Shown here: in pieces, positions 1-39,899 of the stretch | Numbering within the stretch: the first letter of the stretch is position 1 | Layout: every line of letters begins with the position of its first letter | Assembly (NCBI GenBank): GCA_020428405.1 | Contig: JAGQMZ010000004.1 | Coordinates: 1-39,899 of the forward strand | Direction of reading: 5' to 3' | DNA length: 39,899 bases | Source of the DNA: Candidatus Saccharimonadota bacterium | GTDB lineage: Bacteria; Patescibacteriota; Saccharimonadia; Saccharimonadales; JAGQNJ01 | Program-made: the position numbers and the translations under genes | The notes under the pieces: model-generated | Told to the model about the DNA's origin: nothing | The model's database searches: none | The model's input: only the letters and a program-made list of their open reading frames with translations

Positions 1-1
1 A

Positions 2-346
2 TACAAATTTGCTTTTGTTTTGCTTAACAGGTTAGAAGTTGATGACACATTTTCTTTGACTTATGAAGGCAAAAGATACGTCTACAAAGTATTTGATAAA
101 AAAGTAGTGCCTCCAACAGATGTTTCGGTACTTGGCCCAAGCGAACGAGCATCTACCGCAACCCTTATTACTTGCGACCCGCCCGGTACATCAATAAACA
201 GGTTAATAATTGTTGGGGAGCAAATATCTCCCGATCCGGCATCAAATACTGCGAGCCCCGTACATCAGGCCTCTACCGAACCACAAATAGTTCCCGGAAA
301 TGCACCTTCGCTTTGGAGTAGATTCACAAATTGGCTGACAAGTTAA
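2..346 (+). CDS. Sortase, C-terminal part (cut by window edge)
   Basis: This is the C-terminal end of a sortase, a membrane transpeptidase that cleaves a sorting signal and attaches proteins to cell-wall material. The reading frame is open to the left edge, so the gene starts outside the window. A TTG at 20 is only an internal codon. The visible part contains the signature TLITC (catalytic Cys), then a conserved Arg in NRLIIVG, separated as in the sortase beta-7/beta-8 strands. After the core comes a Pro/Ser/Ala-rich tail of about 35 residues with no clear membrane segment, so any anchor is probably N-terminal. Its stop codon overlaps the stop of the convergent PEGA gene within a shared TTAA. 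The sortase class cannot be decided from this fragment. Confidence 0.85.
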   Translation, partial: YKFAFVLLNRLEVDDTFSLTYEGKRYVYKVFDKKVVPPTDVSVLGPSERASTATLITCDPPGTSINRLIIVGEQISPDPASNTASPVHQASTEPQIVPGNAPSLWSRFTNWLTS

Positions 347-1821
347 TCTTCAATTCTCATTGGAGTTTGAGTTAAGGTAAAACCTGATTCATTTTTTGCA
401 ACGCTATAGAATACTGTGTAATCTCTATCAAACAATGTATTGGTAGTTGGTACAATCGGCATTAAAGTCTGACTATTTATACCGTCAAAATCAAATACAA
501 AAACATTCCCATCAACATTAGTAATTAGTCTGTGGCCGTCCATCCATCTTGCCGGGCGACTTGTGTCAATGTTTTCCTGAATTTCATACCTAAATTGCCG
601 GTCTTCGTCGGCATCATAAACTGCAAAATTCTTTCCTGATTGAGCTGCAATAAATCTTGTATTTGCAGAAAATGACAAATTGGTCGGATTGTCTAACCTC
701 ATAGTTCTGGCAAAAATGGACTTATTAGCATCAGAGTTCTTTAATACTTCCAATGGATCTTTATAAATATATACTTCATCGTCTTCGCTACTAGCGGCAG
801 TAATATACCAGCTATCGTCAAACCTTGCCACGTCAACTAAGTATTCAGCAGTCGGGCTAGCAGGCAACGATTTAAGTTCATAATCATCTTCGTTATTTTT
901 TACTCGTAGTGAGACAAGGCTTGAGTCTGTCTCGTTTGGTGTAACGTAAACCAGCATATCATCTCCGTATGACTTAAACGCCAGTGAGCTGACAACTAAA
1001 GGAGTAATTGCATTGGATTTCATATCTATAAGTTCAAGGAGCCCGTTTGGCGCAGTCTGAATAAACATTCGATCTATTTTTTTATCCTGAAGCTGAATTG
1101 AATAAGGATTTTGGTTAATTTTTTGATTTACATTATATGATTCAGATGGACTATCGATGTTAAACAGCACATACTCCACCCCTTCATCAAATTTGTGTTG
1201 CAGCAAGACATTCTTATTATCGTTTGCCCATTCTATGACTTTAAGTGATTGCGTTCCGGTAGTAGCTGACAGTATACTTGCTGGCATTTCTATTGTTGTT
1301 TTGGGTTCTTCGGGATTATTTGCTTGGAAAATATCAAATTTTAAAAAATTATCTGGACTCTGAATAACTATAAATTGTCGATCTGGTGTTGACGTTACAA
1401 TTCCTGGCTGAGAAGAATATGATTCTTTACTAGTTGTGTCTAGGTTCTCAGGAAATAAAAATGGGTAAAGCATTCTGAGTACTGAACCGCCCGCCAGACT
1501 AAACTCCCGTTGCCATGACCTGTATTTATCTTTAATTAATGTGGCTTTGTAGCGACCTTCGTTTAATGTAAATTTGGTATTAGTCTTATCATTATCTTTA
1601 AAATCTTTGGTTAAACCTTCTATATAGACATCCACAGATTCAGGCTGAGAACTAAAGAAGACTAGTCCATTTTGAACAACTTTTCCCTCATTAAAACCAT
1701 AGCCGAATATTGCAAATAGCAGGACTAAAGCACCCATTGCAATTGCAATAGCCATTAAGATATAACCGGTGTAAAGTTTTATAGTATTCGCTCTTTTTTT
1801 GTTAGGGTCAAGAAAGTCCAT
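343..1821 (-). CDS. PEGA-domain membrane protein with beta-propeller-like exterior
   Basis: The protein has 492 residues. A short cytoplasmic N-terminus is followed by one hydrophobic helix at about residues 16-40. A PEGA-type beta domain (about 51-115, with FSSQPESVDVYIEG and LNEGRYKATL) comes next. The remaining 370 residues consist of beta-rich repeats that look like a degenerate beta-propeller. PEGA domains occur in surface proteins of Gram-positive and Patescibacteria genomes. The role is unknown but is probably extracytoplasmic binding or scaffolding. It converges on the sortase gene, with overlapping stops. The ATG at 1821 is preceded by AT-rich sequence without a Shine-Dalgarno motif. 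No catalytic motif was recognised. Confidence 0.75.
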   Translation of the reverse strand: MDFLDPNKKRANTIKLYTGYILMAIAIAMGALVLLFAIFGYGFNEGKVVQNGLVFFSSQPESVDVYIEGLTKDFKDNDKTNTKFTLNEGRYKATLIKDKYRSWQREFSLAGGSVLRMLYPFLFPENLDTTSKESYSSQPGIVTSTPDRQFIVIQSPDNFLKFDIFQANNPEEPKTTIEMPASILSATTGTQSLKVIEWANDNKNVLLQHKFDEGVEYVLFNIDSPSESYNVNQKINQNPYSIQLQDKKIDRMFIQTAPNGLLELIDMKSNAITPLVVSSLAFKSYGDDMLVYVTPNETDSSLVSLRVKNNEDDYELKSLPASPTAEYLVDVARFDDSWYITAASSEDDEVYIYKDPLEVLKNSDANKSIFARTMRLDNPTNLSFSANTRFIAAQSGKNFAVYDADEDRQFRYEIQENIDTSRPARWMDGHRLITNVDGNVFVFDFDGINSQTLMPIVPTTNTLFDRDYTVFYSVAKNESGFTLTQTPMRIED

Positions 1822-1933
1822 GTATATTAATATTTAACCATATTTTAAGCTTGTTTTCTATCGTTAATAACTTGCTACAAATTATTAAAGAGGTTATGAT
1901 TAATAGTAGATTTAAAGAGTTGCTATTATAGTT

Positions 1934-2962
1934 GTGAACCACAGAAACACAATCGAAATAAACGGAAAGCTGTACGACGCAAAGAACGGTTTGCTGTTAA
2001 GTTCTACCACAAATACACCTCAAACATTTCACCCAAAACCAACCATTGATGGTGTTATAACAGCTAAGCAAAAAACAAAATCACAAAGGAATCCGAATAT
2101 TCGATCATCAAAAAGCAAAGCTGTTCATAACACTAGAAAACACAGAAATACTCAAAAATCTCATACTTTAATAAGATACGGCGTTAAAAAACCAGAGTCG
2201 GGCAAAACAAAAACTCATGAAATAAAATCATTCAGTAGATCAAGAAGTACTAAAGAAGTTGATAAAAGTCCGTTTGTATCAAAATTTTCTGCTAGCCATA
2301 GTAAACCAGTTATAAAAGCTGAACACGTTGCCGTAACAGAAGCCCCGAAACCAAGCAATAGACAACTAACTGTAGGCAACATAGACAAGTCAGCCAAACC
2401 AAGAAAAGAAACCAGCCACAAACACAATGAATCGATTGAAGAAATTTTCCAGAAGGCTATCGCCCAAACACCGCCAAGACGAAAACACAATAAACAAAAG
2501 GTTCGTAAAGCACGTAAAATCGGAAAAACCGCAACCTTAACTGCAACATTTTTAATATTATTTGGATTTATTGCATACTTAAACTTTGCAGATATACAAG
2601 TAAAGTTAGCTAGCACACAGGCCGGTTTTGACGCTGCAATGCCAGACTATACAGTTTCTGGATACAAAATGAAAAACTTGATTGATACCGAGCCAGGTAA
2701 AGTCTCAATATCTTTTACATCAAACACTGACGACAGAAGCTATACCGTGAATGAAGAAGTTTCTAAGTGGAGCAGCTCTGCTCTGCAAGAAAATTACTTA
2801 TCGGCAAGGAATATCACATATCAAACCACACAGGATGCCGGTAAAACTATCTTCTTGTATGACAATGGCAATGCTACATGGGTAAATGGCGGAGTTTGGT
2901 ATACCATAAATAGCAATGCTTTAAGTACTGATCAACTCGTCAACATAGCAAGTAGTCTATAG
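1934..2962 (+). CDS. Basic membrane protein with DUF4367-like C-terminal domain
   Basis: The protein has 342 residues with a GTG start. Residues 1-198 are Lys/Arg/Ser/Thr-rich, probably disordered and cytoplasmic. One transmembrane helix lies at about 199-219, and the extracytoplasmic part is about 125 residues. The C-terminal part (GKTIFLYDNGNATWVNGGVW, then a Leu-Ser-rich end) resembles DUF4367 domains, which occur at the C-terminus of anti-sigma-like and Patescibacterial membrane proteins. The function is unknown; a trans-envelope sensor or regulator is only a guess. An extended -10 box (TGCTATTAT, 1922-1930 region) ends 4 nt before the GTG and there is no Shine-Dalgarno motif, so the mRNA may have almost no leader. 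Confidence 0.65.
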   Translation: MNHRNTIEINGKLYDAKNGLLLSSTTNTPQTFHPKPTIDGVITAKQKTKSQRNPNIRSSKSKAVHNTRKHRNTQKSHTLIRYGVKKPESGKTKTHEIKSFSRSRSTKEVDKSPFVSKFSASHSKPVIKAEHVAVTEAPKPSNRQLTVGNIDKSAKPRKETSHKHNESIEEIFQKAIAQTPPRRKHNKQKVRKARKIGKTATLTATFLILFGFIAYLNFADIQVKLASTQAGFDAAMPDYTVSGYKMKNLIDTEPGKVSISFTSNTDDRSYTVNEEVSKWSSSALQENYLSARNITYQTTQDAGKTIFLYDNGNATWVNGGVWYTINSNALSTDQLVNIASSL

Positions 2963-2979
2963 TTATGTAGCTTTTTCTC

Positions 2980-2988
2980 TGTTAAAAT
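2980..2988 (+). promoter_or_regulatory. Extended -10 promoter of gltX, leaderless type
   Basis: TG-T-TAAAAT is an extended -10 box that ends 7 nt before the gltX ATG. Transcription would start at or one base before the start codon. There is no Shine-Dalgarno motif and no clear -35 box. Confidence 0.6.
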
Positions 2989-2995
2989 AACTATA

Positions 2996-4426
2996 ATGAG
3001 CAATGTAAGAACAAGGTTTGCACCAAGTCCAACTGGCTTTTTGCATGTTGGCGGTATTAGAACAGCTCTTTTTGCGTGGCTAGTTGCACGACAAAATGAT
3101 GGGCAGTTTGTTCTACGCTTAGAAGATACTGATAAGAAAAGGGAAGTTGCAGGTGCAGATAAGCACTTGATGGAAAGCCTAAAAGTATTGGGCTTAGATT
3201 ATGATGAAGGGCCAGATAAAAACGGAAACTTTGGCCCGTACCGACAAAGTGAAAGACTAGATGTGTACAATAAGTGGGCACAAAAACTAATTGATGAGGG
3301 CAGGGCTTATGCTGACCCATACTCACCAGAAGAAGTTCAAGCTTTTCGTGATGAAGCTAAGAAAAATAAGCAGCCGTTTTTATACCGCAACCATAGACCT
3401 GACAATCCACCAAAATGGGACGGAACAAAACCTCTACGCTTCAAGTCCGACCCAAAGACATACAAGTGGCATGACGAGGTAATGGGTGAGCTTAGTACCG
3501 GACCGGAAGTAATTGATGATTTTGTACTAATGAAGACCGATGGTTATCCAACTTATAATTTCTCACATATTGTTGATGATGCAGAAATGGAGATAACACA
3601 CGTTATACGTAGTCAAGAATTTATCGCAAGCGTACCTAATTACCTAAATTTGTATGAAGCGCTTCGGTTAGACCGCCCAATACTTGCAACGGTTCCATCT
3701 GTTATGGCACTAGAAGGCACAAAGAAACTCAGTAAGCGAGATGGCGCTAAAGACGTTCTAGATTATGTACGTGATGGCTATTTACCAGAAGCACTGGTAA
3801 GTTTCTTGGCAACTTTAGGCTGGAACGATGGCACAGAGCAAGAGGTGTTCACTATTGATGAACTAATAGAAAAATTTAGCCTTGATCGTATTCAAAAAAG
3901 TGGCGCTAGATTTGACGAGCGACGCTTACTTTGGGTTAATGGCCATTTCATTCGTCAGATAACCCTCAACGATCTTTATGACAAGGTGGAAAACTATTGG
4001 CCAAAAGAAGCTAAAGATGCAGATGATGAGTATAAAAAAAGGGTGCTCAGCATTGTTCAAGAGCGCTTAAAATATTTCTCTGAGCTTCCAGAGCTCACTC
4101 AGTTTTTCTTTATGGATTTGCCAATTAATCCAGAGTTGATTTCTAGCAACAAAAAACTTAAGAAGCTGAGCAATGAAGAGCTTAAAATACTGTTGGAAGC
4201 TACTGTAAGCAAATTAGAAAAAAGTGACTTTTCTGTAAACGACCTAAAGGAAAAGCTTAATGAGCTTCTAGAAGAGACAGACACAAAACCAGCAGTACTG
4301 TTTAGCTTAGTCAGAATTGCAATTACTCAAACACCTGCCAGCCCAGGACTAGCAGATACTCTTAATGTACTTGGCAAAGAAAAATCTATATCGAGAATAG
4401 CTAAGCAAATACAAGCCCTATCTTAA
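2996..4426 (+). CDS. gltX: Glutamyl-tRNA synthetase
   Basis: This class I aminoacyl-tRNA synthetase charges tRNA-Glu (or also tRNA-Gln if a GatCAB route exists) with glutamate using ATP in the cytoplasm. The 476 residues match the bacterial family. The N-terminus holds RFAPSPTGFLHVGG, with the HIGH-type motif HVGG at 17-20. The KMSKS-type motif is KLSKR at 244-248. A C-terminal anticodon-binding helical part follows. The start is fixed by the conserved N-terminus. Its stop overlaps that of the convergent ATPase gene by 9 bp. A matching tRNA-Glu lies 6 kb downstream. Confidence 0.97.
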   Translation: MSNVRTRFAPSPTGFLHVGGIRTALFAWLVARQNDGQFVLRLEDTDKKREVAGADKHLMESLKVLGLDYDEGPDKNGNFGPYRQSERLDVYNKWAQKLIDEGRAYADPYSPEEVQAFRDEAKKNKQPFLYRNHRPDNPPKWDGTKPLRFKSDPKTYKWHDEVMGELSTGPEVIDDFVLMKTDGYPTYNFSHIVDDAEMEITHVIRSQEFIASVPNYLNLYEALRLDRPILATVPSVMALEGTKKLSKRDGAKDVLDYVRDGYLPEALVSFLATLGWNDGTEQEVFTIDELIEKFSLDRIQKSGARFDERRLLWVNGHFIRQITLNDLYDKVENYWPKEAKDADDEYKKRVLSIVQERLKYFSELPELTQFFFMDLPINPELISSNKKLKKLSNEELKILLEATVSKLEKSDFSVNDLKEKLNELLEETDTKPAVLFSLVRIAITQTPASPGLADTLNVLGKEKSISRIAKQIQALS

Positions 4427-6979
4427 GTGTATTGTTGCGTCTTTAGATAAAGTGTCTTCTTTTTTTGGCATTTCTTGTTGTGCTTCTGTACTTATATTAG
4501 ACTTGTCGTCAGATGTTCGGGGGTCAGGCTTTTTCTTTCTTCTGCGGCGACGCTTCTTTTTTGGCTTTTCAACCTCGCTACTTGGAAGAGCAATGGAACC
4601 TATTACAGATGAGCTGCCTGAAAAACTATCCTTTAACTGTGAAGTTGGTTCTTTTTTGAACTCTTCTGGATTTTTTCTAGGTAAGTTAAGTTTATTATTA
4701 TTTTCATTATGATTTAGGCTAGTAGAGCCATAACGTTCTTGAATAACTGACTCAATGTCACTTAAATTTTTTGCATAGGCCTCGCGTGAATGTTTAACGA
4801 TTTCATCAAATTGTGTTTCCTCTTGTTGAGGTGGCAAGTTCAACGACGTTCCAGAAAAAGCTTGAACTTTCTCACCATCAATAGTCATGTTAATTACAAA
4901 ATTTCGATTGTGCATGTGCACTAAATCATGCTCTTCAAACTTTGGCTCAAAATAGCGCTGCATAACACGAGCATCGTCTGCACCCATTCTGAAGGCAACG
5001 CTTGAACCAACATTTCCAAATACCGCATCACGGACCTCTTGCGTCATTTGAGCAATGTACTGGTTGGCAACCGTTAGGCAAAGTCCATATTTTCTGGCCT
5101 CTGACAAAATAGTGGCAAATGAATCAGTGGCAAAGTTTTGAAACTCATCCACATATAGATAAAAAGGTGTTCTGTTTGCTAAATCAACATTAGCCCTAGA
5201 CATCGCGCCCATTTGAATTTTAGTAACTAATAACGCCCCAATCAGTGCAGCATTATCCTCACCAATCAAGCCCCGAGAAAGATTAACGATTAAAATCTTG
5301 CGTTCATCCATAATTTGACGAATATTAAAGCTGCTTTTTGGTTGGCCAATAATATTTCTAACTGTTGGGTTAGCCGTAAAGGCACCAACTTTGTTAAGTA
5401 CTGGTGCCACAGCTTCAGCGGCAAATTTGTCATTCCAGCTGGCAAACTCTACTTTCCAAAAGTTTGTAACAACCGGGTCTTGAACATAACTTAAAACCTC
5501 GTTTCTAAATTTTTTGTCCGTAAGCATGCGAGTTATATCCAACATTGTAGAGTCTGGATAATCCAACAGTGCAAGCAAAGTATAGCGCAAAATATATTCC
5601 AGTCGTGGACCCCAAGATTCAAACATTCGCTTTAATACACCTATAAGTTCTGAGGTAGTATGAGTTTTTAGCTTTTCGTCATAAACCTCCATGGGGTTAA
5701 ATGCAATGGGAAACTCAGTATCTGCCGGATTAAAGTAAACTACATCTTTGACGCGATCTGCAGGAATTCGTTTAATTGTGTTGGTGGCAAAGTCACCGTG
5801 AGGATCAATTACAGCAAAACCGTAAGGACTGTAAATATCAGAAATTGTCAAAAGCTCTAACAAACCAGATTTACCTACGCCAGTTTGACCAATAATGTAC
5901 ATGTGCCTGTCTCTGTCACCACGAGGTAGGGCAAAAGAGGTATTGCCACCCCTAAAGTTTGTAACTGCAATCGGGCTCATCTGCGCAGGATCGTATCCAG
6001 TCTCAGAAACAATTGGTAGGTTGGCTGGTGGTTCGGCAGTCTTAGCTGATGCCCACTGAATAAAAGGTGTCTCTACATTGGTATGAGGCAAATGATAAAG
6101 ACTGGCTAGCTCCTCAATATTGCAAACAAAATTGTTACCATAGAACTGGCGATTTACAAGTGTTGAATCACCAGAATTGAATTGCTTTGGCTTTTTTGAG
6201 TTAAAACCATTTAAATTATTCGTATTAAACTGCTTAAAGCTGGCCACTATGGCCTGCAGACGCATTGTAGCCTCAGGCTGACTGACATTACCCTCGTAAA
6301 TAACTCGTATTTTCATATCGTACGCTAGTTTTTGACTTTTTTCTTCAGCAGCTTTAATGCGAGCTTGTTGCATTGCATTAAGTTGCTTTGGTCCAGTATT
6401 CTCTGTTCCAGAAATTAAAGCTTTGGCTAGACCACCAAATGATGTACCGTTCTGAACGGCAGATACATATTTTTGAGATTTTAAATACCAACTACTATTA
6501 GCAGGACGTACTAAAAATTGAATTACAGCACGTTCACTTTCATTAAGTTTGGCGAGAGATGCAGTAATTGCGGCTAGAGGATCAACCTCAAAACTTGGGA
6601 AAGTTTTTATAGGAAGTACATCATTAGTTTGGAATACTACATCAGTGTAGACATGAGTTCTATACTCATTGCCGTGAAGCATATAATCTTCAACCTCTGA
6701 TATTTGTACAGAAGGGTACTGGGCATATACCTGTTCCTCAATATAAGAAACAAGGTGTTCAGGTAGCCATATATAAAAACCAGTTTGTTTATGTAAGGCT
6801 GCGATTTCAAAACTTAGATATTCACGGCCGGCTTTTGTAAAAATATTCTTTTTTTCCTTTAATAGTAAACCGTGTATACTAGCGAACATCTGTTCTGCGG
6901 CAAGTTCTTTTTTATCGTTAGTACGTGGAACACGTAGCAGTAGTAGCTTTGACTGGACAGCCTGAGAAGTTTGTGTCAT
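4418..6979 (-). CDS. HerA/VirD4-TraG-like type IV secretion or DNA-pumping ATPase
   Basis: The protein has 853 residues. Residues 1-350 form an alpha/beta N-terminal region without clear membrane helices. The P-loop ATPase core follows: Walker A GQTGVGKS at 364-371, IDPHGD at about 391-396 typical of HerA/VirD4/TrwB ATPases, and Walker B FYLYVDEFQNF at about 606-616. After residue 760 the tail is charged and disordered, with a dense Lys/Arg block (KKKRRRRRKKK). The family moves DNA or protein through type IV secretion-like or DNA-translocation machines, powered by ATP. No other secretion gene is adjacent, so the partner machine must be elsewhere. The basic tail may bind nucleic acid or lipid (inference). 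TATAAT 7 nt before the ATG suggests a leaderless mRNA. Confidence 0.85.
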   Translation of the reverse strand: MTQTSQAVQSKLLLLRVPRTNDKKELAAEQMFASIHGLLLKEKKNIFTKAGREYLSFEIAALHKQTGFYIWLPEHLVSYIEEQVYAQYPSVQISEVEDYMLHGNEYRTHVYTDVVFQTNDVLPIKTFPSFEVDPLAAITASLAKLNESERAVIQFLVRPANSSWYLKSQKYVSAVQNGTSFGGLAKALISGTENTGPKQLNAMQQARIKAAEEKSQKLAYDMKIRVIYEGNVSQPEATMRLQAIVASFKQFNTNNLNGFNSKKPKQFNSGDSTLVNRQFYGNNFVCNIEELASLYHLPHTNVETPFIQWASAKTAEPPANLPIVSETGYDPAQMSPIAVTNFRGGNTSFALPRGDRDRHMYIIGQTGVGKSGLLELLTISDIYSPYGFAVIDPHGDFATNTIKRIPADRVKDVVYFNPADTEFPIAFNPMEVYDEKLKTHTTSELIGVLKRMFESWGPRLEYILRYTLLALLDYPDSTMLDITRMLTDKKFRNEVLSYVQDPVVTNFWKVEFASWNDKFAAEAVAPVLNKVGAFTANPTVRNIIGQPKSSFNIRQIMDERKILIVNLSRGLIGEDNAALIGALLVTKIQMGAMSRANVDLANRTPFYLYVDEFQNFATDSFATILSEARKYGLCLTVANQYIAQMTQEVRDAVFGNVGSSVAFRMGADDARVMQRYFEPKFEEHDLVHMHNRNFVINMTIDGEKVQAFSGTSLNLPPQQEETQFDEIVKHSREAYAKNLSDIESVIQERYGSTSLNHNENNNKLNLPRKNPEEFKKEPTSQLKDSFSGSSSVIGSIALPSSEVEKPKKKRRRRRKKKPDPRTSDDKSNISTEAQQEMPKKEDTLSKDATIHLR

Positions 6980-6986
6980 TGGATAT

Positions 6987-6992
6987 ATTATA
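6987..6992 (-). promoter_or_regulatory. -10 box of the HerA/VirD4-like gene, leaderless type
   Basis: TATAAT on the minus strand ends 7 nt upstream of the ATG at 6979. No Shine-Dalgarno motif lies between the box and the start. Confidence 0.6.
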
Positions 6993-7038
6993 CATTCTTT
7001 TTATGGATATTGCAATCATAAGCAATATTTATAATCTT

Positions 7039-7047
7039 TGTTATAAT
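7039..7047 (+). promoter_or_regulatory. Extended -10 promoter of the DUF3048 gene
   Basis: TG-T-TATAAT ends 1 nt before the first ATG (7049) but exactly 7 nt before the second in-frame ATG (7055). It therefore decides the start in favour of 7055 if the mRNA is leaderless. Confidence 0.6.
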
Positions 7048-7054
7048 AATGAAA

Positions 7055-8254
7055 ATGACAGACACAAAAAAAGATTTTCAATCTCATTTTAGTTCGCCAA
7101 CCATCCCGGCACCTCCATTGCATGGACAATTTAATGATTCACCTAATTTGGAACAAAAATCAACAAAACCAACAGGCCGCAAAAAAGAGTCTCCAAGCCT
7201 TAGCAAATGGTTTATGAGGTTGAGTAAAAAGAAAAGAATAATATTTGTCGCATCGGTTACTGCAATAATTGTGCTGCTTTGTTTTTTAAGCTGGTGGTTT
7301 ATTTTCCGCTCTACAGAAGCAGAAGAACCTGCACCAGCTGCTGTAGAAGAACCTGCCCCGCCACCAACAACTGAAGCCTCAAAGTTAACCGGCCTTCAAG
7401 TTGGTTTTGACATTAATAAACGTCCTGTTACAGCCATAATGGTAGAGAATAGCCCTGAGGCAAGACCCCAGTCAGGCTTAAGTGAGGCTGGTGTTGTGTA
7501 TGAAGCAGTTGCCGAAGGCGGTATAACAAGATTTATGGCACTTTTCCAAGACAATTTACCGGCAAAAGTTGGTCCGGTAAGAAGTGTAAGGCCTTACTAC
7601 CTAGACTATCTAGTGCCTTACGGTGCAGCAATAGCTCACGTTGGCGGTAGCGGACAGGCATTAGCTGAAATTAGAAATGAAGGAATTAGAGATCTTGATC
7701 AATTTTCAAATTCAGGCCCTTACTGGAGAGATAGTGCCCGTTATGCACCCCATAATATGTATACTGCCGTCAATCAACTACTAGACCTGCAAACCCAAAA
7801 AAGTTTTGGCCCAACTGACTATACATCATTAGTAAGAGGAGCGGAAGATAAGCCTTCAGAAACACCAAACGCTCGTACAATTTCAATTTCAATGTCTCGA
7901 AGTTTGTATCAGGCCGGTTATACCTATGACCCAACAACTAATTCATATTTACGCACTCTGGCTAGCCAACCCCATATTGATGCTAACACCGGCTTACAAC
8001 TCGCACCCAAGGTTGTCATTACGCCTATAGTACCAAGGTCACAAAGTGGAATTTACTCAGTTTACGGTGTAAATGGTAGTGGTGCCGGCCTTGTATTTCA
8101 AAATGGCACGGTATCCTCAGTGACCTGGAAAAAGGATAACCGGGCTGATCAAATACGGTTTTTTGATGCAGAAGGCAACCCCTTTAAGCTTGTCGCTGGT
8201 CAAACCTGGATTACTCTTGCAGCTAGCGCCACAGACGTAACTTACGCACCATAA
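7055..8254 (+). CDS. DUF3048 (YerB-like) membrane-anchored protein
   Basis: The protein has 399 residues from the preferred ATG at 7055; an ATG at 7049 would add two residues but sits too close to the -10 box. A cytoplasmic basic N-terminus is followed by one transmembrane helix at about 62-86. A Pro/Ala/Glu linker comes next, then a DUF3048 domain of about 300 residues (with PVTAIMVENSPEARPQSGL, AEGGITRFMALF, KVGPVRSVRPYYLDY). In Bacillus YerB is a lipoprotein of unknown biochemical function. Here a helix anchor replaces the lipobox. It is probably extracytoplasmic. The gene stands alone between a divergent ATPase gene and the polymerase operon. Confidence 0.85.
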   Translation: MTDTKKDFQSHFSSPTIPAPPLHGQFNDSPNLEQKSTKPTGRKKESPSLSKWFMRLSKKKRIIFVASVTAIIVLLCFLSWWFIFRSTEAEEPAPAAVEEPAPPPTTEASKLTGLQVGFDINKRPVTAIMVENSPEARPQSGLSEAGVVYEAVAEGGITRFMALFQDNLPAKVGPVRSVRPYYLDYLVPYGAAIAHVGGSGQALAEIRNEGIRDLDQFSNSGPYWRDSARYAPHNMYTAVNQLLDLQTQKSFGPTDYTSLVRGAEDKPSETPNARTISISMSRSLYQAGYTYDPTTNSYLRTLASQPHIDANTGLQLAPKVVITPIVPRSQSGIYSVYGVNGSGAGLVFQNGTVSSVTWKKDNRADQIRFFDAEGNPFKLVAGQTWITLAASATDVTYAP

Positions 8255-8287
8255 TTCACTTATTGCTGTATACTAATACATAGCAGT

Positions 8288-8321
8288 GTGAGTACTTACG
8301 CAAAGATGTATTTTTACTCAC
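8288..8321 (+). promoter_or_regulatory. Inverted repeat upstream of the small gene/Y-polymerase operon
   Basis: GTGAGTA (8288-8294) and TACTCAC (8315-8321) form a perfect 7-bp inverted repeat with a 20-nt loop. It lies in the 170-bp spacer before the operon. It could be an operator or an RNA hairpin in a long leader. It does not look like a classic LexA box, and no T-run follows, so it is not an obvious terminator. Confidence 0.35.
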
Positions 8322-8424
8322 AGGCTTGATTCATTGTATTTACCATACACATAAAAATAGTCGCGCTGATAGGCAACTTGAGCGACATCTCTCTTCATAA
8401 AACCTATATTTAGGAGTATTCTCA

Positions 8425-8694
8425 ATGGATCCTAGCATTATTATAAATAAACGAGTTGATGTTATTGCTTCATTTTATACAGATAAACCAGTTGGCTTAT
8501 TGGTGTTTCCTTATAAAATGCGCTTCAATAATAGAGAGATAGTATTCACCGAACTAGGACTTCGACACCCAACTAAAAAGGGTACCCGCATGGTACATGT
8601 GTTCGATATGTCAGACGGCACCAATGACTACCGTTTAGAATTTGATGCCGAGGCATTAACTTGGACTCTGGTAACAATGATTGGGGGTAGTTAA
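8425..8694 (+). CDS. Small protein translationally coupled to Y-family polymerase
   Basis: The protein has 89 residues, is soluble and probably beta-rich, and contains no recognised motif. It has a canonical Shine-Dalgarno motif (AGGAG at 8412-8416) 8 nt before the ATG, unlike most genes here. Its TAA overlaps the ATG of the polymerase gene (TAATG), so the two are almost certainly co-translated. It may be a partner or regulator of translesion synthesis, as small accessory proteins often precede UmuC/ImuB-type polymerases. This is inference from context only. Confidence 0.75.
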   Translation: MDPSIIINKRVDVIASFYTDKPVGLLVFPYKMRFNNREIVFTELGLRHPTKKGTRMVHVFDMSDGTNDYRLEFDAEALTWTLVTMIGGS

Positions 8695-9947
8695 TGAACT
8701 ACCAGCTTAACACCGAAAAACCACGTATCATGTGGATAGATCTTAATAGCGCTTTTGCAAGTGCCGAACAGCAAGCACGACCATCCTTAAGAGGCAAGCC
8801 CATAGGCGTGACTAATCGTGTATCAAAAGAATGTTGTGTTATAGCAGCATCATACGAGGCAAAGGCTCTAGGAATTAAGGTCGGAGTTCGCCGCAGCGAA
8901 GCAGTAGCACTATGTCCAGACTTTATTATGCTAGAGACGGACCCCCCAAAGTACCACTACATTTACAAGAGACTTCTTGGAATAATGCAAGATTACTCAC
9001 CAAATGTTCGAATGAAAAGCATCGATGAAGGTGTAATTGACTTTCATGGTATACCCAAACTTGAAGGCAAACAACTTATTAAAATTGGTAAAGAAATTAA
9101 AACACGAATAAAACTAGAGATAGGCGATTATACAAGAACAAATATTGGCATAGGCCCTAATCGTTTTTTAGCAAAAACCGCCGCCAGTCTGCACAAGCCT
9201 GACGGCCTTGACTTAATAGATCATCGCAATCTTGTTAGAACTTTTAGGTCACTAGATCTTCAAGACCTTACTGGTATTGCAGATGGGTACGGTAGTCGTC
9301 TCAGAGCTTATAATATACACACGCCTCTAGAATTTTTACAGGCACCCGAACAACTACTAAATAAACATGTCTTTAAAAGCATCAACGGCACCTATTGGTA
9401 TCAACGCCTACGCGGTTATGAAATAGATGACTATGAGACAAAACTAGGTATGGTTGGTCGCCAATGGGTAGTAGCAAAACCGACCTCAGATGATAACTAC
9501 TTAAGGTCTTGTTTGCACTTTCTAGCCGAAACCACCGGTATGAAATTACGTTTCCGTAACGTTGAAGCTCATGGTGTTTGTGTGTGGCTAAGGTTTCGTA
9601 ACGGCGATAACTTTATAGATAAAAAAATGCATAAAGTCCCGTTCTATTCAAATCAAGACATCTGGCTAAGAGCTGCCAGGTTATTTGAAAAGCGCCCAAA
9701 GCACATGATTATACAAACTATGGGTTTATATTTATATAAATTGACGCCCAGTACTCGAAACCAAGCCAGCTTATTTGCAGATATAGAAAAACAAGATTTC
9801 TTAACTAAAGCGATCGATGAAATAAATGATAATTATGGCACTTTTACTGTATATTCGGCTGATACACTTACGGGTAAGCAGAACATTAAACAAAAAATAC
9901 CTTTTGGTGGCACAGAATATTTCAATCTATTACTAAAACGTAAATAA
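8694..9947 (+). CDS. Y-family (DinB/UmuC-type) translesion DNA polymerase
   Basis: The protein has 417 residues and copies past damaged DNA with low fidelity. The catalytic palm is intact: IDLNSAFASAEQ with Asp16, and SIDE with Asp111-Glu112. The steric-gate and finger region (CCVIAASYEAKALGIKVGVR) is typical. Thumb and little-finger domains follow. A QASLF sequence at 357-361 matches the beta-clamp binding pentapeptide (QL[SD]LF type), followed by the usual DEINDNYG segment. It is the second gene of a coupled pair. DinB, UmuC and ImuB types cannot be separated with confidence. Confidence 0.92.
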   Translation: MNYQLNTEKPRIMWIDLNSAFASAEQQARPSLRGKPIGVTNRVSKECCVIAASYEAKALGIKVGVRRSEAVALCPDFIMLETDPPKYHYIYKRLLGIMQDYSPNVRMKSIDEGVIDFHGIPKLEGKQLIKIGKEIKTRIKLEIGDYTRTNIGIGPNRFLAKTAASLHKPDGLDLIDHRNLVRTFRSLDLQDLTGIADGYGSRLRAYNIHTPLEFLQAPEQLLNKHVFKSINGTYWYQRLRGYEIDDYETKLGMVGRQWVVAKPTSDDNYLRSCLHFLAETTGMKLRFRNVEAHGVCVWLRFRNGDNFIDKKMHKVPFYSNQDIWLRAARLFEKRPKHMIIQTMGLYLYKLTPSTRNQASLFADIEKQDFLTKAIDEINDNYGTFTVYSADTLTGKQNIKQKIPFGGTEYFNLLLKRK

Positions 9948-9955
9948 ACTACTTC

Positions 9956-9964
9956 TGATATAAT
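9956..9964 (+). promoter_or_regulatory. Extended -10 promoter, leaderless type
   Basis: TG-A-TATAAT ends 7 nt before the ATG at 9972. No Shine-Dalgarno motif intervenes. Confidence 0.6.
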
Positions 9965-9971
9965 TACACAA

Positions 9972-10433
9972 ATGATTAGAAACATTCTGGCTATAGCATT
10001 TTTATGCATAACAATTGGTGCAGCATCTATTCCTGTAAGTTTTGGTATTAATTCTAACCCAGTTATTGTGTGGTTAGGTAACGCACTTGGCTCACTGATT
10101 TCTGCAATAGTAGTAATTTATATTGGAACACGCATAACAGATAAAAAATTTAAGGATAAAATCAGTAAGCATAGAGCAGGTAAGAAAATTGTAAAAACAT
10201 TTGACGAGGGACAAGACAACAAAGGGGTTATGAAAGCCAGGGATAACATTAACAAGCGTGGTCTTAAGTTGTTCTCAATTATAACACCGGTATTTCCGGG
10301 TGTACTAATATCCACAGTCACTGTATTTGTTTTAGGCCTAGACCTAGAAGTTTATAAAAAATGGATGTACGTTGGCATTTTCTTGGTTAGTGGCGCATAT
10401 GTGTTTGGCTTTTGGTTACTTTTTGTAAAATAA
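9972..10433 (+). CDS. Small multi-pass membrane protein of unknown function
   Basis: The protein has 153 residues. Two hydrophobic segments lie near the N-terminus (about 4-24 and 30-52). A charged cytoplasmic-type loop follows at about 55-95, then two more hydrophobic segments (about 98-122 and 128-151). This suggests a four-helix membrane protein with a basic loop. No family was recognised. It has its own extended -10 promoter just downstream of the polymerase operon, so it is probably transcribed independently. Confidence 0.7.
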   Translation: MIRNILAIAFLCITIGAASIPVSFGINSNPVIVWLGNALGSLISAIVVIYIGTRITDKKFKDKISKHRAGKKIVKTFDEGQDNKGVMKARDNINKRGLKLFSIITPVFPGVLISTVTVFVLGLDLEVYKKWMYVGIFLVSGAYVFGFWLLFVK

Positions 10434-10461
10434 TTTATCCTTAGGTGAAATAAAAAATTTA

Positions 10462-10474
10462 GTGACCCCGGCGG
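10462..10474. repeat. Copy of the tRNA-Glu 3' end (direct repeat)
   Basis: The 13-bp sequence GTGACCCCGGCGG is identical to 10618-10630, the last bases of the tRNA-Glu gene. The match is 15 of 16 if extended. About 143 bp separate the two copies. Partial duplication of a tRNA 3' end is the usual scar of tRNA-targeted integration or of local duplication. Confidence 0.6.
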
Positions 10475-10588
10475 AATGACAGCATTTCATCGTATGTTCT
10501 AAACTAAGAAGTAGTTTCTGCGCGCACTCCTCGTGAGCGCATCCGCTTCGCGTAGTCAACTCTCTGGCAAGAGTATCCAAAGAAAATA

Positions 10589-10606
10589 CCCGATCTAAAA
10601 ATCGGG
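10589..10606 (-). terminator. Terminator of the tRNA-Glu gene
   Basis: On minus, a hairpin with 6-bp stem CCCGAT/ATCGGG and a 6-nt loop begins 10 nt after the tRNA CCA. It is followed by TATTTTCTTT. Position and shape fit an intrinsic terminator, although the T-tract is interrupted. Confidence 0.6.
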
Positions 10607-10615
10607 CACTTTCTT

Positions 10616-10692
10616 TGGTGACCCCGGCGGGATTCGAACCCGCGATCTTCTGGATGAGAACCAGATATCCTGAACCGCTAGACGACGGGGCC
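10616..10692 (-). tRNA. tRNA-Glu (anticodon CTC), CCA encoded
   Basis: On minus the sequence starts GGCCCCGTCGTCTAGC and ends CGGGGTCACCA, forming a 7-bp acceptor stem with one G-T pair. The T-arm GCGGGTTCGAATCCCGC is perfect. The anticodon stem TCTGG/CCAGA holds the loop TTCTCAT, so the anticodon is CTC and reads GAG. The D-arm matches bacterial tRNA-Glu genes. The 3' CCA is encoded. It lies 6 kb from gltX. Confidence 0.95.
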
Positions 10693-10811
10693 AAAAAACC
10701 AATCTAACAGAGGTGAATGATAACATAAAACCTTAGTAAAAGCAATGTTTGCAATACGCTGAAGAAACAGAGATAATATAACCAATAGTACTATGGTGGT
10801 CAAAGACTTAC

Positions 10812-12527
10812 ATGCAAAACGTTAAAGAAAAATGGCTGAAAATTGCTAATGTGTACTATGTTTTATTTGCACTTGGGGTATTAGGGGTATACGCCTACTT
10901 TGCATACAAACAGCAAACACCAGATATAAAAATCGAAGAATATGGCTTAAGCTCCTTAACAGCTATTGTAGCTATAGCTACAATAGCTTACTGCTTGATT
11001 ATTTTACCTTTTATAAAAAGATATAGTATTTGGATTGGATACGTAACCGGATTCGCTTTTTATGGAATGTTGTGCAGCGTCGCAACAGAGCAAGCAATAG
11101 GCGGTCCATACGAACTCTATTTTTTAGTACTTATATTAACCATTAATATATTTGCTGCCTTGTACGGGCTGGCGGCAGGTATGTCTGTTATTGGCTTAAT
11201 CGCTATTATTTTTGCTATGGAAATATCAAACACTACCGAGCCTACTTCTTTTGGCCTCCATTTTGATGCAATTTATTCTTTATTAAGATCGTCACTGACA
11301 GTGGTATTAATCATTTTACTGAGAAAATATTATGTCACTCAACTATCCGATAAGAATAATTATATTGAAAAATACCTAGTAAAAAATGAAGTGGTCAAAC
11401 TATTAACCAACAGTTTGAGCGATGGGGTAATAATTATCGATCAAAATGAAGTTATCCGTTCAATCAACCCTGCAGCAGTAAATATTCTGGGGCAAGAGGC
11501 TAAGGACATTTTAGACCTTAATTACAGAAGTGTCTTAAAATTAAAAAATTCAGATGGCTCAAATATATCCCAAGATAAGGAGCCTATATCTAAAGCTATT
11601 GCTGAAAAACAATCAATTCAACAAGAGCTTCTTCTACCTAAAAATGGAAACGACATATTCATAGATATAGCAGTCTCTGTAATTACTAACGAAGATAATC
11701 AAAACCTTTATGGCGCAGTAATAACTTTACGTGATATTAGTACCAAGAAAAAGGAAGAGGCTGCAAAAAGCGAGTTTATTAGCACGGCATCCCATGAAAT
11801 GCGAACACCGGTTGCAGCTATCGAAGGATATTTAGCGCTTGCCCTTAACCCCAACGTAAGCAAGATTGATCCAAAAACAAAAACATTTTTACAAAAAGCT
11901 TATGCCAGTACACAACACCTCGGTCAACTATTTCAAGATCTACTGATTAGCACCAGAGCAGAAGATGGAAGGATTGTAAGTCATCCCGAGGTTACCGAGA
12001 TTGGTGAGATAATGCAAAAACAAGCAGAATACTTTGCTGTAGTCGCCCAAAAAAAAGGCATCCAGCTTGAATTTATAATAAGTACAGTAAATATGCAGAA
12101 CAACAGCAAAGCTATCCGGCCACTGTATTACACTTATGCTGATCCAGCTAGAATACAAGAGGTCACAAACAATCTTATTGACAATGCCATTAAATACACC
12201 GAGGCTGGCAAAGTAACAATTGGCCTTACTGGAGATAGAAACGTTGTTCAAATATTTATTAAAGATACAGGCATGGGAATTGAGGCCGAGGATATACCTC
12301 ACCTTTTCCAGAAATTTTACCGCGTAGACAATTCGGCCACCAGAACAACTAGCGGTACGGGGTTAGGACTTTTTATTTGTAGGAAAATTGTTGAACTTTA
12401 TAAGGGGCAAATTTGGGTACAAAGTAAAAAGGGGCAAGGAAGTACGTTTTATATAAACTTACCTAGGCTGGATAGTTCACAGGCAAAGGCTAAGATGATG
12501 CATGATACAGCAAGGACCGACAAGTAA
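10812..12527 (+). CDS. Membrane sensor histidine kinase with PAS domain
   Basis: The protein has 571 residues. It starts with five or six transmembrane helices (about 13-175) without a large external loop, so it probably senses membrane or internal cues. A PAS domain follows at about 192-310. The HisKA region has SHEMRTP with the phospho-accepting His328. The HATPase domain has an N-box (NNLIDNAIKY, about 453-462), G1 DTGMG (485-489), an F-box region and G2 GTGLGL (515-520). All catalytic elements are present. The kinase phosphorylates itself and then a response regulator, and the next gene encodes a receiver protein. The start at 10812 has only a weak GGTGGT upstream. Confidence 0.93.
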   Translation: MQNVKEKWLKIANVYYVLFALGVLGVYAYFAYKQQTPDIKIEEYGLSSLTAIVAIATIAYCLIILPFIKRYSIWIGYVTGFAFYGMLCSVATEQAIGGPYELYFLVLILTINIFAALYGLAAGMSVIGLIAIIFAMEISNTTEPTSFGLHFDAIYSLLRSSLTVVLIILLRKYYVTQLSDKNNYIEKYLVKNEVVKLLTNSLSDGVIIIDQNEVIRSINPAAVNILGQEAKDILDLNYRSVLKLKNSDGSNISQDKEPISKAIAEKQSIQQELLLPKNGNDIFIDIAVSVITNEDNQNLYGAVITLRDISTKKKEEAAKSEFISTASHEMRTPVAAIEGYLALALNPNVSKIDPKTKTFLQKAYASTQHLGQLFQDLLISTRAEDGRIVSHPEVTEIGEIMQKQAEYFAVVAQKKGIQLEFIISTVNMQNNSKAIRPLYYTYADPARIQEVTNNLIDNAIKYTEAGKVTIGLTGDRNVVQIFIKDTGMGIEAEDIPHLFQKFYRVDNSATRTTSGTGLGLFICRKIVELYKGQIWVQSKKGQGSTFYINLPRLDSSQAKAKMMHDTARTDK

Positions 12528-12554
12528 ATGATAGTGCAATCCAAAATTACTTCA

Positions 12555-12563
12555 TGTTACAAT
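12555..12563 (+). promoter_or_regulatory. Extended -10 promoter candidate of the response regulator gene
   Basis: TG-T-TACAAT lies 38 nt before the ATG, in the 74-bp spacer after the kinase. It suggests that the regulator can be transcribed on its own with a leader of about 30 nt. Confidence 0.4.
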
Positions 12564-12601
12564 AATGTTATTCATAAGCTTAATAAGAATTGGTTTAAAA
12601 A

Positions 12602-13963
12602 ATGTCAAAGATAATGCTTGTTGAAGATGATAATAATCTTCGTGAGATTTATGAGGCTAGACTTGCTGCAGAAGGCTACGAGATAGTCTCAGCCCCTGAT
12701 GGCGAAGCCGCCTTAGCACTTGGCGTAAAAGAAAAGCCAGATTTAATTATTGCAGACATCATGATGCCAAAAGTTAGCGGTTTTGACATGCTGGACATTA
12801 TGCGCTCAACAACCGAAACAAAAAACGCAAAAATTATTATGATGACAGCACTTAACCAGGCAGAAGATAAGGCAAAAGCGGAGCAGCTTGGAGCAGACTT
12901 ATACTTAGTAAAATCACAGGTAACTTTAGAAGATGTAGTGCGTTCTGCTAAAAAGTTATTAGGTGCAGAGACGCCTCTAAACATCGGAGGAATTCAAGTT
13001 GAGCAGCCAAATGTAAGCAACAATGCCAGTACCCAAAATACAACTTCTATGACTGCCGATGTTCCTGCCGTTCCACAAAACCAAACCAATCCTCAACAAC
13101 AGCCAGCACCTACACCACCAGCACCCACGCCGCAACCTATAGTACCCTCAACACAACCACCGCAACCAGCACCAGCACAACCTACACCAGCACAAACAGT
13201 ACCACCTCAGCCTGCTCCAGCTGCACCCCAACCCCAACCTGCTCCTGCAGCAGAGGCACCACAACAGCCCGCAACACCTGCAGTACCTCAACAAGTAGCA
13301 CCAACTACTACTCAGAGCACTGATTCAAACATTGCAGCCTCCAGCGCAGAATCAAAGTCAAATGAGGAAGCTTTACTTCAGGAACAGATAGAACAGTTTA
13401 TTAGTGAAGAAAACCCGACTATTTCTACTGATGCCAATACACCGGCCCAACCTGCTCCTGCAGCAGAAGCACCACAACAGCCCGCAACACCTGCAGTACC
13501 TCAACCCCAACCAGAAGTTAGTGCACCAGCCCCAAGCATGGCCGCACCACCTAAAGATATGCCTCAAACAGACCCACAAACGACAGCACTTTCTGATGAC
13601 GCACCGGCAGGTGAAAGAGTCATTCAAAAAAATAATGATAATGTACCGACTGAAGGTGGCATAACCCAAAACGCAGAAATTTCAGGCAGAAAAAAAGTAA
13701 TCAAGCCTATTTCTGACGTGCTAACCAAGGGGCCTGATTTAAATGCACTCCTAGAAAAAGAAAAGACAGCTTCGCCTAGCACTGCCCCAACAGTTAACTC
13801 TGTCGTTTCTCCTGAAGGAATTACAAGTACACCTAATCTTAGCGCTAGCAACAAAGTTGGCGACAACCAGAGTAGTCCAGTCATGAGTGATATTATTGCC
13901 CCAAACCCCAGCGCTGCACCAGTTGTTGACCCCAATAATCCACCAGCGCCACCCGTAGCATAA
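12602..13963 (+). CDS. Response regulator with receiver domain and long Pro/Gln/Ala tail
   Basis: The protein has 453 residues. Residues 1-121 form a complete CheY-like receiver, with acidic pocket Asp9/Asp10, phospho-acceptor Asp52 and Lys104. No DNA-binding or enzymatic output domain follows. About 330 residues of low-complexity sequence rich in Pro, Ala, Gln, Thr and Ser come next. They contain two near-identical 20-residue units encoded by a 60-bp direct repeat. The partner is presumably the kinase encoded just upstream. Output may be by protein-protein contact or by the disordered tail (inference). The frame stays open without stops through the tail, and the next gene follows after 12 bp. 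Confidence 0.9.
   Translation: MSKIMLVEDDNNLREIYEARLAAEGYEIVSAPDGEAALALGVKEKPDLIIADIMMPKVSGFDMLDIMRSTTETKNAKIIMMTALNQAEDKAKAEQLGADLYLVKSQVTLEDVVRSAKKLLGAETPLNIGGIQVEQPNVSNNASTQNTTSMTADVPAVPQNQTNPQQQPAPTPPAPTPQPIVPSTQPPQPAPAQPTPAQTVPPQPAPAAPQPQPAPAAEAPQQPATPAVPQQVAPTTTQSTDSNIAASSAESKSNEEALLQEQIEQFISEENPTISTDANTPAQPAPAAEAPQQPATPAVPQPQPEVSAPAPSMAAPPKDMPQTDPQTTALSDDAPAGERVIQKNNDNVPTEGGITQNAEISGRKKVIKPISDVLTKGPDLNALLEKEKTASPSTAPTVNSVVSPEGITSTPNLSASNKVGDNQSSPVMSDIIAPNPSAAPVVDPNNPPAPPVA
13233..13292 (+). repeat. 60-bp direct repeat, copy 1 (inside response regulator tail)
   Basis: This copy is identical to 13446-13505 except for one G/A difference in a Glu codon, which is silent. It encodes the PAPAAEAPQQPATPAVPQ unit of the tail. 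The near-identity at the DNA level, silent sites included, points to a recent duplication. Confidence 0.9.
13446..13505 (+). repeat. 60-bp direct repeat, copy 2
   Basis: This is the second copy of the 60-bp unit, 213 bp downstream of the first and in the same reading frame. Recombination between the copies would delete 213 bp (71 codons) and keep the frame. Confidence 0.9.
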
Positions 13964-13975
13964 GACTTTATAAAC

Positions 13976-14620
13976 GTGAGAATAAACAAATACATTGCTT
14001 TAGCAACCAATATTTCACGCCGTGAAGCCGATAAGTTAATTATTAACAATAAAGTCGAGATCAATGGCAAAAAAGCTGTCATAGGCGCTGAAGTTGATCA
14101 GACAGACCACGTATATTTATCCGGCAAAAAAATTCTACTAAAGAAATTTACAACCATCGCACTTAATAAACCGCGTGGCTATGTTTGCTCTAGGCGGGGC
14201 CAAGGAAGCAAAACTCTCTACGACTTATTACCTAAACAGCTTAATCACTTAAAACCTGTCGGACGTTTAGATAAAGATTCCAGTGGACTTATTTTATTGA
14301 CTAATAATGGGGACTTAGCACACAAATTATCTCATCCTTCAAATCATAAGAAAAAGATTTATGAGATTGAACTAAATAAAAGTTTAAGTGACGACAAGAA
14401 AAACATGATTGAACGTGGCATATTGCTTGAGGACGGCCTAAGCAAACTACAACTTTCAGGCACAGGCAAAAATTGGGCTGTAACTATGCAAGAAGGAAGA
14501 AACCGCCAAATTCGTAGAACATTTAGTGCAGTCGGTTGTAGGGTAATTAAGCTACACAGAAGAAGTTTTGGTGATTATAAATTAAACAACATAAAAGAAG
14601 GTGAATTTATTATAATATAA
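13976..14620 (+). CDS. S4-domain pseudouridine synthase (RsuA/RluB/E/F family)
   Basis: The protein has 214 residues with a GTG start. Residues 1-48 are an S4 RNA-binding domain (RINKYIALATNISRREADKLI). The catalytic domain has GRLDKDSSGL with the nucleophilic Asp99, followed by LLTNNGDL and the late EGRNRQIRR motif, all typical of the RsuA/RluB group. It converts a uridine of 16S or 23S rRNA to pseudouridine. The exact target cannot be read from the sequence. The gene lies 12 bp after the response regulator gene and may be co-transcribed. Confidence 0.92.
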   Translation: MRINKYIALATNISRREADKLIINNKVEINGKKAVIGAEVDQTDHVYLSGKKILLKKFTTIALNKPRGYVCSRRGQGSKTLYDLLPKQLNHLKPVGRLDKDSSGLILLTNNGDLAHKLSHPSNHKKKIYEIELNKSLSDDKKNMIERGILLEDGLSKLQLSGTGKNWAVTMQEGRNRQIRRTFSAVGCRVIKLHRRSFGDYKLNNIKEGEFIII

Positions 14621-14641
14621 TCCGATATATGTAAATTTTAT

Positions 14642-14649
14642 GTTATAAT
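14642..14649 (+). promoter_or_regulatory. Extended -10 promoter before the 131-aa gene
   Basis: TG-T-TATAAT ends 11 nt before the ATG at 14661, leaving a leader of about 4-5 nt and no room for a Shine-Dalgarno motif. Confidence 0.5.
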
Positions 14650-14660
14650 AACATATTGTC

Positions 14661-15056
14661 ATGTCACACATTTCACCGGAAGACGAGCCAAAAAACATAC
14701 CAGAACTTTTGTTGAGTCAAACAAGAGAGTATTTTCCTATTGTAGAAGGTGACGTTAAGCCAATGTGTGAAGTCCCGCCCATTTCAATGGAAGGGCTGAC
14801 AGAGTCTTTACACAGCCAGGCACGACTCCGAATAATTGGACGCTATGCATCCAGCGAAAATTTTGAGGTAGAAGACACACAGTCAGTTTACCCACAAAAA
14901 GTTTTTCCACTAAAAAGACACTATGCCGATTTACCTCAAAGTCTCCTAAACGGTGATGAAACTGTCTTTATAGGCCCTCTTATGTTAGCCGGCGAATACA
15001 AACCTTATGGCTTTGCGGTATGGAAACTTCTACCGGAAGAGCAAGATAAACAGTAG
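14661..15056 (+). CDS. Hypothetical protein, 131 residues
   Basis: The protein is soluble with no membrane helix and no motif that I recognise. It has an acidic N-terminus and a C-terminal half with several aromatic residues. It has its own extended -10 promoter and lies 13 bp upstream of the der start. The frame is intact and has the codon use of its neighbours, so it is probably a real lineage-specific gene. Confidence 0.6.
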   Translation: MSHISPEDEPKNIPELLLSQTREYFPIVEGDVKPMCEVPPISMEGLTESLHSQARLRIIGRYASSENFEVEDTQSVYPQKVFPLKRHYADLPQSLLNGDETVFIGPLMLAGEYKPYGFAVWKLLPEEQDKQ

Positions 15057-15062
15057 TATATT
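15057..15062 (+). promoter_or_regulatory. -10 box of der, leaderless type
   Basis: TATATT ends 7 nt before the ATG at 15070. The spacing matches the other leaderless candidates. No -35 box is evident. Confidence 0.45.
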
Positions 15063-15069
15063 AAAGGTT

Positions 15070-16398
15070 ATGGCAAACAAAGCACCAATTATAGCAATTG
15101 TAGGCAGGGCAAACGTTGGTAAATCCAGCCTTTTTAACGCTGTTTTAAAAAGAAGAGAAGCTATCGTTGCAAACGAACCAGGCACAACCAGAGATAGTAT
15201 TTTTGCTCGTACAAGCTGGAATAAAAAAGATTTTTGGCTAGTAGATACAGCTGGAGTCAAAGATCCTAATGATGATTTTGAGTTTACTATTCAAGAGCAA
15301 ATAACTCAGGCTGCAGAAAGTGCCGATGTTATTTGGGTAGTCATAGAAGCCGACTCAATCATCTCTGAAGAAGATAGGCGGGTAGCTAAGCTGGCTTTAA
15401 GAACTAAAAAACCCGTAATTTTAGTTGCTAACAAAATAGATAAATCGCCAAACTCAACAGAAGACAACTATGTAAAACTAGGTGTTAAAAATATTAAGCT
15501 AACCAGTACAACTCAAAGAATCGGTATAGACGAACTACTAGATTCAACAACTGATGTAATTCCAAAAGCATCTATCAAAGTTGACCAAAATAGAATTAGT
15601 GTGGCACTACTTGGTAGGCCAAATGTGGGTAAATCTCATCTTTTTAACACGCTTGCTAAAAAGCAACAGGCAATTGTTGCGGACCGGGCAGGTACTACCC
15701 GCGATATTAACAGGTTAGAGCTACGGTTTAATAACAAAACCATAGAACTCATGGACACCGCGGGTATAAGACGCAGTGGCAAAATAGAGAAGGGCATAGA
15801 AAAGTTTAGTGTTATAAGGTCAATAAGCGCAATTGAACAAGCGGATGTTTGCTTGCTGCTGATGGACGCAAATGAACTAAGCACTCAGCTAGATCAAAAA
15901 ATCGCCGGCATGATAAAAGAAGCAGGCAAGGGCTTAATTATTGTGGTTAGTAAATGGGATTCGGTTGATAAAGATGCCTATACAAGAGATTCACTTGCAC
16001 CACAAATCAAGCACGAATTTGCCTTTGTACCTTGGGCACCATTAATTTTTACAAGCTCGGTAACTGGGCAAAACGTAGCTAAAATATTTGAAATCGTGCT
16101 AGAGGTAATGATAAATCGGCAAAAAACTTATAAAACAACTGAGCTAAATCGTTGGTTACAACAAATTAAAGATAACCACCCGCCGTCTGGCCTAAAAAAT
16201 TCTCAACCAAAACTGCAATATATTGTTCATGAAGAAGGCAACCCAAACCCTAGCTTTAAAGTATTCGGTAGCGATACAAGATTTTTACACTGGAGCTATA
16301 AACGTTATATGGAAAGAAAATTTAGAGAAACTTATGAGCTAACCGGAACACCAATAAAGTTTTGGTACATAGACAAGAAGTCTATAAACACCTCATAA
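15070..16398 (+). CDS. der: Ribosome-biogenesis GTPase Der (EngA)
   Basis: Der has two GTPase domains in tandem and assists assembly of the 50S subunit. The ATG at 15070 gives 442 residues and the conserved N-terminus. A longer frame from 15007 would overlap the previous gene and add 21 unconserved residues. G1 motifs are GRANVGKS (12-19) and a second GRPNVGKS near 178. DTAG motifs follow each, and NKID and SKWD give guanine specificity. The C-terminal KH-like domain is present (near EEGNPNPSFKVFGS). The length is normal for the family. Confidence 0.96.
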   Translation: MANKAPIIAIVGRANVGKSSLFNAVLKRREAIVANEPGTTRDSIFARTSWNKKDFWLVDTAGVKDPNDDFEFTIQEQITQAAESADVIWVVIEADSIISEEDRRVAKLALRTKKPVILVANKIDKSPNSTEDNYVKLGVKNIKLTSTTQRIGIDELLDSTTDVIPKASIKVDQNRISVALLGRPNVGKSHLFNTLAKKQQAIVADRAGTTRDINRLELRFNNKTIELMDTAGIRRSGKIEKGIEKFSVIRSISAIEQADVCLLLMDANELSTQLDQKIAGMIKEAGKGLIIVVSKWDSVDKDAYTRDSLAPQIKHEFAFVPWAPLIFTSSVTGQNVAKIFEIVLEVMINRQKTYKTTELNRWLQQIKDNHPPSGLKNSQPKLQYIVHEEGNPNPSFKVFGSDTRFLHWSYKRYMERKFRETYELTGTPIKFWYIDKKSINTS

Positions 16399-16469
16399 AC
16401 CCCTCACGCAATCTGTTTTTATATTACTAGCTTTTATATGATGTATAATAATAGCCATTAAACATTACT

Positions 16470-17888
16470 ATGGTTAAGAAAAAACTAAAAACTATAAAAA
16501 ATAAGGTTAAAAACAAGCCACTGTTGACTGGGATAGTTATTTGGTACGTATTTATGTGGTCTTGGGTACTTTTTACAGACACTTTAGACCTAGCCGGCAA
16601 TAAGACACAGGGCTTCATAGTTGCATTGATTGTACTGGCTTTTAATGTGGCTTTGTCCACCGTAATCATATGGCAGGGTTTTCGAGTAGCTAAATGGCTA
16701 CTAAAAAAATACCCGTCATGGATTGTGATTACTCTAGTTCCGTTATTTGCCTTGGCAGATTGGCTGGTAGCTTGGATACCGGCTGCCCTATGGATAGGCC
16801 CCCAGGGTAGGCTAGATAGTGTTTTGCCGCTTGCCACACCATCTTTGCTCGTTATAAACACTCCGTTGGGCTTTGGCGCAAGGTTTGTAGGTTTTTTTGG
16901 GTTAGCAGGTTTCTTTTGGGCAACTATTGCTCTTATTGCCAACAAAAACTACCGCAAACTTGCTTACATACCAGTTACAATACTTGTTGCGTTTAGTTTT
17001 ATTGGCTGGCTGGCATATAAAACACCTAACGGCGTAGATTTTAAGGCCACAATTATTTCTGAAAACTTAGACGACCACGTCCCGCCAGTAGATAATCAGT
17101 CCGACTTAGTTGTGTTTCCAGAATACGGTATGGATGAAATTACCAATGATAATTTAGATGAACGGCTAGCAAGAATTTCAGACAGTGAGCATAAAACATT
17201 TTTTCTAGGTTCACAACAGATCTTCCCAGAAGATGGGCAACAAGCTGGCCACCTAAACACCTTACTGTATGGCAACAGTATAGATGGCATCACGCTTGCC
17301 CAAGATAAGTACCGCTTAATACCGGGCGGGGAAGATTTGCCGTATCTTCTGCGTACAGGTTTGCGTGCTACCAATCAAAAAGATACCCTAGATTATTTTA
17401 GTTACGCCAAAGGTGTAATAAAGGGTAGCCAACAACTTCAACCGCTTAAAGTCAATGATGACGTAATTGTTGGTGCAGCTGTTTGTTCTAGCATAATTTC
17501 ACCCCAAGATTACCGTGAATTTACCAGTAACGGGGCAACAGTGCTTAGCAATTCAGCTTCACTGACAATTTTTAAGGGTTCACCTTTATTTGCATGGCAA
17601 CAAAAATCGTTTGCTAAATTTATGGCCATAGCTAACAGTCGTTACTTTTTACAGTCTGCCAATGCTGCTAGGGCTTACATGCTTGATAATAACGGCACTA
17701 CCAAAGCAGAAGAATCTGGTACCAAAATTATAAACGTAACTGCTACAACCAACACCGCCAAAACACCGTATACCCTAATAGGTGACTGGCTACCGGCATT
17801 AGGGGCGCTTATGGCAAGTTATTTGATTTTTAGGCATAAATACATAGCTAAAAAACCAAAGAAAAAGACCAAGACCAAAAACCATTAA
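16470..17888 (+). CDS. Apolipoprotein N-acyltransferase-like membrane amidase (Lnt-like)
   Basis: The protein has 472 residues, with about six transmembrane helices before residue 190, then a nitrilase-fold domain, and a final helix followed by a Lys-rich tail. The triad of the carbon-nitrogen hydrolase family is visible: Glu218 (VVFPEYG), Lys280 (DKYRLIPGGE) and Cys339 (AAVCSS). The layout and the KYRLIPGGE motif match Lnt, which transfers an acyl chain to the N-terminal Cys of lipoproteins. The residues after Cys are SS rather than the usual Tyr-Glu, so specificity may differ. TATAAT at 16444-16449 probably starts a leader of about 14 nt. Confidence 0.75.
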   Translation: MVKKKLKTIKNKVKNKPLLTGIVIWYVFMWSWVLFTDTLDLAGNKTQGFIVALIVLAFNVALSTVIIWQGFRVAKWLLKKYPSWIVITLVPLFALADWLVAWIPAALWIGPQGRLDSVLPLATPSLLVINTPLGFGARFVGFFGLAGFFWATIALIANKNYRKLAYIPVTILVAFSFIGWLAYKTPNGVDFKATIISENLDDHVPPVDNQSDLVVFPEYGMDEITNDNLDERLARISDSEHKTFFLGSQQIFPEDGQQAGHLNTLLYGNSIDGITLAQDKYRLIPGGEDLPYLLRTGLRATNQKDTLDYFSYAKGVIKGSQQLQPLKVNDDVIVGAAVCSSIISPQDYREFTSNGATVLSNSASLTIFKGSPLFAWQQKSFAKFMAIANSRYFLQSANAARAYMLDNNGTTKAEESGTKIINVTATTNTAKTPYTLIGDWLPALGALMASYLIFRHKYIAKKPKKKTKTKNH

Positions 17889-17913
17889 TGCTATAATTAA
17901 TTATAGCATTAAT
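17884..17913. terminator. 30-bp perfect palindrome between convergent genes
   Basis: ATTAATGCTATAATT is followed at once by its exact reverse complement. It includes the stop codon of the Lnt-like gene and ends 47 bp before the stop of the convergent oxidoreductase gene. As RNA it folds from both strands, so a bidirectional terminator is likely, although no long T-run follows. It could instead be a protein-binding site. Confidence 0.55.
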
Positions 17914-17960
17914 TATATAATTGTCGCATTTCCATCTGTTATTTTTACCCAACATGGATA

Positions 17961-19502
17961 CTAAGATTCCTGGTAAATCTCTTCGGAGTTAATTTGCCAT
18001 AGTGCATCTTTATCTTCAGAACGCTCTTTTATAAGCTCGGCGGCTTTCATTGCCGTAAGCATTGAGTGGTCTTGATTGTTGTAACGATGCATGCCATTTC
18101 TGCCAATTAAAAACAAGTTTGGTATTGAGTTAGTAAATTTTTGAATGACATTAAAATTATTATAACTACCAAAGTAAGCGGGGTAGGCTTTCTTTTCCCT
18201 AATAACTACTGAATCGCATATCTTTTGGCCGCTAAATATTTTTAAATCACCAAGCTCTTTTTGTGCGAACTTTTTTATTTGAATGTCCGTCATCTGCCAA
18301 AAGCTATCTGATTCATTAACAAAATATTCCAGGCCAACCCACAACTTGTGATTTTCCTTAACCAGGTAAGGGCTCCAGTTATTGAATACCTGAATACGCC
18401 CTACTTTTAAATGAGGCTCTTGCACATATATCCAGTTATCATCTATTTGGTTGACCTTAGATTTGCTAGGATGCATAAGTATACCTACCGTTATGAAATC
18501 TCTGTACTCAAGGCCTTTAGCCACTTCTTTTACCCTCTTAGGTATATCAATTCCTTTAATTGTAGTTATCAACTCATTTACTGGCATGGTAGAAATCACG
18601 TAATCAGTTTTGTTACACCTTTTTTTTATTTTGTCTTCATATGTAACAGTCTTGGCAATGCCGTTTTTCACCCCTATACCTTTGACACTTGCATTTTGTA
18701 TTATTTCTCCACCATTTGCTTTAATATTTTTTGCAACAGTTTCCCACATTTGGCCCGGACCATACCTAGGATATAAAAAATGTTCTATCAGGCTGGTTTC
18801 TGTAGATCTTTGATATACATCATTCTTACCAAATCTTAAATTGTGTAAAATTGCTTTAGTAACTGACAATCCCTTTACGCGTTGCGCACCCCATTCAGAG
18901 CTAATTTTACTACACGAAATACCCCATACTTTTTCGGTGTAGTCTTTAAAAAATGTTTTATATAACTCATTTCCAAATCTATTTATAAAAAACTTTTCTA
19001 AGTTATCTTCTGGTTTAAGTGGCAGTAGTTTTGAATACGCATAGCTGGAAGCAATCTTTATAACTTTGATTAGTCCTAGTTTATTTAGCGTGTCCGCTGA
19101 TAAAGAAATAGGGTAACTAAAAAATTTACCTCCGTGCAGAATTCTTGATTTTCTCGACCTTAGTAGCATATCTCCATTTTTTACTTGATTGATTGGCATG
19201 TTAAGCTTTCGCTCTTTGCCCTGGTATTTTAATTTTATATCTGTAACAACATCACTTGTATCAAGTGGTAATATATTTTGCCACCAATTCATAACTTTGT
19301 CTGATTTAGAAAAAAATCTATGGCCACCAATATCAATTTTATTACCTTTATAGTCTACAGTTTTAGATAGGCCACCAATATATTTTGTAGACTCTATGAC
19401 GATCGGCTTTACGTTAGTTTTTTTAAGCAATTCATATGCAGCCGTCAAACCCGCTGGCCCAGCACCAATAATGATAGCTGTTTTTTGTGATTTCCTATTC
19501 AT
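17961..19502 (-). CDS. FAD/NAD(P)-dependent oxidoreductase (amine-oxidase/UDP-galactopyranose-mutase-like fold)
   Basis: The protein has 513 residues. The N-terminal Rossmann dinucleotide-binding motif GAGPAG (13-18) is followed by an acidic residue at the end of strand 2 (IVIES) and a second motif, GGHRFFSKS. Near the C-terminus, [19 protein letters not shown] is the usual FAD-contact segment. The family includes protoporphyrinogen-oxidase-like and sugar-modifying flavoproteins often found in polysaccharide loci. Its start overlaps the end of the upstream glycosyltransferase gene by 8 bp, so the two are coupled. A role in modifying a surface sugar or lipid carrier is inferred. Confidence 0.8.
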
Positions 19503-21222
19503 TTCTGACCCATATTGTTGCTACATTGACGCTGTTAACATAGAACTGTTTATCAACTTTGTAATTAACCATAAGGTCTGAAGTAAAAGATTTAGACGTA
19601 TAATTTGATATCATCACATACTTATAATCACTTTTAACTTTGTTTTCTGAACATCTAAAATTATAAACTTCTTCACGTTGCAAATAATAATTTATCGTTT
19701 CTATAACGTATCGATTATATCTTTCTAAGTGATCGGGTATTAAAGCGCAATCTACTACAGTTAATTCACTAGGAAAATAGCCGCTGTTAGAAACATATTC
19801 TTTTAATAAGGGTAGCGCTTCAAAGGTGATAAAGCCTGGTTTGTTCCATCCAACATACTGCTCTCCATATTGAGCACCGTCTGTCTGGCCATTTGGGAAA
19901 AGTTTTATATAACGGTAAACTTCGTTAGCTGGGATCAATAGAAGTAATAAGGCAAGGGTAATTATCTTGGGATTAAGTGTTATTTTTTCAGGAAATACAT
20001 AACAAAAAGGTATGTAAAGTATCCAGAATATTACCAACGGATACCATGCAAAATAATTATTGACTACCATAAAAATTAATAAAAAAACTCCAAGTATAAT
20101 AAATATTAAACCGTAATCACTAAATAACTGTGAAAGTCTCTTTTTATATGCTAAAAATAATATTGAAACAATTAACAATATACCTGCAACTAAGCCATAT
20201 TTAACGCTGATAGTAGTAAAAGGGTCATAGATGGAAGGGTTGATAATAATATTTACTGAATTCCATTCATCTGACCAATTAAATATTTTTACTACATTTT
20301 TTACATTTAGATATATAGGCGAGGTGACAATTAAAATCATTCCAGCAACAATAGCTATATGTAGCCATCTTACAAAACTATTCAGAGAATATCTTTCAAG
20401 CGCTGCAGAATATATAAAGTACCCTATGATTAACGGTATCAGCACCACAAACATACTAAGCTTAAGTGCCGATGATATTGGCACAATATTTATACATATC
20501 CAAAAAAAATAAAATAAAAATACAGCCTTAAATTGATGGCTTTGTACAACTTTTGTAATGTCGGATTTAGATAGGGGGTTTTTCCACTGCTTTTGTAGCA
20601 TAAAATCGTAAAATGCCGTGGCTGCCAATAGCAGTATTCCAAATAATTTTGCAGACATAGCAAGCCCAAAAATCACACCTAATAATGCAATATGTGTGCT
20701 TTTTTTTGAGACACCGTTTTTAATTTGACGTAAGTAAACATATACACTAAGTGTACTTAGAAATAAGTACACACTGCCCGATGATGTCATAGCAAGAAAT
20801 GAATAGCTAAAAAGATAGCAACTACTTGCAATTGTTATCAACCCAAAAAGTGAACGTGTTCTATTTAAGTGCAGTCTAAGCAGCAAATAAACTGTCACTA
20901 GAAAAGCATTAAAGGCTAATATAGAAACCACTCTTGATAGAAAAAGATATTTGTTACCAGCAAAATAAACGATAGGGGCAGTTACAAAATGGGATAATCT
21001 CGACTGTTCGGCAGAGATTATACCATTATAAAAATTCCGTGTTTTTTCAATATCTAAATTTAGGTTAGCAAAATCATCTGGTTCATCACCTAAATATCCG
21101 AGTTGCGTAGCAGCAAACAGCTTTATCGATGAAGAAGCAATCAACACCAAAGCAACTATAAAAATTATTTTCCATTGTGTCTTAAATATTATTAATATTT
21201 TATTAAGTATTGTGTTCACCAT
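19495..21222 (-). CDS. GT-C-type membrane glycosyltransferase (PMT/ArnT-like)
   Basis: The protein has 575 residues and about ten or more transmembrane helices. The first external loop contains GDEPDD, like the acidic catalytic motif of GT-C enzymes that use lipid-linked sugars. A soluble C-terminal domain of about 110 residues follows. It probably transfers sugars from a polyprenyl carrier outside the membrane. On minus a TATTAT box (21226-21231) lies 3 nt before the ATG at 21222 but 6 nt before an in-frame GTG at 21219, which may be the true start. It overlaps the downstream oxidoreductase gene by 8 bp. Confidence 0.75.
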
Positions 21223-21327
21223 TACATAATAATTTAAAAAATCATTTAGACATATTATTTGCTATGAATCCTATTTAACTAGATTTTATTATATAGCACA
21301 TCAATAAGAGTTATCCACAAACCAACA

Positions 21328-21357
21328 TTGACATATTTAAAATACTTATGCTAACCT
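21328..21357 (+). promoter_or_regulatory. Promoter of the peptidoglycan-binding/polysaccharide operon
   Basis: A consensus -35 TTGACA (21328-21333) is followed by an 18-nt spacer ending in TGC and a -10 TAACCT (21352-21357). A leader of about 45 nt follows, with the Shine-Dalgarno motif AAGGA before the ATG at 21408. A DnaA-box-like TTATCCACA lies just upstream (21311-21319). Confidence 0.6.
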
Positions 21358-21407
21358 TTAATCATCAATATAAAACTAAAAACATTTGTAAAAAGGAATA
21401 AAGTATT

Positions 21408-21932
21408 ATGGCAAAAATTAGTAAAGCAAGCTCAAGTAAAAGAAAACAAAACACTAGTACTGGATCCAAAAAAAGTAAACAGAAGAATGGTGGGTTTTGG
21501 ACAAGAAACAAGATAATAGTTGTAATTGCAGTAATTACATTCGCAGCGCTGGGCGTAATGGTTCTTAAGAACAGTAGTGCAGCAACAACTAATTACGCGA
21601 GTTTTTTGAATACTGGATGTAATAGTACGCCTACTTTATCTGTAGGCAGTAAAGGTCCGTGTGTACAAGCTGTTCAAAAAGGCTTAAACCAATGGACTGC
21701 AAACACAGCCGTTAATACAGGTAGCAAGAATAGTGGTCCTGCTCCGGTTTACCTAACGGAAGATGGTGTATATGGCAATGCAACTAAGAATAAGGTAATA
21801 GTATTTCAAAAAGATAGAAAAAGGTTAGGTAAAAATCTTAGAACTGATGGAGTATTTGATGCAGCAACATGGGTAGCATTTTTATCTGACTGCAATGTTT
21901 TCAACACATGCAAGACAAGTGGTAGTAAATAA
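21408..21932 (+). CDS. Secreted or anchored peptidoglycan-binding-domain protein
   Basis: The protein has 174 residues. A very basic N-terminus (residues 1-34, many Lys/Ser) precedes one hydrophobic helix (about 35-53), which is an anchor or uncleaved signal. The rest is a PG_binding_1-type domain (about 78-160) with VGSKGPCVQAVQKGLN, EDGVYGNATKNKVIVFQK and TDGVFDAATW. Four Cys residues (71, 85, 162, 168) could form disulfides outside the cell. It probably binds cell-wall glycan. It has a strong Shine-Dalgarno motif and a good promoter, so it may be well expressed. It is the first gene of a three-gene plus-strand unit. Confidence 0.85.
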   Translation: MAKISKASSSKRKQNTSTGSKKSKQKNGGFWTRNKIIVVIAVITFAALGVMVLKNSSAATTNYASFLNTGCNSTPTLSVGSKGPCVQAVQKGLNQWTANTAVNTGSKNSGPAPVYLTEDGVYGNATKNKVIVFQKDRKRLGKNLRTDGVFDAATWVAFLSDCNVFNTCKTSGSK

Positions 21933-21963
21933 ATACTACCCGTAACCAACAACTGGGCAAGCA

Positions 21964-23193
21964 ATGTCAAAACTGCTCTCTGTGATAAATAAAAAGTCTA
22001 CAGAGAGTAGTTTTTTATTCTATTTATTTCTGATAATACCATTTATTTACATTCAGAACGACGGCAATAAAACATTAGCATTCCGCTTATTAGCTTTCTA
22101 TGGAATTTCATTAACGCTTTTATTGATACCTAATAACCGCATACAATTAGTTAAAAATTTTAAAGAATATAATAATCAAATAAGATATATATTTATAACT
22201 TTACTAATACTAATGGGGTTAAGTACGATATTTTCTGATAGTATACTGTTCACAAAAATCGTGGGAACTGCTCCTTCATTTCTTGGATTATTTACATGGT
22301 TATCTATGGGTGTATTTGCGTTATTTAACGCATCATCACTTAGTAAAACATTATTTAGCTATAGAACAGTACAAATTGTTCTTGGCATTGTGGTGGTGTC
22401 ATTAATTATCAATAAATTGTATGTTATTAATGGATTTAGAATCCCTGGGCTTTTACTGCAATCAACAACGTTCGCCATGTACTCTGTTTGTTCTATAGTA
22501 GTTACTTTGACTGTTATTTTGTCAAAAAAGATTAAATTATCAACTCAACGTAAAGTTATATCAATAGTAGCTTTATTAATATTCAATACTACTGTTATGA
22601 TTAGCCACTCCAGGGTAAGCTATATTTCACTAATAATCATTTACATACTTTTTGCAATAAAGATGCTCTATAGAAACTACAAGATTTCTATATTATTTAC
22701 CTTTATTGCCATTTTAATTCCACTTAGCATGTTTATAAATAAGAACTACTTCTATAGAGTAAGTTCTCAAAGTGTATCATACGGTACTTCATACCGATTA
22801 GATTTATACAAAACATCAATTTCAGATATTGCAAAAAATAACACAGTTATTGGAAATGGGCCATCAACTCTTCCAGATGCTATTAATGATCAAAATAAAG
22901 CGCCCGAGGATATACAAAGTACACTACTATCTGGCTATATATTTTCTTCAACCCATAATCTTTTTATTGATCTTGCGTACTATTTTGGACTGATTGCTGG
23001 GCTAATTGTAGTATTGTTAACCTTTCTGGCTCTATTCCCAAAATATATCTTAAAGAATCCTGCATCAGACCTAAAAATTATTTTCTTGGTACTATTGTTT
23101 AATGCCATATTTAATGTACCCAGCCTAGAATTAACCACCTTATTCATTGCTTCACTTTTTTCTCTACTTTTCTATAGATATAAGAGAGTATGA
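21964..23193 (+). CDS. O-antigen ligase/Wzy polymerase-like membrane protein
   Basis: The protein has 409 residues with about ten to twelve transmembrane helices. A hydrophilic stretch around residues 265-320 includes a THNLFIDLAYYFGL segment of the type seen in the Wzy_C/O-antigen ligase family, whose external loop binds the polyprenyl-linked glycan. Such proteins polymerise or ligate surface polysaccharide. It lies 31 bp after the peptidoglycan-binding gene and 19 bp before the transpeptidase gene. The sequence is noticeably A/T-richer than the housekeeping genes around it. Confidence 0.8.
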   Translation: MSKLLSVINKKSTESSFLFYLFLIIPFIYIQNDGNKTLAFRLLAFYGISLTLLLIPNNRIQLVKNFKEYNNQIRYIFITLLILMGLSTIFSDSILFTKIVGTAPSFLGLFTWLSMGVFALFNASSLSKTLFSYRTVQIVLGIVVVSLIINKLYVINGFRIPGLLLQSTTFAMYSVCSIVVTLTVILSKKIKLSTQRKVISIVALLIFNTTVMISHSRVSYISLIIIYILFAIKMLYRNYKISILFTFIAILIPLSMFINKNYFYRVSSQSVSYGTSYRLDLYKTSISDIAKNNTVIGNGPSTLPDAINDQNKAPEDIQSTLLSGYIFSSTHNLFIDLAYYFGLIAGLIVVLLTFLALFPKYILKNPASDLKIIFLVLLFNAIFNVPSLELTTLFIASLFSLLFYRYKRV

Positions 23194-23212
23194 AAAACGT
23201 AATTTTTGAATT

Positions 23213-24313
23213 ATGATTAAAAAAATATATTTAGTGATAATTATAGTGTTTGGTATTTTATCTGTTGGGGCCATATTATTCACTGACAAATATTTAACAA
23301 ACGACTGTGCCAATAAACAAATAATAAATGATGATGATTCAGGCATAATAGAAATTACTGAAGAACATACTAAAAAGGCCCAGGAAGAAACCAGCAGTCA
23401 ATCTGCAACGATTGTTATTCTTAACACAAATACCAATACAATTTCCGCATCTTTTACTAAATATAGCGAAGAGACTGTACTAAAAAAGTGCGCCGGCAAC
23501 TTAGATGAAATTAGTCAAACAACAGACCTGTGGGAGCCTGGCTCTGTAATAAAACCCTTAGTTGCACAAGTAGGAATTGATCAAGGGGTAATAAAAATGG
23601 ATGATTTATATTATCTAGAAAACTTCAGAAAAATAGATAGTACAAATATCCTGAATTCAACCGTATTTAAAAACAGACCGTATACCTATGAAGAAGTAAT
23701 AACTAATTCAATTAACACTGGCGCAGTCCACATCTTAGAAAGGATTGGCAATGGAAACTTGGAAGATTCACGTAAAATTTGGCATGACTATCTAACAGGT
23801 GTTTATGAACTTGGAAAAACAACTGGGTACCCTATTGAGAACGAACAGCTAGGTTTTGTTCCGTCTCCAAATGGAATTATTAATAATAACCTTCGCTATG
23901 CTCAAACAAGTTTTGGAATTGGTCTTACAGTAACTCCATCCCAGTTAGTAAAAGCATATTGTATTGCCCTTACGGGTAGATGTTCTACAAACCACAAAAA
24001 GGACTTATCCGATGAATCAAAAGTTGAACTATATAAAATCTTAAATAAATCAGCACAGAATAAAAATTCAATCGTTCTACCGAACAACTATTCAGTGGGA
24101 GGAAAAACCGGAACATCGTCTATGGTTGATACGTATGGACGTTACACAACAAAAGATATAGGTTCATATATTGGATTTGTGAAAAAAAATCACAATGTTT
24201 ATATAATACTAGTAAAACTTGTTGATCCTCAGGTTGGAGATAGTGCAAGCTATGAAGCATCAAATGTATGGAATGAGCTTGTCCACAATTTAATAAATCA
24301 TCAACTCATTTAG
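23213..24313 (+). CDS. Small stand-alone penicillin-binding transpeptidase
   Basis: The protein has 366 residues, with one N-terminal membrane helix (about 4-24), then a class B-type transpeptidase domain. All active-site motifs are present: SVIK with Ser111 and Lys114, SIN (166-168) and KTG (298-300). The segment RYAQTSFGIGLTVTPSQ parallels QYANTSFGQGMTATPVQ in the FtsI encoded in this same window. It lacks the roughly 200-residue pedestal domain of FtsI/PBP2. It sits in an operon with a glycan polymerase-like and a peptidoglycan-binding protein. It may crosslink wall peptides or attach polysaccharide there, or it may act in beta-lactam sensing (alternatives not excluded). Confidence 0.85.
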   Translation: MIKKIYLVIIIVFGILSVGAILFTDKYLTNDCANKQIINDDDSGIIEITEEHTKKAQEETSSQSATIVILNTNTNTISASFTKYSEETVLKKCAGNLDEISQTTDLWEPGSVIKPLVAQVGIDQGVIKMDDLYYLENFRKIDSTNILNSTVFKNRPYTYEEVITNSINTGAVHILERIGNGNLEDSRKIWHDYLTGVYELGKTTGYPIENEQLGFVPSPNGIINNNLRYAQTSFGIGLTVTPSQLVKAYCIALTGRCSTNHKKDLSDESKVELYKILNKSAQNKNSIVLPNNYSVGGKTGTSSMVDTYGRYTTKDIGSYIGFVKKNHNVYIILVKLVDPQVGDSASYEASNVWNELVHNLINHQLI

Positions 24314-24413
24314 AGGACATATACTAATTTAGGCGTAATGATTTGGAAAATTATATTTGGATTTATTTATATTTTACTAACTAGTTATCGCTAGCTCTTT
24401 TTTAATTCTTAGC

Positions 24414-24419
24414 TATAAT
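24414..24419 (+). promoter_or_regulatory. -10 box of pth, leaderless type
   Basis: TATAAT ends 8 nt before the ATG at 24428. No Shine-Dalgarno motif is present. Confidence 0.55.
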
Positions 24420-24427
24420 CAACTTTA

Positions 24428-25066
24428 ATGGGATTATTTGTTAGAAAAGAAAACGAAGAGTCTATTAACTACACTATTAGTGCAAATAATTCACTAGTTA
24501 TTGCTGGTCTAGGTAATCCAGGCAAAGAGTATGAAAGCACCAGACATAACATTGGGTTTGCTTGCTTAGATGCGTTAAAGGATGCTCAGAGTGAATTTAG
24601 TGCTTGGCAAGAAAAAACCGCTATGCACTGTAACATTTCTAGCGGAAACTTTGGCCAAACCAAGGTTATTCTTATAAAACCAACAACTTTTATGAACGAA
24701 AGTGGGCGAGCCGTGCAAGAGGTTTTAAACTTCTATAAATTATCTGCAAAACAGTTAACAGTTGTTCATGATGAGCTAGATATACCTTTCGGTCAAATTA
24801 GAACTAGGCAAGGTGGGGGCCACGCCGGCCATAATGGCATTAGGTCTGTTATTCAATACATTGGTGATGATTTTGGTAGAGTGCGCATTGGCATTAATAA
24901 CCCAGACAAGCCAGAGCAACAAGATAGCGCAGATTATGTACTAGGAAAGTTTACTAAAAAAGAGTCTGCCGAAATGACTAAATTAACTAGAGAAGTTCAA
25001 AGTATTTTAATTGAACTAATCTACCGCGGCGAACTTTACGCTGATACCAGAAACATTCTACTATAA
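24428..25066 (+). CDS. pth: Peptidyl-tRNA hydrolase
   Basis: The enzyme releases peptides from peptidyl-tRNA that has dropped off ribosomes. The protein has 212 residues with an N-terminal extension of about 22 residues before the conserved GLGNPGKEY. Catalytic His40 lies in TRHNIGF and Asp115 in VVHDELD, with TFMNESG and GGGHAGHNG typical of the family. The extension is supported by the -10 box only 8 nt upstream of this ATG. Its 3' end lies 3 bp from the end of the minus-strand RNA gene. Confidence 0.95.
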   Translation: MGLFVRKENEESINYTISANNSLVIAGLGNPGKEYESTRHNIGFACLDALKDAQSEFSAWQEKTAMHCNISSGNFGQTKVILIKPTTFMNESGRAVQEVLNFYKLSAKQLTVVHDELDIPFGQIRTRQGGGHAGHNGIRSVIQYIGDDFGRVRIGINNPDKPEQQDSADYVLGKFTKKESAEMTKLTREVQSILIELIYRGELYADTRNILL

Positions 25067-25068
25067 CT

Positions 25069-25456
25069 AAAAACGACCTGCAGAGGGGGTGGGCACCGCT
25101 GCAAGCCGATTTTAGGGCTTAAGATAAAACTTAAGCCAATAAAACTCCCTTCAAGAGCCCACCCGGCGAAACGTCAGATACAATAACGGTAGATATCCGC
25201 GTCAATCAAATGATTAGCATTTAGCCTCGCCCTCGTTCAGGCCCACCAGTGGCTCATAGACTAACTATGAGGGGTCTTAAAGGGGTTAGTATGTTTTAGA
25301 GCGTTTACTGCTAAAAACAGTGTGTGCTAAGGTAAGTGGAGGGTAACAACTTAAACCAAAGCGCGCTCTAAAACAATCTAACGTAATTTCCGTATAAATA
25401 CGGAAATTAGAATGGGGGTATAAGGTACGTAAACCCATTATGAGGACTTACAGATT
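25069..25456 (-). ncRNA. Structured RNA gene of unknown class, about 388 nt
   Basis: The pth-dprA spacer (446 bp) has no plausible ORF but a complete minus-strand transcription unit. A TTGACA-N17-TAAAAT promoter starts RNA near 25453-25456, and a hairpin plus TCGTTTTT ends it near 25069. Helices in between are 25411-25416:25434-25439 (6 bp), 25384-25394:25399-25409 (11 bp, 4-nt loop), 25293-25303:25364-25374 (11 bp, long range), 25253-25259:25265-25271 (7 bp) and 25116-25123:25130-25137 (8 bp, 6-nt loop). GGGTGGGC/GCCCACCC (25087-25094:25157-25164) pairs the terminator loop with upstream sequence, a pseudoknot. I see no tRNA-like end or tag (tmRNA), no GGAAAGUCC/ACAGAA core (RNase P), and no SRP motif. 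The size resembles RNase P or tmRNA, so a very divergent member is the main alternative. Confidence 0.7.
25077..25105 (-). terminator. Intrinsic terminator of the minus-strand RNA gene
   Basis: On minus, CTTGCAG pairs with CTGCAGG (7 bp, one G-T) and is followed by TCGTTTTT (25069-25076), ending 3 bp from the pth stop codon. The loop contains GCCCACCC complementary to sequence about 70 nt upstream. Confidence 0.55.
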
Positions 25457-25459
25457 GCA

Positions 25460-25488
25460 ATTTTAGCAAAAAAGTTGCATTATGTCAA
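25460..25488 (-). promoter_or_regulatory. Consensus promoter of the structured RNA gene
   Basis: On minus, TTGACA (25483-25488) is followed by a 17-nt spacer ending in TGC and then TAAAAT (25460-25465). It is among the two or three best promoters in the window. It points away from dprA and so cannot serve that gene. Confidence 0.75.
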
Positions 25489-25512
25489 TACTATTTAATT
25501 TATTTGTTATTT

Positions 25513-26376
25513 ATGCAAAATAGTGGTAATTACCATAAGCTCGATGGGGTAGGGATACCTGAAAAATTACAGGTTATTGATGGCGCCCCAAAAAAATTAT
25601 TCTATGTAGGCAAAGATCCCAATGATATCCTGAGCGAACCATCTGTTGCAATGGTAGGCACAAGAAAACCAACGCCTTACGGGAAAGAAGTTACACATAA
25701 CATAGCTTCTGAGTTGGCTAAACTGGGCGTAGTAATAGTTAGTGGATTGGCCTTGGGAGTAGATACCATTGCCCACAGAGCTTGTCTTGAAGCAAAAGGC
25801 AAAACCATAGCAGTTCTTCCTTGTGGACCAGACAAAGTCTATCCGGCCACTCATAGAGAAGATGCTAAACGAATAGTGCAGCAAGGAAGCACACTTTTAA
25901 CTGAATATCCGCCAGATACGCCTCCGTTAAGGCAGAACTTTATTGCCCGTAACAGATTGGTCTCTGGTTTGGGTGATGTAGTCATAGTTACTGAGGCGGC
26001 AGAGAAGAGCGGTACCTTACATACCGCCAATTTTGCCCTAAACCAATCTAAAACAGTCATGGCCGTTCCCGGCCAGATCAATAGTGCACTTAGCAAGGGC
26101 ACAAATAATTTAATAAAGGCTGGCGCAATACCGATTACATCTGTTGATGACATTATTTTTGAACTTGGCTTATCTAAAACTCAAAACAAGCTATTTGAGC
26201 CCCAAAACCCCCAAGAAAAAGTCGTGATAGACCTGTTAACTCAAGGTGTTAATGATGGCCATGAACTACTTATAAAAAGTGGTCTCCAAACTGCAGAATT
26301 TAATGAGACCTTGACCCTACTTGAGATAAACGGCCAAATCAAACCTATGGGCAGCAATGTATGGACTTTAGGTTAA
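25513..26376 (+). CDS. dprA: DNA-processing protein DprA
   Basis: DprA binds incoming single-stranded DNA during natural transformation and loads RecA. The ATG at 25513 (287 residues) is preferred over a TTG at 25504. The Rossmann-like core is clear: VAMVGTRKPTPYGKEV, VSGLALGVDTIAHRACL, LPCGPDKVYP, NFIARNRLVSGL, VTEAAEKSGTLHTA, and PGQINSALSKGTNNLIKAGA. A short C-terminal winged-helix-like segment (about 215-285) follows. The N-terminal SAM domain of longer DprA proteins is missing. The upstream spacer is shared with the divergent RNA gene. Confidence 0.95.
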   Translation: MQNSGNYHKLDGVGIPEKLQVIDGAPKKLFYVGKDPNDILSEPSVAMVGTRKPTPYGKEVTHNIASELAKLGVVIVSGLALGVDTIAHRACLEAKGKTIAVLPCGPDKVYPATHREDAKRIVQQGSTLLTEYPPDTPPLRQNFIARNRLVSGLGDVVIVTEAAEKSGTLHTANFALNQSKTVMAVPGQINSALSKGTNNLIKAGAIPITSVDDIIFELGLSKTQNKLFEPQNPQEKVVIDLLTQGVNDGHELLIKSGLQTAEFNETLTLLEINGQIKPMGSNVWTLG

Positions 26377-26382
26377 ATTTAT

Positions 26383-26411
26383 TTGACAACATTTTTTAGT
26401 TGTCGTATCTT
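26383..26411 (+). promoter_or_regulatory. Promoter of topA with overlapping inverted repeat
   Basis: TTGACA (26383-26388), a 17-nt spacer and TATCTT (26406-26411) give a good promoter with a leader of about 41 nt. GACAAC/GTTGTC inside it forms a 6-bp inverted repeat that could be an operator. A second candidate closer to the gene is TTGCAT (26421-26426), 16 nt, TACACT (26443-26448), which would leave a leader of only about 4 nt. Confidence 0.5.
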
Positions 26412-26458
26412 GGTTAACTGTTGCATAATTCCAACAAATCAATACACTTTAATTAAGC

Positions 26459-28756
26459 ATGAGCAAAAATCTAGTAATAGTAGAGAGCCCCGCGAAAGCA
26501 AAAACTATAGAGAAGTATTTGGGCAAAGACTATACCGTTAAAAGCAGCATGGGGCACGTCCGCTCCTTGCCAAGCAAGACGGGCAGTATTGATGTTTCTA
26601 AAAAATATGCGCCAGTTTATGAGATTAACGAAGATAAAACAAAGACAATCAATGAATTAAAACGTGCCACAAAATCTGCCACTACAATTTGGCTAGCATC
26701 TGATGAAGATAGAGAAGGCGAGGCCATAGCTTGGCACCTGAGTGAAGTTTTAAAACTTAACCCAAAAACCACAAAAAGAATTGTGTTTCATGAAATTACT
26801 AAGCCAGCCCTTGAAACGGCCGTAAAAAACCCTAGAAAAATTGACATGGAGTTGGTTGAGGCGCAGCAAGCCAGACAGTCGTTAGATTACCTAGTTGGCT
26901 TTGAGCTTAGCCCAGTATTATGGAAGAAAGTACGCCCCCAACTTAGCGCCGGCCGCGTTCAAAGTGTTGCAGTGCGCCTTGTAGTAGAGCGTGAGCGAGA
27001 AATAGAAGAGCACAAGGCAGAATCTACATTTAAGCTTATCGCTACGTTTAAACCAAAGCAAGGAACAGAGTTTCCGGCAGAGGCCGAAACAAAATTTGAA
27101 TCAGCTAAAAAAGTAAAGGCTGTTTTGGAGCAATATGCAAAAAGCACATTTACAGTAGAAGGCGTCGAACAAAAACCAGGTGTTAGAAACCCCGGCGGGC
27201 CGTTTACAACCAGTACGCTCCAGCAAGAGGCCAGTAATAAAATAGGCTACAGCCCACGGACAACCATGCAGTTAGCTCAAAAACTTTATGAGGCTGGGCA
27301 CATTACTTATATGCGTACCGATTCTATGAACATGTCTGAGGTAGCACTTAAGTCTATGGAGAGCTTTATTAAGAATGAGTACGGTCAGGATTATTATCAA
27401 AGACGCGTATTTAAATCTAAAAGCGCTGGCGCTCAAGAAGCACATGAAGCAATTAGGCCAACAGATGTAACCAAAGATAAAGCTGGAGCTGATCCATCTC
27501 AGCAAAAACTTTATAGACTAATTAGAAACAGAGCTTTAGCCAGCCAAATGACCCCAGCAAAAGTAGAAAAAACAGTGGTCAAAATAACGGCTAGCAAAAG
27601 CTCAGAAAAACTAGAAGCCAAAGGTGAAATAGTAGTATTTGACGGATTCTTAAAGGTATACGGCAAAAAAGGTGATGACAAGATTTTGCCAGAGCTATCT
27701 AACGGCGACAAACTAGACCTCAAAGAGGCTAGCTCAACGGAGGCACTAAGCCGCGGTGCAGCTCGCTACACAGAGGCTTCACTGGTCAAAAAACTAGAAG
27801 AAATGGGCATTGGCCGGCCAAGTACTTACGCCAGCACAATTAGTACCATACAGGGTAGGGGATACGTAGAACGTGGTGACCTAGAAGGCACAGAAACTAC
27901 CATTGCCTCGCTTAAGCTTGAAAAAGGGAAAATCAGAGAGGCCGAGGAAAAGACCATGTACGGTAAAGATAGCAATAAACTTTACCCAACCGATACCGGC
28001 AAAGTGGTGACAGACTTCCTAGTGAAGCATTTTGCAGACATTCTAGATTACGATTTTACTAAAGAGATTGAAGAAGAACTTGATGATATAGCCGACAAGA
28101 AAAAGAGCAGGGTAGAGGTGCTAGATCACTTTTATAAGCCGTTTCATAAGCTTGTCGAGGCCAGTGAGGACATTTCTAGGGCAGAGGCTACACAAACTCG
28201 TAAAATTGGCAAAGACAAAGATGGAACGCCAATCTTTGCCCGTTTTGGACGCTATGGTCCAATGCTTCAGCGTGGTGAGCAATCTGACGATAAAGAAAAG
28301 AAGCCGACCTTTGCGCCCCTTCCTCAAGGTGAAACTATTGATAGCGTCACCCTAGAACAGGCAATTAAAATGTTTAAATTGCCAAGGAGGGTGGGTGTTA
28401 CTGCCGATGGCCAAGAAATCACCGCCGATATTGGCCGTTTTGGCCCATATATTAAGGTAGATAAAACCTTTGTATCACTAAAAGAACCGCATGACCCGTT
28501 CACAATAAAAGAAGAGGCTGCCCGTAAACTTTATAAAGAAAAACTTGCCCAGATTAAAAAGCGTAACATCGCAGATTTCGGTAACATTAAGGTGCTACTT
28601 GGACCATTTGGCCCTTATGTTACAAACGGTAAAAAGAATGCTAAAATCCCTAAAGAAACTGACCCAAAGAAGCTAACAGAAAAGCAAGCCCAAAAACTGC
28701 TAGACGAAGCACCAGATAAAAAATCTCGATTTAATAAGAATAGAAATAAAAAATAA
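26459..28756 (+). CDS. topA: DNA topoisomerase I
   Basis: This type IA topoisomerase relaxes negative supercoils. The protein has 765 residues. The TOPRIM domain starts with LVIVESPAKAKTIEKYLG and contains DEDREGE (82-88). The catalytic Tyr is Tyr284 in GHITYMRTDS. Instead of zinc fingers, the C-terminus has three short repeats of the topoisomerase C-terminal type: RFGRYGPMLQ, IGRFGPYIKV and LGPFGPYVTN. A Lys-rich tail closes the protein. The length and order fit Gram-positive and Patescibacterial TopA. A strong hairpin follows the stop codon. Confidence 0.97.
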   Translation: MSKNLVIVESPAKAKTIEKYLGKDYTVKSSMGHVRSLPSKTGSIDVSKKYAPVYEINEDKTKTINELKRATKSATTIWLASDEDREGEAIAWHLSEVLKLNPKTTKRIVFHEITKPALETAVKNPRKIDMELVEAQQARQSLDYLVGFELSPVLWKKVRPQLSAGRVQSVAVRLVVEREREIEEHKAESTFKLIATFKPKQGTEFPAEAETKFESAKKVKAVLEQYAKSTFTVEGVEQKPGVRNPGGPFTTSTLQQEASNKIGYSPRTTMQLAQKLYEAGHITYMRTDSMNMSEVALKSMESFIKNEYGQDYYQRRVFKSKSAGAQEAHEAIRPTDVTKDKAGADPSQQKLYRLIRNRALASQMTPAKVEKTVVKITASKSSEKLEAKGEIVVFDGFLKVYGKKGDDKILPELSNGDKLDLKEASSTEALSRGAARYTEASLVKKLEEMGIGRPSTYASTISTIQGRGYVERGDLEGTETTIASLKLEKGKIREAEEKTMYGKDSNKLYPTDTGKVVTDFLVKHFADILDYDFTKEIEEELDDIADKKKSRVEVLDHFYKPFHKLVEASEDISRAEATQTRKIGKDKDGTPIFARFGRYGPMLQRGEQSDDKEKKPTFAPLPQGETIDSVTLEQAIKMFKLPRRVGVTADGQEITADIGRFGPYIKVDKTFVSLKEPHDPFTIKEEAARKLYKEKLAQIKKRNIADFGNIKVLLGPFGPYVTNGKKNAKIPKETDPKKLTEKQAQKLLDEAPDKKSRFNKNRNKK

Positions 28757-28783
28757 ACGGGTCAATTTTATAATGACCCGTTT
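28756..28783 (+). terminator. Intrinsic terminator of topA
   Basis: AACGGGTCA pairs with TGACCCGTT (9 bp, 9-nt AT-rich loop) and starts at the last base of the stop codon. The T-run after it is short. Confidence 0.7.
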
Positions 28784-28906
28784 ACAGCAATGTAGCACAA
28801 CAGAAAAAAAGAAAGGGTGTAAATTAGACTACATATTTTTATCTTTTGCACCTCTATTAAATAATAGTATTGTTATTTCAACAGTACGCATTATTGTCTA
28901 ATTAGT

Positions 28907-28963
28907 GCTATAATAAGTCATAGTAATAATTTACTTGACTAATTACATCTTACGTTTTATAAT
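28907..28963 (+). promoter_or_regulatory. Tandem promoters of the sigma4-HARE gene
   Basis: The better site is TTGACT (28935-28940), a 17-nt spacer, then TATAAT (28958-28963), giving a leader of about 40 nt. A second, upstream site is the extended -10 TGCTATAAT (28907-28914 region). Two strong sites suggest high or doubly controlled expression. Confidence 0.65.
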
Positions 28964-29009
28964 TATATAATAATTATTGTCTAAAGAGAATTTAACAGGA
29001 AGTTGATTA

Positions 29010-30044
29010 ATGCCAGAACAGATTAAACTAGACGCAAAACAGGTAACTGAAGCGATCCTAGCAACAATTGAGAAAGATAGAGAAAAAGAGATTGTGTCTA
29101 GACGCTTTGGCTTATTTGATCGCAAAGAAACTCTAGAACAGATAGGCGAGCTTCTGGGCATCACTCGTGAGCGTGTACGCCAACTAGAGAAAGCAATTGT
29201 TACACGTTTAAAATCACAGGCCCAGCAGGGTAGCATAACTGCTTTAACAGAGTCGGAAGCCAAGGTAATTGAACAGCTAAAGGCTGCTGGAAACGTCAGC
29301 AGAATAAGTAACCTAACAGATGAATTGACGGGCGAATCTGACAAAATTTCTCAGGCAAGGGTAGCGTTTATCGTGCAGCTGTCTCCTAACCTTGTTTCAC
29401 TAGATGAAAACGACCTTTTCTACCCAGCAGGTGCCCTAAAAGATATTTATAAAGATGCAAAAAACCTAAATAAAGAGGTTCTTGACATTGTTGCCACAAT
29501 TAAAGAAGTTGGTAAGCCAATTAGTCTTGCAAACTTAAGTAAGAAGATTAATAAAGATCAAGCTACTACAAACTCACTTGCCAGCATTTCTAAGCAACTT
29601 TCTAGCCTAAATGGCGATTGGGGCCTTAGCCGTTGGCCAGCCGTAAACCCAAAGAATATTAGAGATAAAATCTACGTTATTCTAAAAGAAAACGGCAAAC
29701 AAATGCACTTTAGTGAAATAGCAGATAAAATTCAGCAGTCAGACTTTAAGCGTAAAGACGTTACTACGCAAGCTATTCATAACGAACTTATTAAAGACAG
29801 CCGTTTTGTGCTAGTTGGTCGCGGAATATATGCTCTTAAAGAGTGGGGCTACAAAAAAGGTACAGTAGCAGATGTTATTGCAGAAATCCTTAAAAAGGCC
29901 GATGAGCCACTTCACAGAGACGAAATTGTTAAACGAGTACTAAAAAACCGTTACGTTAAAGAAACTACAATTCTGCTAAACCTACAAGGCAAACCGCAGT
30001 TTAAGCGTGTAGCTAAGGCAACTTATACTCTTGCTGACGCCTAA
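29010..30044 (+). CDS. Sigma-70 region 4-like HTH protein with HARE-HTH (RNA polymerase delta-like) domains
   Basis: The protein has 344 residues. Residues about 30-72 match sigma-70 region 4.2 (RRFGLFD, TLEQIGELLGITRERVRQLEKA), which in sigma factors binds the -35 element and the beta flap. No sigma region 2 or 3 is present, so it is not a full sigma factor. Residues about 213-342 form two HARE-HTH-like winged-helix units, the fold of RNA polymerase delta subunit. A domain fusion that acts on RNA polymerase is inferred. A Shine-Dalgarno motif (AGGAAG) precedes the ATG. It is a single-gene unit with its own strong promoters. Confidence 0.8.
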   Translation: MPEQIKLDAKQVTEAILATIEKDREKEIVSRRFGLFDRKETLEQIGELLGITRERVRQLEKAIVTRLKSQAQQGSITALTESEAKVIEQLKAAGNVSRISNLTDELTGESDKISQARVAFIVQLSPNLVSLDENDLFYPAGALKDIYKDAKNLNKEVLDIVATIKEVGKPISLANLSKKINKDQATTNSLASISKQLSSLNGDWGLSRWPAVNPKNIRDKIYVILKENGKQMHFSEIADKIQQSDFKRKDVTTQAIHNELIKDSRFVLVGRGIYALKEWGYKKGTVADVIAEILKKADEPLHRDEIVKRVLKNRYVKETTILLNLQGKPQFKRVAKATYTLADA

Positions 30045-30072
30045 GCGTGAACTTTGTACCTCTCAAAAAAAA

Positions 30073-30397
30073 CTACGTACGCTTAAAGTTTGACTTCTGA
30101 AGAAAGGCTGAAAAGTATTGGTCCCAAAAATACTCTTCTGACATAGTACTTATATGAATTGGTATGGGAGTCTTACGCGAGTTCTCAATTTCATCAGGGA
30201 ATAACTTGCTGGCGAATTTCAACCAAGCCACCAAAAGTTCTCTGAATAGATCTTGCAGAGGGTAGATAAGGAAAACTATCAATCTCATGGGACGTAGGGT
30301 AGCGTCCGTTGATATTTTTAAACTTTTCAAATCCTGCTCTAAGCTCATCTTTTGTCCATGAGTTTTGCCCTAATCCTGCTTTACGTGCTTTGTCCAT
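30073..30397 (-). pseudogene. Frameshifted HNH-repeat (homing-endonuclease-associated) protein gene
   Basis: From the ATG at 30397 the first frame encodes 67 residues and then stops (TGA). A second frame continues to 30073. The first part has SWTKDELRAGFEKFKNINGR, SARSIQRTFGGL and a YPTSHEID segment, the pattern of the homing-endonuclease-associated repeat (order W-x-ELxxALxxF, GRxPT, PSxxTIxRxFGG). The second frame has a plausible C-terminus (EEYFWDQYFSAFL). A single-base indel near 30190-30230 would join them. A TATATT box 6 nt before the ATG suggests it is still transcribed. It may instead be a short intact 67-residue protein. Confidence 0.5.
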
Positions 30398-30717
30398 ATA
30401 AATAATATAACTTAAATATCATGAACATTTTACGAACACTAGGTATTTAGCAATTTGTGGTAAAAGTAGATGGGTGTATAGATGATAATAGTAACTGTGC
30501 AAAAGAGGGCACAAAAAATTCCAAAAATAAATTCGAAATATAAGTATAAATATAGACGAATCTACACAAACGGGGGGGTATATACATTGTGTCGCACATT
30601 ATATCTTTTGCGACGCTTGATATGTATTCTCAGAGGATTACTGATACATCTGCTATAGGGGACTATTTAACAAAAATGGTAACTACCACGTTGTAATTGC
30701 CCGTCAAGCCCTACACG

Positions 30718-30743
30718 TTATGTTAAATACATGTTTAACATAA
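30718..30743. repeat. 10-bp perfect inverted repeat in the gene-free region
   Basis: TTATGTTAAA, 6-nt spacer, TTTAACATAA. The arm matches the XerD half of bacterial dif sites, but the arms are arranged in the opposite order to dif. It could be an operator or recombinase-binding site. Confidence 0.5.
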
Positions 30744-30762
30744 ATGCTTAATGTATCGCTAA

Positions 30763-30900
30763 ATAGTTTTCCACAGCACTATTTGATTTTTAGGCCATTT
30801 TGTTTCAATCTTGTGATAATTGCGGGTTACCCTAACACGAGGAGGTTTTCACGATTTTTTGACTTTTCACAGAATAAAGTGTTCTATATAGTTTTCCACA
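30763..30900. repeat. Two ATAGTTTTCCACA repeats with DnaA-box-like core
   Basis: Identical 13-mers end at 30775 and 30900, 125 bp apart in the same orientation. Their core TTTTCCACA fits the loose DnaA box TTWTNCACA. Two boxes are fewer than a typical oriC needs. Confidence 0.5.
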
Positions 30901-31031
30901 TAAACTAAAAATTAAAATAATGTACAAAATACGAACATCAATAGGGAATGTGGGGGGGTTTGACTTTTTTATTTTTATATATGTTTGTATGTTTTTCTAG
31001 ATATTTACTGTGAAGGTTTCTATTATTAATA

Positions 31032-31913
31032 TTACCTATAGAAGAGTCTCTCCTCTACCCTAACATCTACATATTCATTCACTACTGCTCCCCTACTCTC
31101 CTCATTATTAATGAATGCAACTAAAGTCCCTGCTTGCTGCTTAGGATCCTCTAATACATTAAATTTAACATAGTAATTCTTGCCCGAAAGTTTTACATGT
31201 AGATCATAGGGGCTTGTAGTAACTGTTAAGGACTCTACCTCTAAGTTTTGCTTCTGAAGCTGTTCGTTAATTATTGCAACAAATAAGGTTTGCTCTCGTG
31301 GGAATGCCGGTTTTCCTGGCTCTGGCTCAATACCCGATAAATCGATTACTCTTTTTAAGGCACCTATATCATTAAATTCTTGTTTATCCCAGACCGATAG
31401 CGTGACACCATTTTCACCTACCACCGCGATTTTGTTTGGAGTCTCTAAAGCAAAGACTGGTTGTGTTATACCTACTTTAACGCTTAACGTATTGCTAAAA
31501 ATATTTGTAGAAGTTTCAACAGTCTGAATCTCTGGAAAAGTCCCTTTTAATCCTTCTGTCAGCCCTTGATTATCAAATGTAATTTTAGAATGATTTAAAA
31601 TCGAACTATTTACAAAATCTTGAACTACTTTATCGTAATCTTCATGGTTTCTAATTGGCGTTGTGTTTTCTTCAACATTTATAATAATCGTGTCTGCTTT
31701 CTTGATAAGCGAGTAATACGTCATAAACGAAACTATTCCTAGTATGATGGCTGCATAAATAAATTTGCTGACTGGCGGTATCGTGAATCTTTGCTTATTT
31801 GAACGTTTTGTTTCTGATTTTTGGCTATTATCGCTTTTATAATATGAATAAACCGCTGTCTTTTGATTAGAAAGCGTACTGGTTTTTTCTTTTTTATTTT
31901 TTTTGATTTTCAT
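31032..31913 (-). CDS. ftsQ: Cell-division protein FtsQ/DivIB
   Basis: The protein has 293 residues. A basic cytoplasmic N-terminus of about 49 residues is followed by one membrane helix (about 50-70). A POTRA-like domain comes next (about 73-150, starting IIINVEENTTPI), then a beta domain ending near residue 290. FtsQ/DivIB links early and late divisome parts through FtsL and FtsB. The weak sequence but correct topology and its place at the end of the dcw cluster support the call. Its ATG overlaps the murG stop (ATGA), so the two are translationally coupled. No terminator is obvious downstream. Confidence 0.8.
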   Translation of the reverse strand: MKIKKNKKEKTSTLSNQKTAVYSYYKSDNSQKSETKRSNKQRFTIPPVSKFIYAAIILGIVSFMTYYSLIKKADTIIINVEENTTPIRNHEDYDKVVQDFVNSSILNHSKITFDNQGLTEGLKGTFPEIQTVETSTNIFSNTLSVKVGITQPVFALETPNKIAVVGENGVTLSVWDKQEFNDIGALKRVIDLSGIEPEPGKPAFPREQTLFVAIINEQLQKQNLEVESLTVTTSPYDLHVKLSGKNYYVKFNVLEDPKQQAGTLVAFINNEESRGAVVNEYVDVRVEERLFYR

Positions 31914-33031
31914 GATTTATTAAGTATATTCATTAACTCGGTGGCTATTCTTTCTGCAGAATTACTTGGGTAAACTCTTTCAGCCGCCTTAGCAAGTGAG
32001 TTTGCTTTTGCTCTATTGCTAAGCAGATCTCTTATTGTTTTTAGTAGAATGCTTGGCGATTGATCAAGCTCATCTTCACCTAAAACTATGGCAGCATTGT
32101 TTTTTTCTAAAATTTTGGCATTCAATATCTGATGGCCTCCAGCCAGATGTTTGGCAGGAATAGCAATTACAGGCTTAATTTGCTGAGCAAACTCAGCTAA
32201 TGAGCTCCCTGCCCTAGAGACAATTATATCCGCTGCTCCAGAATACTTATACATTTCATCTATATAGGTAATTGACCTATATAAGTCAGAATTTGTTTTT
32301 TGAAATTTTTTACCTGTCTGGTGCACTGTGAGCACTTTGTCCTTAGCAAGATCCGGCAATATTTTTTCTATTGCACTATTTATCCGTTGTGCACCTTGAC
32401 TACCTCCTGTTACCAATACCATTTTTGTATCTTCAGAAATGCCTAGCTCCTTTTTTAGCTCGTTTTGCCGGCTAGTAGATATTTTTATAAATTTATCTGA
32501 CACCGGTACTCCAACATGAATAAATTCTTGCTCATTTTTACCTGATATTGGCATGCCAGATAGTTTTTTAATAGCACTTTTTCCAATAATTTTTGTTGAC
32601 AGACTTGGAACGGCATCAGAGTCATGAGTTACGTAAGGAATTCCAGCCATTTTTGCTGCTAAACCAACCGGCACACTTACGTATCCACCTTTTATAAAAA
32701 TTACACTAGGACTTGTCTGTTTAATAAGTTTGTTAGCCTGCGACAAGCCTTTTATTGTTCTAAAGCTATCCCTAGCATTTAAGGCATGTGTCTTTACATC
32801 AAAAAGGCTCAGGAGCTTCGATTGATTTGGGTAGCGCCGGTACTTTCCACCAGAAATTCTAATAACTTTATCAATATCCTTTGAGGAATCTAAAATGTCG
32901 TTAAATGAGCCCCCTTTGTCTGTAACAGCTATTACAGACAATTGTTTATCAATTGATTTAAGTTTAGCTGCTACGGGCAATAGCGGAACGATATGTCCGC
33001 CCGTGCCCCCGCCTACCAGTAAAACCGTCAT
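31910..33031 (-). CDS. murG: UDP-GlcNAc:undecaprenyl-PP-MurNAc-pentapeptide GlcNAc-transferase
   Basis: MurG makes lipid II from lipid I on the inner face of the membrane. The ATG at 33031 gives 373 residues and the conserved start with VGGGTGGHIVPL (GGTGGH at about 8-13). An upstream ATG at 33100 lies inside ftsW and adds unconserved residues. C-terminal donor-site motifs are visible: VTGGSQGAQRIN, SRAGSSLAEFAQ, IPAKHLAGGHQILNA. A Shine-Dalgarno-like AGAGG precedes the ATG. The first 68 bp overlap the end of ftsW. Confidence 0.94.
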   Translation of the reverse strand: MTVLLVGGGTGGHIVPLLPVAAKLKSIDKQLSVIAVTDKGGSFNDILDSSKDIDKVIRISGGKYRRYPNQSKLLSLFDVKTHALNARDSFRTIKGLSQANKLIKQTSPSVIFIKGGYVSVPVGLAAKMAGIPYVTHDSDAVPSLSTKIIGKSAIKKLSGMPISGKNEQEFIHVGVPVSDKFIKISTSRQNELKKELGISEDTKMVLVTGGSQGAQRINSAIEKILPDLAKDKVLTVHQTGKKFQKTNSDLYRSITYIDEMYKYSGAADIIVSRAGSSLAEFAQQIKPVIAIPAKHLAGGHQILNAKILEKNNAAIVLGEDELDQSPSILLKTIRDLLSNRAKANSLAKAAERVYPSNSAERIATELMNILNKS

Positions 33032-34223
33032 GTAAATGACCTCTCTCTGATTTTGCTTTGCTAACACGAAATGAAGTATACCTAGAAACATTAAAAACAA
33101 GCCCTAGTGCCGCACTCACAAATAACAAGCTTGTCCCGCCATAACTAATAAATGGCAACGTAATGCCTTTTAGTGGCAGTACGCCTATCATGGCACCTAT
33201 ATTTATCATTGACTGAATACTAAACCAAGTAAGTACTCCTACGACTAACAGCCGTGTATAGTCGTCAGGTGCCTTTTCGGCAATCCTAAATATTCTAGTA
33301 AACAGACCAACGAACAATGCAATCAGTAGAGTAGTGCCAATAAAACCAAACTTTTCTGCAAATATAGCAAAAATTGAATCATTAGCCGCTTCCGGCAGAT
33401 AACCGTAAGCTTGCACGCTTCTGGCTAGACCTAAACCAAAAATACCACCTGAACCAACTGCTATCAAAGCTTGACATGTTTGATAACCAGTTGACTGACA
33501 ATCACTAGCCGGATTAAAGAATGTCTGTAGCCTTTGCCTCCTATATGGAGTACTAGAAACCGCCAAAATAAACGCAATTGCAATAGCGCCTGCAACAATT
33601 ACTATTCTTTTCATTGGTAGACCTGCCACAAAAGCCATAACACCCATCATAGCGAACATTACAGCTGCTGAACCAAGATCGCTTTGAACCACCGCAACAA
33701 TAATCCCAATTACTATAAAAGCATAGAATAATGGTAAAAGAGTTTGTTTGAAGCTAGCCAGTTTTCCATTATTTATCTGTGTTGCCAGAAATGATGCTAG
33801 CCATATAAGCAGAGCAAATTTTATAAGTTCTGCTGCCTGAAACGACAGCCCCTGTATTTGTATCCACCTGTAGGCACCATTAACCTGTTCACCCAATAAT
33901 CTTACTGCCGCCGACGCAATTACTGCAGCAACGATTAGTGGAGCTTGCAATTTTTGCCATGCAGCAAGCGGTACTTTAGCAACTATAAAAAAAACAATGA
34001 CACTGGCAGCCACAGCAATAAATTGTCGATTGATAAAATAATTTTCAGCAACGTTTCGTTGAGCAGACAAAGCTGGACTAATCGCATATAGAACAATCAG
34101 GCCGACTACTGTAAGTAACAATGCAAGGATTGGCAATATGTAATCCGGCCTGTGCTTTCTTTGAACATAATTACCAAATTTTAACCCACTATCCGATGAT
34201 GTGCGCTGGCCCGGAACATACAT
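32964..34223 (-). CDS. ftsW: FtsW, SEDS-family peptidoglycan polymerase
   Basis: FtsW polymerises lipid II at the septum together with FtsI. The ATG at 34223 gives 419 residues. It overlaps the mraY stop (TAATG), so translation is coupled. About ten transmembrane helices are visible. SEDS motifs include the region with QSDLGSA and the late GISLPFISYGG-like GITLPFISYGGTSL. The C-terminal 22 residues are encoded inside murG in another frame and are unconserved-looking. FtsI lies two genes upstream in the same operon. Confidence 0.93.
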   Translation of the reverse strand: MYVPGQRTSSDSGLKFGNYVQRKHRPDYILPILALLLTVVGLIVLYAISPALSAQRNVAENYFINRQFIAVAASVIVFFIVAKVPLAAWQKLQAPLIVAAVIASAAVRLLGEQVNGAYRWIQIQGLSFQAAELIKFALLIWLASFLATQINNGKLASFKQTLLPLFYAFIVIGIIVAVVQSDLGSAAVMFAMMGVMAFVAGLPMKRIVIVAGAIAIAFILAVSSTPYRRQRLQTFFNPASDCQSTGYQTCQALIAVGSGGIFGLGLARSVQAYGYLPEAANDSIFAIFAEKFGFIGTTLLIALFVGLFTRIFRIAEKAPDDYTRLLVVGVLTWFSIQSMINIGAMIGVLPLKGITLPFISYGGTSLLFVSAALGLVFNVSRYTSFRVSKAKSERGHLHDGFTGRRGHGRTYRSAIARSS

Positions 34224-35266
34224 TAAGTATAACCCCCGACAATAAAGATGATAAGCCCCACTACCGCAACAACCTGCCCTAATATCCAAAATCGCATAGT
34301 AACCTTTGTTTCTGGCCACCCTATCGCTTCTAGATGGTGGTGGAGTGGTGAAACTTTAAACATCTTTTTGCCGTTTCTGGTCTTTTTAGAAATCGTTTGC
34401 AAAATAACAGACCCAGTATCTGCCACAAAAAGCAGACCAATTATCGGCAATAATGTTACTGTATCTGTCAGCATAGCCACAACACCCAGGGCCGTACCCA
34501 AAGCAAACGACCCGACATCACCCATAAAAAATCTGGCTGGGTAAACATTAAACCAGGTATAGGCTAACAAGCCCCCCACCACTGTCATACAGAAACCGGC
34601 CAAGCCATATCGACCTTCAACAAATGCAATTAAGGCAAATGCAGCAAAGGCTATAGCACTTAAGCCACCAGCTAAGCCATCAAGACCATCTGTTATATTT
34701 ACCGCGTTTGCTGTTGCCACAACTACTAATATAAATAGTGGTATTATTAAAATCCCTAGTTGCCAATCGCCCACGAAAGGAATGTGGATATCACTTACCT
34801 CTAGTTTGTAATAAAAAAACCAACCTCCGATTGTTGCTACTAATGTTGTAAGTAGTAATTTAATTCTTGATGGCAAACCAGCCACACCCTTACCGGAGCC
34901 TTTGATATTTATTATGTCATCTATCAGACCAACTGCACCAGCACCTGCAAAAGCAGCTATGGGCAACCATGTTTCGGTGCGCTCAAGGTTTAATACCAGA
35001 GTAACGAGTACAGTCGCAACAACAAATACGATTCCTGCCATGGTTGGAATATTTCTAAGATGCTTCTTAGCATGAAGTTTTGTAAAAACCTTTGCGGCCT
35101 CGCCTGTTAAAGTGGTTGTTCTGGGTTTCTTCCACCACTGTCCTTTATATGCCAAAGTTGTATAAACAGGCGTCAGTATTATGCTCAATAAGAAACCAAT
35201 AAAACCGAGACTCAAAATCCGGATAACTGTACTGCTGTTTACGATTATATCTAGTGTTGGTGTCAT
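34223..35266 (-). CDS. mraY: Phospho-MurNAc-pentapeptide transferase
   Basis: MraY transfers phospho-MurNAc-pentapeptide to undecaprenyl phosphate, making lipid I in the membrane. The protein has 347 residues and about ten transmembrane helices. Catalytic signatures include the acidic motifs in NAVNITDGLDGLAGG and FMGDVGSFALG, and the late SPLHHHLEAIGWPETKV. The length is normal. It starts 23 bp after the ftsI stop, and a TATAAT box in that gap (minus, 15 nt before the ATG) could give an internal promoter. Confidence 0.96.
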   Translation of the reverse strand: MTPTLDIIVNSSTVIRILSLGFIGFLLSIILTPVYTTLAYKGQWWKKPRTTTLTGEAAKVFTKLHAKKHLRNIPTMAGIVFVVATVLVTLVLNLERTETWLPIAAFAGAGAVGLIDDIINIKGSGKGVAGLPSRIKLLLTTLVATIGGWFFYYKLEVSDIHIPFVGDWQLGILIIPLFILVVVATANAVNITDGLDGLAGGLSAIAFAAFALIAFVEGRYGLAGFCMTVVGGLLAYTWFNVYPARFFMGDVGSFALGTALGVVAMLTDTVTLLPIIGLLFVADTGSVILQTISKKTRNGKKMFKVSPLHHHLEAIGWPETKVTMRFWILGQVVAVVGLIIFIVGGYT

Positions 35267-35289
35267 GATTTGTGTCTACCCATTATAAC

Positions 35290-37050
35290 CTAATTACTCC
35301 TTGGTAGCACCCCAAAGTTATCTATAAGCATAGTTGCTGCTGCACTAAAAATTGGGCCGGCGGCTTTTGATCCTGCATAGCCAGGAACATTTGGTTCGTT
35401 AGTTCTAACTACAATTACATACTCTGGCGAATCGCCGCCAACAAAGCCTGTAAATGTTCCGTTATATTTATTTTCATAATAGCCTCCTTCGGGTTTTGGA
35501 ATTTGAGCAGTTCCTGTTTTTCCACCAACCATATATTCTGGTCGTAAATTAAAACCATAAACCCGATGATTACTATTAATTACGTTAATCATATTTTCTC
35601 GTACCGTATCGCTTGCCACTGGACTAACCACTCCTGTTCTTTTAATTATCGGGTCTTTGTCGGTTCTTGTTCCATCTGGTGAGACTATCGACTCAACTAA
35701 TCTAGGTTGATAGTAAGTGCCTCCGTTAATAACGCTTGCTAGCGCCGCACCTACTTGAACGGGCGTTGCAGTCATTCCTTGACCAAATGATGTGTTGGCA
35801 TACTGAATATTAAGTCCGTATCCATCATTGGGATCAGGCACGATTCCTTCGGCCTCATAGCCTTGCTCGATACCAGTCTGCTGGGAGTAACCATATCTTT
35901 CAACCATATATTTATGCCAAGTATTTCTTGCCTGATCATTTATTGTACCACCGCCCATTTGGCTCAATAACCATGTCGCACCCGTGTTTAATGAAAGTCT
36001 TAGGATATCGGGCAAGGTTCTAGTACCCGCACCGCCGGACTCTTCGACGTTAGTAATTTTTTCATTGTCGACTTCTATAATCCCAGAGTCATAGAAAGAA
36101 TCACCAGGCTGCACTGAACCATTATCAAGTGCCGCTGCCATAGTTAAAGGTTTCATGACCGAACCTATTTCATATGGGTTACTTACATTAGAGTTATTAA
36201 ACACCCGGGCATCTTCTACATTAAAAAACTCCCCCGGATTATAGGTCGGAAAGTTAGCCATAGCTTTAATTGCCCCCGTATTAACATCCATAATAAACGC
36301 TCCACCAGAATCTGATCTTGCCTTTTCTAAACCGTCTTTAAGTATTGCCTCAAGCTGCTGCTGCATAGACATATCTATAGTCAGGATAACTCTTTCTCCA
36401 TCTTTTCCCTCTTTTATAACATTCTCTGGGTTAGAGACTAATGGTACCCCTTGTGCATCAGTAATAGCATTTAACTCACCGGGCACACCTTTTAGCTGGT
36501 CATTCAAAGCCTGTTCAATACCGTATTTCCCTTCCCCCTCATCATTTACAAAGCCCAGCAAACTAGCCGCCATTTCGCCTTGCGGGTAGGTTCTGTAGGA
36601 TTCTTCTCTTAAGCCAATACCTTTGATATCTAGCTCTTCAATCTTACTTTTTTGATCAGCATCTAATTTTTTTGCCAAGACACTATATCTAGTGTCTTTT
36701 TCAAGGTTTTCTATTATTTCTTGTTTAGAAGCCGAGATAAACTGATCAATTTTTTCTGCAGCCGATTCCTTATCTTTTACATATACCGGGTCGGCAAATA
36801 ATGTATATTTGATTTCGTTTAATACTATTGGCACCGTTTCGTCGCCGTTCTGGGCTTCAATTACCCCACGTTTAGCAGGAATTTGATATTCTTTAAACTG
36901 CCCACTCTGGGCTGAATTTTTATAATAATCATGTTTAATAACCTGCAGATAAAAAAGCCTGATCAAAAAAACTGCCATAACTACGCCAAGCGCCGCATAG
37001 AAAATGCGAACACGTGATAAAGGACTTTGGCTATCAAACTCTTTGTGCAT
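35290..37050 (-). CDS. ftsI: Septal class B penicillin-binding protein FtsI/PBP2
   Basis: The protein has 586 residues. A short N-terminus and one membrane helix (about 15-36) are followed by a pedestal/dimerisation domain (about 50-225) and the transpeptidase domain. Active-site motifs are SVMK (Ser297, Lys300), SLN (353-355) and KTG (511-513). It crosslinks septal peptidoglycan with FtsW as glycan polymerase. It follows ftsL after 9 bp. A second, smaller transpeptidase at 23213-24313 shares the same motif spacing. Confidence 0.94.
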   Translation of the reverse strand: MHKEFDSQSPLSRVRIFYAALGVVMAVFLIRLFYLQVIKHDYYKNSAQSGQFKEYQIPAKRGVIEAQNGDETVPIVLNEIKYTLFADPVYVKDKESAAEKIDQFISASKQEIIENLEKDTRYSVLAKKLDADQKSKIEELDIKGIGLREESYRTYPQGEMAASLLGFVNDEGEGKYGIEQALNDQLKGVPGELNAITDAQGVPLVSNPENVIKEGKDGERVILTIDMSMQQQLEAILKDGLEKARSDSGGAFIMDVNTGAIKAMANFPTYNPGEFFNVEDARVFNNSNVSNPYEIGSVMKPLTMAAALDNGSVQPGDSFYDSGIIEVDNEKITNVEESGGAGTRTLPDILRLSLNTGATWLLSQMGGGTINDQARNTWHKYMVERYGYSQQTGIEQGYEAEGIVPDPNDGYGLNIQYANTSFGQGMTATPVQVGAALASVINGGTYYQPRLVESIVSPDGTRTDKDPIIKRTGVVSPVASDTVRENMINVINSNHRVYGFNLRPEYMVGGKTGTAQIPKPEGGYYENKYNGTFTGFVGGDSPEYVIVVRTNEPNVPGYAGSKAAGPIFSAAATMLIDNFGVLPRSN

Positions 37051-37059
37051 AAAAATTAT

Positions 37060-37407
37060 TTAATTTTGGATTGTGGCTGATGGCGCTACAGAAACAAGCT
37101 CGCTAGCTGGTTTACTTTGTTTCACCCTATCTATTGACTGGAGTCTAGCAGAAGCTACCTCTAGCTCGTCATGTTCTTGTTGAAGCGCTTGTTGCTCTTT
37201 ATTGAGGGAATCTATCTCATAACCAAAGGAATTTGTCTTTGTAACTTGGGTCAGATAAAGAAGCCCCAACAAACATGCTAACACAATTAATATTACTGTG
37301 TTGCTGACTGGGCCAATAGCCTTTTCTGCTGAACTATATTTAGTTGTATTCTGATTTCGCCGCATGTATTGCCCGCGACCGGCTGCTAATGTACTTGAAT
37401 ATGTCAT
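37060..37407 (-). CDS. ftsL: FtsL/DivIC-like division protein
   Basis: The protein has 115 residues with an N-terminal cytoplasmic segment, one membrane helix (about 37-54) and a coiled coil (about 62-95, EIDSLNKEQQALQQEHDELE). Short bitopic coiled-coil proteins directly before ftsI are FtsL, whose sequence is always poorly conserved. The ATG at 37407 follows an A-rich leader. Met15 is an alternative start. The call rests on topology and position. Confidence 0.75.
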   Translation of the reverse strand: MTYSSTLAAGRGQYMRRNQNTTKYSSAEKAIGPVSNTVILIVLACLLGLLYLTQVTKTNSFGYEIDSLNKEQQALQQEHDELEVASARLQSIDRVKQSKPASELVSVAPSATIQN

Positions 37408-37438
37408 ATCTTTTCTTTTTATTTTTATATTTGTTTTT

Positions 37439-37472
37439 GTACTCTCGCCCTTTCGAGCGAGAGTACTTTTTT
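37439..37472 (+). terminator. Plus-oriented intrinsic terminator inside the minus dcw operon
   Basis: GTACTCTCGC pairs with GCGAGAGTAC (10 bp, 8-nt loop CCTTTCGA), directly followed by T6. It is the best terminator in the window, yet it points against the dcw genes. It lies 32 bp upstream of the ftsL start codon. Confidence 0.75.
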
Positions 37473-37476
37473 AGCT

Positions 37477-37568
37477 GTGCTTAGTGTAGTACTTTTACGC
37501 GTACCTTATAAGCACGGGAGCTACTTTTTACCTGGATAGGCATGAGCTTCCCTTTCTTTTTATTTTTT
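37477..37568 (+). other. Two further hairpins in the rsmH-ftsL spacer
   Basis: Hairpin 2 (37477-37515) pairs GTGCTTA with TAAGCAC and contains an inner GTAC/GTAC helix. Hairpin 3 (37516-37552) pairs GGGAGCT with AGCTTCCC (one bulge) and is followed on plus by a T-rich run to 37568, reaching the rsmH stop. With the terminator hairpin they fill almost the whole 152-bp spacer. This may be a plus-strand small RNA or an antisense-blocking array. Confidence 0.5.
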
Positions 37569-38441
37569 CACTGCGACTCGTAGCTTTGCACTACGCGCTC
37601 GCGGATTGAAAACTAATTCGTTATCGCCTGGCGTAATTGGTTTTTTAGTAAGTATTTTGATATCTGCATCATATCGATTGCCACCATGCTCTAAAAAGAT
37701 ATCTTTTACAATTTTATCCTCAAGACTATGAAAGCTTATTATTGCAATTCGGCCACTACTTTTTAACATTTGAATCCACAGCGGCAATGTATATCTTAGC
37801 TGTGTTAACTCGTCATTTACGGCAATTCTTAGTGCCTGAAACGTTTTGGTAGCCGGATGTATTTTACCCCTAAAAGGAAAACACTTGGCGATTATATTGG
37901 CAAGCTCTGTTGTTGTGCTAACGGGAGTGTTCTGCATTATTGCTTGGGCAATTTTTTTTGCGTGTTTTTCTTCCCCGTAAACTTTTATGATTTTCGTTAA
38001 AGCCTCTTCACTTGAAGTATTTACTATATCCGCGGCTGTAATGCCTTTTGAAGCGTCCATACGCATATCAAGTGGTCCATCTTTTTGAAACGAAAACCCT
38101 CTGCTTGCATTGTCAAGGTGCGGTGATGAGACTCCAAGATCTGCTAGGATAAGGTCAAATTTCATACCTTTTTCATGCAGGCTTTTTGTGGCAGAAGCAA
38201 AATCACTATTAATGATTGTTGCCCCTTTAAGCTTGACTAGCTGTTTTAATTCTTCTGTCGCGTTATCATCGCGATCCACGAAATAACTAGTCTTTGGTAC
38301 ATGGGTCTTATCTAATATTGCTAAAGAGTGGCCACCGTAGCCTGCGGTCACATCTAGGAGGCTTTCCCCCTGCTCTGGCGCAAGCAAATCAATGACTTCT
38401 TTTAACAATACCGGCTTATGTTTTGGTTGGTGATCTTTCAT
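37560..38441 (-). CDS. rsmH: 16S rRNA (cytosine1402-N4)-methyltransferase RsmH
   Basis: RsmH (MraW) methylates N4 of C1402 in 16S rRNA using SAM. The ATG at 38441 gives 293 residues beginning just before the conserved HKPVLLKEVIDLL. A GTG at 38480 would add 13 unlikely residues. Motifs include LLDVTAGYGGHS (SAM site), LADLGVSSPHLDNASRGFSF and GPLDMRMD, FPFRGKIHPATKTFQALRIAVN and SFHSLEDKIVK. It is the second gene of the dcw cluster. A 12-nt direct repeat and an ATG-TAA start-stop lie directly upstream. Confidence 0.96.
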   Translation of the reverse strand: MKDHQPKHKPVLLKEVIDLLAPEQGESLLDVTAGYGGHSLAILDKTHVPKTSYFVDRDDNATEELKQLVKLKGATIINSDFASATKSLHEKGMKFDLILADLGVSSPHLDNASRGFSFQKDGPLDMRMDASKGITAADIVNTSSEEALTKIIKVYGEEKHAKKIAQAIMQNTPVSTTTELANIIAKCFPFRGKIHPATKTFQALRIAVNDELTQLRYTLPLWIQMLKSSGRIAIISFHSLEDKIVKDIFLEHGGNRYDADIKILTKKPITPGDNELVFNPRARSAKLRVAVKK

Positions 38442-38472
38442 GTTTGTTTTTATTTTACATGTTTGTTTTTGT
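38440..38472 (-). promoter_or_regulatory. rsmH leader: direct repeat and start-stop element
   Basis: On minus, AAAAACAAACAT occurs twice (plus positions 38459-38470 and 38440-38451). The second copy ends in the rsmH start codon. The first copy also ends in ATG, which is directly followed by TAA, a one-codon reading frame 19 nt upstream of rsmH. A TAAAAT box lies between the copies and may be the -10 of rsmH. Confidence 0.45.
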
Positions 38473-38528
38473 AAGGTCACCTAATCAGCAATCAGCTTTT
38501 TGTTTTTTAATGTTTTTGTTTTTGTTAG

Positions 38529-38614
38529 ACTGCAAAACCTTAATGTAAAGAGCAAACTAAAACGAGTGTGACGTTTGGGTATAATCACGCCCGTGCTTTT
38601 TACTATTTTGCAGT
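38529..38614 (+). other. Long imperfect stem-loop in the mraZ-rsmH spacer
   Basis: Three nested helices are 38529-38537:38606-38614 (ACTGCAAAA/TTTTGCAGT, 9 bp), 38546-38554:38594-38602 (9 bp, one G-T) and 38566-38571:38585-38590 (6 bp, one G-T), with a 13-nt apical loop. The wobble pairs are G-U only if the RNA is read on plus; on minus they become A-C mismatches. The rest of this 316-bp spacer (38442-38757) shows T-rich stretches and no convincing ORF. Confidence 0.45.
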
Positions 38615-38757
38615 TTGAGAGACTTTTGTGTGAGGTGGAGTTTTGGGAGGTGTTTTATGAAATGTACAAAGGTTTTTTAAATGGGCCTTCTTCCATTTGC
38701 TGATTGCCGAATAGCTAACCTTACCAGTTACTATTATTTGTTAATGTCCAAAAATAA

Positions 38758-39111
38758 CTATGTAGCAATAAGACGCCAGTAACGACCAACTCTGGTTGCT
38801 TCAACATCTCGCTCTATACCTGCGTAATCAAGCAAATGTTGTTCAATTGTGACTCGGCCCTGTTTAGCGTCTATGGTGTTCTCGGTTTTGCCTTTTCTAA
38901 ACTGTACGTTCATATCAGCAATAGTTTCGTCAAGAATACTACCCTGAAGTTCAGGCTCAACCTGTTCGTCCCATACACTTTTGGGATACATATGCAGATA
39001 ATTCTTAAACCCGCGAGTTATGACTACCCCGCTAGCAAACTCACTACGAAGCTCGGCTGGAATAGTCAGCCTCCGCTTGTCATCAAGTTTTCTTGCAAAA
39101 TAGTCCACCAT
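38758..39111 (-). CDS. mraZ: Transcriptional regulator MraZ
   Basis: MraZ is an AbrB-fold DNA-binding protein that represses or tunes the dcw cluster and its own promoter by binding repeated GTGGG-type boxes as a ring-shaped oligomer. From ATG 39111 the protein has 117 residues. DYFARKLDDKRRLTIPAELR matches the family N-terminus, and a second swapped-hairpin repeat with IDAKQGRVTIEQHLLDYAGI follows. An in-frame TTG at 39123 is a less likely start. Four GTGGGTA boxes lie 65-112 bp upstream. Confidence 0.93.
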   Translation of the reverse strand: MVDYFARKLDDKRRLTIPAELRSEFASGVVITRGFKNYLHMYPKSVWDEQVEPELQGSILDETIADMNVQFRKGKTENTIDAKQGRVTIEQHLLDYAGIERDVEATRVGRYWRLIAT

Positions 39112-39175
39112 TGTAGCGACCAAGTCTTGTTAGTTATTAATATTGTCTCGTGGTTGTTTTTGTTTTTTGATGGGT

Positions 39176-39223
39176 TACCCACGTTTACCCACTAACAAGA
39201 GTGTACTACCCACCATTACCCAC
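39176..39223 (-). promoter_or_regulatory. Four MraZ-binding boxes (GTGGGTA)
   Basis: On minus, GTGGGTA occurs at 39217-39223, 39207-39213, 39186-39192 and 39176-39182. Spacings of 10, 21 and 10 bp place all four on one face of the helix. Known MraZ operators are direct repeats of TGGG-containing boxes with 10-bp period, so these are very probably the autoregulatory sites. Confidence 0.8.
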
Positions 39224-39261
39224 TTGCAAGTGTTTTTTGTAGTTATCCACAGCTTTACCTC

Positions 39262-39301
39262 AAATAAAATAGCTCGCCGCTATATCTAGTGTGACGAGCT
39301 A
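39262..39301 (-). terminator. Terminator of the LysM-like gene
   Basis: On minus, TAGCTCG pairs with CGAGCTA (7 bp, 18-nt loop) and is followed by TTTTATTTG. It separates the LysM-like gene from the dcw promoter region. Confidence 0.55.
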
Positions 39302-39334
39302 ATTAGTTTCCACTAATAACCTAATAATGCTTGC

Positions 39335-39754
39335 TTAGCCTTGACCTTTGCTAGAGCTGTTATTCATCTGCTCAATTTCTGCCTGAGTTGCCGGACGCAC
39401 AATATGATCACCGGCGTCAACCCCGTCAGCTAGCTCTGGTGAGTTCTCAAATATATCATCAATTACAACTCTAATATCTTTACCTAGCTCGTCAGCTGGC
39501 TGCCTAGCAGCCCGCCACAAAGTATCACCATGGTTTAAGACTTCAGTAGTCGTAGTAGCGCCCCCAAATGGCTGTTTATCTTCACTGGCCTTTTCTTTGA
39601 TTACGTTCGCACCTAGTACAGTTAATATTGCAGCTGATCCAATTTTAATTATCGTCCAGGTTTCGCGGCTAATCTTATTAGTCTTTGGCTCACCTTCAAC
39701 ATCTGCAAGTTTATGTGCTAAAGATATCGCTGGCATCTCATTCTTATTACTCAT
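39335..39754 (-). CDS. Single-pass membrane protein with LysM-like domain
   Basis: From the ATG at 39754 the protein has 139 residues. A cytoplasmic N-terminus (about 32 residues) is followed by a hydrophobic helix at about 33-50 and a short linker. Then comes a LysM-like segment at about 70-118: HGDTLWRAARQ, then IDDIFENSPELADGVDAGDHIVRP, the GDTLWxIA...N...I..G..I pattern. LysM domains bind GlcNAc-containing glycan such as peptidoglycan. A TTG at 39757 is only 3 nt further upstream and is less likely, given the promoter spacing. Confidence 0.7.
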   Translation of the reverse strand: MSNKNEMPAISLAHKLADVEGEPKTNKISRETWTIIKIGSAAILTVLGANVIKEKASEDKQPFGGATTTTEVLNHGDTLWRAARQPADELGKDIRVVIDDIFENSPELADGVDAGDHIVRPATQAEIEQMNNSSSKGQG

Positions 39755-39760
39755 CAAACA

Positions 39761-39789
39761 ATAATAGCATAAGTATTAAACTTTGTCAA
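39761..39789 (-). promoter_or_regulatory. Consensus promoter of the LysM-like gene, leaderless
   Basis: On minus, TTGACA (39784-39789), a 17-nt spacer ending in TGC, and TATTAT (39761-39766) lie exactly 6 nt before the ATG. Transcription should start on the A of the start codon. It is the clearest leaderless case in the window. Confidence 0.75.
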
Positions 39790-39805
39790 ACTATTACCCT
39801 AGTTA

Positions 39806-39898
39806 CTATCGATATGACCTAATTCGTTTTACTTCTTTAGCAAACCATTTGGCACTAGGCCTAATTTCTCGTTTCATGGTTTTACGATCAACCTCGAC
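39806..39898 (-). CDS. C-terminal end of an unidentified basic protein (cut by window edge)
   Basis: A minus-strand frame is open from the right edge to a TAG at 39806-39808. Its last residues are RPSAKWFAKEVKRIRSYR, a basic, probably helical end. Only 30 residues are visible and the family is not recognisable. It may be chance, but the frame ends neatly just before the LysM-gene promoter. Confidence 0.4.
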   Translation of the reverse strand, partial: VEVDRKTMKREIRPSAKWFAKEVKRIRSYR

Positions 39899-39899
39899 A

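Follow-up and report, generated by a model that had tools for sequence, protein, structure and literature searches.

Several large structured non-coding RNAs of bacteria, among them the raiA motif (ModT), OLE, GOLLD and ROOL, have roles that are unknown or only partly known, and the Rsa RNAs of staphylococci are regulatory small RNAs with C-rich loops. The host of the RNA considered here is an ultrasmall parasitic bacterium, a member of Candidatus Saccharimonadota, and the RNA is predicted to be transcribed from the spacer between pth and dprA within a window of 39,899 nt, that is, the whole stretch of DNA that we analysed. Like raiA/ModT (the subject of PMC11706538), OLE, GOLLD and ROOL, the spacer RNA appears to be long, heavily structured and lineage-wide; unlike them it is found only in Saccharimonadia as tested, with another anatomy and other neighbours, and none of their Rfam models matches it. 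RNase P RNA (RF00010) and tmRNA (RF00023) share with it a similar length and the presence of one copy per genome. The lysM-TM7 motif (RF03005) is likewise a structured RNA of the same bacteria, but is annotated as cis-regulatory, spans 138 positions and lies at another place in the closed genome of a relative (G128; one contig, 845 kb). Comparison of these genome sequences leads us to propose, with a probability of about 0.93, that the spacer holds a new class of structured non-coding RNA gene, trans-encoded, with its own promoter and terminator and absent from Rfam; this figure covers the identity of the RNA class, which stands without the loop mechanism discussed below.

The earlier note on this DNA had read from a 446-bp spacer an independent minus-strand transcription unit with a promoter of the form TTGACA-N17-TAAAAT. 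Both readings agree with ours, the first provided that dprA starts at the ATG at 25513, the second in the sequence itself and in the relatives. In particular, the -35 and -10 boxes (Table 1), separated by a 17-nt spacer, match the consensus at 11 of 12 positions and carry an extended TG. A promoter scan of this one genome returned 4 promoter-like sites against 5.4 expected, so that the promoter is not decidable from one genome alone; the same promoter, however, lies upstream of 102/102 distinct copies, a set chosen in part by the TTGAC core but not by the conserved flanks or the -10 box. The -35 box reads TTGACA in 79 of these copies, TTGACT in 18 and TTGACG in 5. Within family f35 (L192-L206), the -35 box sits inside a dyad such as TTGACATAATGTCAA, which could be an operator. 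The ends given in Table 1 for the gene rest on the promoter and terminator positions, on the stability of the fold (z = -7.75) and on homologues of ~250-560 nt that have the same ends. The note's estimate of an RNA of ~388 nt with a terminator 3 bp from the pth stop needed slight revision, to a predicted ~385 nt and to a U run ending 2 nt from the pth stop codon (25064-25066). An automatic terminator scan missed this terminator because its loop exceeds the 8-nt limit of the scan; at least 5 U in 8 nt follow the stem in 98/102 copies. There is no coding gene in the spacer, in which the longest internal ORF is 50 aa, and across the 102 copies the longest ATG ORF has a median of 30 aa and no ORF is conserved. 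We infer steady, high-level production of a stable RNA.

Table 1. Features of the pth–dprA spacer and its flanking genes (window coordinates).
Feature	Position	Strand	Remarks
ncRNA gene (predicted)	25069..25453	-	~385 nt predicted, from inferred transcription start to end of terminator U run
-35 box TTGACA	25483..25488	-	near divergent dprA start
-10 box TAAAAT with extended TG	25460..25465	-	promoter scan and conservation in copies
5' hairpin GUAAGUCC / GGGUUUAC	25429..25451	-	in most of 48 singly folded relatives, sequence changing
Near-invariant 5' linker ACCUUAUACCCCC	25414..25426	-	ACCTT invariant in 48 sequences of alignment A1
Variable 5' arm	25384..25409	-	perfect 11-bp hairpin here; relatives vary in length and sequence
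Long-range helix, 5' strand GUUAG..UUGUUUUAGAGCG	25364..25382	-	pairs with 25285..25303
Apical hairpin AAGU-UGUUACCCUCC-ACUU	25334..25352	-	loop core ACCCUCC at 25344-25338
Long-range helix, 3' strand CGCUCUAAAACA..CUAAC	25285..25303	-	pairs with 25364..25382
Closing helix, 5' strand CCCUUUAAG	25276..25284	-	9 bp with 25155-25147
Helix AGYGAG/CUUCRCU, 5' strand GGGCGAG	25226..25232	-	partner in 25165-25171
Irregular stem of 3' domain, 5' strand GACGCGGAU	25195..25203	-	alignment A2
Irregular stem of 3' domain, 3' strand AUCUGACGUU	25170..25179	-	alignment A2
Helix AGYGAG/CUUCRCU, 3' strand UUUCGCC	25165..25171	-	same helix, alignment A2
G-rich pseudoknot strand GGGUGGGC	25157..25164	-	pairs with terminator loop GCCCACCC 25094-25087, 8 bp
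Closing helix, 3' strand CUUGAAGGG	25147..25155	-	covariation in alignment A2
Optional hairpin GGCUUAAG..CUUAAGCC	25116..25137	-	5' of terminator; many relatives without it
Intrinsic terminator	25069..25108	-	10-bp stem 25108-25099/25083-25074; loop with invariant GCCCACCC (25094-25087); U run 25073-25069
pth	24428..25066	+	convergent neighbour; PF01195, 3.6e-60
dprA	25513..26376	+	divergent neighbour sharing promoter region; PF02481, 5.2e-70

Folding of the minus strand gave a minimum free energy of -137 kcal/mol (z = -7.75), which none of 100 shuffles equalled. The plus strand also folds (z = -5.57), as expected for the complement of a structured strand. Because G·U pairs are tolerated in the strand that is the RNA and appear as A·C on its complement, the 211 G·U against 33 A·C cells among the annotated pairs identify the minus strand as the RNA, and a plus-strand RNA was rejected on this asymmetry. 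The decisive evidence, drawn from aligned relatives, is covariation of a structured RNA beyond controls. To assess this, we used an alignment of 48 copies of the 5' domain (A1) and one of 40 copies of the type-I 3' domain (A2). The structure of A2 comprises 41 pairs, with 91.4% of cells paired; 25 of the 41 have changed on both sides, and the 201 compensatory cells compare with 57.8 ± 10.1 in shuffles. Partner-shifted controls were only 34-52% paired, a comparison that favours the A2 structure in that it was derived from the same alignment. An APC-corrected G-test over 15,985 column pairs, a check that preserves shared phylogeny, placed annotated helix pairs at 7 of the top 10 positions; one of the other three pairs (99-159) belongs to a variable hairpin outside the annotation. 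Conservation and covariation across the relatives are strong, and the spacer combines the general marks of a structured non-coding RNA: covariation beyond controls, a promoter and terminator of its own, and no coding potential.

As shown by covariation in these alignments, the predicted long-range helix carries the apical hairpin and a 9-bp helix closes the 3' domain. The long-range helix has 17 pairs in A1, 5 of them with changes on both sides, and 815/816 cells pair; the 9-bp closing helix (CCCUUUAAC/GUUGAAGGG) has 100% of cells paired and a C-G/G-C swap at its last pair. Within the 3' domain, the AGYGAG/CUUCRCU helix shows covarying C-G and U-A pairs in the 40 relatives, 7 of the 10 column pairs of the irregular stem have changed on both sides in the same set, and so have 9 of the 10 pairs of the terminator stem, the loop of which remains invariant (GCCCACCC). 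An 8-bp pairing of this loop with an upstream strand, which the earlier note had read as a pseudoknot, is indeed present. Its core pairs recur in 37-40 of 40 relatives, GGUGG on the G-rich side being retained together with the loop. The putative pseudoknot is therefore supported by the conservation and complementarity that a real one would show; its pairs are invariant and hence without covariation. Within the order the 3' domain occurs in two forms, types I and II. Type II replaces the AGYGAG/CUUCRCU domain in L015, L020, L036, L039, L046, L047, L126, L138, L145, L146, L149, L150 and L153, and its carriers are scattered among the genomes of the order.

Searches with blastn detected the spacer RNA in 119/198 genomes and 85/122 genera of Saccharimonadales. 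A covariance model of the 5' domain (R2) matched 128 genomes of a 245-genome sample of the class, all in the same order, including the large family f35 (predicted RNA length ~250-400 nt), which blastn had mostly missed. A model of the 3' domain (R1) recovered the RNA from 24 of 36 genomes, most of them picked from among the earlier misses, and, at E ≤ 0.001, from 9 of 32 genomes that belong to other orders of the class. The copies in these other orders are shorter (~210-250 nt) and keep the ACCCUCC hairpin and the CCCUUYAA/UUGAAGGG helix, most with a terminator that has a C-rich loop; dprA flanks 6 and pth 6 of these nine loci. R2 found no match outside Saccharimonadales in a 380-genome sample of the phylum, a result of large searches run with strict filters that could miss divergent copies elsewhere, and there were 0 matches in viral contigs and none in phages. 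The two matches in one genome (G053) are each at the end of a contig and most likely represent a single gene, so a second copy there was rejected. The RNA thus occurs in the majority of the Saccharimonadales sampled; as far as tested, it is by its sequence distribution a Saccharimonadia RNA, and it is probably ancestral to that class.

The neighbourhood of the RNA, in which topA as well as pth and dprA was confirmed with Pfam, bears on the possibility that the RNA regulates the neighbouring competence gene dprA, perhaps by way of the divergent promoter region that the two share. Consistent with such a role, dprA is the divergent upstream gene in 75 of ~90 loci surveyed (a few of which duplicate another under a second id) and mostly begins 20-60 nt away from the start of the RNA; dprA is a neighbour in other orders too. 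However, the RNA lies outside the dprA reading frame and so is not antisense to it, promoter interference would not require dozens of covarying pairs, and in 11 loci (L021, L030-L033, L037, L127-L129, L131 and L144) topA lies directly next to the RNA with no adjacent dprA seen, as judged from the neighbouring ORFs. That the RNA is kept where dprA is not seen argues for a role of its own, and regulation of dprA strikes us as an unlikely account. One further locus (L211, in G170) has the RNA in the opposite orientation with respect to pth and topA, and no adjacent dprA was found there.

The earlier note had left the choice between a highly divergent housekeeping RNA and a new class, and the comparison with known families, together with the covariation, supports the second branch. 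Neither of the sequence-based results that the note had named as refuting it, a strong match to a known family or a lack of conservation in relatives, was obtained. None of the 4227 families of Rfam 15 matched the spacer, even when the filters were permissive and matches up to E ≤ 10 were admitted, and we found no description of the spacer RNA in the literature available as open-access full text. The same genome (G000) carries rnpB (C38:43031-43378, RF00010, 242.5 bits) and ssrA (C93:26552-26950, 75.1 bits) elsewhere, as does G128; the spacer itself has no RF00010 match and no RF00023 or ARAGORN match, and it is accordingly neither RNase P RNA nor tmRNA. A full Rfam scan of G128 returned rRNAs, tRNAs, RNase P RNA, tmRNA, a SAM riboswitch and lysM-TM7, with nothing at Rfam cut-offs at the position of the spacer RNA.

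A further reading is that the spacer encodes a known housekeeping RNA that has diverged strongly; the chief candidates are SRP RNA and 6S RNA, since neither can be recognised in these genomes. Indeed, G128 has no SRP or 6S RNA above Rfam cut-offs, RF00169 was absent from 60/60 genomes of the order (a search in which the B. subtilis control failed, so that absence of SRP RNA is not proven, as was also the case with RF01854), and 6S RNA gave four sub-threshold matches only in 60 genomes of the order. The strongest of these, L259 (G025:C15:7775-7926), scored 39.5 bits with an E value of 5e-7, and weaker ones lie in G030, G051 and G062. Against the identification, the spacer matches neither family at E ≤ 10 (RF00013 in the case of 6S RNA); by eye, the SRP domain-IV hairpin, with its GNRA loop and asymmetric loop, is not among the invariant elements, and the multi-domain structure differs from the long hairpin with a central bubble of 6S RNA. 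Moreover, a search of the six frames of G128 for an SRP-type GTPase motif (Ffh/FtsY) found none, so SRP RNA may not be needed, and the order Saccharimonadales may lack a recognisable SRP. We regard a disguised SRP or 6S RNA as very improbable. A 5' leader or riboswitch-like element can be dismissed almost entirely, since, for all its structure and its closing terminator hairpin, the RNA ends against the stop codon of the convergent pth in the window, pth is convergent in 59/60 of the relatives' loci where it was found, other downstream ORFs vary, and with dprA divergent no conserved co-directional gene lies 3' of it.

If the spacer encodes a new class of trans-encoded RNA, its apical hairpin is a candidate for the site of action. 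The loop of this hairpin reads ACC(C)UCC in 102/102 distinct copies, and its CCUCC has a mean predicted unpaired probability of 0.84, compared with 0.35 over the RNA as a whole; in 99/102 copies the value for CCUCC exceeds 0.6. The loop looks like a mimic of the anti-Shine-Dalgarno sequence, in that it resembles the tail of Saccharibacterial 16S rRNA (AUUACCUCCUUU), a resemblance spotted after the fact. The common form ACCCUCC, read for instance in L199, L150 and L247, has one extra C relative to the 16S tail, and family f38 has CUCACCCUCCUUUU. In four copies (genera g52 and g87) the loop is AGUAUUACCUCCACUU, identical over AUUACCUCC to the 16S tail of G128 (GGAUUACCUCCUUUCU). A pairing between ACCC of the loop and a GGGU adjacent to the closing helix fits many sequences but was rejected, because it fails in genera g52 and g87 and would disrupt the closing helix. 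The rRNAs of G128 contain no 9-nt complement of the loop, so no partner was found among them, and a search of the window for the complement gave a zero-mismatch match only at the RNA's own complement.

Shine-Dalgarno-like motifs precede 3 of 31 gene starts in the window, compared with a background of 14% (starts having been chosen mechanically), so a general blocker of such sites would have few targets there. Several genes of the window have a -10-like box immediately 5' of the start codon, which suggests leaderless mRNAs. In the relative G128, where use was measured genome-wide, such motifs occur at 17% versus 2%, more than in the window, and GGAGGG is not preferred upstream of starts. Like the Rsa RNAs, the spacer RNA has an exposed C-rich loop that could pair with Shine-Dalgarno sequences; it is, however, much larger, with a conserved long-range architecture and a predicted pseudoknot, no targets were found, and Shine-Dalgarno use in the window is low. 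Among possible mechanisms we favour, though only tentatively, the one in which the invariant exposed loop is the working site of a trans-acting RNA and recognises either Shine-Dalgarno-like RNA or a protein that binds the 16S tail. As a near copy of the anti-Shine-Dalgarno tail, the loop would pair with the few G-rich (GGAGG-type) mRNA leaders or would be a decoy for some protein or other factor with affinity for the 16S 3' end, and the helices and the pseudoknot would hold it in place. More speculative still is the idea that the RNA could join RNase P RNA and tmRNA as a third housekeeping non-coding RNA in Saccharibacteria, a mimic of the 16S 3' end that titrates Shine-Dalgarno-like mRNAs or 16S-tail-binding factors.

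Bacterial RNAs so large, so structured and so widely kept are rare, and the well-studied ones belong to central machinery. The spacer RNA appears widespread among ultrasmall episymbionts that form a large group and whose reduced genomes retain little intergenic sequence, and it provides a marker and covariance models for the annotation of Saccharibacteria. Genetic transformation is possible in cultured oral Saccharibacteria (PMC10633639), which makes the role of the RNA directly testable in these relatives. If the housekeeping idea is true, a mimic of the 16S tail would operate in cells that make little use of Shine-Dalgarno sequences and that possibly do without a signal recognition particle.
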